Shown here one piece after another: positions 1 through 64,000 of a stretch of 64,000 nucleotides of DNA. This DNA is from Bedellia somnulentella. Its lineage: Eukaryota > Arthropoda > Insecta > Lepidoptera > Bedelliidae. The stretch covers positions 19,019,423 to 19,083,422 of the forward strand of contig OY755176.1 of assembly GCA_963576735.1 (NCBI GenBank). The letters run 5' to 3'. The stretch's first letter is position 1; every line of letters begins with the position of its first letter. The position numbers and the translations under genes are program-made. The notes beneath the pieces are model-generated. The model saw only the letters and a program-made list of their open reading frames with translations. It did no database searches and had not been told where the DNA came from.

Positions 1-596
1 ATAGAAGTTGTAAGCTCGAATGGCCGAAAAGGAATGAGGACATTCCTGCCTCAGGACGGCCGTCTGTTAGAAAATAGTCAAATTGTAACTTTAAACTGTC
101 TCGAAAACGAATTCAAATGAGCTATATTGGGTACAAAATCAATTAAATTATAAAATTAGTGGCCAGTTTCCGTTTAAAAAGAATGAATATAAATGTATTT
201 CAAAACTCTCGCTTCCGGCGCCACTTTCGCGTGTTTTTTGGTGTTAGGGAAGTGGCGGGGAAGGACGAAATGACAGCTGTCTTGAGGCAGGCGAAGCGGC
301 ATTGCTGGCATTCGTACTGAGTCTCTCAAACAAACCAGTCGTTACCATTAGCTTGAATATTATGTTATTGTTATTAACTTGTGATTTTGTAGAAGAAAAT
401 AAATAGCAGAACAATATTATTAAGTTTTATTTTAGAGTCGTTCCTAAAAGGTCAGTAATTTTAATAATAACGTCATATTTTTCCCAGTATTTCAGTAGGA
501 TTTACTTAAAAGTCTTTATGCATATAGCCTATGAATGAAGTACCATAGATAAAAATGCATTTCAATTTCTAGTAATATAAAATACGAATACATTTG
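1..596. other. Unassigned unique-looking sequence
   Basis: No gene or repeat recognised. A locally GC-richer patch at about 215-310 contains the palindrome GACAGCTGTC and could be a promoter or untranslated exon, but there is no ORF or splice pair to support that. Confidence 0.3.
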
Positions 597-957
597 ACCG
601 TGATAGCCCAGTGGGTAGAACACTCGGTTATCGTGCAAACGACTAGTGTTCAAATCCTAGGTCGGGCCTACACCAATTTGTCTTTTCTAAAGACATATGT
701 GCGGTTAATTTATCGTGGTTGTGAACGGTGAGGGAAAACATCGTGAGGAAACCCACATGGCTGAGTTGTACTTAGTCATGTGACAGTGTATTCGTACAAA
801 ACAGCGATAGGCCTGCCCCCTATCACGTGAGTACACTGTCCATGCAAAACGTGGGTACTCTGAACACCAGGTGACAAAGTCACGTGATGTTCAGAAGTAT
901 TAGTACCTCTGCCATCGGGGATATTCGGCGTGAACGTTTATGTTATGTTATGTTATT
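597..957 (+). repeat. SINE2 (tRNA-headed SINE), near full length
   Basis: The head has Pol III-like boxes: A box near TAGCCCAGTGGGTAG and B box near GTGTTCAAATCCTAG. The body runs through a conserved region ending CCTCTGCC..CGGGG..CGGCGTGAACG, followed by an ATGTT-type tail. It is one of about 17 copies or fragments in the window and serves as a reference copy. Confidence 0.8.
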
Positions 958-1237
958 TAGAAAGTAGTATAAATTGCGGGCGAAATAACTGTTAGTGCTG
1001 ACCTGTTTCGCCACACAAAGTCAGCGTCCCAGCGGCAAATGAAATATTCACGAGAGTTTTAGATGCTAATACAATCTAATGTAAATTCTATTTGGGAATG
1101 AACTAAAGACAAGTAAATTTATAAACATTTTAACTTTGCTGTCAGTAAAAGCTCAAGAAATTTAGTATACCATTTAGTATATTTCATTCTGTGGATTCTG
1201 CTGAGGCTACACTCACATGACCTTATTGATCTAATTG

Positions 1238-1455
1238 AACATACATACATATACTAACAGCTATAAATCCCTAGAAGGGGTAGCCAGAGCTAAGGAATTA
1301 GGAATTCCTCAGCCACTTTTGGAAGTTGCGTGGGGAAAAGATGGTAAAAATAAAGGTTGTTGGTGATGGGTCTCCAACCGCATCGCCCAAAAATTCCTTA
1401 AAAAGCCCCAATACGCTATTCGTTAAACGTTCGTATATACGTTAGTCGCCTCTTT
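1238..1455 (-). repeat. SINE1 copy, 5'-truncated
   Basis: The minus-strand 3' end is the CATA repeat followed by the complement of the AGCCGTGAG tail motif, then the CTCTGGCTACCCC-type motif and body. It stops before the CGGCTTAGAATAGCAC head. Confidence 0.7.
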
Positions 1456-1576
1456 GATCTATTTGTATTGACATATATACATACATATATATTTTACACC
1501 CCTTTTATTGAGAATAAATAGGGTAAACTTAAAGTAAAATAATTTCTCGAATCAGTCCAGTAGTTCCTAAGATTCG

Positions 1577-1961
1577 TAACATAAACATAAACGTTCACGC
1601 CGAATATCCCCGAAGGGGTTGGCAGAGGTGCTAATACTTCTGAACATCACGTGACTTTGTCACCTGGTGTTCAGAGTACCCACGTTTTGCATGGACAGTG
1701 TACTCACGTGATAGGGGGCAGGCCTATCGCCGTTTTGTACGAATACACTGTCACATGACTAAGTACAACTCAGCCATGTGGGTTTCCTCACGATGTTTTC
1801 CCTCACCGTTAACAACCATAATAACGTATGTCTTTAGAAAAGACAAATTGGTGTAGGCCCGACCCAGGATTTGAACACTAGTCGTTTGCACGATAAGCGA
1901 GTGTTCTACCCACTGGGCTATCACGGTTGCTGTGTTGCTGTGTATGCACGGTGGTTGTATC
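1577..1961 (-). repeat. SINE2 copy with 12-bp target duplication
   Basis: This is a near-complete minus-strand SINE2. CCTAAGATTCGT occurs at 1566-1577 and again at 1961-1972, so the insertion duplicated 12 bp. The right-hand duplicate lies about 34 bp beyond the tRNA-like head, so this copy carries extra 5' sequence upstream of the head. Confidence 0.8.
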
Positions 1962-2154
1962 ACCTAAGATTCGTGTTCATCATATTTGTTCATATTTATT
2001 CAGCTTCATTTATTTTAAAATGATTATGACATTAAAACACCATCATAACCGTGTTGGTTTTTTTGTAGTTTTTTTTATTTGCAAGAAAAAATGAAATGAT
2101 ATCAATACATAAAATAATTAAAAAGTGTAAATTTGGCCTGATAAAAAATACAAG

Positions 2155-2505
2155 CAACCGTGATAGCTGAAGGGGTGTAACACTGCTTATCGTGCAGAGG
2201 ATGTGGGTTCAAGTCTCAGGTCGGGCCATCACCAATTTGTCTTTTCTAAAGTCTTATGTGTGGTTAGTTTAACATGGTTTTTAACGATGAGACAACCCAC
2301 ATTGCTAAGTTGTACTTAGTCATGTGACATTGTATTCGTACAAAACGGCGATAGGCCTGCCTCTATCACTTGAGCACAGTACACTGTCCAAGATAAACGT
2401 GGGGCTCTGAACATTAGGTGACGATGTCACGAGAGTTACAGAATTATTATACCTCAGCCAACCCCTTCGGGAATATACGGCGTGAACGTTTTGGTTTGAG
2501 TTTGA
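2155..2505 (+). repeat. SINE2 copy (diverged)
   Basis: The head reads ACCGTGATAGCTGAAGGGG with a B box GGTTCAAGTCTC. Body and tail motif (ACCCCTTCGGGAATATACGG) are recognisable. Confidence 0.7.
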
Positions 2506-2561
2506 TAAAGAAATATTGAACTTTAACTTTTAGACAAATGCAAAAAGAAGTCATAAAATAC

Positions 2562-2808
2562 ATACATACATATACTCACGGCTATAGATCTCTTGAAGGA
2601 TCCAGAGCTAAGAAATTAAAAATTCCTCAGCCATATTTGGAAGTAACGTGAGAAAAAGATGGTTTTATAAAGGTTTTTGGTGATGGGTCTCCAGCTACGT
2701 CGATTAAAAAGCCCTTAAAAATCCCCAAAGCCGTTAGTCGCCTCATACGTACACCCACCGGAAGAAATGGGGTAGTGCTATTCTAAGCCGACACTACACA
2801 GCTTAGTT
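2562..2808 (-). repeat. SINE1 copy, full span
   Basis: It runs from the CATACATACATATACTCACGG tail at left to the complement of the CTGTGTAGTGTCGGC head at right. Confidence 0.75.
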
Positions 2809-2858
2809 AGTTAGAGTCATAAATTAATCTAATAAAAACTATACTTTTTCTTCTATTA

Positions 2859-3194
2859 CTAGTGGTTCACCCCAGCTTCGAACGGCCGATGATAAGTATT
2901 TGACACTGTTTACCCCCTACGATGATATATAGCCTTAGTTGCTTCTGAAATATTTGAGCTTATCATTAGGAAAGAATTTTTAAAATCGGTCAAATTGTTG
3001 CGGAGGCTTTTCTAATAAGAACACCGACATATAAACACACAAACAGATCTTCCCTCATTTTAATATTATAAAAAGTATCCTTTGTCCTTTCCCTGGTTCT
3101 AACCTACCACTCTATCAATTTTCAGCCAGATCAGTTCAGCCGTTCTTGAGTTGTAAATAGTGTAACTAACTCCACTTCCTTTTATATATAAAGA
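2859..3194 (-). mobile_element. Short non-autonomous Helitron
   Basis: On the minus strand the element starts TCTTTATATATAAAAGG at 3194 and ends CTAG at 2859. The flanking base before TC is A and the base after CTAG is T, the expected A^T insertion with no target duplication. The 3' end has the GAAGCTGGGGTGAACCACTAG motif family seen in the Helitron at 21082. No Rep/helicase coding is present. Confidence 0.65.
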
Positions 3195-3904
3195 TTATTA
3201 TAAAATAATAATCAAAACTGATCACCCGTGTATTGATTAGTTCTTCTTGGAACTGTAATTAAGATTGAAATATCGTATTATTCGGCGTCACTTCGTTCCA
3301 TTTCTCAACTGGTTTCCAAGAATTTTCTCGTCCGAGTAGAAATTCTAGACGACTTATTGGCTTCCTGTAGCTGGTAACAAGTCGGTAGTTATCTGGTTAC
3401 GAATGTTTTGCGATTGATAGTATTGTGTATGTGCATGTACCAATGGGAATAAATGGCGTGAGGATATACCCGTATATGGATGTTGCGGAAGTCAATAACA
3501 TTCTAAATTGACGTTGTCTTAACTAAAAATTCGTACTTGGCAAACAAAACTTTTTATTATACTTATACGAATTCAAATATAGATATTTTTAAATAATTTA
3601 CGTATTATTGGTCGAAAAAGCTAATATTGTTAACTAATTGCTGAAAATACAAAAATTTAATGATTGATCAATCACTGGAACAAAATATTTGGTAAAGTTA
3701 GGTAGATCTGTGTATAATATGTTCCTATTTATTTATTGGTAGACTTACGGTACAGATACATGATTTATAACAATGAGCATCATCCAAAAACATAGATTCA
3801 CCCAAAAGGTAATGGAGAGGGCTGTGTTAGGAAAAACTGAGTTCACTGACCTAGCTGATAATTATATTATAATATATGATAAACGATAATTACACGCGAA
3901 ATCG
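3195..3904. other. No gene seen
   Basis: AT-rich sequence with no recognised repeat or ORF. Confidence 0.3.
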
Positions 3905-4800
3905 ACCGGATGACGCAGTGTTAGTAGGCCACCTACAATGACCAACGACTTGACAAGGTGGAAGGACGCTAATAGATAAAGGTAAGACAGGACTGGAGGG
4001 CAATTCTCGCAAGTTCGATATCACTTCTATCATAGAAATTATATCAAGTGTTAAATGTCATGTGAAAAATATCACAAAGTGAACTATATTCCTATTGATA
4101 GATTGAAACTGTATTCTAGAAACCTGTACCTAAGAAGACCGAAATCAATGATCCAAGCGAATGAATTGAATGCAAGGTCAGTTTAACTGTCATCTTAGAT
4201 ATGAAAAGGTCTTCATATCTGTCAAAATTTACATATGTTTTGTTTTGTTTAAATGTTCCTTTAAGTGCACTTTGCCGGTCACTAGTAAAGTCTGAATTCC
4301 CAAATGGACCATCCGACAACCGAATTTAGTTTTGGAAATTTTATAATGGAAAAATAATATATTTTTTATATTTTAATAATATAATTAACGTTGATCCAAG
4401 TAGACATTCTTTACACCTTCTAAGACTATTTGATCTATGATCCATTTAATATATTAACCAACATTTTAATTTTCAATCTATATTCAAACAAAATTTTAAA
4501 ACAAAATGGTTACCGTTTGCACGACATCTTCAAATATCATCATATCGCCTGATCCTGACCACTCGATGTCACCCTTTGATATATATCATCATATCGACTG
4601 GTTTTGAATAGAAAAATATCGATCGGATGTAGGGAGAATAGCTCAAGTCAATATCGACCGCAAAATATCACAAAAGTGATAAATATCGAAAGTGATATAA
4701 TATCTACCGTGTGAGAATTGCCCTCCCGGTCTTTGCGGAGATCTTTGGCGAGACCTTTTTGCAGCAGTGGACGTCTATTGGGATGAGATAATAATGAAGG
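3905..4800 (+). pseudogene. Decayed LINE 3' end split by a MITE
   Basis: Left (3905-3994) and right (4727-4800) pieces join across the MITE to resemble the C-terminal tail of an RTE/R1-like LINE. The right piece carries the GCAGCAGTGGACGTCTATTG motif followed by GATGA-like sequence, a common lepidopteran LINE end. Both pieces are heavily mutated. Confidence 0.45.
3995..4726. mobile_element. MITE with GGAGGGCAATTCTC terminal inverted repeats
   Basis: The left end GGAGGGCAATTCTC at 3995 matches the reverse complement of the right end at 4713-4726. The interior is rich in GATAT and ATCAC repeats and has no ORF. No clean target duplication could be assigned, so the superfamily is open. Confidence 0.65.
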
Positions 4801-4837
4801 ACCTAAACGACACACATTTTTTCAATTAAATATAAGC

Positions 4838-5107
4838 AACCGTAATAGCTCGGTGGGTAGAACCCCGCTTATCGTGCCGACTATGAGGTTTCGAATCCCG
4901 GGTCCACCCTACAGCAATTTTCTTCGAAAATGTGGTTAATTGATCATGTTTATTAACGGTGAGGGAAAACATCGTGAGGAAACTCACTTGGCTAAGTTTT
5001 ACTTAGTCATGTGACAGTGTGTTTGTACACAATGGCGGAAGGCCTGCTCCCTATCACGTGAGTACACTTTCCAAGCAAAACATGGGTACTCTGAACACAA
5101 GGTGATA
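4838..5107 (+). repeat. SINE2 copy cut by SINE3
   Basis: The head is CAACCGTAATAGCTCGGTGGG. The body runs to CTGAACACAAGGTGATAAT, where a minus-strand SINE3 replaces the 3' end. Confidence 0.7.
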
Positions 5108-5232
5108 ATAATAAATAAAGGAAAGCAAAATTTCGACACAAGCGGGAATCGAACCCGCGACCCGACGCTCTGCCAATTGAGCCACCGTGTCAATGGCTGC
5201 CAGCGCGAAATTCTTCTATCCTTTATTTCTTT
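5108..5232 (-). repeat. SINE3 copy with deleted anticodon arm
   Basis: The tRNA-like part spans 5136-5192 and lacks the CTCGGGTATACGCC segment found in sister copies. Confidence 0.65.
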
Positions 5233-5303
5233 TACAGATTTAAGTACTGTTTGCGTTTCCTACCTCCGAATTATAACTAATTGCGGGTGCATCTACCCAG
5301 ATA

Positions 5304-5452
5304 ACTAGTTTACCGATCTCACCTTCCAAAGGTTGTCTGGAAGCTTTTAGCGATAAGACCGCCGATTGTACCTCACTGTAAACTGTATGATAATTTCTTT
5401 TGTAAATTTGTGTTTGATGTACAATAAAGAGTTATTCTATTCTTCTATTCTA
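5304..5452 (+). repeat. LINE/SINE 3' end with (TTCTA)n tail, copy 1
   Basis: It shares TCTCACCTTCCAAAGGTTGT, TTTTAGCGATAAGACCGCC and a GTACAATAAAGAGTTATTC polyadenylation-like end with copies at 28456 and 29253. The left half of the internal hairpin is deleted here. Confidence 0.6.
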
Positions 5453-5589
5453 TTATAATTCGGAAGGCCATTTGTCCATGTTTTCAGATAGAATGCAAAT
5501 GTTGAAAACGCCTAACTATCACATAATTTAAATCTTTTTGTTCATGAAAACCTCATGTGAGGATTATTACTAATAAATAAAGAATAAAT

Positions 5590-5715
5590 AAAGGAAAGAA
5601 AAGTTTTGACACAGGCGGGAATCGAACCCGCGACCTCGGGTATACGCCCCGACACTCTGCCAATTGAGCCACCGTGTCAATGGCTGCCAGCGCGAAATTC
5701 TTCTATCCTTTATTT
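5590..5715 (-). repeat. SINE3 copy with complete 71-nt tRNA-like domain
   Basis: The tRNA-like domain (5608-5678) folds as a full cloverleaf on the minus strand: a 7-bp acceptor stem (GACACGG with CTGTGTC in the family consensus, one wobble), D arm GCTC/GAGC, anticodon loop GCGTATA, T arm GCGGG-TTCGATT-CCCGC. The base before the anticodon is C rather than T, so it is not taken as a working tRNA. Confidence 0.7.
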
Positions 5716-5885
5716 CTTTTACACGTTTAAGTACTGTTTGCGTTTCCTATCTCCGAATTATAACTAATTCGGAAGGCCATTTGTCCATCTTTTCAGATAG
5801 AATGCAAATGTTGAAAATGTCTAACTATCACATAATTTAAATCTTTTTGTTCATGAAAACCTCATGCGAGGATTATTACTAATAA

Positions 5886-6262
5886 TAACATAACATAAAC
5901 GTTCACGCCGTTTATCCCCGAAGGGGTTGGCAGAGGTACTAATACTTCTGAAAATCACGTGACTTTGTCACCTGGTGTTCAGAGTACCCACGTTCTGCAT
6001 GGACAGTGTACTCACGTGATAGGGGGCAGGCCTATCGCCGTTTTGTACGAATACACTGTCACATGACTAAGTACAACTCAGCCATGTGGGTTTCCTCACG
6101 ATGTTTTCCCTCACCGTTAACAACCATGATAAATTACGACATGATAGTGCAGTGGGTAGAACACCCGCCCGAAAACAGAAGGGCGTGAGTTCCAATCCTG
6201 GGTCGGGCCTACACCAATTTGTCTTTTCTAAAGTCATATGTGTGGTTAATTTATCATGGTTT
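5886..6262. repeat. SINE2 snap-back: minus 3' half joined to plus 5' half
   Basis: Positions 5886-6135 are minus-strand SINE2 from tail to ACAACCATGATAAATTA. The sequence then switches to a plus-strand head (CGACATGATAGTGCAGTGGG) and runs to TTTATCATGG at 6262. Confidence 0.65.
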
Positions 6263-6404
6263 ATTACTAATAAATAAAGGAAAGAAAAATTTCGACACAG
6301 GCGGAAATCGAACCCGCGACCTCGGGTATACGCCCCGACGCTCTGCCAATTGAGCCACCGTGTCAATGGCTGCCAGCGCGAAATTCTTCTTTTTCTTTCC
6401 TTGC
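6262..6404 (-). repeat. SINE3 copy
   Basis: The complete tRNA-like domain occupies 6294-6364 on the minus strand, preceded (in plus coordinates) by AATAAATAAAGGAAAG. Confidence 0.65.
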
Positions 6405-6480
6405 TGCTCAGAAGTATTAGTACCCCTGTCAACCTCTTCGGGGATGTACGGCGTAAACGTTTGAGTTTTGAGTTGAGTAT
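6405..6480 (+). repeat. SINE2 3'-end fragment
   Basis: CAGAAGTATTAGTACCCC through CGGGGATGTACGGCG is the SINE2 3' module. The same fragment is duplicated at 7363-7440. Confidence 0.6.
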
Positions 6481-6737
6481 GAGACAATTTTTTCATTACT
6501 TGTCGGCCATCTTGGATGGAAATTCCACTTGGAATTAGAATGACGTTACACAGCTAACCAAGCATGGTGATCCAAACTACACGTGTATACACAATTTCAG
6601 GCCAATATCGGTTGAAGGTATCTGCTTCAAAATTGAGTTGCAAATTTCCAACATATTTGCTTTAACTGTGTTATGTGTATTTCCTAGTCAGAATATTGTG
6701 ATCAATGTGCATGTTGTGTTTGAAAAATGTTTTAAAA

Positions 6738-6915
6738 ATGTGGTTAATTGATCATGTTTATTAACGGTGAGGGAAAACACCGTGAGGAAACTCACTTGGC
6801 TAAGTTTTACTTAGCCTTGTGACAGTGTATTCGTACAAAATGGCGGAAGGCTGCTCCCTATCACGTGAGTACACTTTCCAAGCAAAACATGGGTACTCTG
6901 AACACTAGGTGATAA
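6738..6915 (+). repeat. SINE2 fragment, truncated both sides
   Basis: It begins AATGTGGTTAATTGATCATG and ends at the same GGTGATAATAATAAATAAAG junction as the copy at 4838-5107. Confidence 0.6.
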
Positions 6916-7060
6916 TAATAAATAAAGAATAAATAAAGGAAAGCAAAATGTCGACACAGGCGGGAATCGAACCCGCGACCTCGGGTATACGCCCCGACGC
7001 TCTGCCAATTGAGCCAACGTGTCAATGGCTGCCAGCGCGAAATTCTTCTATCCTTTATTT
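6916..7060 (-). repeat. SINE3 copy
   Basis: The tRNA-like domain is at 6953-7023 on the minus strand, 71 nt with B box GGTTCGATTCC. Confidence 0.65.
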
Positions 7061-7218
7061 CTTTTACACGTTTAAGTACTGTTTGCGTTTCCTACCTCCG
7101 AATTATAACTAATTCGGAACGCCATTTGTCCATCTTTTCAGATAGAATGCAAATGTTGAAAATGCCTAACTATCACATAATTTAAATCTTTTTGTTGATG
7201 AAAACCTAATGCGAGGAT

Positions 7219-7350
7219 TATTACTAATAAATAAAGGAAAGAAAAATTTCGACACAGGAGGGAATCGAACCCGCGACCTCGGGTATACGCCCCGCCGCTC
7301 TGCCAATTGAGCCACCGTGTCAATGGCTACAAGCGCGAAATTCTTCTTTT
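7219..7350 (-). repeat. SINE3 copy
   Basis: The tRNA-like domain is at 7251-7321 on the minus strand. It is the duplicated partner of the copy at 6262. Confidence 0.65.
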
Positions 7351-7362
7351 TGTTTCCTTGCT

Positions 7363-7440
7363 GCTCAGAAGTATTAGTACCCCTGTCAACCTCTTCGGGG
7401 ATATACGGCGTAAACGTTTGAGTTTTGAGTTGAGTATGAG
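7363..7440 (+). repeat. SINE2 3'-end fragment (duplicate of 6405-6480)
   Basis: Nearly identical to 6405-6480, including the downstream 250 bp, so it belongs to the local duplication. Confidence 0.6.
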
Positions 7441-7825
7441 ACAATTTTTTCATTACTTGTCGGCCATCTTGGATGGAAATTCCACTTGGAATTAGAATGA
7501 CGTCACACAGCTAACCAAGCATGGTGATCCAAACTACACGTGTATACACAATTTCAGGCCAATATCGGTTGAAGGTATCTGCTTCAAATTGAGTTGCAAA
7601 TTTCCAACATATTTGCTTTAACTGTGTTATGTGTATTTCCTAGTCAGAATATTGTGATCAATGTGCATGTTGTGGTTGAAAAATGTTTTATTATGTGCAA
7701 GTAAAATTGGAAATCGGGAATATTTTTGATAAAAATGATGCTAAAATATTTCGAGATTTCATGTTATTTTCTATACGTATGTTACCAAAGAGAGCTATGG
7801 TTATTTGTATAAACTTTGCTTACCT

Positions 7826-8058
7826 TGGCTATGTACTGTCGACTTAGAATAGCACTACCCATTTCTTCATATGGGTGTTCGTAAGAGGCGACTAAGGGTA
7901 ATAGGGCTTCAAAGTTATTTTTGGGCGATGAGGTTCGAGAAATATCACAACAACCTTTATTTACAATGATAAACCCACTCAACTTTAAACAATGGCAGAG
8001 TCATTTATAAGTCTGGTGGTTTCTCCTTCTATGGATTTATAGCCGTGAGGATATCCTC
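7826..8058 (+). repeat. SINE1 copy, diverged
   Basis: The head GTCGACTTAGAATAGCACTA, the middle TTTTTGGGCGATGAGG and the end GGATTTATAGCCGTGAGGAT are recognisable. Confidence 0.65.
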
Positions 8059-8190
8059 GTAAAGCAAAGTTAACCAACATTCATATGAATCTTTCTGTTT
8101 GACCTTAAATTTTCTGCCAAAAAAAAATTCTGAACACATAACTTACAAAAATATTGAACTATTTTTGTAATATAAATTAAACTTATTCAA

Positions 8191-8452
8191 TCAACCGCGA
8201 TAGCTCAATGGGTTATCTGGTATGGATAGTGACTCACGTGATAGGAGGCAGGCCCGTCGCCGTTTAGTACAGAAATATTGTCACATGAATAAGAACAACT
8301 TAAGTACCCTTACCGTTAACAACCATGATAAATTAACCATACATATGACTTTAGAAAAGACATATTGGTGTAGGCCCTACCCTGGATTGAAACTCACGCC
8401 TTTTTGTTTTCGGGCGGGTGTTCTACCCACTGGACTATCATGTCGCTGGAAC
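8191..8452. repeat. SINE2 snap-back: plus head joined to minus body
   Basis: A plus-strand head (AACCGCGATAGCTCAATGGG) of under 30 bp is followed directly by a minus-strand SINE2 body and head ending GGGTGTTCTACCCACTGG. Confidence 0.6.
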
Positions 8453-9047
8453 AGTGAAAGTGTTTGTATATTTGGGAAGTTTGTTTACCAGGGATGGAAA
8501 GTGTGATGAAGATATCGAGTGAAGAGTGAAAAGGGGTAATGCGGTAAATGGGGCACTGGATAGTCTAATGTCTAGCATGATGCTGTCCTCGTTCCTACGC
8601 TTATGTATGGCAGTGAATGTTGGGTGTAGCAGAAAAAGCATGAAAGTAAAGTGAATGCAGTAGAAATGAGATCCCTCAGAAAAGTTTGTAATGTAAGGTT
8701 ATGTGATCGTGTGAGGAATGATGTGATTCGTGAAAGGTGTGGTATAAATGATGATATTGTAAGAAAGATAGAAAAAGGAATGTTGAGATGGTTTGGGCAC
8801 ATAGAGAGGATGGATGACAGTAAATTGGTGAAAGAGATATATAGAGCCAATGTGAAAGGTTTGGATCAAATAGAAAATGTGCTCAAAAAGGCAGGTGTCC
8901 GCAGTATGAAGAAGAGAAGATCATGTATGAAAAGATTTATGGATGTAAATGAAGCCAGAGAGGTTTCCAGGATCTTACAAAGTGGGGATCGATAGTGTCT
9001 GCCTACCCCAAAGGGAACTAACGGCGTGAGAATATGTATGTATGTAT
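8452..9047 (+). pseudogene. RTE-clade LINE, 3' end of reverse transcriptase ORF
   Basis: Decayed C-terminal part of an RTE-type RT polyprotein. Recognisable pieces are an YLGSLFTRDGKCDEDIEWR-like stretch near 8475-8530, MRSLRKVCNVRLCDRVRNDV, RKIEKGMLRWFGHIERMDD, and a degraded end near AREVSRILQSGDR. It is interrupted by frameshifts and a stop near 8650 and lacks the endonuclease and RT core. The 3' end is TGCCTACCCCAAAGGGAACT, ACGGCGTGAGA and a TATGTATG tail, the module also found on SINE1 and SINE2. A 5'-truncated, dead insertion. Confidence 0.75.
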
Positions 9048-9883
9048 TAAAAATCTTTCAACCAGAATCAAAGACAAGAACGATATGTTAAATAACCATT
9101 TTATTCTCAAGTGAAAGTGAAGTTACAATAAAGAAAAACAAAACGTCTTAATAAGTAGCTAAGATAAAATATTTCTGGTTTTACAAGGCGTATTTTAGTA
9201 TACAGCTCCTTGGAACAAATAACAATTATTAATTTCAGCACCATTCTTGTTAAGCTATATCCGGAAAATTTCAATTGAAATTATAATTTTACAATCAAAC
9301 TTATTCGCTTGTTTTGAATATTGTAATTTGGCTGTTTCATTAATGTTTTGTGTTTCGGAGATAATATTTATGCAAACTATAAGAATTTCAAAATTAATTA
9401 ACTTATAATAAATATATTTTTGTATTATATTTTTTGGAAGATTGGTGGAAGAGGGTCGAAGTTTTTATTTCACGAAGCGAGGACGCTGACCATATTCACA
9501 GAGAACTACATGTATCAATGTATGTGTAAGCCTTTGTAAGATAAAAGAAGGAAGTACAGTTTGGTTATCTGTTATACTGCCCAGGGGTTAAATTTGAAAG
9601 TTTTGCGAACAATGATTTCATCCATTTTTCGCAAAACATAAGCATTGAACTTCAGAAAATGTATTCTATTAATAAAGAAATAAATCAGCTTGAAGATGAA
9701 CACGAAAAAACAATCTGTCTTTACAAGCTTTCTCTGCATTCGAAATGCAAAAACAATGGATGGTTCTGACATTATCTATTATAGCTTGTACGTATGACTA
9801 AATGAATTGAATCTAAAACAATTGATTTTGATGTTTTCTACTTCATTAATTATTCTTGTTATTTGTTATGTTTTGACGGGTTT
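9048..9883. other. No gene seen
   Basis: AT-rich, no recognised element; small ORFs only. Confidence 0.3.
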
Positions 9884-10104
9884 GTTTGGACGACCACGGA
9901 GAACACACTTGGACCAAATTGAGAGTGTGCTCAAAAAGGCTGGCGTCCGAAGTATGAAGAATAAAAGAGCATGTATGAAAAGATTGATGGATGTAAACGA
10001 AGCTAGAGAGGTTTGTCAGGATCGTACGAAGTGGCGATCAATAGTCTCTGCCTACCCCAATGGGAACTAATGGCGTGAGTATATGTATGTATGTATGTAT
10101 GTGG
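9884..10104 (+). pseudogene. RTE-clade LINE 3' fragment
   Basis: It encodes GRPRRTHLDQIESVLKKAG onward to CQDRTKWRSIVSAYPNG and a stop, then TGGCGTGAGTATATGTATG and a long TATG tail. This is a severely 5'-truncated RTE insertion; the last 60 codons are still open. Confidence 0.75.
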
Positions 10105-10504
10105 GTTTGAAAAGTTTCTTTCTTATTTCTGTTGTAATACGTATGTTCAGAGTAGCTTGTAGTCCTGTTTAATATATGTGACAAAAACTTGTTTATTTAT
10201 TTATTTATTTTCAACAATAAGCTCACAGCACAAGTATAATTCACAAGTATGAGATAATATTAACTTAACTTAGGCCAATTAAGACTTTTTATTTTTTGGT
10301 TGGTAATCATAATCAATTAAAACAATCAAGAAAAATTTGAGATCCGGGAAAATAAACATGGAATGTTACAATAAGACCCATTTACTTTGGGTCGAAAGTA
10401 TGAAAGGGAAGTTTAAGGACCTCCAACATAACATCTATTAGAATGTATTGATCAAGAAAACCTCATGTGGGGATTATTAAACAAAGGAAAGAAGAATATC
10501 GCAT
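10105..10504. other. No gene; LINE-tail-like (TTTA)n at 10190
   Basis: A TTTATTTATTTATTTATTTT run at about 10193-10211 followed by ACAATAAGCTCACAG resembles the reversed tail of a LINE. Nothing else was recognised. Confidence 0.3.
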
Positions 10505-10615
10505 CAGTAGTCACTTGACACTATAGCTCAATTGGCAGAGCGACCGGGGCGTTGACCGGGAGGTCGCGGGTTCGAGTCCTGCTGGTGTCGATAATAAATT
10601 TTCTTTCCTAAATAA
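10505..10615 (+). repeat. SINE3 copy, plus strand, diverged
   Basis: The tRNA-like domain at 10517-10589 starts GACACTATAGCTCAATTGGC, with B box GGTTCGAGTCC and closure GGTGTC. TTTTCTTTCCTAAATAAATT follows, as in other copies. Confidence 0.65.
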
Positions 10616-11433
10616 ATTAGTATGTATTCACTATTCACAAACATACAATAAATGCATGTTATTGCGCCATTTGTTCCTATTGGAATAGGCCGAGAGTATC
10701 GATCGCCATTTTCTACAGCAAAAAAAACCTACAATATCTTTATTTAAACAAAAAACCTCAGGAATAGTTGATTATTAAATTTGGGTTACCACGTTTAGGC
10801 ATATTAAAATTTAACTTTTAAAGTTATTGTAAAATAATTGAAAATTGACAAAAATATAAGAATGATTAAAAAAAATGTTCCTCATTAAAAATATTTGTAA
10901 GAAAGCATTGGTCTTTCAAAGAGTAGGGGAAGAGGAGAAAGAGAAGAATAGCAACAAAAAACAATGAATTTTAATAATAATTTTAGAAATAAAAACAATG
11001 AATTTTTAACTCAAGAAAAGAATATACTTCCAAAAGCTTTCAAATTCTGCCTACCCCTTTTTATACTTATACCGATTAACACTTAACAGTAGCTACGTAA
11101 TTTAAATATTTTGGCAATATCATCCCTTAAAATTTCAGGGTTGTTGAAAATAACACAGCGGTTACTGTGGCTGGCATATTTAGAGGTTATTAATTGTTAT
11201 AGACCTTATGGGGGCGTGTTCTATCTAATAATTGATAGGAATTCTTCACACTTGGCATTTTAACAGATGCCTTTGTTAATAAACTATATTCATAATATCC
11301 ATTCAATATTCAAAAGTTATACTGAAAGAAGGTGTTGAGCGCTTTTAAAAGATTATTACACTTTGACAGCTATGTAGAAATTACCCGTTGGTTAATTATA
11401 TCAAAGGCATAAATTCGAGGTATTCCGTATGTA
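10616..11433. other. No gene seen
   Basis: AT-rich sequence without recognised coding or repeat structure. Confidence 0.3.
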
Positions 11434-11688
11434 CATACATACATACATACATATACTCACGGCTATAAACCCCTTTACAGGGTAGCCAGAGCTTTGGAAT
11501 GATAAATTCCTCAGCCACTTTTGGAAGTTGATTGGGGAAAAGATGATAATAATAAACGTTTTTGGTGACGGGTCTCCAACCACATCGACCAAAAATCACT
11601 TAAAAAGCCCCTATTACCTTATTCGCCTCTTACGATCACCCACGGGTAGTAATGGGGTAGTGTTATTCTAAGCCGACACTACACAGCA
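11434..11688 (-). repeat. SINE1 copy, full span
   Basis: CATACATAC tail at left, GCCGACACTACACAGC head complement at right. Confidence 0.75.
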
Positions 11689-12234
11689 AGGGTGTCGTTT
11701 GTGTTGTGTATCATTCTATTAAGATAAAACAGAAGGTCTTCTCTTCACGACGAGAATGATAATCAACATACGTATCTCTTCTAACCCGTAAAAATTAAAA
11801 TATTTATATGAATAGCGTTTTGGTTTTCAAGGTTTGAATGCTCCTAAAATCACATTAACACCTAAAGGAGTGACGTCACAAGCGTCATACTAGCGTTACA
11901 CCTTTGCGACACTTTTAAATCGGAGAACTGTTATTAGTAATAAAATTGTACAGTAGAGATTTGCAGTGCATTTGCATTCTCACAATTAACATCGTTTAGT
12001 GTTTGTGAAGTGAAAGACCTTGGATTTTTATGTTTTTTACCAATATAAAATCGTAAGTTTTTAGTTGACGAGCGAATCATTTTTAAAATTAAAAGCTTTT
12101 ATTTAACTTGCAATGTATGTTTGTGTGTTCGGGTGAAATCTTTGAACTCAATTTTGAAGTAGATATATTCAACCGTTTGTGCTGAAATTTTGTGGACGCA
12201 TTTTGTTTGGATGACAATATATGATAAGACATGT
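11689..12234 (+). other. Probable 5' UTR / leader of the CR1-like LINE
   Basis: No ORF. A TGACGTCA palindrome at about 11870 and sequence that runs directly into the 122-bp monomers suggest leader sequence of the downstream LINE; its 5' limit is not visible. Confidence 0.35.
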
Positions 12235-12590
12235 GACGTCATTCTAAATTCAATATGGCGGATCATACAAGATGTCAGAACAGTTATATTTAATCCACTT
12301 ATACAATATGGGTATCAAATGAAAGGGCTTATTAAGAGTGACTAGAAAAAAAATATGACGTCATTCTGAATCCAATATGGCGGACCATGCAGGATGGCGG
12401 AATAGTTACCTTTAGTCTACTTCTACAATATGGGTATCAAATGAAAGGGCTAGTTAAGAGTGACTAGAAAAAGAATATGACGTCATTCTGAATCCAATAT
12501 GGCGGACCGTGCAGGATGGCGGAATAGTTACCTTTAGTCTACTTCTACAATATGGGTGTCAAATGAGAGGGCATTTTAAGAGTAATAATA
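12235..12590 (+). repeat. 122-bp tandem monomers, about 2.9 copies
   Basis: Units start at 12235, 12357 and 12479. Each contains a perfect CRE palindrome (TGACGTCA, at 12234, 12356 and 12478), an AATATGGCGGA motif resembling YY1/Pho sites, and GGGTATCAAATGAAAGGGC (TGTCAAATGAGAGG in the last). Lying just upstream of LINE ORF1, they look like promoter monomers. Confidence 0.7.
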
Positions 12591-12624
12591 ACTTGAAAAT
12601 AGCCAGCGATAACTAAAAAGTAAA

Positions 12625-12972
12625 AAATAAAAAAAATTAAGTAAAAAAACATTTTAAGAAAAAGCTTTTATTTAAACGCTCTAAAAAGAAGAAAATAAAA
12701 TATTCCTTTTGGATTATACTAACAACTCCTCATTATACACAATTTATATATAATAATAAAAGCTTGTCGCTAGATTTACCACAAATTATTATGATATAAA
12801 GGAATGTTGATAGGTATGTAAACCTCGCGACAAGCTTTTATTATTATATATAAATTGTGTATAATGAGGAGTTGTTAGTATAATCCAAAAGGAATATTTT
12901 ATTTTCTTCTTTTTAGAGCGTTTAAATAAAAGCTTTTTCTTAAAATGTTTTTTTACTTAATTTTTTTTATTT
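12625..12972. repeat. Long palindrome, 146-bp arms, 56-bp loop
   Basis: Left arm 12625-12770 and right arm 12827-12972 are reverse complements with almost no mismatch, including the GGATTATACTAACAACTCC block. It has no coding capacity: a foldback MITE or snap-back inside the LINE 5' region. Confidence 0.8.
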
Positions 12973-13103
12973 GATATCACCCACATTCAAAAATACTAAT
13001 TTAAATTTTCATAATAAAAAACTAGTAGTGCCATCTTTACAAATTTTAGTGAACTATTAGAAATTATTTCACGATTTTGTTATTTATTAAATTATAAATC
13101 ACT

Positions 13104-14104
13104 ATGCCTAAGTGTCCTAAGTGTTCAGCGTGCAAAAAAGTGACACAGTTACGTACAGATGGCGCTGAATGCCACAAATGTCGATTAGTTTTTCATCGTG
13201 CCTGCGTCGGTCTACCAACTTCGAAACCAATCGCATCTGGCTGGGTTTGCCCGGAATGTACCCGGATAATACCACGCGATAACGGGTCTGAAACTCCGGT
13301 AAAAGGTATTCTTGGGTATGAGCAGCCGCCAGCATGTACAAGAGAAATCATTTCCCAAGTGGAAGACCAAGAGGAGGAGGAGGGAGATCATTATGATGAG
13401 CGGCAATTAACGAAGGGACAAGACACCGGGTTGCGCGATGAAATTAGAATACTGCGCAGTGAGCTCGTTAGTTTTAGAACGGAATTTCGATTTTTCCGGG
13501 AGGCCATCACGACAATAAATGATAGACTTGATCAATTTGATCAAAGAGTGAAAGCAATGGAGAAGCGTCTTTTGGACAGTAGTGTATCCAGCGGTACAAA
13601 AGCTCTGGAAGAGGCTGTAGAAAGTCTCCAACTCCAACTCCATGAGCGAGACCAAGATACTCTTGCAAACGACGTCCAAGTGTCTAATTTGCCGGAAGAG
13701 AAGGGTGAAAGTCCCATTCATTTGGTCACTATTGTGGGTGCTAAACTGGGAGTAAAACTAGACGAGCGAGACGTGGTGAGTGCGGTGCGCATGGGGCTGC
13801 CGCGTGACGGCGGCGCGGCTCGGCCGCTAGTGGTACGGCTGATACACCCGGGACGAGCTGATACGCGCGGCGCGGCGCCACCACCGCCGACCTGGGGCTG
13901 GCCGGCCCGCCCACCAGGTTCTACCTCAACGAGCGGTTGACTAAACATAACAGAGGACTATTCAACCAGGCTCGAGAGCGTGCACGTGCGGCTGGGTGGC
14001 GGTACGTTTGGACGCGCGACGGTCGGGTGTGCGCCCGCCAAGCCGACGGTAAGCCTGTAGCCAGGATCCGACGGGACTCAGACATTGCAGATATTTTTGG
14101 TTAA
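13104..14104 (+). pseudogene. LINE ORF1: PHD-finger/coiled-coil protein, frameshifted
   Basis: The first 278 codons are open. Residues 4-52 form a PHD-type Cys4-His-Cys3 finger (CPKCSAC, CHKC, FHRAC, WVCPEC). Residues about 112-160 form a coiled coil (LRDEIRILRSELVSFR onward). The protein then leaves frame: the conserved C-terminal part reads RDELIRAAR in a second frame near 13852-13878 and LGLAGPP, FYLNERLTKHNRGLFNQAR and RRDSDIADIFG in a third frame ending with TAA at 14102. Two small indels in a very GC-rich stretch (13840-13890) therefore break it. The ORF1 of CR1-like elements binds RNA and packages the template. Confidence 0.75.
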
Positions 14105-14722
14105 CCTTAGGTTTGGTGGCAATAGACAATTTCACGTTAATGTGGAGGCATTTATTTTATTAGTGTATAATGATAGATATGCCATTTTTTGTTTTTATTT
14201 ATACTGTGTCACACATAAGCTGTTAAGCACCTTGTTTTTTAGTTTCTTTTTATATTTTTCATTTTTTTTCTTAGTTATAGAATGTTACGTTTATTATCAT
14301 ATTAATTGTTTCACTGCATCAGTCGAATTAATGTACAGCACACCACTTTGCAACAAAACACGCACAGTATTTACAACATGGAACACACATGTATTACAAC
14401 CTGTAAATAAAACAAAAATGTTTTATTTTTTCTTAATGTTAAAGATAGACCTTTTCAGTATCATAAAACCGAATTTTGAATTATTTACAACTCTATATGT
14501 ATATTATTTTCTAAACATATGTATGTACAAAAATGTATATATATTTCATACAGCTGCGTGTATTACACATATTTTATACATGTATATTTGTCTATTGAAC
14601 ATATGTATCGACCCATTTCCCCATAATATAAAATTATATGTTTTTAAATATTATTATTTATTTAATAGGTATATTACTGGTTTCATATATTTTTATCCAA
14701 ATACATCCTTGGACCAACACCA
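14105..14722 (+). other. ORF1-ORF2 spacer with a long open frame
   Basis: No recognised domain. A Phe/Tyr/Cys-rich frame from 14085 to 14735 is open for 216 codons through T-rich sequence. It overlaps the end of ORF1 and the start of ORF2; probably a composition artefact. Confidence 0.35.
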
Positions 14723-17538
14723 TGACGCGTATTAAAAATATGCAGTTTGCATTATTTAATGCTGGTTCATTGAGCACAGGACATGACGAGTTAACTTCTA
14801 TTATACTAGACTTAAGACCTGACGTAGTAGCTATCAACGAGACTTGGTTAAGGGCGGGGCGCGATGACGTCGCCCCGGTAGTACCTGGATATAGACTTAG
14901 ACACGTCCCGCGACCTCCAGGTCAGCGTTCGCGGGGGGGAGGGGTGGGGTTTTATATGCGAGTTGGTTTAAACTGTCGCGTCTTCCATCACCCACCATCC
15001 TCTATTGAGCAAATGTGGTTTCGTCTCAACGTGAATGGTATTCGGCTTTTAATAGGTACGGCTTACCGCCCTAACTGGGTCGACGCTGATAGTTTCTTTG
15101 ACTCAATTACTGAAACTATAACATCTTGTAATTACGACAAACTTGTTTTATTGGGTGACTTTAACATTAATATTTTTGACGTGAATGACCGTAATCATCG
15201 ATATCTGACTCAATTTTTGAATACAATTAACTTGAAACAAATTGTAAATAAACCAACTCATTTTACTGACCATAGCGAAACGACTATTGACCTAATATGT
15301 ACTGACGCTCCTGTGCAAAGTGTTGATGTCCATCATATTCCTGACCTGGGACGACATGCTTTTGTTACTATGCAGATCGACTTGAAAAAACCTAAATATA
15401 TGCCTAAATTAATAACTTACCGACCATTGACTGACATTGACTTGGATATGTTTAGAAAGGATGTTGCAGAAATAAATTGGGAGTCAATTATGCTTAAAGA
15501 TGATATTGATGATATGCTGGCAGTTTTCAATTATCACATTATACAGCTATTTGATTTACATGCACCTCTTAAATCTATAGTGGTAAAAGAAGGACCGAAG
15601 CCGTGGTTGACTCCTACCGTGAGGTATATGATGAGATTACGGGACAAAGCACATGAACAGGCTAAACGGGAAAAAAGTGAGTCAAGCCGACAATACTACA
15701 AAAGTGCTAAGCATTTAGTAGTAGAGGCAATTCACAACGAAAAACGAGCTTTTTTCAAACACTCCATTAACGATTGTGCAGGCGATCCTCGAGCCCTATG
15801 GAAAAATCTTAAGCGTTCCATTATTCGAAACAAACGTGAATGTGATCTTCCACCACAATTTAACTGCCCGGAACTAATTAATAACCATTTCTGCAATATT
15901 CCTGGTAGTAGTGGCGTGAGTATATCTGATTTGACCTTTTTTGAATTTAATCGATTTGGACACGATTCTTTTTCACTGACTACTGTGACTAGTGAGACTG
16001 TTTCAAATATTGTTAATAAAATCAAAACAAAGGCTAAAGGACTTGATGAAATTAATATTGACATGCTACTTCTAACTTTTCCTACTACACTTGACGTACT
16101 TACAGCTATAATCAACAAAAGCATTGTCTCAAGCAAATTCCCGACCATTTGGAAAACGGCCAAAGTAACTCCTCTTCCAAAAAAAAGTAACACAATCCTT
16201 ATTTCCGATTTGCGAGCAATAAGTATCCTTCCATGCGCATCTAAGATAGTGGAAAGGGTGGTTTGCAATCAGATGACAGAATATCTAGAAAAGAATAAAA
16301 TTTTGCCGGAACACCAGTCGGGTTTTCGAAAGGGTCATTCCACCGCAACAGCGCTAATTGATGTTGTTGATAACATTTTGAATGACAGGGATGAAGGATT
16401 TAGTACATTGTTAGCGTTGTTGGACTTTTCTAGAGCATTTGATTGTTTGTGCATACCCCTGACGCTTTCGAAGTTGTCGTACTATGGCTTTGATGTCAAT
16501 ACTGTTCGTTGGTTTGACAGTTATCTCACCGACCGGAAACAATTTGTGGCGTTGCAAAAAAGAGATGGCAGTATATGCAACTCCTCTGAAAGTCATCTTA
16601 CGAGAGGCGTACCGCAGGGTTCGATTTTGGGACCTCTTTTATTTATAGTCTATACCGCCGATCTGGTTAATCAAATCAATAATAGCCGATAGCACATTTA
16701 TGCCGACGATGTCCAAATATATGTGTCTGGTCTGCCGAGAAATACTTCAGAAACGGTTGAAAAATTAAATAGTGATTTAAATAGAATTGTAAGTTGGTCT
16801 GAGAAAAACTGTTTAGCCCTTAATCCTCTCAAATGCAAATTTATGGTCCTTGGAACAAATACTCAAATTCATAATACGTTGGAAGTTCTTGCGGACCATG
16901 ATGTAGCTATCAGGGACCAACCACTAGAGAGGGTAGAGGAGGTTCGCAACCTTGGCCTGCTGATGGATGGGGAACTACGGTTCGAAAACCATATCTCATC
17001 AGTAGTGAGTAACTGCTTCTATCGTCTCAAGGTTCTTTATAATATACGCGATTACCTAAGTGTGGATTTGCGTATCTACCTTTGTGAATCGCTGATATTG
17101 TCGAGATTAAACTATTGTGATGTGGTCTATGAGGGTTGCATACTGGCTCGTACACAGAAATTGATACAGCGAGTGCAAAACGCATGTGCCCGTTTTTGCT
17201 TTCAAATCCCTCCTCGCTCCCACGTTACCCCGTACTTGGACGATGCAAAGCTGCTAAAAATGCAAGCGCGGAGACGACTACACCTCGCCACATTGTTGTT
17301 TGGAGTTGTTAGGCTAGAATCACCGGCTTATTTGTATAAAAAACTGCAATGGTCCAACAGTGGCTATCAGTTCAAAGTCAGGGCGATCTTGCCAATGCAC
17401 CGATCCGCAGCTTTTAGAGGTTCTTTCAGGTTTGCAGCGTCCAAGTGCTGGAACGTACTTCCTCCACCAATTCGGGATGTGTTCGGCAGGAACATCTTTA
17501 AGCGTAAGCTGAAGGAGTTTTTGCTGGCACATCAGTAA
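14723..17538 (+). pseudogene. LINE ORF2: endonuclease and reverse transcriptase, one in-frame stop
   Basis: The likely start is the ATG at 14723 (MTRIKNMQFALFNAGSLS), although the frame is open from 14638. Endonuclease motifs: LFNAGSL, INETWLR, YRPNW, LLGDFNIN and TIDLICTD. RT motifs: ISILPCASKIVERV, HQSGFRKGHSTATALIDVV, LLDFSRAFDCL, RGVPQGSILGPLLF and the catalytic YADD (16699-16710). A TAG at 16690-16692, two codons before YADD, interrupts an otherwise continuous frame that ends at 17538. The single lesion suggests recent insertion. It would encode target-primed reverse transcription activity if intact. Confidence 0.85.
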
Positions 17539-18152
17539 AATTTATATTATTTATTTATTTGGCATACATTTATTATTGTTTATATTATATTTTGAAATTT
17601 ATTTATTATAGAAAAATGAAAAATGAAGCGTGTAGGTGTTTGCTCTAATATATCAATATATTATTTTGCATAATTTTACCCTCCAGCCAAGATTTCTTCT
17701 GTTATGTTTATGTATTATCGAAATTTTGTCATATACGTGTATTTTATTGTAATTGTTTGCAAATAATGTTCTATATTTATTTATGTGTATGTGTATTTAC
17801 TGTCCCTTGTCCAGCTGAAAAGTTCTACATAATAAAGTGTATTAGTGTGATGCCTGTGTTGTCACTCTACAATGGTACTGACTGAAAATCAGTGTTGGGA
17901 GTCAAACGATTCACAACGTAATGCTGAGTCAGTACCAATTCGCTGTTGCAGTGGCGCAAAGGACTTAGAATAAGTATCAATTAGTTTGTTTTTGTTAAGT
18001 TGTTTGTTTTCCTCTTTTTTTCATATTTAATATTGTGTTAATTTTAAGTTATTTTAATAGTTATTATGTATATTATTACTTTTTGTTTGTATGTTTTTTG
18101 TGCCACACATGGCGAATAAACGTCTTTCTTCTTCTTCTTCTTTCTTCTTCTA
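17539..18152 (+). other. LINE 3' UTR with conserved hairpin and (CTT)n end
   Basis: Positions 17872-17941 form a stem GGTACTGACT/AGTCAGTACC enclosing a local ACTGA-AAA-TCAGT hairpin. AATAAACGTCTTT precedes the CTT repeat. Confidence 0.65.
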
Positions 18153-18440
18153 AATAGCTGCCTATTATACGTAAGTTAGTATTTTCTCAAATAATTTCGT
18201 AAATTACTGGGTTCAAATAATAGTTCCTATGATAATTCAATATCTGTAAATTTTCTTATTTCTGATTTCTTTTCCTACACCCATTTTCACCTACATGCTT
18301 TTGATTTTATCTAATACACTCTGTGTTCATCACTATTAAAATCTACATACAGTAATAATCGCAACTTCTTTTTTTTCAATTTTATCAAGCTGTTATAAAA
18401 AAACAAAATTCGAGTCAAGTGAGGAATTAATTTTGTGAAA
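18153..18440. other. No gene seen upstream of the small ORF
   Basis: AT-rich unique-looking sequence; possible 5' UTR or promoter of the 39-codon ORF at 18441. Confidence 0.25.
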
Positions 18441-18560
18441 ATGTCTGAAGTAGTTATTTCCCACGTCGATCTCATAATTTTTGCCTTACTGTCTATTTTT
18501 ATTTTGATTAAGCTCTTACTTGAATATTTACGAGGGATGCACTTTAAGCGTCGTCGTTAA
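18441..18560 (+). CDS. Candidate 39-residue single-pass membrane micropeptide
   Basis: ATG at 18441 sits in a good insect initiation context (GTGAAAATGTC). The peptide starts MSEVVISHVD, has a hydrophobic segment LIIFALLSIFILIKLLL (residues 11-27) and ends LRGMHFKRRR with TAA at 18558. Positive charges cluster after the membrane segment, predicting a cytosolic C terminus. Its size and layout resemble small membrane regulators such as sarcolamban-type peptides, but I recognise no family and claim no function. It ends just upstream of a SINE1 fragment. It could be a chance ORF. Confidence 0.3.
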   Translation: MSEVVISHVDLIIFALLSIFILIKLLLEYLRGMHFKRRR

Positions 18561-18602
18561 AAGAAGAAAACGCGAACAATACCATTATTTTTCATTTTAA
18601 AG

Positions 18603-19112
18603 TACCGGCTTAGAATGTCACTACCCCTTTCTACCCACGGATGTCGTAAGAGGTTTATTTCTACTTTATAAAACTTAACAATTGTGCTTTTATGTTTGAT
18701 ATTTGAAACAATTTCCATTCTTACCTAATTATTTTTGTGTCCTTATGTATTTGGACTGTATGAATGTTAACGGTAAATGTTTGCTTTTTATTTATATAAA
18801 TATATACGCTACAAAGAGCATCATGTTTTTAATGTTGTCAGACTAACTGGTGCTGGCTGAAAACCAGCGTGCAGCAGCTGACGTGTCCTGCGAGACACGC
18901 GGCTGAGGCACATATGCTGAGCCAGAACCAATTTGGCAATATGATATTTGTATGATTTTTTATTGTCTTTTTTATTTTGTTTTTGCCAAATTAATTATTT
19001 TTCTTTCTTTCTTTCTTTTATCTTTTCCCTATCAACTTCCAAATGTGGCTGAGAAGTTCCTAGCTTTGAAGCTCTGGCTACCCTTTTGGGATTTATAGCC
19101 GTGAGTAGACGT
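18603..19112 (+). repeat. SINE1 copy split by a LINE 3' end
   Basis: The head (CCGGCTTAGAATGTCACTACC, subfamily B) is at 18603-18651 and the 3' half at 19018-19112 (GTGGCTGAGAAG to ATAGCCGTGAG). Between them lies a CR1-like 3' end; about 120 bp of SINE1 is missing at the junction. Confidence 0.6.
18652..19017 (+). pseudogene. CR1-like LINE 3' UTR fragment
   Basis: At 18848-18943 it carries the stem GGTGCTGGCT / AGCCAGAACC, homologous to the hairpin at 17872 and with paired base changes. It ends in CTTTCTTTCTTTC (19001-19016). No coding sequence remains. Confidence 0.6.
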
Positions 19113-19317
19113 ATGCATATTTTGCTTTAAAGTATTCGCAACGTAGTTTAATACAGTTTTGCATACGTGTGGGCAGTTATTAAAACATTTATTTCACCCC
19201 ATAGTGGGGGTGTTAAATATGTCTGCTAATTCTGAAGGAAAATAAACATGTGTACCTGACTTCCGCTCGTGTTACTAAATTGAAATTAACGAATTTTGGA
19301 CGCAGTTTGTTCAAAAA

Positions 19318-19566
19318 CATACATACATACATATGCTCACGGCTATATTTCCCTAGAAGGGGTAGCCAGAGCTAAGGAATTATAAATTCCTCAGTCACTT
19401 TTGGAAGTTGAGTGGGGAAAAGATGGTAAAAATAAAGGTTTTTGGTGATGGGTCTCCAACCGCATCGCCCAAAAATCTAATAAAAAGCCCCAATACCCTT
19501 AGTCGCCTCTTACGACACCCGTGGGTAGAAAGGGGTAGCGACATTCTAAGCCGGCACTACACGGCA
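19318..19566 (-). repeat. SINE1 copy (subfamily B) with 9-bp target duplication
   Basis: TTTGTTCAA flanks both ends (about 19306 and 19568). The head complement is CCGGCACTACACGGCA. Confidence 0.75.
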
Positions 19567-19670
19567 CTTTTTTGTTCAATAAGTTAGCTTATATTTACTG
19601 TTGGCGAGTATTTTGGAAGTATGTACATGAAAATGAATCGCATGAGGTATGCTAAACTTAAACGTTCACG

Positions 19671-19740
19671 GCGTATATCTCCGAAAGGGTTGGCTGAGGT
19701 GCTAATACTTCTGAACATCACGTGACATTGTCACTTCAAG
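19671..19740 (-). repeat. SINE2 3' fragment
   Basis: AAACGTTCACGGCGTATATC through ATCACGTGACATTGTCACT is the minus-strand SINE2 3' end only. Confidence 0.6.
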
Positions 19741-19849
19741 AGAGAACCTTAATGGAAACTACTAGCAAGATTATGTGTGTTTGATGTAATTTGATGGCCA
19801 TTAAGGTTAACATATTTATTTACATTTGTAATCACTACTAGTACTAGTT

Positions 19850-20092
19850 GCTGTGTAGTGTCGGCTTAGAATAGCACTACCCAATTTCTTCCGGTGGGTG
19901 TACGAAAGAGGCGACCAACGGTATTGGGGTTTTTATGGGTTTTTTGGGCGATGCGGTTGGAGACCCATCCACCAACCTTTATTTTACCATCTTTTTCCCA
20001 CTCAACTTTTCAAAGGTGGCTGAGGAATTTCTCATACCTTAGCTCTGGCTACCCCTTCTATGGATTTATAGCCGTGAGTATATGTATGTATG
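19850..20092 (+). repeat. SINE1 copy (subfamily A) with target duplication
   Basis: GCTGTGTAGTGTCGGC head to TATGTATGTATG tail. TTGTAATCAC occurs on both sides (19826 and 20093), with 14 bp between the left duplicate and the head. Confidence 0.75.
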
Positions 20093-20436
20093 TTGTAATC
20101 ACCTCCAAACTGTGTTAAAATAATTGTTTCAAAATTTTTTTTTTCACCGTATCTTATAAACTGTTAATTTATTAACTTCAGAATTTTTAACTTTATATTT
20201 TGGTCTATACATGTTACCAAATTATCAAATAAATAGGTCACTTTTATGTTTGTATGTAACTTAATTTTGAAGACCTATAAATGAATGTCACATAGCGTAT
20301 CATAACTCGGTACCCACGATACAGGCTTGCCTAGTGTGGGGCCACAGGTACTCATATCATGTAAAACGAAATGTCTTTATGTAATATCTTCACTGTACTA
20401 AAAACTGTGTTTGGGAAATAAAGATTATTATTAAGT
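20093..20436. other. Probable LINE 3' tail, otherwise nothing
   Basis: TTGGGAAATAAAGATTATTA at about 20411-20430 looks like a polyadenylation signal and a (TTA)n LINE end. It was the landing site of the next SINE1. Confidence 0.3.
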
Positions 20437-20676
20437 GCCGTGTAGTGCCGGCTTAGAATGTCGCTACCCCTTTCTACCCACGGGTGTCGTAAGAGGCGAC
20501 TAAGGGTATTGGGGCTTTTTATTGGAGTTTTGGGCGATGCGGTTGGATACCCATCACCAAAACCCTATATTTTAGCATCATTTCCCCTATAAACTTTCTA
20601 AAAGTGGCTGAGGAATTTAACTCCTTAGCTCTGGCTACCCCTTCAAGGGATTTATAGCCGTGAGTATATGTATGTA
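20437..20676 (+). repeat. SINE1 copy (subfamily B) with 11-bp target duplication
   Basis: ATTATTATTAA precedes the head and follows the TATGTATGT tail. The head reads CCGGCTTAGAATGTCGCTACC, the subfamily B form. Confidence 0.8.
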
Positions 20677-20815
20677 TTATTATTAAAACTTATATTATAA
20701 TAATTTTTCACCAACTTTTCAAATATCTTAGTGCCCATGATATGATAAATACGTGTCACATATTTCATTTTACTCCGTGCAGGTGTTTATTCACTTGGAT
20801 CCGGCGATCAACTTA

Positions 20816-20905
20816 TGTAATAAAGAAAGGATAAATAAAGGAAAAAAAAATCGACACATATTTATTAGTAATAATCCCCACATGAGGTTTTCATGAACAA
20901 AAACA
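20816..20905. repeat. SINE3 inverted fragment
   Basis: A minus-strand piece (AATAAAGGAAAAAAAAATCG) switches directly to plus-strand SINE3 tail (TTATTAGTAATAATCCCCAC); most of the tRNA-like domain is gone. Confidence 0.5.
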
Positions 20906-20965
20906 TTCAAAAAGATCAATGTGTTCGACTGCACAAACCTGAAAAATAAATTCACCATTAAACCA

Positions 20966-22183
20966 TGGACATACATATACATATATATCTCACGGCTATA
21001 AACCCCTAAAAGGGGTAGCCAGAGCTTCGGAATTAGAAAATTCTTCAGTCATTTTGGGAAGAAGTGGGGATACGATTGCAATCTATACTTATAATAAATC
21101 TGTAGAGAGGTCAATTCTGTACATGAAATATATTTTCAAAATAACTATCAGGTGATGATTAGGGATCGATACTGATGCCAAAAATGTAATCAGTAAAATT
21201 TTTGTCTGTCTGTCTGTCTGTCGGTTTGTATCATCCTTATGGAAACAAAAACTACTCCACGGATTCTAACGAAACTTGGTACAATTATTCTTCATACTCC
21301 TGCGCAGGTTTTTGTATACTTTCCAGCAGAGTAGTAAAGGGGAATTTTGGGATATTTTGGGAAAACGGGAGAAGTTACTCCATTTTTTAAGCTTCCGTCG
21401 CGTGTGCAGCCTTAATGGTTAAACTTACATAGAAATCATGTATGACGGAAAAATTCTGCATAAAATTTTCTAAAAAAAATTTTTAACAGTCTATGTCTAT
21501 CTTCTACGGTTGACTCACAATAACACGTGTAATTCCTGATAGCTTAGCAGTTCGGAACATTCTGATTATATTTGTTTACTCTTACGTTTGTAAACCTCTC
21601 ACTCATCCCTAATTTAAATAAGTTAACATCATTACCTATTCAATAAAAAAGAATCATAGAAATCGGTAGACAAACACCGAAATTATACATAAAATAAGCC
21701 AGCGCGCCCGTGACCAAAACCAAATCTTTACTAATTTATATATAACTTACTAGATGGCGCCAGTATTTGCATCCTACATCATGTAATGATTTCTTTTTAG
21801 ATTGTTATGAATACTTCATAGCGTTTTATTCTAAAATTTTCTATTAAACGGAAATACTGAATCGTTCATAAAAGCGCATTCAAAATCACCACTACACTGT
21901 TCAGGGAGTGCTATAAATTTAATAAATTGAAAACATTGTGCTAAATTTTACAATGCTTAAGCAGGGACTGAAGAAAGAAACCTCTGATATTTAGAAAAAC
22001 AACGCTACCCGTGCGAAGCTGGGACGATCCACTAGTGCAAAATAAATGCTTTAGTGGTGGGTCCCAAACCACATCGCCCAAAACTCACTTAAAATACCCT
22101 TCTTCCTAAAACAGTCACCTCTTACGATCACCCATGGGAAGCAATGGGGTAGTGCTATTCTAAGCCGATGATATACAGCAACT
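20966..22183 (-). repeat. SINE1 copy split in two by a Helitron
   Basis: 3' part at 20966-21081 (tail CATACATATAC to GTGGGGATACGATTGCA) and 5' part at 22036-22183 (TGCAAAATAAATGC through TATACAGC). Removing the Helitron rejoins the SINE1 body at A/T. Confidence 0.75.
21082..22035 (+). mobile_element. Non-autonomous Helitron, 954 bp
   Basis: It starts TCTATACTTATAATAAATC at 21082 (preceded by A) and ends GATCCACTAG at 22035 (followed by T), with the lepidopteran GTGCGAAGCTGGGACG 3' region and a short CCC..GGG hairpin before CTAG. The inside has a GTCT repeat at 21201 and no helicase ORF. Such elements are mobilised in trans by Rep-helicase Helitrons. Confidence 0.8.
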
Positions 22184-22876
22184 AAATCAATCAATTCAAT
22201 CCTCTCATGAATTTTGAAAATAAACAATAAAAATACTGTAATATTCTTCTAATTGCAAAACAGCGTATCAACTTTTTAATTAGAATTTTACTCAAAAATT
22301 TTGACAACAACTTCTTGTTATAAAACACCAAATTTCGCGACCATGCTTCTGAAATATTATCGCCATTATTAATGATCTTACTTAGAGTGCGAAAAGTTTG
22401 CCGTAAAAATATTTTGTGACCCTTCGAGTATTTTTGACCCCTACTTTTGTTATATAATTAAAAATCCTAAATTTCTATTAATTTTTAATTTATCATGGTG
22501 TGGTGATGTGATGTAAGTTGGCAACAACAATGGTCTAGTGGTTAGAAGGCAAGTTATGGAAGCCTTAACTGAAAACCAGCTTAAAATACTTTTGCAGCTT
22601 GGCAATATGAAGCGCTGAGTTAGGACCTAGATTGTGTAACCATAGCACTAATTTTTGCTTCAAAAATGTTGTGTTCCGATTTGTGTAGGTACATTTTTTT
22701 GTTGTATGGTGTTATTTTGACATGAATAAATGAGTTATCTATCAATTTAAGAGGCCTGTAACTCATGAATTTATGCAAAGGACAATTATTATTGTGATAG
22801 ATACTGATATTGTTGACCGACTTGGATATTATTCAGATGTGTTCTTTATTTGTACTGCTCCAGTAGCTCTGATAAC
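22184..22876 (+). other. No gene; third copy of the CR1-like 3' hairpin
   Basis: At 22560-22626 the stem CTTAACT / AGTTAGG encloses CTGAAAACCAGC and GCGCTGAG, matching the hairpins at 17872 and 18848. Flanks are AT-rich and unassigned. Confidence 0.5.
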
Positions 22877-23133
22877 ATACATACATACATACATATACTC
22901 ACGGCTGTAAATCCCTAGAAGAGGTAGCCAGAGCTAAGGAATTAGAAATTACTCAGCCACTTTTGGAAATGTGAGTGGGGAAAAGATGGTAAAAGTAAAG
23001 GTTGTTGGTGATGGGTCTCCAACCGCATCGCCCAAAAATCCCTTAAAAGCCCCAATACCGTTAGTCGCCTCTTACGTACACCCACCGGAAGAAATAAGGT
23101 AGTGCTATTCTAAGCCTACTAGCACTACACAGC
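22877..23133 (-). repeat. SINE1 copy, full span
   Basis: CATACATACATACATATACT tail at left; complement of the CGGCTTAGAATAGCACTA head at right, with a small change (GCCTACTAGCACTACACAGC). Confidence 0.75.
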
Positions 23134-23279
23134 TAGCTCTGATAACTAAAACTGTATTTCATCAATTTTGATAAATATAATGAAAATAAATAAATCTATT
23201 CATATTTTATTCCGTATCAACTACAAATTGCATATGCACATAAAATAAATCTCAAACTCAACTCAAACGATGATGCAGT

Positions 23280-23715
23280 ATATCCCGAATAGGTTTGCTG
23301 AGGTACTAATATTTCTAAGCAACACATGACATTGCCACCTGGTGTTCAGAGTATCCAGATTTTGCTGGGACTGTGTACTCACGAGATAAGGGACAGGCCT
23401 AACGCCGGTTTTGTACGAATACACTTTGACATGGCTTAATACAACTTACCCATGTGGTTTTCCTCACGATGTTTCCCTAACCGTAAACAACCATGATAAA
23501 TTAACCACTCATTTGACTTGAGAAAAGACGCATTGGTTTATGCCGGACTCGGGGTTCGAATCTGTCTGCATGACTGATGGGAGTTCCCATCTATTGAGTG
23601 CAACTCAGCCATGTGGGTTTTCTATGATATGGTAAATTAAACCCACAATTGTCTTTATAAAAGACAAATTGGTGTAGGTACGACAAGGAAACCTAACCCA
23701 CGCCTGTCTGAATGA
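23280..23715 (-). repeat. SINE2 copy, diverged, with partial internal duplication
   Basis: Minus-strand SINE2 from GATGCAGTATATCCCGAATA to the tRNA head near 23570. A second, partial head-proximal segment (AAGACAAATTGGTGTAGG) follows to about 23715. Confidence 0.6.
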
Positions 23716-23739
23716 CACGTTAGTTCTTATTCATTAAAT

Positions 23740-23996
23740 GTTGTTGCCTTCCTATGGCACCCCACTGGTGCACAGGGCCTGCACAAGCTCCCGCCACGCC
23801 TTCCTGTCTGCCGCGACTTCCCTGGCCGCACTCCAACTCAGTCCCGCCGCTCGCAGCTCGCTCTCCACGCTCCGGCGCCAAGTGTGTACGGGACGGCCGC
23901 GGGCTCGCTTGCCGTCCGGTGGTTTCCACTCGAATGCGATGCTGGCGTTTGTGGTCCCTCTTCGAAATGTGTGCCCCATCATTAAATATCATATAT
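23740..23996 (-). pseudogene. GC-rich RTE-like LINE C-terminal fragment
   Basis: On the minus strand it encodes FEWKPPDGKRARGRPVHTWR and SAAREVAADRKAWRELVQAL, the basic C-terminal tail of an RTE-like LINE distinct from the (TATG)n family. It is flanked by the 12-bp duplicate TATTCATTAAAT (ends at 23739 and 24008), so it is a short 5'-truncated insertion. GC content is far above its surroundings. Confidence 0.65.
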
Positions 23997-24051
23997 ATTC
24001 ATTAAATATCTTTTTAAATTTAATTTTATACAATGTAGTGTAGTGTTGGCT

Positions 24052-24302
24052 AGCTGTGTAGTGTCGGCTTAGAATAGCACTACCCCATTTCTTCAGGTGG
24101 GTGTACGTAAGAGGTGACTAGCGGTATTGGGGCTTTTTAGGGATTTTTGGGCGATGCGATTAGAGCAAACCCATCACCAACAACCTTTATTTTTATTATC
24201 TTTTCCCCCACTCAAATTTCCAAAAGTGGCTGAGGATTTTCGAATTCCTTAGGTATGGCTATCCCTTCTTGGAATTCATAGCCGTGAGTATATGTATGTA
24301 TG
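24052..24302 (+). repeat. SINE1 copy (subfamily A)
   Basis: GCTGTGTAGTGTCGGC head to GTATATGTATGTATG tail; complete. Confidence 0.75.
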
Positions 24303-24755
24303 ATAAATTAAACCCTCATTTGTCTTTATAAAAGACAAACTGGTTAAGGCCAGATGGTAGTTCTTATTCATTAAACATCTTTTTAAATTTAATAATACTA
24401 TCTACATCATTATAATAATAATATAATACATCTTTGACTGTACACTTGAACCAAATGATCAGTCAGCTCAACTCAACTGTAACGTACAAGTATGTACCAA
24501 CATTGATTGGAAACTATTATTGCGCCCTTACATGAACGTGACGTCACACGTCTAACAACATCGTAAAATTCACGAGTATTTGTATCCTGCTTTATTTATA
24601 TTGGGACAAGGACTTGGGAGGAAATATAGTTTGAATCATTTATCGGTAATAAATACAACAAAACTTGTATCTCATAGCTTTAGCCTCTTAGAAAGATAGA
24701 AAGAAAAAATATACACACAAAATAAGTAAAGATCTCCTAAGTATAAGCATAAAGC
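24303..24755. other. No gene; SINE2-derived remnant at the left edge
   Basis: 24303-24395 repeats sequence found at 23635-23740 (TTGTCTTTATAAAAGACAAA and AGTTCTTATTCATTAAA), a local duplication. The rest is unassigned. Confidence 0.35.
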
Positions 24756-24995
24756 ATAAGCATAAACGTTCACGCCGAATATCCCCGAAGGGGTTGGCAG
24801 AGGTACTAATACTTCTGAACATCACGTGACTTTGTCACCTGGTGTTCAGAGTACCCACGTTTTGCTTGAAAAGTGTACTCACGTGACCCTCTCACCTCCT
24901 GCCCGTTTTGTATGAATATACTGTCACATGAATCAGTAAAACTTAGCCATGTGGGTTTCCTTACGATGTTTTCCCTCAGCTTTAACAACCATGAT
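24756..24995 (-). repeat. SINE2 copy with (AAGCATA)n tail, 5'-truncated
   Basis: Tail AAGCATAAAGCATAAGCATA then AACGTTCACGCCGAATATCC to CCATGATAATGATT. The tail unit differs from the ATGTT form and matches the split copy ending at 43240. Confidence 0.65.
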
Positions 24996-25031
24996 AATGA
25001 TTAAATAATACAATAAAGTATTTTAAAAATA

Positions 25032-25280
25032 CTGTGTAGTGTCGGCTTAGAATAGCACTACCCCATTTCTTCCGGTGGGTGTACGTAAGAGGCGACTAAC
25101 GGTTTTGGGGATTTTAAGGGATTTTTGGGCGATGCTGCTGGAGACCCATCACCAACAACCTTTATTTTACCATCTTTTCCCCACTCACCTTCCAAAAGTG
25201 GCTGTGGAATTTCTAATTTCTCAGCTCTGGCTACCCCGTTTAGGGATTTATAGCCACGAGTATATGTATGTATGTATGTA
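25032..25280 (+). repeat. SINE1 copy (subfamily A)
   Basis: CTGTGTAGTGTCGGCTTAG head to TATGTATGTATGTATG tail; complete. Confidence 0.75.
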
Positions 25281-25321
25281 TTATAATAAGTAGAATGTCA
25301 AGAATTAAAAGACAGAATAAA

Positions 25322-25395
25322 AATAAATCTCGAGAGGTTTGTCAAAACTGTACAGAGAAGTGATTGATAGTCCCTGTCTACCCCTAAAGGCCTAA
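25322..25395 (+). pseudogene. Decayed RTE 3' end
   Basis: TCGAGAGGTTTGTCAAAACTG and GATTGATAGTCCCTGTCTACC correspond to the RTE C-terminal EVCQDRTKWRSIVSAYP region with many changes. Confidence 0.45.
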
Positions 25396-26139
25396 GTATA
25401 CTTTTTGTTTGTTAAATATACAATGTATGCTACTTTCCGAATTTTTTTTTTCTAAATGAAATCTCTACAGTATTGCCAATTCGCTCGTAACACATATTTG
25501 ATATAATTTATCAATGTTCAAAACTCTTAACGACATATTTGGGATTCGTACTCCAAATTAATGTTAAGATTTCCTTAACCACATTCAATGACATAAATTC
25601 ATTCGAAATCGAAAATGTTCTCAACTTTTTCGCCGCATTTTTTTACCCAATTTTTCTTTAAGCTTTTTGTGATTTCGCAATTTATTTTTCTTTGAACGTG
25701 AACTTTTCCATTTTCTACTTTTCTTTTATTTTAAGTAACAAAATTTAAGCTGATTTATGGATTGTATATTTGTATTGAAAATTTAGGTAGTTATGTAAGT
25801 TTAAAAGCCAAATTTGTCCAAAGCTCAGTTTTGCCTTTGTATTAAAGAAATAACACAAGAATTGGGATAAGATACTTAATAAAGTCAAAGAAAGAAAAAA
25901 CAAATTTCACTTTAGAGTTAGAACCCAGTATTGTACAGTTATCCACAGTGAACAAATAAAAAAATCTAAATATCTGAAACACCCGAGATGGGGCTATAAA
26001 AGCCTGGTGTAAGCCAATTGCGTCGTCTAAAGAGGTTTAATGATAGTACATGATTTTGTTCTTATGCTGATGTGGAAACAAAGAGCGCAATAAGTATATA
26101 TAGTATAGTTTGTATTGTTCAGGAGAATGTATTATGTAA
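25396..26139. other. No gene seen
   Basis: AT-rich, no recognised element. Confidence 0.3.
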
Positions 26140-26310
26140 CGTAATACGACATAGTGATAAAGATGAAAAATGAGATTTGATAAATAAGGTGTGAGATATA
26201 ACGTTGTAAAAAAGATAGAATAGGAAATTTTGCAGTGGTTTGTGCACATGAAACGTACGGACGAAAGTAAATTCGCGGAAGGACTTTTTGATGTGCCGAC
26301 CAATTTCAAT
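26140..26310 (+). pseudogene. Decayed RTE fragment
   Basis: GTAAAAAAGATAGAATAGG and GTGGTTTGTGCACATG align with the RKIEKGMLRWFGHIERMDD coding region of RTE copies at 8452 and 54184, with indels. Confidence 0.45.
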
Positions 26311-26499
26311 TGTGCAATTCAGTCGAAGATTCCAAGAACCGATACGTTTTAAAATAACGGGTGACCTAAATGTGAAACAATGGAAGTAAAAGGCCAATAG
26401 AGGCACTAAATTGGGAACCCAAACAAGGCTGTTCTAGGCAGACTATGTAGACTATGACCAAATCGCCTAATTCAAGAAAATGGACATGTAGACGGGATC

Positions 26500-26665
26500 C
26501 AATGATACATACACAGCTATGAATCTCTAAAAGAGGTAGCCAAATCTGCAGATTCAGAAAATTCCTCAGCTACTTTTGGAAGTTAAGTGGGGTAAAGATT
26601 GTAACGTTAATGTTTTGGAGATGGGTCTCCAACCCCATCGTACATAAATCACTTAAAAATTCCCG
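26500..26665 (-). repeat. SINE1 copy, 5'-truncated; left arm of an inverted pair
   Basis: Begins after GACGGGATCCAATGATACAT (26490) and contains AGAGGTAGCCAAATCTG and GATGGGTCTCCAACCCCATC. It faces the plus-strand copy at 26826. Confidence 0.6.
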
Positions 26666-26825
26666 ATGCAATGATAGTCACCAATTCCACTTCGCATCTG
26701 GTGACGTTTACCGCCTCTTTAACATAAATATACTCACGCTTTTTACTGCCATCAGGACAGGCAGCCTCTAATAATATTCACTTTCCCGTGATCTGGCAAT
26801 TACTAAAACCCTCATTTACATCTTT

Positions 26826-27080
26826 GCTGTGTAGTGTCGGCTTAGAATAGCACTACCCCATTTCTTCCGGTAAGAGGAGGAGTACGTAAGAGGCGATTAA
26901 CGGTATTGAAGCTTTTAAGGGATTTTTGGGGGATGCGGTTGGAGACCCATCACCAACAACCTTTATCTCACCATCTTTTCCCCACACAACTTCCAAAGGT
27001 GGCTGAGGAAAGTCTCATTCCCTAGCTCTGGCTACCCCTTCAAGGGATTTATAGCCGTGAGTATATGTATGATGTATGTA
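26826..27080 (+). repeat. SINE1 copy; right arm of an inverted pair
   Basis: Complete copy ending TATGTATGATGTATG. The sequence just beyond, ATCATTGGATCCCGTC, is the reverse complement of the flank left of the copy at 26500. Confidence 0.7.
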
Positions 27081-27440
27081 TCATTGGATCCCGTCCACAT
27101 TTTTACAAACTCTACACACTTTACAAACTCTATTTGATCTAAATATGTCCTACATCGTCATCCTCTTTCAACATATAACTGTTAATGCCAGTTAACCCAA
27201 CAAATCATATACTTCGCCAGCCATTACGAAGGAACGCGCGATTAATTTTATCCCTGCATAATATCACTGACGACATTCACAAACAAACAGTCTCAGCCCA
27301 GTATTTATGTTTATACTTCGAAGACGATTCACAGACGGTACAGATAACTTTGGACTATAAAGTTATTGTGGAGAAAACGCTTTATGTGTTTTTTTTCTCC
27401 ATATTTTAAGGTGAGTCTTTGACAGGGCCACTAAGAGGTT
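27081..27440. other. Unassigned; weak exon-like signal
   Basis: A consensus donor (AAG|GTGAGT at 27408-27416) is preceded by a 74-codon frame that stops right at the donor, and by only a short open stretch in the phase that would splice. No gene model is supported. Confidence 0.25.
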
Positions 27441-27606
27441 TCACATACATTCATCACATATGCTCACGGCTATATACTCCTAGAAGGGGTAGCCAGAGCT
27501 TGTGAATTAGAAATTCTTCAGCCACTTTTAGAAGGTAAGAAAGGAAAAGTCTCCAACCACATCGACCCAAAATCCCTTAAAAAGCTCCCATACCCTTAGT
27601 TGCCTT
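27441..27606 (-). repeat. SINE1 copy, 5'-truncated
   Basis: CATATGCTCACGGCTATATA at the tail side; TCTCCAACCACATCGACCC in the middle; the head is lost. Confidence 0.65.
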
Positions 27607-27764
27607 CGCTTAAGGGGTTAAAGGGTTGTAGCGTAAATGATTTGTAGGTGAACAGTGGCCCAAGCTTATCTGATTGCAAAGCCCAGGTTTCCCTTTTTGG
27701 AATCATCTATTTCTTTACTTACTTTCTTGTGCTACACACTAATAATTATTTATCACTATTAATT

Positions 27765-28005
27765 TATCATGTTTGTTAACGGTGAGGGAAAACATCGTCA
27801 GGAAACCCACATGGCTGAGTTTTACTTAGTCATGTGACAGTGTATTCGGGCCTGCCCCCTATCACGTGAGTACACTGTCCATGCAAAACGTGGGTACTCT
27901 GAACACCAGGTGACAAAGTCACGTGATGTTCAGAAGTATTAGTACCTCTGCCAACCCCTTCGGGGATATTCGGCGTGAACGTTTATGTATTATGTTATGT
28001 TAGTA
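27765..28005 (+). repeat. SINE2 copy, 5'-truncated
   Basis: From TTTATCATGTTTGTTAACGG to GGCGTGAACGTTTATGTATT and an ATGTT tail. Confidence 0.7.
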
Positions 28006-28109
28006 ATTATTATACGATCGAAAATACGATCTTTTTGTTATTGAATATTGTTAATGTTTGTGTATTTAATCGGGCCGTTGAGTCTTTTAGTAAATAATTT
28101 ATTTTGCAG

Positions 28110-28257
28110 CAAAACATTTCCTTCAAATTCTTTCATGTATCCTCATGCGTCGCCAAACAGGAAACCCTCCAAATTAAATATGCTCTTAAAACGCTCTAAA
28201 TACAGGTTAAATAATCAAGGAATACCAGAGCCTCCCGATGTAGCGAATTTATTGTAG
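28110..28257 (+). CDS. Candidate last coding exon of an unrecognised host gene
   Basis: A good acceptor (ATTTATTTTGCAG, AG at 28108-28109) is followed by an open frame to TAG at 28255: 48 residues including PHASPNRKPSKLNMLLKRSK and NNQGIPEPPDVANLL. The exon would begin in phase 2 (one base, then codons from 28111). Basic and Ser/Pro-rich composition is protein-like and shows no transposon signature. No upstream partner exon is seen nearby, so it could belong to a gene with long introns. I do not recognise the family. Confidence 0.35.
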
Positions 28258-28377
28258 ACTTAAAGCATATATTTTATATCAAACTTACATACATACAAAA
28301 AATCTTTACCTAGCTGATATATAGTAAAATGTTGCATATTTGTGTATTTATTACATTAATTTATTATTTGTTTATGC

Positions 28378-28793
28378 CGTGTATTGGAGCTTTTTAATTG
28401 ATTTTTGGGCGATGTGGTTGGAGACCCGTCACCAAAAATATTTGTTACTACCATCGTTTAAGTTAGTTTTAAGTAAGCTTAATATCTTATTATTATTTTT
28501 TTGGCCTTGTTTTGTGCATCTACCCAAATAATTAATTTATCAATCTCACCTTCCAAAGGTTGTCTGGAAGAGATCGCTTTTAGCGATAAGATCGCCAATT
28601 GTGCCTCACTGTAAACTGTTTGATCATATTATTACTTTTGTCAATTTGTGTTTGATGTGCAATAAAGAGTTATTCTATTCTATTCTATCTTTTCCCCAAT
28701 CAACTTCCAAAAGTGGCTGTGGAATTATTCATTCCAAAGCTCTGGCTACCCCGTTAAGGGATTTATAGCCGTGAGTATATGTATGTGTGTATG
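28378..28793 (+). repeat. SINE1 copy split by a (TTCTA)n-tailed element
   Basis: 5' remnant at 28378-28455 (TTTTTGGGCGATGTGG to ACTACCATC) and 3' part at 28680-28793 (ATCTTTTCCCCAATC to TATGTATGTG). The two halves meet at the ATC of the SINE1 ACCATCTTTTCC motif. Confidence 0.65.
28456..28682 (+). repeat. LINE/SINE 3' end with (TTCTA)n tail, copy 2
   Basis: Contains a perfect hairpin ATCGCT-TTT-AGCGAT (28570-28585), GTGCAATAAAGAGTTATTC and a TCTAT repeat at the end. Inserted into SINE1. Confidence 0.65.
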
Positions 28794-28945
28794 TTGTTTT
28801 TGTGTATTTTATAACTACGTGACTCAGTAGATATTTAGGCATTACATGTATGTATGTATATTTACGTATATTTTTTTGTGTAAACTATATTTATTAGTTA
28901 ATTTGAATGTTTTTGTTCATGAAAACCTCATACGGGGATTATTTC

Positions 28946-29099
28946 TAATAAATAAAGAATAAATAAAGGAAAGAAAAAGTTCGACACAGGCGGGAATCGA
29001 AACCAATTGGCAGAGCGAAGGGGGCGTATACCCGAGGTCGCGGGTTCGATTCCCGCCTGTGTCTAAATTTTTCTTTCCTTTATTTATTCTTTATTTATT
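28946..29099. repeat. SINE3 inverted dimer (palindrome)
   Basis: The minus piece GACACAGGCGGGAATCGAA (28983-29001) faces a plus-strand tRNA-like domain ending TTCGATTCCCGCCTGTGTC at 29062. The flanking AATAAATAAAGG and TTTATTTATTC stretches extend the arms to about 55 bp. Confidence 0.7.
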
Positions 29100-29252
29100 A
29101 GATATATTTATAAATGTTAATTATAAACAATTTATAATTAATAAATTCTTCAGTAGAAATAAGTTTAGCTGTTGAGTTTTTGTTTAATATAATTAATGTA
29201 AAATAGTTGCTAAGTACTCCCATTTTATTAGGTCTTGTACATCTACCGATTG

Positions 29253-29409
29253 TTTTTATTAACGTACTGATCTCACCATTCAAAAGTTGCCTGGTAGAGA
29301 TTGCTTTGAGCAATAAGACCGCCAAGTGTACTTCTATTTAAGAAATAATCTGTATAAGATGTCTTTATCTGTGATGTACAATAAATAGTTTTCTATTCTA
29401 TTCTATTCC
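29253..29409 (+). repeat. LINE/SINE 3' end with (TTCTA)n tail, copy 3
   Basis: The hairpin here is ATTGCT-TTG-AGCAAT (29299-29313): relative to copy 2 both partners of one pair changed (C-G to T-A). Ends TGTACAATAAATAGTTTTC and the TCTAT repeat. Confidence 0.65.
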
Positions 29410-29616
29410 ACATACATATACTCACGGCCATAAATTCCAAAAAGGGGTTGCCAGAGATTCAGAGCTAGAAACTCCTAAACCACATTTGGAGATTAATAGG
29501 GGACAAGATGGTAGAAAGAAAGCATCGTTGTTGATGGGTCATACACTAAGTTCCTTCTTAACGACAGCTGTGGGAAGTAAGGGGTAGTGACATTCTTAAC
29601 CGGCACGACACGGCAA
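29410..29616 (-). repeat. SINE1 copy, diverged (subfamily B)
   Basis: CATACATATACTCACGGCC tail side; complement of the subfamily B head (GTGACATTCTTAACCGGC) at right. Confidence 0.65.
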
Positions 29617-29774
29617 TGTATGTATGCTATTTATCTAATTTGTTGCACATTTCATGATCATAATATTGTATAATAAAGTTAAAAATATAAATAATGGCAT
29701 GGCTATGTCAGTATCTATAGGAAAACATCACGTATAGTTTAATATTAAAATAATTAATTAATTTAATTAATAAA

Positions 29775-29905
29775 CAACCGTGATAGCCTAGTGGGTAGAA
29801 CACTCGGTTAACGTGCAAACGACTAGTGTTCAAATCCTGTGTCGGGCCTACACCAATTTGTCTTTTCTAAAGACATATGTGTGGTTAATTTATCATGGTT
29901 GTTAA
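29775..29905 (+). repeat. SINE2 split copy, piece 1 of 3 (head)
   Basis: ACCGTGATAGCCTAGTGGG through TTATCATGGTTGTTAA, then the TIR transposon begins. The next piece resumes at 37612 with TAACGGTGAGGG. Confidence 0.85.
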
Positions 29906-30232
29906 TAGTATAGGATCCCGCTATAAGACGACCTTCATCGGGCTGGTTAATAATAATAAAAAAAAAATAATAAAAATTTATTCAGTTTTCAAAAGTACAT
30001 AATATTCGTCTTAACCTAGTAAGTTATTTAGAGTACAAAATATAACATTTTCCTGTTCCTGAGCTAGGTAATTTACCTGTATTTCAGGCAACAATAAACA
30101 AAAAAGGCTTAAACTATCAGTTTTCATATAATGGTATTGCAAGGTAGTGTATAAATTATTATTATCAGAATTAATTGTATCTAACTAATTGTATTATTAT
30201 GATAAAAAATATATAAATAAAAACATCTTATA

Positions 30233-31639
30233 TTAACTTATTATATTAAGCAATTCCTCTGATTCCGTGTATGTAAGATTTAATAGCCACGATTGAAGTT
30301 TTTTCTTGCATTCAAAGTTGTTTAAGTTATATAATACTAGTAATCTATTAATTTTATTATATAAGTATGGTCCTAAAAATATAAAGAATCTATTTGTAAT
30401 GGAAAATTTTGCACTATAGGTATTCAAACATACTATATCCTTTCGCCTCCTGTTTAGTGTATCAGTGTTGAAGTATAAGCTAGCATGCTGTTTTAGAACA
30501 GTGAATAGAATAAAGAGCTGACGCACAGTTAGCACTTTGCATTGTTTATATAGTTCGGTAGTAGGGAAATAGAAAGGGCGCGCAGTAGCTACTTTAAGTA
30601 GCGCTCTTTGAGCTCGTTCTAGTTTTAACATAGTGGTTATGCCAGCACCTCCCCAAGATTTTATGCAATAAGTCAGTAAGGATTGACCGAGCGCTTGATA
30701 GATTTGCTTTGTTAAAGCGTAGTCACATATGTGTCTCAACTTTTTAAATATTACTATAAGTTTTCTAATTCTATTACACAGTGCATTAATATGGACCTTA
30801 AAAGTTAAAGTAACGTCGAGAGTAATTCCAAGATATTTGATGTTCATTGCTTTGGAGATAGTTGAGCATAGGCATGGTGCGCTATCAGTGCAAGTGCGGT
30901 GATGTGCATAAAGCGGGGTGTTAGCGAGTAATGGTGTAGAAGTGTTCCTTGCGAAAATCATATACATAGTTTTATCAGTGTTCAAGGACAGAAAATTATT
31001 AAAAAGCCAGTCATTCACAATACTAAAGCCAGATTGAGCGAATTTATAAGCTTCGTCTATTGTTTTTGCAGAAAAAAGTAAGGCTGTGTCATCTGCATAT
31101 GAAACTATGGTGCCGTTATTAAGTTGGAGATTACATAGCTCATTAATATAAATCAAAAATAGGCTGGGTCCTAAGATACTACCCTGAGGGACGCCATAGG
31201 GGTGGTTTTTTGAAAATGTGCTATAATTGTCTCCAATTTTTAGGCACTGAAGTCTATTACTAAGATAACTTTCAAATAATTTTAACTGAGTATCCCGAAT
31301 GCCGATATTTTCTAATTTTTGCAATAAAATTGGAATTGAAATTGTATCAAAGGCTTTTTTGAGGTCGAGAAAAATCCCAATAACATGCATACCTTTGTCC
31401 AAATTTTGCACAATTTCATTTGTAAGGCAATGGACTGCGTCATCAGTAGATAACTTTTTACGGAAACCGAATTGACAACTTGAGAGAAAGGATATTTCAT
31501 CTAAATATTTTATTAACCTACTGTTCATTATTTTTTCCAAAATTTTAGAGAAAGTGGGAAGAAGAGAAATCGGTCTGTAGTTATTTGGTTGGTTTTTATC
31601 CCCCGATTTATAAATCGGAATAACCACAGCTTTTTTTAA
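30233..31639 (-). pseudogene. Jockey-like ORF2, 3' part (reverse transcriptase)
   Basis: Starts at the TTAA target (LKKAVVIPIYKSGDKNQPNN). RT motifs: NYRPISLLPTFSKILEKIM, CQFGFRKKLSTDDAV, IFLDLKKAFDTISI, YGVPQGSILGPSLF and catalytic SYADDTALLF; the thumb and C-terminal region follow to the stop at 30233. The upstream part of the same ORF is at 34822-36345. Reading across one copy of TTAA keeps the frame (ES-LKK), so the element was probably intact when piggyBac landed. Confidence 0.85.
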
Positions 31640-34600
31640 CCCTATACTTGACATTGTGAACTTAAATGCACAAAACATTCTGAAGAAAAAATTGGGCTAA
31701 TATTATTATGCAGTCGTTTATTTTCGCACGAAATTGTGGTTTCCGAACGCTCCTCTGTGTCAGAAAAAAATATTATGTCCGTCTCGCTCACGCTTGGTCA
31801 GTGGTGATCAAAATGGCGATCCGTCCGGCTGCTCCCACGCACTTCAAGGTAAATATCGATTTTTATCCAGATTTATCTTACTTATTCGATTTAAAATGGC
31901 CTATTTTTACATTCAACAAACCATAGCCTATTGTTGTGTAGAAATATTTTTGTGAAATATGCTTTCAATTTGTCAGAATTTAGAAGTTTTTTATAGTGTG
32001 CATTTAAATACACACCGCTTGATGCTATGCGATTGACACATTATTTGCTACGTGTATTTAAATGCACACTGCCTTATCTACAGTGATGCCCCGTTTTTAA
32101 GTTATGTATCTTTGAATGCACACTGCCTTACTTATGGGGTACAACATTTACCTAATAATGTATCCAATAATGCACATTGCCAGCAACACGACCGCTTATT
32201 TAAAAACACTAAACTAACTATAGTAATACTATAGTAAACTAACTATAGTAAACCCTAAAAGTGACATACCTAAAGCCTAACACCACAACGCAAATAACAA
32301 TTCACCCAACCCACATCGCTTAGCTTGCACTGCTTTCTTTTCAGACAACAAGATCTCAAAAAATACTTGCTTTGGTGCCCAAGTCCGGAGCTAAATCAGA
32401 TGAAAGCTCCAGCGAATCTTCGGAAGATGAAGTCAAAAGGTGTATGACGCGTCCCTATGCCTCAGACGAGAGTTCCCCGGTGCGATCATTGGCGTCTTCT
32501 GTAGAAAACATAAACATCTCCGATAGTGATGACGGTGAGTATCGAGAAGTTTACACCATTGCTGCCATCCACGAAGAGCCGTTGTTGCGACAAGCACAAC
32601 CTATCTTACGTCCGAAAAATGTGATGGATTCTACTCCAAACTCACCCTCAATTCTTCAATGTGATCCTGACATAATACCACCGTCACCATCCGTGTACAT
32701 CCCACCGTCACCGTCCGTGGATTCAAACTGCAGCCCTGCACCTGCAGCAGAAACTACTACACCTCTTCGTGTTGGTCGTTCTAAGAAATCCCGGCTGATC
32801 GTAAAGAAAACTATCTTGAAACCGACCAAATTGTTTCCAAAATGGACAAAAGTGAAGTTGATTGGAACAGCAGAAATAGAAGACACATTGTTTGAATATA
32901 CTGATGTCGAGAAGTCACCGCTTGATTACTTCAAATTATTCATTTCGGATGACATCGTGGATTTGATTGTGCACCATACTAACCTCTATTCAGTGCAGAA
33001 AAAGGGCTTCTATAAATGTCACCAAAGACGAAATAAGAGATTTCCTGGCGATCAATATTCTCATGGGCGTAGTAGATATGCCGGCATATACTGATTACTG
33101 GTCTAATGATTTCAAGTATAGAAAAATTGCTGACGTGATGACGCTAAAAAGATTTCAGGCTATTCGTCGCTACATACATTTCAATGACAACATGAAAGAT
33201 GATGGCGATAGATATTTCAAAATACGGCCATTAGTGGAAAAACTCCGTCGGAACTGCGCAGCCAATATTCCTGAAGGGAAACGTTTCAGCATAGATGAGA
33301 TGATGGTGCCTTACAAAGGCACCAGAGCCGGCAGTCGAAAACAGTATGTCCGCAACAAGCCCAAAAAATGGGATTTCAAGATATTTGTTCGGGCTTCACC
33401 ATCTGGTCTTGTCTATGATTTCATCATTTATGGAGGGGACGACATTTTCCGACACCTAACTTTTACTACAAAAGAAAAAAGTATGGGTCTTGGCGCTAAA
33501 GTAGTAATTGCCTTAGCTAAATCCATAAAGCAAAAACCATGCTCGGTGCTGTACTTTGACATTTTTTTTACGTCCGTTGAGTTGCTGCATCATCTACGGA
33601 ATGAGTATGGGATATTCTCGCTGGGAACTGTCAGGGCAAATCGTCTCCGAGGGGCAGAAAAGAAACTGCCATCTGACAAAGAATTGAAGAAGAAAGGACG
33701 GGGAGCCTTTGCACAAGTTGCGTCCAACGAACACAATATCGCTGTAGTAAAGTGGTTTGACAATAAGTTTGTCTTAGCTGCAAGTACTTATGTCGATGCC
33801 CACCCAGTGCAGAATATAATGCGCTATAAGAAAGAAGAAAAGAAGAAGGGGCTAGTCTCATGCCCGAATATAATAAAGCACTACAATGCAAACATGGGTG
33901 GGGTTGATTTGGCCGATATGCTGGTGGCTTTGTACCGGACCGATTTGAAAGGTCATCGTTGGTATTTACCACTATTCTCGCAGCTTCTGGACATTGCTGT
34001 AAACAATGCCTGGTTGCTGTACCGCCGTGAAAATAGTGGTAAACAAAAACTGATGCCTCTCAAAAAGTTTCGCGTTGCGCTGTTTAGACAACTGTGTTGT
34101 TTTGAGAGGAGTTCACATGATCTACAACCGGGTTCTTTACCTAAAACTGTAAAAAAAGTAAAGAAGCCGGTTGCAGAAAGGCCTGATGATGCTACTCGCT
34201 ATGATCTCGTGGCACATGTTCCTACTTTTACAACCAAAGGCAGGTGTCGGAACTGTGCAAAAAACCAAACAAAACATTTTTGCCAAAAATGTAATGCAAG
34301 GCTATGTTTAGTTGAAGGCCGAAATTGTTTTGTAGATTTCCATACCAAGTAAATTATTTAAGACTGATTATTTTTTAACTCTACGACTGAATTATGTGAG
34401 AAAACGGATCTCAAATAAAAGATAGCTTAAATAGTAGGTACGTAGTTTCAAAGAATTTATATGGTGTTACCATACTTACTTATACTTATAAGTTCCTAAA
34501 AGATCTCAAGACCATTTTGTATGTTTAGTGATAAGTTTAAAACCTTTTTTATGAAACTATGTGATAGCTTGTTAAACTGAAATGTTTTGATTTTATGCAT

Positions 34601-34817
34601 AGGAGATATGGCAGTGTGCATTTAAAGACACTTGCTCTTATAATAGTTATGTTATTGTTACCCTGGCACTGTGAACTTAAATACACATATAATATCCTGA
34701 AAACTGAAATTCAGAGATTTTTTATTTAATTTTTCCTTACTTCCAAATAGTCCACTTATTATAAAAAAAAGGCAAAATCTATTTTTTTTACCATAGTAAT
34801 CTCTGCCAAGTATAGGG
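31640..34817 (+). mobile_element. piggyBac-family DNA transposon, 3178 bp
   Basis: TTAA at 31636-31639 and 34818-34821 flank ends beginning CCCTATACTTGACA (left) and CCCTATACTTGGCA (right, reverse complement), 13 of 14 identical. Subterminal repeats of the type GTGCATTTAAATRCAC occur near 32000, 32048, 32110, 32165, 34613 and 34670. It carries one transposase gene (31813-34352) with a probable intron and one frameshift. It lies in ORF2 of the jockey-like LINE. Confidence 0.9.
31813..34352 (+). pseudogene. piggyBac transposase, probable intron, one frameshift
   Basis: Exon 1 (31813-31848) encodes MAIRPAAPTHFK and ends at AAG|GTAAAT; exon 2 starts after TTTCTTTTCAG at 32345 in the same phase (TTRSQKILALVPKSG). 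The N-terminal part is acidic and Ser/Pro-rich. A one-base shift near 32998-33005 (within GCAGAAAAAGG) moves from SVQKKG to ASINVTKDEIRDFLAINIL. The DDE/DDD core follows: SIDEMM (Asp 33294), YFDIFFTS (Asp 33558), GGVDLADM (Asp 33906 and 33915), all Asp kept. A C-terminal Cys/His-rich finger (CRNCAKNQTKHFCQKC) precedes the stop. The N after the second Asp, usual in the family, is I here. The intact enzyme would excise and insert at TTAA. Confidence 0.85.
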
Positions 34818-34821
34818 TTAA

Positions 34822-36345
34822 TGACTCGGGGAATATACCTTGAGACAAACAATTTTGAAATATGAGAGTTAACGGAGGGGCTAGTATATCCTTACAAAAT
34901 TTCAAAACTTTACATGAGATGTTATCCCATCCGGGGGCACTATTACTTTTTAAGTTATTTATGATACCCTCTACTTCAGATACGTCTGTATCGATCATAA
35001 CAAACGATTTAAGCCTTGAAGGGTGTTTAGAATTAGCTTGATAGTATTTTTCAAAATTTGCCTGTTCAGATAAATTCTTACCAATGTTTATGAAAAAGTT
35101 ATTTATGAATTCCGCTGACTGTGTGGGAGTTGACCTTAGATTGAATAGTTCGTTAGGGATATCATTATGTTTTGTCGTGCAAGTCTTTTGTTTAATGAAA
35201 TTCCAAATTAATTTGTTGTTACTTCCCGCAGATTGAAGTTCTTTTTTCTCGTACTCACATTTTACATTTTTCAAAATTTTATTGCAAAAATTGCGATATC
35301 GTTTGTAAATAAGAATAATAGTATTGTTAGTAGGCTCAAGCATACACCTTTTGTGCAACTTATCTCTATGTTTTATGCATCTGATTAAGCCAGGAGTTAT
35401 CCAAGGTTTTATTATTTGGTACTTCCTGCTTTGACGAAACGTGCTTGTATTTTCCGCAATTGCATTTTGAACACAGTTAGTCACGTAATTCATAGAAAAG
35501 TTTACGTCAGTATTATTACAAACCGTGCTGAAATCCATTTGAATTAAATCACGTCTTACGTTTTGCATGTTAACACTAGAATAGCTGCGGCGGCATTTTT
35601 TATGAGTCAGCTTTAAATTCAATGTCAATACCACGGCGCGATGATCGGTAATAGTCGAGTTAGTAACAAATGTATGTGTCAGGTAATTCGTTTTTATCAT
35701 AACATGATCTAGACAGGATCCGCTGTTGTGAGTGGGAAAGGTATGGGCGGGTGATATTCCATGAAAAGCACATATGTTTAAGTATTCCTGGATAGAAGAA
35801 TCGTTGTTTTCTGTTATAATGTCAATATTCAAGTCTCCAGTTAAAACAATGTTTTTTGTAGAGGCGAAAGCATGTAGTATACTGTTCAAGGATTGTAAAA
35901 AATTATCAAGTTTGCGAAAAGATGGAGAGCGGTAAAAAGATAATATGACTAAGTCCTTACTTATCAGTCCTAGACAATTACTTTCATTAACACAAATTTC
36001 TTCTATGGTAAAGTTTAACGTATCTCGTACATATATTATAATGCCATCATTTTGGTTATGTAGTTTAGTTGAGCTGTGTAATTTGTACCCTGTGAGGGTG
36101 GGTAAACTATGTGCTCGGTTTTGTAACCAACATTCAGTCAAAATAATAATATCAAAAGGAACATTAAATCGAGTTAATAATATTAGAAAATCATCGAAAT
36201 TTTTGTGAATACTACGAATGTTTTGGGTTAAGATTTTAAGAGTACCTTTCTCATTACAAATTAATTGGCTACACAATTCAACATCACACGAGTGAGATTC
36301 ACCAAATTTTATATTGTCTAAGTCATATATAATTTGATGTGTCAT
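34822..36345 (-). pseudogene. Jockey-like ORF2, 5' part (endonuclease and start of RT)
   Basis: ATG at 36345 starts MTHQIIYDLDNIKFGE. Endonuclease motifs: LTQNIRSIHKNFDDF, ILTECWL, VLTGDLNIDI, SCLDHVMIK and TITDHRAVV. The RT leader WDNISCKVLK and IFPESL run into the TTAA at 34818-34821; past it the frame continues into piggyBac sequence for about 20 codons. The catalytic RT motifs are in the downstream block at 30233-31639. Confidence 0.85.
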
Positions 36346-36455
36346 TGATAAATAAACTAAAGAACGTTTAAAAATAAATGTAAAAAAGAAGTAAAAAATG
36401 TGAAAAGAAACTTAATTAATAAGTGCTTATAGATAATATGAAGATACGGGCGCTC

Positions 36456-36793
36456 TTAGGCGCCTTCATAGTTAATAGAATTTATATACCTCAATTCTGC
36501 ATTCTTCCTTGCTGGGCATTCAGGGTCTCCTGTAGGATGGTTACTCGTTTTTTTAAAACGCTTGCAGGTGGCACAGGTTGGTTCCTGAGATTTTTTAATA
36601 CACTCTTTGATAGAGTGTCCAGTCTCCCCACAATGGCCACAGACCTGATCAGCCTCACGACAAAACTTAGCTGAGTGTCCATATTGCTGACATTTAAAAC
36701 AACGGGTCACAAGGGTGAAGTCTCTTATTTTACAGGATGTCCAGTTAATGAAAATTCGCTTCTGATTCATGAGACATTTGCGAATTCCTGAAT
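36456..36793 (-). pseudogene. Jockey-like ORF1 C-terminal part (CCHC zinc knuckles)
   Basis: Three Cys-rich knuckles: CFKCQQYGHSAKFC, CGHCGETGHSIKEC and CATCKRFKKTSNHPTGDPEC, then ELRYINSINYEGA and a stop at 36456, 110 bp before the ORF2 ATG. The frame stays open to the truncation point near 36793, so the N-terminal part was never inserted. It would be the nucleic-acid-binding Gag-like protein. Confidence 0.8.
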
Positions 36794-36800
36794 AATGGAT

Positions 36801-37611
36801 AATGGATGAAAGATATTTTTTATTAAATAAAATATGTCATGGATGGATGGAGGGATGGAAAACCTAGCGTGGTTTGTCGTTACATTAGTAATTGAGAAGA
36901 CGTGCTACGATTTATTATTGTAAGAAATGGCCAAAAAGTGTTTTTTGTGTGATTCGAATGATGGTGTTATTGACTTTAATGATGAAACTTTTAAAAACTG
37001 TTTATTAAAGTTAGCTTTTCGTAAAACTAAAAACTTTAAATACAATATTGTTGAGCTAACTAGTGCGTCACTTGATTTTATAGGTTACCATACCACATGC
37101 TATAAAAAAGTGACTGCCTTAAATAAAAAATATTATGAAGAATTTGAAAATTTTTGTGCTGAGAATACTGTAATAATACTTTTAAAAATTCGACAACCGC
37201 AATTCAGGACTGATTTTTTGCAGACAACCCTATACCACCGTGTTCGTAATAAAATTATCTTTATTTTTATTTTAGTTTAATTCATTAACCAAACCAGTGC
37301 AAGTTACTAGTATCGATTTACCTGTTTATACCTGCCAACCCAAGAGTTGTGACGGGAAATAAATAGACAACCTAACGTTTGTATATTCTATAGGTTTCAT
37401 ATTTTCGATTGGAATAGAATTTGTTCATTAACGAAGCCAGTGTAATTGAAAAAAAAATGATTTTTTAATTATTAATTAATCATACTCTGGACTGAAATTT
37501 TTCAGACAACCCATTCGCAATATATTTATTGCCATATTTTATTTAATAAAAAATATCTTTCATCCATTAACCAGCCCGGTGAAGGTCGTCTTATAGCGGG
37601 ATCTTAGACTA
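36801..37611 (+). other. Right portion of the TIR transposon with 140-bp subterminal repeats
   Basis: Three copies of CATTAACCARRCCRGTG start at 37283, 37426 and 37565, each preceded by CAGACAACCC-like sequence (37224, about 37370, 37504): tandem units of about 140 bp reaching the terminal repeat. Confidence 0.65.
36927..37280 (+). CDS. Zinc-finger-like ORF of the TIR transposon (117 codons)
   Basis: MAKKCFLCDSNDGVIDFND then NCLLKL and IGYHTTCYKKVTALNKKYYE: a possible C-x2-C ... C ... H-x3-C zinc-binding module at residues 5-60. Forms like this occur at the N terminus of some invertebrate transposon proteins, but I cannot name the family. The last 30 residues run into the subterminal repeats, so the true exon probably ends earlier. 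No transposase core is present in the window. Likely the remnant first exon of the autonomous element. Confidence 0.45.
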   Translation: MAKKCFLCDSNDGVIDFNDETFKNCLLKLAFRKTKNFKYNIVELTSASLDFIGYHTTCYKKVTALNKKYYEEFENFCAENTVIILLKIRQPQFRTDFLQTTLYHRVRNKIIFIFILV

Positions 37612-37768
37612 TAACGGTGAGGGAATACATCGTGAGGAAACCCACATGGCTGAGTTGTACTTAGTCATGTGACAGTGTATTCGTACAAAACGGCGATAGG
37701 CTTGCCCCCTATCACGTGAGTACACTGTCCATGCAAAACGTGGGTACTCTGAACACCAGGTGACAAAG
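37612..37768 (+). repeat. SINE2 split copy, piece 2 of 3
   Basis: TAACGGTGAGGGAATACATCG to GAACACCAGGTGACAAAG, directly continuing piece 1 and continued by piece 3 at 43150. Confidence 0.85.
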
Positions 37769-37959
37769 ATAAAAAGATAAGATAAAAGATAAAAAATATT
37801 TATTTCAAAATAAAAAGAATTGTTCTCTATTTTTTGAACGTCACAAACTTACGTATAAGTTAAATCTTACTCTACTGACTCTACTTCGGATTCGGAAGGT
37901 GTATTGTTGCGAGAAGAACCCGTAAGAAACTCAGCAACACACATCTTTTCTTAGTCAAA

Positions 37960-40900
37960 TTACAATATTGGTGTATGTCTGGAAATATCCTGAATAGAGC
38001 CCTGGTGACACCAAGCAGTTTCATCTATCATATAATCATTTAAACTATAATAAGCTTTTAAATGAAGACTGCGTTTTATAATTACTTTGAATTTCTTTTC
38101 TGTTAGATTCAAAATGTCATCAGGTATTTTATTATAAAATTTTACACATAACCCCATAAAAGATGTATTTATTTTTGACAATCTGTACTTTTGAATTGAA
38201 ATTTTATTATTATCTCTAAGACTTCTAGTATGTCTGTCACAGTTTTTGGAAAATGCTTTCAAATTTTTTCTCACATACATGATGTTTTCATAAATATATT
38301 GACATGGCAGTGTCATTATATTTATGGTTTTAAACAATTCTCTAAGGGAATCTCGTGAACCTAAATTATAAATAGCTCTTATTGCTCCTTTCTGTAAAAT
38401 GAATATTGACCCAACATCAGCAGCTCTGCCCCAGAGTAAAATGCCATAAGACATGATGCTATGAAAATAACTATAGTAAACTAAACGAGCGGTCTGTACA
38501 TCAGTTAAATGTCTTATCTTTCTAACGGCATAGGCAGCACTGCTTAGCCTGCCAGCTAGCGCGCTAATGTGGGGTCCCCATTGGAGCTTTGAGTCCAGAT
38601 GTATCCCTAAGAAAACTGCGCTATCCGTAAATGGTAATTTTTCATTATTTAATGTAATTTCATTATCAACACTTTTAACATTTGGTAATGCAAATTTAAT
38701 ACATTTGGTTTTTTTGGCATTTAGTACAAGATTATTTGAAGCAAACCATGTTTGAATTTGGGAAACTGCATTATTTACATCGTCAATATTTTCCGAATTC
38801 CTTTTAACGTCAAAAATTAAAGAAGTATCATCAGCAAATAATACTATTTCAGACCTTTTCTCGACCATGAACGGCAAATCATTAATATATACTAGAAACA
38901 AAAATGGGCCTAATATAGATCCCTGTGGAACACCCATTTTTACATGAGTTCCAGATGATTTAATTTTATCGATTTGCACTTTTTGTATTCGATCTGAGAA
39001 GTAGGACTTTATTAATTTAAGTGCGTCACCTTCGATGCCATAATGTCCCAATTTTATGAATAAAATATTATGATCTGCACAATCAAAAGCTTTTGTAAGA
39101 TCGCAGAACAAACCGATTGCATCATTCTTAAGTTCCCACGAACCAAAAATATGTTTAATTAGGGCAACGCCTGCGTCAGTGGTAGAGCGGCCTTTCGTGA
39201 AACCAAATTGTTTAGGGTGAAACAAATTGTTGGAACTAAAATGCAAGAGCAGTTGATTAAGCATAAGTTTTTCAAATATTTTACTCATAACTGGTAGTAT
39301 AGATATAGGCCTATAACCTTCAGGATTATTTTTATCACCTCCAGATTTTAGTAAAGGTACAATTTTACTATGTTTCATGAGATCTGGGAAGATACCATTA
39401 CTTATACATTCATTAAATATTTTCGCTAAATAAGGAGCTATTATTACAATAAAATTATGGCATACTTTTACTGACATACCCCAGATATCCTCAGAATTTT
39501 TCAATTTCAGTGATTTAAACACTTTAATGATATCTTCGGGACTGACAACTTTAAAATTAAATATAGATTTACAAATTGCAACGTTTTGTTGCAACAGCTC
39601 TTGAGCTAACGTAGCAGATGAATTTAAGTGTTCAGTGGTCTTAAAAGGTATATCAGCAAAATATTTTTCAAAAATACAAGCAATTACATCATTTGAAGTA
39701 GTCAAACCTCGATCAGACCGAATACAAAAGTCCTGATCACATGATTTGCTTTTGCCAGTTTGAGTGTTGATAATGTTCCAAACGGTTTTTACTTTATTAT
39801 CAGATGTTTTAATACGTTGGCTCAAGTATCTTGCTTTAGCCTCCTTACAAACTTTATTAAACATTTTTGAGTATTTTTTTACATATTCTATAAATTCATC
39901 ATTATGTGAGAACGCTTTTTGATCGTATAAATCAAATAGTATTTCTCTAGATTTATATATGCCTGGTGTTGCCCACTCACTAAATTTAAATTTATTACAT
40001 ATAGTTACATCTTTAATAGTAAATATTTTATTAAATTCGTCTATCAGTACTTTAAAGAAAGTATTATAACTATTATTTGGATTTTTATTTATTGAAGAAG
40101 TGGGCAGCTTATAACTGATTAAGTTTATATATTTTTCAACTTTGAAAGCAGTGACACTCCTTTTTTTAACTATAATTTTTCGGTCTGGTGCCTTATGTGG
40201 AAAGTTTACAAAAAGACCACTGTGATCAGATTTTAGTTTATTTATTACAGATTTACTTATGAATTCAGCATTTGTAAATACATTATCTAAACATGTTTTG
40301 GTTCTAGTAGGTTCCAAGAATAAATTTTCTAAATTAAACGATTGGAATAAACTCATCAACCGTGTTTTCTGAGTACTATCTTTTAAGAGATCTATATTGA
40401 AGTCTCCACAAATAATTAATTGTTTTTTACTCTTGAAAATTTTAGTTAATACATCTTCCATTACACTTTCAAATCTTTCATAATTTTGACTATAGGGGGC
40501 TCGATATACGCTTACTATAAAGTAGTTTAGTAACTCTATGCAGGATATCTCCACGACTTGCTCAACGCTCAGTTTTACAATATCCTCACGATTTTTACAT
40601 TTAATACTATTTTTTATAAATATAGCGGAGCCACCACAGGCTTTAGAATTGCGGCAGTAGCTACTAGCTAAGTTGTAATTTTGAAAACCAAATATGAGCT
40701 CGCAATTCTTAAGCCAGTGTTCTGAGACACAGAAACAATCAATTTGATATCTTTCTAAAAACAATTCAATTTCTAATTCTTTACAAGAAAACCCCTGAGT
40801 ATTTTGAAATACTAATTTAAATTGTGGGTCTCCTTGTAAAGCACGGTTTTTAAATATTTTGCCAGAAGAACCTCCTTCCTTGTTTACAATGTTAATATTA

Positions 40901-40961
40901 ATTGAAGGTGACGGCTTAAGGATGACAGGAGGCTCTTCTATTGTCTCACTTAAAAGTTTAA
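37960..40961 (-). CDS. LINE ORF-C: endonuclease and reverse transcriptase
   Basis: The frame opens just after the slippery site (next codons LLSETIEEPPVILKPSPS) and has no ATG before the endonuclease domain: FKLVFQNTQGFSCKELEIE, CVSEHWLKN, VYRAPYSQN, IICGDFNIDL, TCLDNVFTN and KSDHSGLF. RT motifs: GYRPISILPVMSKIFEKLM, KQFGFTKGRSTTDAGV, GLFCDLTKAFDCADHNIL, MGVPQGSILGPFLF and catalytic LFADDTSLIF, then thumb and connection to the stop at 37960 (about 1000 codons). The absence of an initiation codon and the -1 phase relative to ORF-B imply expression by frameshifting. No internal stop or frameshift is seen. Confidence 0.85.
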
Positions 40962-40962
40962 A
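40950..40962 (-). promoter_or_regulatory. Putative -1 frameshift site TTTAAAC at ORF-B/ORF-C junction
   Basis: In the ORF-B frame the heptamer reads T TTA AAC (40962-40956), then TTT and the TAA stop (40952-40950). Slipping by -1 enters the ORF-C frame exactly. Sixteen bases downstream AGAAGAGCCTCCT (about 40939-40927) can pair over 13 bp, with one G-U, with AGGAGGTTCTTCT (about 40876-40864). Confidence 0.65.
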
Positions 40963-41699
40963 TTATGGTTTCCACCATCACATATTGTAAGTAAGTTTTC
41001 CCTTATATTAAATAAGGGAGGGTTCGATATATGATATGCTAATAATTTAGCAATGGTACGTTTTTTATTTAAGGGTATGTATATAGTACCCGATCGTTGT
41101 CTTGAATAAGGTATGAACTTATTCACGTCCAGAGTAAAGAAAACGTCGCTTTGACGGCTGGTCATATTAAATATAAAATTATTCAACATATGAATATCAT
41201 TATTATGCTTACTCATATAATTATATATATATGGTAAGGTACAAAACATATGAATATCATTATTATGCTTACTCATATAATTATATATATATGGTAAGGT
41301 ACAAAATATAAACTTACATTTATATTTCTTTTGTATCTCTAAAAGCTGGCTAATGCCTTTCTTCAATATTTTTTTATTTAATCCTATACTACTACCGAAT
41401 AATATAACAATTGTAGTATACTCGTCATATTCACCCAAAGTAACTTTATCAATAATATAATTAAAGGGAGCACCAGTATAACAATAGTTTGTTACTGTCT
41501 GATGTATGTGATCATTTAATATTTCTCCGAAACGTAACCCCATACCATCGGAAAATATTATAGTTTTGCGAACCGGGGTGGTAGTGGTAGGGATGGATTG
41601 TTCTTTGTCTGATTGTAACGGCGGAGACATAAAGTTACAAGATTTTCCAGACAATTTATGACAATCCGTCTCTTTTTCTATTAGGTTACTTATATTCAT
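40950..41699 (-). CDS. LINE ORF-B: SGNH/esterase-like protein
   Basis: 249 codons. KTIIFSDGMGLRFGEIL (residues about 45-61) resembles block I of SGNH hydrolases as found in ORF1 of CR1/L2-type LINEs, but the usual Ser of the GDS motif is Gly here. TIVILFGSSIGLNKKIL and CKFIFCTLPYI fit the later strands. A 20-residue block (FCTLPYIYNYMSKHNNDIHM) is repeated head to tail. The start ATG overlaps the ORF-A stop (ATGA); the stop is one codon after a U UUA AAC heptamer. Esterase-like ORF1 proteins are thought to interact with lipids or RNA; activity is doubtful here. Confidence 0.65.
   Translation of the reverse strand: MNISNLIEKETDCHKLSGKSCNFMSPPLQSDKEQSIPTTTTPVRKTIIFSDGMGLRFGEILNDHIHQTVTNYCYTGAPFNYIIDKVTLGEYDEYTTIVILFGSSIGLNKKILKKGISQLLEIQKKYKCKFIFCTLPYIYNYMSKHNNDIHMFCTLPYIYNYMSKHNNDIHMLNNFIFNMTSRQSDVFFTLDVNKFIPYSRQRSGTIYIPLNKKRTIAKLLAYHISNPPLFNIRENLLTICDGGNHNLNF
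41183..41305 (-). repeat. 60-bp perfect in-frame tandem duplication
   Basis: Two identical 60-bp units (each containing ATATGAATATCATTATTATG in plus orientation) lie head to tail inside ORF-B and add exactly 20 codons. Confidence 0.85.
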
Positions 41700-41711
41700 A
41701 TACCTTTTTTT
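41696..41711 (-). promoter_or_regulatory. Putative -1 frameshift or restart site at ORF-A/ORF-B junction
   Basis: ORF-A ends GAG GTA AAA AAA GGT ATA TGA: the heptamer A AAA AAA is in the zero frame three codons before the stop, and ORF-B lies in the -1 frame. The ATG of ORF-B overlaps the stop as ATGA, so stop-restart is the alternative. Confidence 0.5.
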
Positions 41712-42340
41712 ACCTCTTCCTGACTAGCAATCATATTTTTTAGTTGGCTATTTAAACTATCGATTTTTTGAATTAAATTTATTTTTTTGTAGGTTTTATT
41801 AATGTTTCTAATACTATTTTTAATATTTATCAGATTTTTCGTTGAGCTATATATGCGTTTATTAACTAATTTATATTTCTTTATTTGCCTATGACTTAAT
41901 GATTTTTGATTCGCGATAGAATTCAAAGAAGATATTGACTCCACTTCAAGTTCTGCGCATAAAGAAAGTGCGTGAGAGTCTTCATTTATATCTTTAAGTC
42001 TATGAAACTCTGATAATTGAGCGTGTGCCTCTGCCAACTGCTCATTAAGGATATAAATTCGCTCTACGGCTATTTCATGTTTAGCGCACTGATCTTCATG
42101 AGATTTAATTATTAGCTGTTGTTTTTCCAGCTCTGATTGACACATATCATAAGATTGCCGAAGTAACTCCACTTTCTCAACGAGAGCACTATTTTTTGAT
42201 TTTAAATTACGAATAGTGATACAGTTTTCGTCACGTTCTTCTAAAAGCCTATTTTTTAAATCCTCCGCATCACAAAATTCTCTTTTGAGTTTTTCATACT
42301 TTTGTTCAGCAGCCATCCTACGAGTTGTTATTGATTCCAT
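41696..42340 (-). CDS. LINE ORF-A: coiled-coil protein
   Basis: 214 codons from ATG at 42340 (MESITTRRMAAEQKYEKLKR). Residues about 10-110 are a long coiled coil rich in Glu, Lys and Leu; the C-terminal half is basic (SHRQIKKYKLVNKRIYSSTK). No zinc finger. It occupies the ORF1 position, so a template-binding or oligomerising role is likely. It overlaps ORF-B by the ATGA at its end. Confidence 0.7.
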   Translation of the reverse strand: MESITTRRMAAEQKYEKLKREFCDAEDLKNRLLEERDENCITIRNLKSKNSALVEKVELLRQSYDMCQSELEKQQLIIKSHEDQCAKHEIAVERIYILNEQLAEAHAQLSEFHRLKDINEDSHALSLCAELEVESISSLNSIANQKSLSHRQIKKYKLVNKRIYSSTKNLINIKNSIRNINKTYKKINLIQKIDSLNSQLKNMIASQEEVKKGI

Positions 42341-43149
42341 TCTACGATATAAGTCTTTGTTTATGAAACTAAAATATAAATACCGTAAAAAAATCTATAG
42401 CGAACTAATAACTTAGATAGCTAAATAATAAATGTTTCAATTATTCACACAAGCTCCGAAATAGCTATTCAATAATACGCTTACTTATACAGGCAAGTAC
42501 CTAAGCGACACAATAAATGATATAATTACTATAACTAGACTATATATAACGACTATGACGACTATAACTAGATTACTGCTTAACGAATGTGCTAAGTGAT
42601 AAACGCGATAAACTTTTTCTGTATCTTAATATTACAAAGTTACAACATAACAAATAAATAAACGCAACAAAAACACCAACAAAAAGAAAAAAAGAAAATT
42701 AATACGGTAATGGAACCCGTGTTTTATTATTAAGTTTGCAGATAGAAAGTCTCTCGAACTAAGAACTTAGTAGTTGCGATCAATGACCTCGATAGAGTTG
42801 TGATGTTTTTGATTGACAACTATGTAATTTTATTGAATTGGCAGGTAATCAAATGTGAATTAAGTACATAAGATACTTAGCTGGTTTACTCCGCCAATGA
42901 ACTGGTTACTGGATGCGTTTTTTCTAACATATGATGTATGTTTTTGTCCGTTAAACCGTCACAATTTTCAATCACTAATATTATCACTATCACTCGATAT
43001 ATTCCTAGGATAACACTTGTGTATATGAATCACGCTACAACTAACACGTGAAAGGCTTTTTCTATTCGTTTTTATGCGTATTACAAATAAAAACCGAAAA
43101 TACAACTGAGAGAACACAAATGTGATGTTATCGATCTACCCCCGGTTCG
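42341..43149 (-). other. 5' UTR of the three-ORF LINE
   Basis: AT-rich, no ORF. The element's 5' end (minus strand) reads CGAACCGGGGGTAGATCG at the junction with SINE2. Confidence 0.5.
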
Positions 43150-43240
43150 CAAAGTCACGTGATGTTCAGAAGTATTAGTACCTCTGCCAACCCCTTCGGG
43201 GATATTCGGCGTGAACGTTTATGCTTTATGCTTTATGCTT
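43150..43240 (+). repeat. SINE2 split copy, piece 3 of 3 (tail)
   Basis: CAAAGTCACGTGATGTTCAG to CGGCGTGAACGTTTATGC and an (ATGCTTT)n tail. Completes the copy begun at 29775. Confidence 0.85.
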
Positions 43241-43996
43241 ATTATTATAATTAATTTCATAATTTTGTAAAATCTAGCTGCATTTACCAAAAACGGTTTC
43301 AAAGTGGTTTCAAACATATTCGAAGTCTTAGAGAGAGTTATAAAGCCTACTGATTCCAGTACATTGTACATTCGTACAGGTTTTACTAATCCTAAAACTC
43401 ATACAATGTAATTGAAACTACTATTGATTTTTCGGATATTTTAATCGCGTGTTATTACATTATTTTTAAAGCCCGACGTTTCGAAAACTTTTCAGTTATC
43501 ATGGTCACGGGAAGACTGAGGTGTTATTTGTCATTATACAGTACTATAAAATTATGAATACTAACTACCTTCACAAAATTTTAAGTTACATTTCCGTTAA
43601 ATATTTGCTATGTTCAAAAAGAGCTAATGTAATCTGTAGTCTTGCTAGTGTTCTTCCCTCGCTTAGTTTTGCTAATGATCGGATAATTTTGATACAATGT
43701 AATCCATTCCAGGCATTTACAGAAGGCTGAGAATCAAAATTATATTTAAAAAAATATTTATAAGCTAACCTTCATAGTCAAATAGTTAAAATACTCGTCA
43801 TTTAAACACTACATTCTGCCTTTGTAAATAGAAAATTAAAACGAAGTCTCTTATTGGCCAAAACACAAAGGTCTATTTTGGTCCTTTTATTATCTAAGTC
43901 AATAATTAAGTCATTAACTTCTAGAATACCATTAGTTCATTTCAAGTAAATTTATTTTGCTTCTAAGTTACATGTACTATAGAACCCAACTATACA
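43241..43996. other. No gene; fragment of a common lepidopteran repeat
   Basis: AGCCCGACGTTTCGAAAACTT and CATGGTCACGGGAAGACTG (43470-43520) resemble a widespread lepidopteran repeat. Otherwise unassigned. Confidence 0.35.
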
Positions 43997-44260
43997 GTGT
44001 AGTATCGGCTCAGAATAGCACTACCCCTTTCTACCACTAGTCTTTTGATCGTCAGAGGCGACTAAAAGTATAGGGACTTTTTAAGTGATTTTTGGGCGAA
44101 GTGATTGGAGAACTTGGATTGAAATTGTTGGTGACAACAATTTTATTTATTACAACCATCTTTTCCCTACTCAACTTCCAAAAGTGGCTGAGCAATTTTT
44201 CATTCCAAAGCTCTGACTAACCCGTTTAGGAATTTATATCCTTGAGTATATTGTACGTAT
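43997..44260 (+). repeat. SINE1 copy, diverged
   Basis: GTGTAGTATCGGCTCAGAAT head and TTTATATCCTTGAGTATA end; close to the 3' side of the receptor exon, in its first intron. Confidence 0.65.
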
Positions 44261-44387
44261 GCCAAATATACATTTTTAAATGCATGGTAAAAAAAAATTT
44301 GCTCTCGTCAGCCTAGCCGTGGCAAAAAAACATGGTTCTCAATTCGACTTAATATTATTTTTGTTGTATAAAATTTTAAACACTTAC

Positions 44388-44581
44388 CTTCTCATATACT
44401 GAAACTTCACGACAATGAAAATCAGCAAAGTGTTGGCAGCGAGCGACGCCGTCAGCAGCACCACGTACAAAACTATTATCACCCAATTCGGATTGTAGAA
44501 CGTTCGGTTTATAAACGGAAGCAATTCGTCGGAAATGTTCAAAACGAACGAATTGTTGAGAACCTCTGGAATGTCCGCCAT
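44388..44581 (-). CDS. First coding exon of a class A (peptide-type) GPCR
   Basis: ATG at 44581 starts MADIPEVLNNSFVLNISDEL. Three N-glycosylation sequons (NNS, NIS, NRT) lie in a short extracellular N terminus, followed by transmembrane helix 1 (WVIIVLYVVLLTASLAANT, then LLIFIVVKF) carrying the Asn expected at position 1.50, and QYMRR at the start of the first intracellular loop. A consensus donor GTAAGT follows at 44387-44382, ending the exon in phase 2. This exon layout is typical of neuropeptide receptors of insects; the ligand cannot be told. Helices 2-7 are not visible at lower coordinates, so they lie beyond a long TE-filled intron or outside the window. Confidence 0.7.
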
Positions 44582-45593
44582 TTTGTTGCGAATGTTGTTT
44601 AAAATATTTGAGGTGCGTTCCGAATTGGATCGTTGTTTAAACCAATTAAGCTTGTATTGGACGTTTTAATTTGTTAATTGCCATTTTACTGGGAAACGTT
44701 CATTTATTTTCATTTCTTGCTGGTTAAGTTTTAGTTTGTTTATTTTCTCTCTTAAAATTCATTTTTATTTATTTCTGAATTTAAGTGAGTAATTGGAACA
44801 ATTTACGATTTACAATGAAAACATTGATTCTATATCGTTACTCGTTGGACACATTTGAGATTCGTATCAGAAAAGTTTCATTTTCACTGTTCACTTTTTT
44901 CTTCATATTTACTATCTTGACCTGTATCCTGTAAAAAAAGATAAACATATTTTAATGAATTTGAAACCATTGAAATGTAAAAAGTGCACAGGTTTAGGTG
45001 TTGAGACGTTTTACGCTTAGTAATTTTGCCGTATGATCCAAATTCTTAAATTTGTAATTAATATAAAAAGGAGATTTGTCAGAACTATGGTAGTGTTATA
45101 TTTTTATATGTTTAATAAAGATTTCAGAACGAACCACTTTTGTAAGTTTAGTGGGATATAAAAAATAATAACTCGGCCGAACGAAATCGGGAAATTTTAT
45201 TTTAGTACCACATTAGTAGCAGTACCACGTTCTAAAATAATAACCCTTTCATATTCTGTATCGGAAGATTTATTCATCATCTTCCTCAATTCTTCATTTA
45301 TCTCACTTATAAAATAAATCCATACGTTTCAAACAAGCAAAAATATAACTTAGTTCTCTACGATTAAGATGTATTATTTACATCTAAAAATGTAGGATAA
45401 AACATGGAATCTCCAAAGTGAAGTATAAGGGTGCTTGATAAAATGTAGATGCTTCACGTCAAGCTGAGTGAGAGACCCGACACAAGGGTCTATAAGGGAG
45501 GGTAGGCAGACACGATAATGAATCTATTCTTTAAAATGTGAATATTCGTTGATATTTCATCTGTTTTCATGTTTTTTTCTTTGGAACTTAAAT
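44582..45593 (-). other. Upstream region of the receptor exon
   Basis: Probably 5' UTR and upstream sequence. No clear acceptor or core promoter was found, so the transcription start is not placed. Confidence 0.3.
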
Positions 45594-45725
45594 TGATAGC
45601 CTTGATAGTTTAATGGGTAGAACGACTGCCCGTCAATGCTGACAGGCGTGGGTTCAAATACCGGGTCTGGTCTACACCAATATGTCTTTTCTAAATTGAT
45701 ATAAGTGGTTTATTTATAACAAATG
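45594..45725 (+). repeat. SINE2 head fragment
   Basis: TTGATAGTTTAATGGGTAGA and GTGGGTTCAAATACCGGG boxes; truncated after ATATGTCTTTTCTAAA. Confidence 0.6.
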
Positions 45726-45781
45726 TGTTTTCAGAGGTCATCCTCAACTAATATTAGTTTAATAGACAATTAAGTAAGTTA

Positions 45782-46055
45782 ATGAGGATGGATGACAGTA
45801 AATTGGTGAAAGAAATCTATAAAGCCAATGTGGAAGGTAATGTGAGTAGAGGACGACCACGGAGGACACACCTGGACCAAATAGAGTGTGTGCTCAAAAA
45901 GGCCGGCTTCCGAAGTATGAAGAATAAAAGAGCATGTATGAATAGATTGATGGATGCTAACGAAGCTAGAGAGGTTTGCCAGGATCGTACAAAGTGGCGA
46001 TCAATAGTCTCTGCCTACCCTAACGGGAAATAATGGCATTAGTATATGTATGTAT
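45782..46055 (+). pseudogene. RTE-clade LINE 3' fragment, last 80 codons open
   Basis: Encodes RMDDSKLVKEIYKANVEGN, SRGRPRRTHLDQIECVLKKA and EVCQDRTKWRSIVSAYPNGK with stop at 46031, then ATGGCATTAGTATATGTATG. A 5'-truncated insertion with an intact C-terminal frame. Confidence 0.75.
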
Positions 46056-46719
46056 GCAAGTAAGTTTATACTTATTTAATGGTTTTCTTGTTCAAGTCTT
46101 CGGCCACAAATTTTAATACAGATGCATGTGTTTATGAACACATGTAAATTTATTTTTTACCAAGACATTAATACATAAAACCTTTTTTATCAGATGTACA
46201 AACAGAAAAGTAGTTGTTACTAAAATTTTAATAGTTGCACACAGATAAACATGTTTTACGACTGTCCAAACGACCGCAGCACAGTGTTGAAAACTCATTA
46301 ATTAAGATATAAAAAACTATTTTTAAAATAGACAAAACTGATTGACCAACGAAACGCCATTACTATGTTTTGTATGATATAACACTAAGCGATGTAAAAT
46401 AACTGAATATTTTTATTATCGGAGAAGAGTACCTAAAGCTTCTGAATTAATACTATAATTAAAATGTATATTCAAGTATTTGGTACATAAGTGTCAGTAA
46501 AGGCTTACATACTATATTAGGAACAACATAACTTAAGTTTTCTACTAGGCACATACTATATACACATAATATATTTACAAAGCCCTATCCTTTTTTACAC
46601 CGGGAGCATGGAGGGCATAACAGTGTTCCTTATAGGGACAATCTAACCTCGCCCCGATCATACCTAGTATTGTGTTGGGGCTGTCCCGCACCCGGCGCAC
46701 CAAGGAGGCGCACCGCTTA
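46056..46719. other. No gene seen
   Basis: AT-rich to 46570, then a GC-richer patch (46600-46715) without ORF or repeat match. Confidence 0.3.
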
Positions 46720-46913
46720 AGAGCTTATTCCATTTGTCTGAATAAAGACGTCTGAGATCCACAGAATCTGAATTCAGACTAGTGCAATAACGTTCAGAAC
46801 GCTAGGCTTCTGAAAAGTACACAAATTTGTGTAGTGGAATAACAAGCGTCTGCGGCAGTAACTTCGAAGGACGTCTGAATTCAGAAACGACAAAGTGTAA
46901 TGGAATAAGCTCT
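46720..46913. mobile_element. MITE, 194 bp, TTA target duplication (PIF/Harbinger-like)
   Basis: AGAGCTTATTCCATT at 46720 is the inverted match of AATGGAATAAGCTCT ending at 46913. TTA flanks it at 46717-46719 and 46914-46916. Inner repeats GTCTGAATTCAG extend the symmetry. No ORF. Confidence 0.75.
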
Positions 46914-47049
46914 TTACGCATTGTCGCATAAAAACAGTCTACGTGCGCGTCTGCGAACATCCCTGATGTGCTACAATACGCTTAGCCATATTTGTAAGTT
47001 AAGAGGAGAAAAATGATATTACTTAATACTCAATACGTTAATGAAAAAA

Positions 47050-47430
47050 ACGACATGATAGTCCAGTGGGTAGAACACCCGCCCGAAAACAGAGCGGCGT
47101 GAGTTCCAATCCTGGGTCGGGCCTTCACCAATTTGTCTTTCCGAAAGTCATATGTGTGGTTAATTTATCATGGTTGTTAACGGTGAGGGAAAACATCGTG
47201 AGGAAACCCACATGGCTGAGTTGTACTTAGACAGGTGACAGTGTATACGTACAAAAAGGCAATAGGCCTGCCCCCTATCACGTGAGTACACTGTCTACGC
47301 AAAACGTGGGTAACTTCTCTGGACACTAGATAGCGCTGCCATGTGAGTTCAGAAGTATTGGTACCTCTGCCAACCCCTTCGGGGATAAACGGCGTGAAAG
47401 TTAATATTATGTTATGTTATGTCAATACGT
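47050..47430 (+). repeat. SINE2 copy, full span
   Basis: Head GACATGATAGTCCAGTGGG, B box GAGTTCCAATCCTGG, 3' module CCAACCCCTTCGGGGATA and ATGTT tail; a subfamily with CCCGCCCGAAAACAG in the anticodon-arm position. Confidence 0.75.
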
Positions 47431-47865
47431 TAATATTACGTTATGTATTTATGTTGATTTGTTCATATAATGACCCTTTATTTATTCACCAACATGAATT
47501 TCCTATTGCCCAACATTTACTGATAAAACCCCTTAATCTATTTGACCTAGTACGACACTTACAGCAAGGATGGCGCTAGCTAGGTAAAGTCAATTATCTT
47601 AGCTTCTATACTGTGGAAAGTAAAACCGCATTAAATGTATCAAAAGCTAATTTATACTCTCTTTAAAGAATTTAAATTGTAATAATTGTTTTAAGATTTC
47701 ACAAGCCAAGTTTAAATTGATATCTTTAGAGAATTGTTATTAAGTGTAACTTTATGTACACTTTATATTCGTATTTATATTCTCAAAGTTTCTGAATTAC
47801 TTTCTGCATTACTTATTTTTGGTACTCGTATAGCTAATTTTATTTAATGAAAAGAAAGAAAGAAA
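47431..47865. other. No gene seen
   Basis: AT-rich; GAAAGAAAGAAA at 47852-47864 adjoins the next element. Confidence 0.3.
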
Positions 47866-48036
47866 TCTGGGGGCACTGCCGTGCCCCCGCCAAGTCGAGC
47901 GCGAAGCAAGCACTGCCGTACAATCTTTTTCTGAAACCGTTTCAGCGCATTTCCAGGGCCCCAATGTTATGTTGGAATACAATCTAAAGTAAGGGAAGGC
48001 TAGTATTAGGCTTCTACTACATCGCAAAAAAAACTA
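47866..48036 (-). mobile_element. Helitron/Helentron-like 3' end with terminal hairpin
   Basis: On the minus strand the end reads CTCGACTTGGCGGGGGCAC, loop GGCA, GTGCCCCCAGA, followed by T. It is homologous to the right end of the insertion at 50815-52806. The 5' part is lost. Confidence 0.5.
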
Positions 48037-48222
48037 CTTAGAATGACGAATATCCATGGAAGAAATGGGGAAGTGTTTTATTTATATTCTTTTATTTATT
48101 TATTTATTGTGTTTGTCAACAGAGTACACATTAACACAATTTTAAAAACCAAGTTTACACATAAGAACACAAAATTCCTGAGGTATATTCCTAAGTGTTA
48201 TTCTAAGCAGACACTACACAGT
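48037..48222 (-). repeat. SINE1 remnant split by a LINE tail
   Basis: ATGGAAGAAATGGGGAAGTG (48055) and TTATTCTAAGCAGACACTAC (48198) are adjacent in SINE1. Between them sits a (TTTA)n-tailed fragment (48076-48185). Confidence 0.5.
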
Positions 48223-48407
48223 TAAAATTCCAAACATATGCACGTAATATTTCCTGCACCAAAGCCTCTGCAGACTAAATTGCTGACGCAAGATAATAGT
48301 GTTTCCAAGCTAAATGAATATGGATGTAGTGCCCCTTCTCATAGAGAAGTACTTCGGCAGATTTGAATTTTAAACAGTTTACAGTCACATACACTGCCTT
48401 AGTAATA

Positions 48408-48541
48408 ATATACATACATATACTCACGGCCATAAATCCCTAGATGGGGTAGCCAGAGCTAAGGAATTAGAAATTACTCAGCCACTTTTGGAAAAGGGAA
48501 AGAAAGGGGTAGTGACATTCTAAGCCGGCACTACACGGCAA
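48408..48541 (-). repeat. SINE1 copy with internal deletion (subfamily B)
   Basis: Tail and 3' half to CACTTTTGGAAAAGGG, then directly GTAGTGACATTCTAAGCCGG; about 110 bp are missing from the middle. Confidence 0.7.
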
Positions 48542-48794
48542 TTTTAATACAAATTAAATTAATATTTCCAAAGAATCCATTTCTGTTCTTCTCTCTAGTA
48601 AGTAATAAAGCAACAGTTAGCACGAGAATTCTCGTAGTTGGCACTGGGCGCTAGATCTTGTACTACTAATATACTCGTAGTTAGCACCGAACGTGTTAAC
48701 AACCCCTACATTGCGCGGTGCCCGACTCGCTTTTAGCAATTTGTTTGAAGTTCAGTTTCCGGTTTCTTTCAAACTGTATATTTCCTTTTCTAAA

Positions 48795-48945
48795 TCCATA
48801 TACTCACGGCTATAAATCCCTTAACGGGGTAGCCAGAGCTTTGGAATGAGAAATTCCTCAGCCACTTTTGGAAGTTGATTGGGGAAAAAGATGGTAATAA
48901 TAAATGTTGTTGGTGACGGATCTTCAATCACATCACCTTTTCTAA
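48795..48945 (-). repeat. SINE1 copy, 5'-truncated
   Basis: CATATACTCACGGCTATAAA to TTCAATCACATCACC; the head is absent. Confidence 0.65.
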
Positions 48946-49119
48946 AGCCAAATACGAATCGCAAACATTAACAACGTCACGTTGAACACGTTTGACGATA
49001 AATAAAAGTGTCAAGTCACATACATTTTTGTTGTAATTTATTATTAAGTGCCAGCTAGACTTAGTAAGACCTAAACTTTTCAGTGCTTACCTGCAAACTA
49101 AAAATATGATTATTTGGGG

Positions 49120-50814
49120 GCAGAGGAGTAACGATCAAGTAGAAAATTATCACGAATTATTTAATAGTAAATTAAGGCTTATTCATTTCCCCAATGGTTT
49201 TTCTGATTGTAGTGATATACACTGTCTGTAATAACTGTGAGCACCGCCAACTGCTTGACCAAATGTACAACAATATTATCTCTAAACTGTCAGAGGCAGC
49301 GGCACAGTGTCGTGAGGCCCACGGCTCTGAAATCCGTGGTGGGTTGGAAAAGACATGTTCGGGAGGCGCACGAGCAGGCTAGGCTTAAGTATCGGTTGCG
49401 GCTATCGTATGACAAGCCTACAACCGGCCCTATTTACAGTGAAATGTATGAAAGTCGTAAATTATTTAAAAGTCGCTTAACGTGGTGTCAAAACCACGAA
49501 GAACAAATAAAGCTTGAAATCATTTCGACACAACGTGCTTCAAAGAATTTTAGCAAGTTTTGGAAATCCACCGGTAAACTGGATCTTAGGCCTGGCTTGC
49601 CCGTGACTGTCGGTAAAGCTCGTGATCCAGAGTCTATTGCCAACTTGTTTGTTGAACATTTTACTGTACACCCACCATTAGGCCGGTCCTCACACACTGT
49701 TGATAGTGGGCCTTGTCGTAACTCTGATATCATTCGATTCTCTGGTAATCAAGTGGCAAAAGTTATTAGGCGAATGAGCAGAGGAAAATCGCCGGGTCAC
49801 GACAGCTTAAGTATTGAGCACCTAAAGCATGCTGGTGTCCACCTACCACGCGTCCTCGCTATGTTCTTTTCACTGTGCATGGGGCACTCGTATCTCCCAC
49901 TCGAGCTGATGCGTACGGTAGTAGTGCCTATGATAAAGAATAGGACAGGTGATGTAGCCGACAAAAATAACTATAGGCCCATTTCACTGGCTACTGTTCT
50001 GGCTAAGGTGTTAGACTCCCTTTTAGACTCTCGACTTAATAACTATCTTCATCTCCATGACGCTCAGTTCGGGTTTAGACCCGGACTGTCTACTAAGAGA
50101 TCTGTCCTTGGTTTAAAGCACACAGTACAGTATTATGCGCGGCGCCGAACGCACGTATACGCATGTTTTCTCGACCTGTCGCTTGCTTTCGACACCGTGT
50201 CGTACGATGTGCTTTGGACCAAGTTACGCGAGAGAAAAGTACCATCGGAGCTTCTACGTATATAGCAGTATTGGTACGGTAACCAAGAAAACTGTATGAG
50301 ATGGGCCAATAAGTTGTCAAATGCCTATAAACTAGAATGTGGAGTGAGACAGGGGGGGCGTAGTTCTCCAAATCTATTTAACCTGTATGTTAATGACTTG
50401 ATCGTGGAGCTTAGCAGCAAGCGCATCGGTTGTCGCGTAGATGATGTTGCTGTAAATAATATTAGCTATGCTGATGATATGGTGCTGCTGAGCCCCACGG
50501 TCAAAGCTCTGAATGAATTGTTGCGTACTTGTGCAGATTATGCTTCCAAACATGGTTTGATGTACAATGTTAATAAGAGCGAATGTTTGGTCTTTGGAGC
50601 CGACGGGAAGAAAACCCCAGAAACTATACCAGCTATTAAATTAAATGAAGTGGTACTACGTCGCGTGACAAAATTTAAATATCTGGGGCATATTGTGACC
50701 GACGACCTCAATTACCAAGAGGATATAGACAGGGAACGCAGAGCGATGGCGGTTCGCTGTAATATGCTGATTCGTAGATTTACTCGGTGTAGCAAAGAGG
50801 TCAAAATAAGTCTA
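49120..50814 (+). pseudogene. RT polyprotein of that LINE, main block
   Basis: Linker region YHELFNSKLRLIHFPNGF near 49150, then frameshifts near 49215-49330. From 49340 the frame is open: VVGWKRHVREAHEQARLKYR, NFSKFWKSTGKLDLRPGL and RGKSPGHDSLSIEHLKHAG, then RT motifs NNYRPISLATVLAKVLDSLL, AQFGFRPGLSTKRSV, CFLDLSLAFDTVSYDVLW, CGVRQGGRSSPNLFNLYVND and catalytic ISYADDMVLLSP. One in-frame TAG at 50263-50265 interrupts it. It runs off at KISLS where the insertion begins. Confidence 0.8.
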
Positions 50815-50815
50815 T

Positions 50816-51506
50816 CCCACCAAAAACATTAAATGTAAAAAAATGCCAAGTCTCTCGATGCAGTCTTTCCATCGTAAAAAGTTTTGAGATCTCATAGAAG
50901 CCAAGTCCTATTCAAAATATTTCGTAGTTATAAATCAACATTTAGTAATTGTATCAATAGTTTTCTTTATATTATAATTATAGTGATTTGGCAATGAGCA
51001 CAGGAAGAAACAAATAAAACGGCATATTTGGAGGAGTTGAAAGTTACACACACCGCATGCGTAAACATTAATATCACAAAATTAATTTTCTTTTGGTTTA
51101 TCCGTGTCGTCCCAACCGAATTTCGGCAACGGCAGTCAGTCTTAGTGCACTCTCGATTCATTTACTTTCATAAAGCGATGGCCCGTAAGGTATTCTTAAT
51201 TATTGTATTGGAGCATGTAGTCGGTAGTGACCATCATGATTCACACATAACAAATAATCTGATCACTGGTCTCGTCAGTAACATTTGCACATAATTCCAG
51301 GCAGCAAGCAGCTTTTAATTTGTGCTCATTGCCAAGTCACTTTAATTATAATATAAAGAAAACTATTGATACAATTACTAAATGTTGATTTATAACTACG
51401 AAATATTTTGAATAGGACTTGGCTTCTATGAGATCTCAAAACTTTTTACGATGGAAAGACTGCATCGAGAGACTTGGCATTTTTTACATTTAATGTTTTT
51501 GGTGGG
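50816..51506. repeat. Foldback, 187-bp arms
   Basis: Arms 50816-51002 and 51320-51506 are inverted copies with only about three differences; they start CCCACCAAAAACATTAAATG. The loop (51003-51319) has only short ORFs. Confidence 0.85.
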
Positions 51507-51513
51507 ATCTCAT

Positions 51514-51900
51514 TTATTTTTTGTAAGGGTATTTCTTTCTTTTACTTTTAGGTGACCTCACAATTTCTTGGACGTCAGCTACTGCTTTGTTTAGAACCCA
51601 TTCTCTATCTCTATCTCTTTTGTTTCTTCTCTGAGGCTTCGTTACTTCTAAGGTAGACAAGTCTGGGCGATATATACTTCGGAGTCGATTATATTCAGTG
51701 AACATAGACTTATAGACTTGCATGTCATCCCAATTCTCCACTACATAATGGACGACAGCACGCCTAATATCGTTTGACGACTGAAAACTCCCATTCATGC
51801 TGTATGACAACGAATGAAATAAACACGACCCATCTCCAGGAATAGAAATGACTCTGTGTGGACAAAGGTCGCCATTTATGTACAATATTTCACGTTCCAT
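51514..51900 (-). CDS. OTU-like cysteine protease fragment (128 codons)
   Basis: MEREILYINGDLCPHRVISI then PGDGSCLFHSLSYSMNG: the DGSC motif with catalytic Asp and Cys of OTU domains, followed by NDIRRAVVHYVVENWDDM as in the helix after the active site. The remainder (YRPDLSTLEVTKPQRRNKR onward to KRKKYPYKK) does not continue the OTU fold and no catalytic His region is seen, so the domain is truncated or joined to other sequence. OTU domains are carried by several Helitron-type and other large transposons. The stop is 7 bp from the foldback arm. Confidence 0.6.
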   Translation of the reverse strand: MEREILYINGDLCPHRVISIPGDGSCLFHSLSYSMNGSFQSSNDIRRAVVHYVVENWDDMQVYKSMFTEYNRLRSIYRPDLSTLEVTKPQRRNKRDRDREWVLNKAVADVQEIVRSPKSKRKKYPYKK

Positions 51901-52680
51901 TACACTATATTTACAATTACTTCTATAACAATAGGGCTTAAACTTATAAATATATGCAAACTAAATAGAACTAAACTAACTAACTAATAACTAAATAAAT
52001 ATATATCTACTAACTTACAAACTATAACTAAACTAAACTAAATAACACGTAAAGTTCTCCGAATATCAATTATCACTACAATATTTTTTAGTTTCGAAAT
52101 GGGTTTTCATAGACAGATGATCGCTATCAAATGAAAATTATCTAATTAATTATTTTGAAGTACTACTTACACTGCGCTTTGTAACGAAACCATAGCGCGA
52201 TTCAGACAGGTACAACGCCATCTATCGTGCGCGCATACAATATTTATCGCAATACAATGGAGATTTAGCTTTATTAATTTAATGAACTTTATGTATTAAT
52301 TTGTATTAATGGTAGTCTATGTATTACATTTATATTATTCTTTTCTATTCTATGTATGTATTCATCCAATTGAATAGGTACTTGAACAACGAACAAAGTT
52401 AACAATGCAGTCAAAATCCATACATAATGTTCTTGCCAAACCGCAAATATAAAATTGTTTTCTATGGCATATAATTTTTTAATGTTTTTATAATTTTTCC
52501 TTTATATGTTTCTAAGTCTGCTAGAAGTACTTTAGATTTTTGATGATCTGTCAGTGAGTCAGTGAGTGACAAAATGGTGTAACTTTGATCGACCGTAACT
52601 CCTAAACTATTAATTCATTTGGCGTGTAATTTCGAACTTAAGCTTGTTCTAATGCCTACTATTATTCACCGAAAACCTAA
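51901..52680. other. Interior of the insertion, no gene
   Basis: AT-rich. GTCAGTGAGTCAGTGAGTGA at 52550 is a short repeat. Nothing else recognised. Confidence 0.3.
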
Positions 52681-52806
52681 ACTCCTAGCTTTGTCCACGT
52701 CGAAGATATAGGGGGGGCGAAACAGCCGCGAACCGCTTCGAGAAAAGATGGTACGGCCGTGCCCGTTTTGCTCGAGACTTGGCAGGGGCACTGCCGTGCC
52801 CCCAGA

Positions 52807-53035
52807 TTCAAAGCTCCTGTCAAGTATTTTATACGTGCACCCTATGGACTAGATATACGCAGCGGGCCATCACTGCTCTGCGAGTCCAATACAATAATGG
52901 TTTCAGAATGTTGTTGGGGCTGCCTCGCTTCTGCAGTGCTTCGGGCATGTTTGCGCAGAATCATACAGACGACTTTTATGCCATTATGCGCAAAAAAGCC
53001 GCTTCGTTGTTCTGCAGGGTGCTAATTGACTGATT
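52807..53035 (+). pseudogene. RT polyprotein of the split LINE, C-terminal block
   Basis: CQVFYTCTLWTRYTQRAI, ALRVQYNNGFRMLLGLPRFC and HTDDFYAIMRKKAASLFCRV followed by a stop at 53031-53033. A one-base change near 52816 shifts the first codons. It is the natural continuation of the block ending at 50814. Confidence 0.8.
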
Positions 53036-53174
53036 ATATAATAAATAAATAATATTGTATACTAACATAGGCTAAGATAATAATGTTACTAACACTATGG
53101 ACCCTTGTTGTCTGATTTAATAAATAAATAATAATAAATAATTAGGCTTTGATTTTTAAAAAATGTTAAAAAAG

Positions 53175-53312
53175 AGTCGGCTTGGAATAGCATTACCATA
53201 ACTCTTCCCATGGTTGTTCGTAAGAGGGTAAGTTCATGAGGAATTTGACTGAGGGCATTTCAACAGATTTTTGGACGATGCGATTGCAGACCCGTCACCA
53301 ACATGCAACCTT
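53175..53312 (+). repeat. SINE1 copy, decayed, 3'-truncated
   Basis: GAGTCGGCTTGGAATAGCAT head and ACGATGCGATTGCAGACCCG middle are recognisable. Confidence 0.55.
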
Positions 53313-53722
53313 TTCAACAACAACTATATATTCATTCACTAGCATATTTAAAAAAATGTCGCATTGGTGTTAACTGTAATGGCATTTTTTTGTAAATGTG
53401 AATAAATAAATAAATAAATACTATTACTATTACCCAAAATATTATCTCTAAACTAAATTATTATATTGGTAAAAAGGCATCGAGTTTTTTCATTTCCCAT
53501 ATTCTTAGATTATTCCTGGTCTGATCATTGCTAAAGAGGAATAAATGGAACTCACTTAAATCTAAAAAAAACTATTTTTAATTCAAGTTGAATGGCAGAT
53601 TTAAATATCAGGATTACTAATTATTTATCATCCTTTGAAATTTAAGAACGCTAAAGTGATCTTCAAGTACTTTAAAGCGTTATCATTTCGTTAAATTTGT
53701 TTCATTGGAACATTTCCCTAAT
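53313..53722. other. No gene seen
   Basis: Contains an AATAAATAAATAAATAAATA run at 53401. Otherwise unassigned. Confidence 0.3.
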
Positions 53723-53950
53723 GTGTAGTGTCGGCTTAGAATAGCACTACCCCGTTTCTACCGATGGGTGTACGTAAGAGGCGACTAACGTTTTTGGGGC
53801 TTTTAAGGGATTTTTGGGCGATGCGGTTGGAGACCCATCACCAAAAACCTTTACTTTACCATCTTTTCCCCACTCAACTTCCAAAAGTGGCTGGCTCTGG
53901 CTACCTCTTGTAGGGAATTATAGCCGTGAGTATATGTATGTATGTATGTA
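53723..53950 (+). repeat. SINE1 copy (subfamily A) with a small deletion
   Basis: GTGTAGTGTCGGCTTAGAAT head to TATGTATGTATGTATG; the GAGGAATTTCTAATTCCTTA hairpin segment is deleted (GTGGCTGGCTCTGG). Confidence 0.75.
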
Positions 53951-54004
53951 AGTTATATCTCACACCAAATTTCTCTATCCTTTGTTTCTTTACCTTTACC
54001 TTTG

Positions 54005-54125
54005 TTGTATACTCGAAGGTCGCGGGTTCAAACCCCGCCAGTGTCGAAATTTTTCTTTCCTTTAATAACATCTTTTATTTATGAGTAATAATCCCCACAT
54101 GAGGAATTCATGTCAAAAAACATTA
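54005..54125 (+). repeat. SINE3 copy, 5'-truncated
   Basis: GGTCGCGGGTTCAAACCCCG B-box region, then AATTTTTCTTTCCTTTAATA and ATAATCCCCACATGAGG. Confidence 0.65.
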
Positions 54126-54183
54126 AATTATAAAATAAACCTGAATATTTACGTAGTTTTAATTATTTGGTGGTGGTGGTGTT

Positions 54184-54525
54184 AAAGATGATATTGTAAG
54201 AAAGATATAAAAAGGAATGTTGAGATGGTTTGGGCACATAGAGAGGATGGATGATAGAAAATTGGTAAAAGGGATCTATATAGCTAGTGTGGCTGGTAAT
54301 GTTAGTAGAGGATGACCACGGAGAACACACTAAGACCAAATTGAGAGTGTGCTCAAAAAGGCTGGCGTCCGAAGTATGAAGAATAAAAGAGCATGTATGA
54401 AAAGATTGATGGATGTAGACGAAGCTAGAGAAGTTTGTCAGGGTCGTGCGAAGTGGCGATCAATAGTCTCTGCCTACCCCAATGGTAACTAATGGCGTGA
54501 GTATATTTATGTATGTATGTATGTT
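54184..54525 (+). pseudogene. RTE-clade LINE 3' fragment
   Basis: Same region as 8452 and 45782 (RKI*KGMLRWFGHIERMDD onward), with several stops, ending TCTGCCTACCCCAATGG, AATGGCGTGAGTATAT and a TATG tail. Confidence 0.75.
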
Positions 54526-56051
54526 TTAATTATTTGGCATTGGCAGCAGCAGTACTTTTACGCAACGCTGACCCGGAAAACCACCTGTCTGCTAAAAATC
54601 TTAAACTAGCGGGATAAATTAAATGAAACTAATATACTGTAACGTTATGAGTCTTAAGTCTTAATCCCCTTATGGAAATAAAACCTAAGACACGAAACGC
54701 GGAGAGCAAGGAGACAATTAAAACAAGAAAGAAGTTACACCAGTCTATTAAAAATTAGATGTACACAATACAAAAATAATACAATAAGGAATTATATAAA
54801 ATAAATATAACCAAATAACGATACTGATGCGATTCTGAACTTTCACGTTCTGGCTGAAGCAAAGGTATTAGTAATCTCCAAAACCAGTAGTATAGCCGGC
54901 GAAAACAAAGGTCCAGATATCAATCTTTGCTGAATTATAGTCCACAAGCCAATAAGACCAAATGATTGGTCACTTCGGAATACCACTCTGACTGGTTTAA
55001 CAAATTCTGCCAGGGTATAAAATTCTATATATAATTCTTAGGTATTTTAGCAAAAGCACACCAAGTAGTAAAGGTTGCTCAATATAACAACGGTAGTAGT
55101 AGCTATCAGAAATAATCTTCAGTAAGATATCTTTTTAAGGATCTCTTCTAGCATGATCCAATTAGTTATCCTCCCCACAAACTATATAGAGATTACTACG
55201 TAATATCCTCCCCTTTCTTTTTCAATCTTCTTGACAATCAATAAGTAATCCTAATCGACAATAAAACCTAAAAGAAGGATTTTTAAAAAGAGTTTCAGTT
55301 AACTTAAAAAGATGAAAACATATAAATTTGAATAAGTAAAATGTCCTAGCCTTACATTAAAAATAAAATTAAACGCCTGCGCTATCATTTTAGACACCAA
55401 AAATGAATTAAAATTATATCATATAACATATTTTAAAACTATCTAACCTTCGTACACAAACACATTGCAAATTGATCACTAAAGAAATGTTTAAGATAAA
55501 ATAAAATTTGACAACTCTCAGCTCCGTCGTTGCCATAACAACAACAAAATAAAAACAATAACATAAACCAGAGAAATAAAAATATTATCGACAAATCGCA
55601 GAAAAATAATAAAAAGGAACTAAACAATGATAAATAACCGCAGGCGACTAACATAAAAGGAAATAAATAATAATAAAACGTATTAACAATATTTACAGGT
55701 AAGGTTTTATATATTATAATACGTAGGTCATATTTTAATGGGTTTACCTAATCAAGTACTCTAATTTATTCGTTTCACCACTGAAAACACATTTTAGGTG
55801 TTTCTGTTCAGCCGAGCATTTGACCGATATACATTTGCAAAATTCAATTAAATAGGGTTGATTAGTTTTGGGGACTACCTTCTATAAATATTTCAATTAA
55901 GGCTTCTGTACCTAAATAATTGTAGCTATAAATATACTCTACAAATTAAACTGAAATTAGACAGACTAATAGAAAATTACAGGCACGTAAATTAGGGATC
56001 CTTTTTAACCCGGAAACATGTATGGTTACTATGGGATCACAGAAGCCTAAG
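54526..56051. other. No confident gene
   Basis: Mostly AT-rich. On the minus strand at about 55535 an ATG in fair context opens a short frame (MATTELRVVKFYFILNIS) with a signal-peptide-like start, too short and unsupported to annotate. Confidence 0.25.
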
Positions 56052-56301
56052 GGCCGGCGCTGACTGCCGGCATGGCATGGCAAAGGATTTCTGTACAGAT
56101 ATAGCATTTTAAATCTTATTACCATGCGTATAGAATTCATTTTGATACAACGATGCCGAGGGAGGCCGCGGTAGGACAGAACGTCGGCATCGTTGTGTCA
56201 AAATAAAGTAAAATGAATTCTATACGCATGGTAATAAGATTAAAAATGCTATATCTGTACAGAAATCCTTTGCCATGCCATGCCGGCAGTCAGCGCCGGC
56301 C
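56052..56301. mobile_element. Foldback MITE, about 92-bp arms
   Basis: GGCCGGCGCTGACTGCCGGC at left is repeated inverted at the right end. Arms continue through ATTCTATACGCATGG. An inner inverted pair ACAACGATGCCGA / TCGGCATCGTTGT lies near the centre. No target duplication seen. Confidence 0.75.
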
Positions 56302-56332
56302 ATAATTATCACGTAAGTAACTTACAAGACTT

Positions 56333-56580
56333 AACAACCATAATAGCTCAGTGGATAGAACACCACTTATCGTTTAGACGATGAGGGTTCAAATCCCGGG
56401 TTAGACCTACACCAATTTGTCTTTTCTAATGTAAAATGTGTGGTTCATTTATACTTACTTACTTATACTCACGCCCATGGTTCATTAATCATGGTTGTTA
56501 ACGATTAGGAAAATCATCATGAGAAAACCCACATGGCTAAGTTGTACTTAGTCATGTGATAGTGTATTCGTACAAAATGA
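56333..56580 (+). repeat. SINE2 copy, 3'-truncated
   Basis: Head AACCATAATAGCTCAGTGG, B box GGGTTCAAATCCCGG. A short insertion of TACTTACTTACTTATACTC near 56445 interrupts the body. Confidence 0.65.
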
Positions 56581-56721
56581 ACAGGTGGAAATCTACTACC
56601 AACGACTTTCATTTTGCAATTTAGAGTTCCAATAGTGGCTGAGGACTTTCATTCTGAAGCTCTGTATGGTAAGCACGAGCGCTAATTTATCGACACGATA
56701 ACGGTTAGAATGAGATGGCAG

Positions 56722-57528
56722 TGTAGCGACGCGCTGTCAGTACACAATGACGCGCACTACATAGAAACGCTGACAGTGCAAGAAGAATCACATTCCACAG
56801 CAACACGTAACGAAGCAATATACGTCACACGCGTCATCAAGACTCGCCATACAAATCGTACATCGCGCAATCGAAGTTTCTAAAACATTTACTATATATA
56901 CAAGTTCCAACTTAGTACAGTTGGACCGCGGTCCCCAGGCATACCACCGCCTGGCGGAAGATCATCCCTTTTCCTCCACATTGGTGACCACCGACTACAG
57001 AGCACGATGGCGTCCTTCAAAGCACAAGGAGTCATTTGGATTGGCCAGACAAGTACGAGCAGCAAAAAGGATATCAAAGGACAGCAGACAAAAAGCGCTT
57101 CGAATCCACGGCTCACGAAACACGACTCACAGCACGGCAGCAATGGGACACGCAACGGGGCACCCACACCGTGGCTATTGGAGTCAGCATTGAGGTTCCG
57201 GCACACATGGCCGTCGAGCACACTGGCACGAAGATATGGAGTCAAAATTTCCTGTTGGAGGGGGAGTAATGTAGCGACGCGCTGTCAGTACACAATGACG
57301 CGCACTACATAGAAACGCTGACAGTGCAAGAAGAATCACATTCCACAGCAACACGTAACGAAGCAATATACGTCACACGCGTCATCAAGACTCGCCATAC
57401 AAATCGTACATCGCGCAATCGAAGTTTCTAAAACATTTACTATATATACAAGTTCCAACTTAGTACAGTTGGACCGCGGTCCCCAGGCATACCACCGCCT
57501 GGCGGAAGATCTTCCCTTTTCCTCCACA
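56722..57528 (+). mobile_element. TRIM-like LTR retrotransposon, 807 bp
   Basis: Two 259-bp LTRs (56722-56980 and 57270-57528) start TGTAGCGACG, end CTCCACA, and differ by about one base. GCAG is duplicated at 56718-56721 and 57529-57532. The primer-binding site TGGTGACCACCGAC follows the left LTR, close to the tRNA-Trp site of Kabuki/CsRn1-type gypsy elements. The purine tract GGAGGGGGAGTAA precedes the right LTR. The 289-bp interior has one open frame (DKYEQQKGYQRTADKKRFES onward to SQNFLLEGE, stop 57267) with no recognised gag/pol domain. Near-identical LTRs imply a recent, trans-mobilised insertion. Confidence 0.85.
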
Positions 57529-57661
57529 GCAGTATACGATACTAAGTAAGTGCGTAAGAGATGGCTGCATTATCCCACGCGATAACTCGTTTAAACACGG
57601 CTCGTGCTTGCCCTTCGGGTTGTCTCTTAATGGAATTTATAGCCATAAGTATATGTATGTA

Positions 57662-58034
57662 ATAACATAACATAACATAACATAAACGTTCACGCCGAAT
57701 ATCCCCGAAGGGATTGGCAGAGGTACTAATACTTCTGAACATCACGTGACTTTGTCACCTGGTGTTCAGAGTACCCACGTTTTGCATGGACAGTGTACTC
57801 ACGTGATAGGGGGCAGGCCTATCGCCGTTTTGTACGAATTCACTGTCACATGACTAAGTACAACTCAGCCATGTGGGTTTCCTCACGATGTTTTCCCTCA
57901 CCGTTAACAACCATGATAAATTAACCACACATATGTCTTTAGAAAAGACAAATTGGTGTAGGCCCGACCCAGGATTCGAACACTAGTCGCTTGCACGATA
58001 ACCAAGTGTTCTACCCACCGGGCTATCACGGTTG
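57662..58034 (-). repeat. SINE2 copy, full length
   Basis: Tail ATAACATAACATAACATAA at left, complete body, head complement CCCACCGGGCTATCACGGTT at right. The best-preserved minus-strand copy. Confidence 0.85.
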
Positions 58035-59023
58035 TCTGTAATATGTATGTAATAGTAATAATTAATATCAGAGGACATCAGAGACCAACTCAATTAATAC
58101 TAGGTATTGGATTAAATTAATCTAAATATAGCTTAATTTCTCTTATTAGTGAGAAGTTTCGAATTGAAGTTCATTGAGTAATAACTGTTTACATTAACAT
58201 CAAAACTTTCTCTATTAACTGTTTATTGAATCACACTAATTACTACTAGAATTCCCTAGTTTGTGTTAATTCTGTTAGTACAATTATTAGGTCATAAATC
58301 TTCATTCGAACTCAGAAGTCGATTCAATAGTTGTATAAATAGTGTAAGTCAAGTAAGTTATGTATTCATTTGTTCGCATTTAGCTCATTTGTAATACAAT
58401 AATACAACATTTATTTCGAGCGAGTTGTGGGAGGTTAAACTTACACTGTATTGAGTACGCAATATTTTCGTAGCTGAATGTATTTAGTTTAAATAATTGT
58501 TTTGCTTTTTTTCATAGTATTACTTTGTTTGAAAAATACGCAAAAAAATAATATATATCTAGAATGGAATGGTTAGAAAGACAGGACATTCACGTTATGT
58601 AGACCAGATAAAAATGTTTCAACAAAGGTTAGAAGTGAGAAGAACGAACATTAAACTTAAATCTGATTTTATGAGTTACGATGATTCAGAAAAGATGTTT
58701 TAAAAGAACGAAACAAGAAAACTATCTTTATTGAATTCCAGGAAAGTAAAGATGACCCTTTGTCTCACTATCTGTAAACTATAACAAGGTCGGTGCCAAG
58801 AAACTGCATTATTAAAGAGACATGACTTCGTAGGCAAGGTGTGACCCAACCGCTACATTACATTGATGGTTATCTAAATGAATTTCTTTCTTGTTTCTTG
58901 TTTGAAGCATTTTTTATTTAGTAGGTTTTTATAATTAAGTTTGCCAATCGTGTACATGCAATTTGCAAATGTTATCATTAATACTTACACACACACCACC
59001 ACAAATCGGTTTATGAAAAGTTT
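58035..59023. other. No gene seen
   Basis: AT-rich, unassigned. Confidence 0.3.
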
Positions 59024-59530
59024 GTGTTATTTACTTTAGTTGAGCAATTTGGTTGTGATCAATTTACAAAATATAAGGTGAGGAAACAAAGGGAAATGAA
59101 TAGAAGAACTTTAAGCGTACCTAAATGTAACAATTACTATGGTCAAAGACAGAGAATTTATTTAGTTCCCAAATTTCTAAATGAATTGTCTAATGAAATT
59201 AAAACATGTTAAACAAAGGGTTTATTTAAAAAGAAGATCAAACAGTGTTTATTAGAAAGATTAAAAGAGAAGCCACAGTAATTGTATTCAATTTTATTTT
59301 ATTTATTTATTTTTTTGCATAAAACATTAATACTTGTATGTCGTCTTTTAGAAGGAAATATTTTACTATATAGTATTGTAGTTAGTATTGGTTGTAAAAT
59401 TGTGAGCCATTAAACATTACCATTAGTGTATATGGAGCGTTATTGCTGCCGACGAACTTTCTAAGTTTGGCAGAATATTTTGTATATTTTTAAAGGTTAA
59501 AAATTTCAAATAAATGTTTTTTCATTTTCT
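59024..59530 (+). pseudogene. LINE ORF2 C-terminus and 3' UTR
   Basis: VEQFGCDQFTKYKVRKQRE, LSVPKCNNYYGQRQRIYLVP and KFLNELSNEIK are typical of the C-terminal end of CR1/jockey-like RT proteins. A TAA at 59210 is followed in frame by KGLFKKKIKQCLLERLKEKP and a second stop, so the first stop is a lesion. The 3' UTR has a hairpin (TGCC, AACTT-TCT-AAGTT, GGCA at about 59438-59465). Confidence 0.6.
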
Positions 59531-59781
59531 TTTTTTTTTTAAACACGTTTATACTAGTTTCACCTGTATGTATGTATGTATATATGTATGTAACCGACTC
59601 CTTTAAACTCGATTTTGACCCACTTTAAACGCACCGATTTTAATTAAAGTTTGTACACTTATCGAGAATCAGGGACAGTATAATATTTTTATAGTTTCAT
59701 CTCATTATCAGGATAATGGGATGAATTGGGGTCGCCAGGATTAAATAATTTCAAATGATTCAGTACTAAAAAGTTAAAAAT
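59531..59781. other. No gene; TATG microsatellite
   Basis: TATGTATGTATGTATATATG at 59568. No element assigned. Confidence 0.3.
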
Positions 59782-60308
59782 AAATATAGTTTAAAAAAAC
59801 TAAAAAACACGCTTTTAAAGCACATCAAACTAAAAAGTGAAAAATAATTCCTAATATAAGCTGAAAACGGTAATGACCAAAAAATACTGGTATTATTGTG
59901 AAAAAGCGTGGGGCGCGCCATGTTTTTCGTCTATCGAGCAACCTTTGTTCATTACCGTTTTCACCTTATATTAGGAATTATTTTTCAATTTTTAGTTTGC
60001 ATACATACATACATACATAAACTCACGACTATAAATCCCTAGAAGGAGTAGCCAGAGCTAAGGAATTAGGAATTTCTCAGCCACTTTTGGAAGTTGTGTG
60101 GGGAAAAGATGGTAAAATAAAGGTTGTTGGTGATGGGTCTCCAACCGCATCGCCCAAAATCCCTTAAAAGCCCTAATACCGTTAGTCGCCTCTTACGTAC
60201 ACTCACCGGAAGAAATGGGGTAGTGCTATTCTAAGCCGACACTACACAGCAGTAATTTAGTTTGATGTGCTTTGAAAGCGTGTTTTTTAGTTTTTTTAAA
60301 CTATATTA
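59782..60308. repeat. Palindromic element split by SINE1
   Basis: Left arm 59782-59876 matches inverted 59952-59999 plus 60252-60308. The SINE1 copy (60000-60250) sits in the right arm. The loop is about 75 bp and contains GGGGCGCGCCATG. Confidence 0.75.
60000..60250 (-). repeat. SINE1 copy with 9-bp target duplication
   Basis: TTTAGTTTG (TTAGTTTG at the left edge) flanks both sides. Complete copy from CATACATACATACATACATA to GACACTACACAGC. Confidence 0.8.
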
Positions 60309-60403
60309 TTTTGTTAATCATAGCACGAGTCAGAAGTATGTCTTCCTTGTCGTACAGCACTAAAAATCGAAAGAAAGTATATTTTGAGTATTTTTTGTTT
60401 TTT

Positions 60404-60541
60404 GGAGACCCATCACCAACAATACTTTAATTCTACCATCTTGTACCCTATGAACTTCCACATGTGGCTGAGGAGTTTCTAGCTCTGAAGCTCTGGCTAC
60501 CCCTATTTGGTATTTATGGCCGTGAGTGTATGTATGTATGT
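60404..60541 (+). repeat. SINE1 3' half
   Basis: TTTTTGGAGACCCATCACCA to GTGTATGTATGTATG; 5' half missing. Confidence 0.65.
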
Positions 60542-60830
60542 TTAAATTGTATATGTCATATTATACCGTAAGTAAGGCTTCCGTGCGCAATGCAACGAAA
60601 CAGTTTGAATGACGAAAACACCTATAAAATTTACTCAAACTCATTTCAAGTTTAAATTCGAAGCTATAAAAACTTCTACTATTTTGTTACAAAGTAAAGC
60701 TCATATGGTAAGTAAGTAAGGGTGAAAATATTGTATACCTTTTTAAGCAAACTATACTGCACTGGCTTATGGAATATAACTGCTCAATCCTCATTATAAT
60801 TATTAAAATCAAATCAAACTCCAACGTTAG

Positions 60831-61070
60831 CTGTGTAGTGCCGGCTTAGAAAAGCAATACCCCATTTCTTCCGGTGGGTGTACGTAAGAGGCGACTAACG
60901 GTATTGGGGTTTTTAAGGGATTTTTGGGCGATGCGGTTGGAAACCCATCACCAACAACCTTTATTTCACCATCTTTTCCCCATGCAACTTCCAAAAGTGG
61001 CTGAGGAATTTCTAATTCCCTAGCTCTGGCTACCCCTTCAAGGGATCTATAGCCGTGAGTATATTTATGT
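60831..61070 (+). repeat. SINE1 copy, full span
   Basis: GCTGTGTAGTGCCGGCTTAG head to ATAGCCGTGAGTATATTTAT. Confidence 0.75.
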
Positions 61071-61077
61071 ACTCCAA

Positions 61078-61420
61078 AGTTCACGCCATATATCCTCAAA
61101 GAGGTGACAGAGACTGAGTACATCATAACCAAGTGGGTTACTAGAAAGAAGAAAGAAAGAAAGAAAAAAGCTTTATTCAGTGCACAGTTTCTCCACAATT
61201 TCCCTCACCGTTAACAAAAATGATAAATTTGCCACACATATGCTTTAGTAGCATGGGGCTTGTGAGAAGACGTGTGTCACATGAGAAGTGAGAAACTGAC
61301 AGTTTGCTCATACGAAATCTGTCAGTATCTCAGTTCTCTCCTGACAGGTGTAGGCCCGACTCAGGATTTGAACACAAACCTTTCTTCAAATATACGGTGA
61401 TGCTCTCACTGAGCTTCCAC
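61078..61420 (-). repeat. SINE2 copy, decayed and interrupted
   Basis: 3' end at 61078-61140; a (GAAA)n plus AAAAAAGCTTTATTCAG LINE-tail piece at 61143-61195; then CCCTCACCGTTAAC to the B-box complement GACTCAGGATTTGAACAC. Confidence 0.55.
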
Positions 61421-61499
61421 GGATTATATTATATCATAAGGGATCATCCTGATTAATATTATTCGTTAACATGTTTTGTGCATATTTTTAGTATATACA

Positions 61500-61666
61500 T
61501 ACAGAAGTTGAATGGGGAAAAGATGGTAGAATCAAGGTTGTTGGTGATGGGTCTCCAACCGCTTATCCATAAATCCCTTAAAAGCCCCAATACCTTTAGT
61601 CGTCTCTAACGTACACCCACCGGAAGAAATGAGGTAGTGCTATTCTAAGCCGACATTACACATATC
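61500..61666 (-). repeat. SINE1 copy, 3'-truncated
   Basis: Starts within the body (GAAGTTGAATGGGGAAAAG) and ends with the head complement TTCTAAGCCGACATTACACA. Confidence 0.65.
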
Positions 61667-62212
61667 CACATTTTTAGTATATAGTCAATTATGATTTTGA
61701 TCTTCGATTGTGTTGCAAAACTCGCAACTTGTAAAATTGTCACTATTAAAGGAAAATCGTTTATGTAAAAATTCTGAGGCAAGTAAGGTACTATTGTTGT
61801 TGGCTTTGAACCAAAATTAGAACTCAATTTTGATTAAACTTGCCTAAGAGACTTCTCTCGATTTGCATGTGCCTACATCTCCATAAATTACATACAAGAT
61901 ATATTTGTGACCCCTTTAGCAAAGCTGTTAAAAGTGAAGTATCCATATTTCCGTACAGGGATTGCTCGGGACTTTTACAAAAAGAAATACGTTACACAAA
62001 AACCTTTTAACAATAAACACTTGCAAATCTTCAAAACATACCGATAAGTAAAGCAAGTCAGTCAAACAAATTGACCTCAGCTTTTGAAGGCTCGTTCTGA
62101 ACCAAGCACCTTTTTGAGGATGAAAGAAACTTTGAAGGGTGGGTCATATTTTGGTTCTTACGTAAAACAAACTCGTATTTTCAAGAAATGAAACGTGAGT
62201 TTTACACAAAAT
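61667..62212. other. No gene seen
   Basis: Unassigned AT-rich sequence. Confidence 0.3.
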
Positions 62213-62665
62213 ACATACATTCATATACTCACGGCTATAACTCCCTAGAAGAGGTAGCCAGAGTTAAGGAGAAATCCTACAGCCACTTTTGGAAATTAGG
62301 TGAGGAAAGATGGTAAAATGAAGGTCTCCCACCGGAAGGTAATGTGAGTAGAGGACGACCACGGAGGACACACCTGGACCAAATAGAGTGTGTGCTCAAA
62401 AAGGCCGGGGCGTCCGAAGCATGAAGAATGAAAGAGCATGTATGTAAAGTTTGATGGATGTAAACGAAGCTAGAGAGGTTTGCCAGGATCGTACAAAGTG
62501 GCTATCAATAGTCTCTGCCTACCCCAACGGGAAATAATGGCGTGAGTATATGTATGTATGTATGTCCCACCGCATCACACTTAAAAATCTCTTGAAAACC
62601 CCCTTAGTCGCTTATTACGTTACCCACAGGAAGAAACGGGGTAGTGTTATTCTAAGCCGACACTT
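62213..62665 (-). repeat. SINE1 copy split by an RTE insertion
   Basis: 3' part 62213-62340 (CATATACTCACGGCTATAAC to GGTCTCCCACCG) and 5' part 62566-62665 (CCCACCGCATCACAC to GCCGACACTTGACAC). TCCCACCG is duplicated at the junctions. Confidence 0.75.
62337..62567 (+). pseudogene. RTE-clade LINE 3' fragment inside SINE1
   Basis: Encodes GRPRRTHLDQIECVLKKA, a frameshift near 62405, and EVCQDRTKWLSIVSAYPNGK, then AATGGCGTGAGTATATGTAT and the TATG tail. Flanked by the 8-bp duplicate TCCCACCG. Confidence 0.8.
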
Positions 62666-62727
62666 GACACGAATTTTACACAAACAACTTTTATAATGAA
62701 AAATAGAATTCAATGCATTTTCTAGTA

Positions 62728-63125
62728 GATAGCCTGATTGGTAGAACACTCGGTTATCGCGCAAACGACTAGTGTTCAAATCCTGGGTCGGGCCTACACC
62801 AATTTGTCTTTTCTAAAGACATATGTGTGGTTAATTTATCATGGTTGTTACCGGTGAGGGAAAACATCGTAAGGAAACCCACATGGCTGAGTGGTACTTA
62901 GTCATGTGACAGTGTATTCGTATAAAACGGCGATGGGCCTGCCCCCTATCACGTGAGTACACTGTCCATGCAAACGTGGGTACTCTGAACACCGGGTGAC
63001 AAAGTCACGTGATATTTAGAAGAATTAGTACCTTACCTTACTAAGGTAAGGTAAGGTACTAATTCTTCTAAATATCATATATAAGGGTAAGCCCTTCGGG
63101 GATATTCGGCGTGAAAGTTTATGTT
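62728..63125 (+). repeat. SINE2 copy with internal 66-bp palindrome
   Basis: Head TAGCCTGATTGGTAGAACAC, full body to AAGTCACGTGATATTTAGAAG, then a perfect hairpin (63012-63077), then the normal 3' end GCCCTTCGGGGATATTCGGC. Confidence 0.75.
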
Positions 63126-63388
63126 CATATTTATGCATTTTCTATTAAAGTAAATAAGTAAAAAAAGGAAGGTATAATTAAATGAGCAAACGAGAAATAG
63201 ACTCAATTTGGGTGGTATTGCTCGAAATAGCAGCCTCTTTAAATAGTTCAAACCAGATATAAAAATAACCACAATGAAAATCTGAACCTTGTGATCTGCT
63301 AAATCAATGCGTATTCACACGTCGATTCAGCGTCATATGCAAAAATTAAAAAAAAAAAAACTTCCTAACACTGTGATAACTGCTTCAC
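63126..63388. other. No gene seen
   Basis: AT-rich, unassigned. Confidence 0.3.
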
Positions 63389-63549
63389 ACATACATACAT
63401 ACATATACTCACGTCTATATCTTCCTAAAATGGGTAGCCAGAGCTTCAGAATCAGGAAATTCTTTAGCAACTTTTGGAAGGGAAAAGATTACTTTACGAT
63501 TACCCATGGGAAGAAATGGGGTAATGCTGTTCCAAGCCAACACTACACA
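63389..63549 (-). repeat. SINE1 copy with internal deletion
   Basis: CATACATACATACATATACT tail side; the body is cut after ACTTTTGGAAGGGAAAAGAT; the head complement is GTTCCAAGCCAACACTACAC. Confidence 0.65.
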
Positions 63550-64000
63550 CCATCCATACACAGCATAAATCATTCATATTCATAACTACATTCGTATTCG
63601 GAAACAATTGACTGCGCATCAGAAGAGAAATACATCACTGCGAGGTTATACTCGTAAATTATAAACTTTTCACCCAACCCTTGTCACGTTTATTCTGTTT
63701 ATTTAACTTATGTGAAATTATCACAATAAACCAAATTACAGAAATGTTGTGCTTCAAATTGCAATAAAACTTCTCAAGCCCCGGTAACTTGTGCCTCACT
63801 CATGCCAAGTTTAAGTTAGGCACATGGCGCGCCTTTTAAGTACTGTCGTTCGCATATTTACTCCCAATTTTGAATTAAGAACTTTATGATATTTATTGTG
63901 TTTTAAATTTGAAAAAAATATAACGTTTAAATGTGTTGGATGATGTGTAAAATGGAATGTTAGCAAGGAAAATGTTTGTGTTTTGTGTTTTGTATTAAAT
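63550..64000. other. No gene seen
   Basis: AT-rich, unassigned to the window end. Confidence 0.3.

Follow-up and report, generated by a model that had tools for sequence, protein, structure and literature searches.

Background

It has been worked out for only a few LINEs (non-LTR retrotransposons) how a single RNA gives rise to two proteins, and a copy in the genome of the moth Bedellia somnulentella raises the question again. The copy lies on the minus strand of a 64,000-nucleotide stretch of contig OY755176.1 (positions 19,019,423 to 19,083,422; hereafter "the window"), and the frame carrying its endonuclease, ORF-C, appears to lack a start codon of its own. A preliminary description of this DNA had proposed that three ORFs (ORF-A, ORF-B, and ORF-C), each in the −1 frame of the previous one, are linked by two canonical slippery heptamers in a retrovirus-like gag-pro-pol layout, yielding A, A-B, and A-B-C products. 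Here, we weigh that proposal against other copies of the element, related families in the same genome, and database relatives.

The element and its copies

The window element is an APE-type LINE: its ORF2 encodes an endonuclease and a reverse transcriptase (PF14529, PF03372, and PF00078 all exceed cut-offs in a Pfam scan), and its copies are dispersed, share a common 3′ end, and are often 5′-truncated. The 3′ end, read directly, lies in a short TATCTTT-like repeat, and the element is putatively of the CR1/L2-like kind. Judged from its copies, it is best read as a young LINE with two ORFs, ORF1 and ORF2. The window family (F1) comprises 40 copies from the same genome, including the window copy (L001), and was set beside a sister family (F2, ORF2 81% identical to F1) and another family (F3, 53% identical), while L053, a 95%-identical F1-like copy that begins downstream of the ORF1/ORF2 junction, was excluded from the counts. 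The insect LINE group also includes very recent insertions. The features of the window copy are as follows.

37773..43153, minus strand: the LINE copy in full, running from 43153 (5′) to about 37773 (3′), with ends placed by the commonest alignment ends of other copies
41696..42340, minus strand: ORF-A, the N-terminal coiled-coil part of ORF1, shortened in this copy (214 codons; ATG at 42340, TGA ending at 41696)
40950..41723, minus strand: ORF-B, the C-terminal part of ORF1, a candidate SGNH-like domain
41705..41711, minus strand: A7 run where ORF-A meets ORF-B; its length is 8 bases in 37/40 copies, and it is not a conserved frameshift site
41185..41310, minus strand: 60-bp tandem duplication within ORF1, two copies, 98% match
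40956..40962, minus strand: slippery heptamer U UUA AAC, where −1 frameshifting is proposed, present in 40/40 F1 copies and recurring in F2 and F3
40950..40952, minus strand: ORF1 stop UAA, one codon past the heptamer
37960..40962, minus strand: ORF-C, equal to ORF2, 1000 codons in the −1 frame that encode endonuclease and reverse transcriptase
40863..40940, minus strand: stem-loop 3′ of the heptamer, candidate stimulator (arms 40940-40927 with 40922-40918 and 40881-40863)

For the window copy itself, the preliminary description was accurate: the three frames lie where it had placed them, A AAA AAA is present within the A run (41711-41705), U UUA AAC (40962-40956) is followed by UUU UAA, and no ATG precedes the endonuclease of ORF-C.

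A conserved heptamer at the ORF1/ORF2 junction

The B/C junction, which is the ORF1/ORF2 junction of the family, retains its heptamer, the following UUU and UAA, and the −1 phase of ORF2 in all 40 F1 copies. The heptamer has the X XXY YYZ form, is read in the zero frame, and lies inside the −1 overlap. The first ATG of ORF2 is found 166 codons past the heptamer in 34/40 F1 copies, the window copy included, and the Pfam endonuclease match begins ahead of it, at ORF-C residue 54. By post hoc calculation, the probability of any canonical heptamer arising by chance in so short an overlap is 0.044 for the A-rich F1 ORF1 (0.04-0.09 over the families), and that of exactly U UUA AAC is 0.0021 in F1 (0.002-0.005 per family). 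The case, as we read these sequences, is built on finding this heptamer again in other families and not on the motif alone.

That recurrence is seen in both additional families, where the heptamer stands ahead of the ORF1 stop in 11/12 F2 copies (the exception, L051, has TTTGAAC at this position) and in all nine distinct F3 copies that reach the junction. It is shared by F1, F2, and F3 although their ORF1 ends differ; between F1 and F3, ORF1 is merely 25% identical and the last residues are not the same. Of five database relatives whose sequence, by visual judgement, spans the site, four carry FKL there and are scattered over the reverse transcriptase tree, while P0047 spans it without FKL. 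A search with the F3 ORF2 N-terminus returned 8 proteins, with no new case across the site found among them, and scans of viral_contigs and genome_contigs yielded no relatives.

Downstream of the heptamer, a stem begins after 15 nt in both F1 and F2, and the fold scores z −3.3 in F1 and z −2.2 in F2, where the stem is kept, and is not significant in F3 (z −1.0). The strong F1 stem is more distant from the heptamer than is typical of −1 sites (5-9 nt). Synonymous differences fall in 0/13 stem-arm codons versus 216/786 ORF2 codons; the arms are near-identical between F1 and F2 and hence offer no material for covariation.

Proposed mechanism

We consider it very probable, from the conserved layout of these copies, that the element is a two-ORF LINE that makes ORF1 and, via programmed −1 frameshifting at U UUA AAC, an ORF1-ORF2 fusion. 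Ribosomes would translate ORF1, which spans 463 aa where the copy is intact, and, at the heptamer one codon ahead of the ORF1 stop, some would slip back one base into ORF2, giving a predicted fusion of about 1460 aa (junction ...GGNHNLN-LLSETIEE...) that carries the endonuclease and reverse transcriptase. The remaining ribosomes would stop and release ORF1 alone, such that the frequency of slippage would set the ORF1:ORF2 ratio, and the downstream stem probably assists. Automated gene prediction will break up or shorten ORF2 in such elements.

Alternative explanations

Another route would be termination at the ORF1 stop followed by reinitiation a short way downstream, on an AUG or a near-cognate codon, the mode used by SART1 and suggested for mammalian L1. 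F2 offers a well-placed AUG 8 nt past the stop, as do two of the 40 F1 copies (L011 and L015), and the strong F1 stem would also suit this route, since SART1, according to PMC5972666, likewise needs downstream structure; the stem cannot, for this reason, separate frameshifting from restart. We nevertheless regard restart as improbable: 38/40 F1 copies have AUA where F2 has AUG, F3 has no AUG ahead of the endonuclease, an overlapping UAAUG is absent from the F1, F2, and F3 junctions read, and restart leaves unexplained why U UUA AAC is kept beside the stop in all of these families.

ORF2 translation might instead begin independently, from a non-AUG codon or via an internal entry site, with the heptamer incidental. 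The sequences are compatible with non-AUG starts, and the chance of some heptamer in the overlap of these A-rich ORFs is 0.04-0.09, but the low chance of this exact heptamer in each family, and its recurrence between families 53% identical, always near the ORF1 stop, make a self-starting ORF2 less credible still.

The A/B junction, by comparison, did not hold up as a second programmed site. It is one base longer in 37/40 F1 copies (A8 in 35; in 2, a G stands in for one A), where ORF-A and ORF-B are continuous in one frame, the kind of outcome, a simple indel in this copy, that the preliminary description had named beforehand as telling against it. The seven-base run occurs only in L001, L002, and L009. 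An A7 lineage was considered and rejected, as these copies have no other minority substitution or deletion in common (substitutions and deletions were compared). Because 37/40 copies join A and B in frame and the three A7 copies share no such change, the A/B "slippery site" is, on this alignment, a one-base loss in the window copy and not a family trait. The sister family lacks an A run at the matching place (read in L045). An element of three ORFs with programmed −1 shifts at two sites, although it describes the window copy's own sequence and the form common to L002 and L009, is thus scarcely tenable given the shared A and B frame, the continuous ORF1 of both F2 and F3, and an RNA fold 3′ of the A run that is not significant (z −1.4). 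In place of the expected A, A-B, and A-B-C products there would be two, ORF1 and ORF1-ORF2, a gag-pol-like layout with one site instead of gag-pro-pol. A Pfam scan covering the three frames detected no protease domain.

ORF1 domain identity

The order of elements in ORF-B suggests that the C-terminal part of ORF1 is SGNH-like. A Pfam search matched OSK under the cut-off (E 0.054), and a further search gave nothing. ORF-B modelled by AlphaFold2 from the single sequence (mean pLDDT 46.6) had no Foldseek match at E 0.001 or better, a profile against PDB sequences matched coiled coils only, and no ORF1 homologues appeared among 7996 candidates scored, a list that coiled-coil words may have filled. 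The 60-bp ORF1 duplication is lost as an indel in 0/39 other F1 copies and is not present in F2 or F3. According to PMC3905857, ORF1 of the zebrafish ZfL2-1 type consists of a coiled coil and an SGNH esterase; the window ORF1 resembles it in having a coiled coil and then a domain with SGNH-like element order, and differs in that Pfam, Foldseek, and PDB-profile searches did not confirm its SGNH nature.

Comparison with known systems

Frameshifting in LINEs has reportedly been described or proposed before, in Dictyostelium and Paramecium, and the proposed −1 site at U UUA AAC would be a variant on it. A literature search returned no title or abstract opening on LINE frameshifting at U UUA AAC or UUU CGN; its coverage excluded bioRxiv preprints altogether and the majority of subscription papers. 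The motif X XXY YYZ is the canonical heptamer class of retroviral and coronaviral −1 sites, with which the window family shares the −1 overlap and a proposed structural-polymerase fusion; unlike them, it is a non-LTR element with a single site, no protease found, and its strong stem farther downstream. Dictyostelium TRE5-A and TRE3-A are two-ORF APE-type LINEs that, according to PMC5911963, depend on −1 frameshifting for ORF2; the window family is likewise a two-ORF APE-type LINE with ORF2 in −1, but in another host kingdom. Silkworm SART1, a lepidopteran two-ORF LINE, has ORF2 translation dependent on ORF1, a requirement for downstream structure, and an overlapping UAAUG junction (PMC5972666, PMC2881922), whereas F1 carries the heptamer with ORF2 in −1 and lacks a junction AUG in 38/40 copies.

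In seven related families of this genome, ORF2 instead lies in the +1 frame and the overlap contains UUU CGN (19/20 copies). Frameshifting may well be a general route to the reverse transcriptase in this large insect LINE group, with direction differing by clade (−1 at U UUA AAC or +1 at UUU CGN) and, in most families, an ORF1 stop soon after the site. A recoding site that is conserved and defined by sequence would offer a testable answer for the group, with a short sequence determining how much of each protein is made, and, if true, opposite modes in related clades would permit study of the origin of recoding signals and of how one supplants another. Influenza PA-X and the amalgaviruses use UUU_CGN as a +1 site, as described in PMC3498833 and PMC5052127, and the sister-clade LINEs resemble them in carrying a zero-frame UUU CGN in the overlap with the second ORF in +1, while differing from the amalgaviruses in overlap length (20-86 nt in the six LINE families computed versus 287-968 nt in the amalgaviruses described).

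The LINE copy and its family

The window, on contig C7 of G000 (549-Mb genome), holds the LINE copy studied here and several other elements:

43153 to about 37773, minus strand: the LINE copy, locus L001
13098-17538, plus strand: LINE piece, ORF1 PHD-like by eye
30233-31696, minus strand: LINE piece
32324-34352, plus strand: two overlapping frames that, by eye, we take to resemble a piggyBac-type transposase
34759-36836, minus strand: LINE piece, ORF1 zinc-knuckle-like by eye
49492-50793, plus strand: LINE piece

The copy, which we presume to belong to a CR1/L2-like clade, has the three open frames of the preliminary description, and the third (ORF-C, here ORF2) matches endonuclease and reverse transcriptase (RT) families; ORF-A and ORF-B are the N- and C-terminal parts of ORF1. 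Our sample comprises sequence alone, namely the best-scoring copies of one genome and database relatives as proteins. A nucleotide search with the stretch first described gave 463 candidates, the best-scoring 40 of which (L001-L040) represent the window family, F1. Because these are 98.8-99.9% identical to the window over aligned parts, F1 is by this measure a young family. A 60-bp in-frame tandem duplication within ORF1 (41185-41310), whose loss was seen in 0/39 other copies and which is absent from the related families F2 and F3 of the same genome, may mark the expansion of F1. The C-terminal ORF1 domain (40953-41723), with a weak Oskar OSK match below cut-off (E 0.054), may be a non-catalytic SGNH-like domain.

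The first junction

A slippery A AAA AAA had been proposed to join ORF-A to ORF-B (41705..41711), and as a feature of the element this did not hold: the two frames are one in 37/40 F1 copies, with A8 in 35 and an equally long run containing one G in two, while A7 occurs in only three (the window, L002, and L009). ORF1 runs uninterrupted from its ATG through to the UAA past the second heptamer in 21 of the 29 copies containing the ATG (463-465 codons); of the remaining eight, three have A7 and five carry different lesions (L014, L015, L027, L029, L031). In the copies compared, the frame break is thus a defect of single copies. Since the three A7 copies have no other minority substitution or deletion in common, A7 seems to reflect repeated homopolymer loss, or an assembly error, and not common descent. 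The A-run is absent at this position from F2 (one copy, L045), F3 ORF1 is continuous (L062, L063), and the RNA fold 3′ of the run is not significant (z -1.4).

The second junction in F1, F2, and F3

At the second junction (40956..40962), U UUA AAC, the following UUU, and the UAA stop are unchanged across 40/40 F1 copies, and the -1 frame of ORF2 begins open exactly at the heptamer; the heptamer and phase described from the window are therefore kept in other genomic copies, and the junction is, judged by these alignments, a family feature. The first ORF2 Met lies 166 codons past the heptamer in 34/40 copies (112 in L003, 6 in L011 and L015, 12 in L027; none before an early stop in L031 and L032), and an uninterrupted ORF2 of 996-1000 codons is present in 22 of the 32 copies covered to the ORF2 end (L009-L040).

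When the genome was searched at the protein level with the ORF2 N-terminus, 131 matches came up; apart from F1 copies, 28 rows at 76-78% identity are among them and form F2 (ORF2 80.8% identical to F1). Among the 12 of these 28 used for junction counts, 11 keep heptamer and stop, L051 having TTTGAAC; in F2 an AUG lies 8 nt past the ORF1 stop. F3, found by a search with the ORF2-related protein P0021, has an ORF2 53% identical to F1, and its ORF1 ends in GCU UUA AAC UAG, the same heptamer with the stop directly adjoining, kept in 9/9 copies reaching it of 11 taken (L058 and L073 stop short; the 12 locus rows include three duplicates of the same copies). No AUG precedes the F3 endonuclease, and F1 and F3 ORF1s are 25% identical in a five-sequence alignment, with different last residues.

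Under ORF1 codon shuffling, any canonical heptamer falls in the overlap with P 0.044 (F1), 0.041 (F2), and 0.092 (F3), so the motif by itself, as first described, is not strong evidence. The exact U UUA AAC gives P 0.0021, 0.0033, and 0.0046, values that are post hoc, with F1 and F2 close kin. The F1 RNA 3′ of the heptamer folds at -26.4 kcal/mol (z -3.3, equalled by 0/200 shuffles) into a stem of 14+5 bp that begins 15 nt downstream, with an AU-rich outer helix from 2 nt downstream. F2 retains the stem with a different loop (z -2.2, 7/200 shuffles as good), and synonymous changes between F1 and F2 affect 0/13 same-residue arm codons versus 216/786 in all ORF2 (P 0.015); the F3 fold is not significant (z -1.0). 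The stem of F1 and F2 is likely a stimulator.

Among database proteins, the three organism-named ORF2 relatives of 120 listed are all lepidopteran (Parnassius mnemosyne, Euphydryas editha, and Manduca sexta), which makes a moth or butterfly host probable. Five of the 62 closest (P0001-P0062, about 38-59% identical) span the site as judged by eye, the rest starting downstream and being uninformative. P0004, P0021, P0027, and P0034 carry FKL there, which is compatible with UUU AAA CUN without proving the bases; P0047 does not. On an RT tree (76 sequences, 245 columns), the four are dispersed over a clade of 24 including F1-F3 (support 0.88), with P0047 just outside. P0047, whose ORF2 N-terminus (LFFSEVSLTKEK...) lacks FKL, groups with P0053 and P0055.

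A sister clade in the +1 frame

A genome search with another relative, P0063, gave 46 matches, including F3 and seven distinguished families (a-f, i), sampled as 20 copies (L066-L071, L074, L076, L077, L079-L089). ORF2 lies in the +1 frame relative to ORF1 in 7/7 families, and a zero-frame UUU CGN lies inside the overlap in 19/20 copies (UUU CAU in L074), one family having UCC UUU CGU, which is the sequence of PA-X. In c the zero-frame stop comes immediately after UUU CGN; it lies one codon on in b, d, e, and f, four codons on in a, and farther in i. Families a-f have a single UUU CGN in the ORF1 stretch covered, within the overlap, with a chance of 0.003 to 0.048 per family (post hoc, ancestry shared). 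No AUG separates UUU CGN from the endonuclease in 6/7 families, with one in c (by eye). RT identity of these families is 35-44% to F1 and 39-62% to one another. The N-termini of P0069, P0070, and P0072 carry a matching F-V or F-D (by eye), and all three fall in the families' RT clade of 11 (support 0.88), whose one other member, P0086, begins within the endonuclease and is uninformative. We regard UUU CGN here as a putative PA-X-like +1 frameshift site.

By eye, the ORF1s of these families seem of two unrelated kinds (L066, L068 vs L067, L069, L070, L071, L076), one resembling the window family's ORF1 and the other LINE-1 ORF1; UUU CGN is present with both, and Pfam gave nothing above cut-off on these ORF1s.

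Proposed expression and comparison with known systems

We propose that most ribosomes would terminate at the ORF1 stop, while a fraction would slip -1 at U UUA AAC and enter ORF2, yielding an ORF1-ORF2 fusion; the window copy, with its ORF1 in two pieces, would probably supply little of it. Counting against -1 slippage are P0047, L051, the F2 AUG, the distance of the stem, and the lack of a significant F3 fold. Of the retrovirus-like scheme first suggested, a gag-pol-like slip at the second junction is retained as a proposal, but not the pair of sites. Its working would resemble retroviral gag-pol control, from which F1 differs by its single site and by the lack of a detected protease.

The literature searched held no LINE with a U UUA AAC or UUU CGN site, and we found no match in print for a putative conserved canonical site in insect LINEs, nor for apparently opposite frameshift directions in related clades. 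In print, UUU_CGN is the site given for PA-X and for amalgaviruses (PMC3498833, PMC5052127); a 2016 recoding review has the HeT-A gag gene needing frameshifting and treats as not understood how the TART polyprotein and L1 ORF2 are expressed (PMC5009743); termination-restart is proposed for L1, and UAAUG coupling with downstream structure is given for SART1 (PMC5972666, PMC2881922). Likewise, passages on Dictyostelium TRE5-A and TRE3-A state that ORF2 requires a -1 frameshift (PMC5911963), and +1 frameshifting or re-initiation is suggested for Paramecium LINEs (PMC5405496); because of these two reports, frameshifting LINEs are an already known kind.
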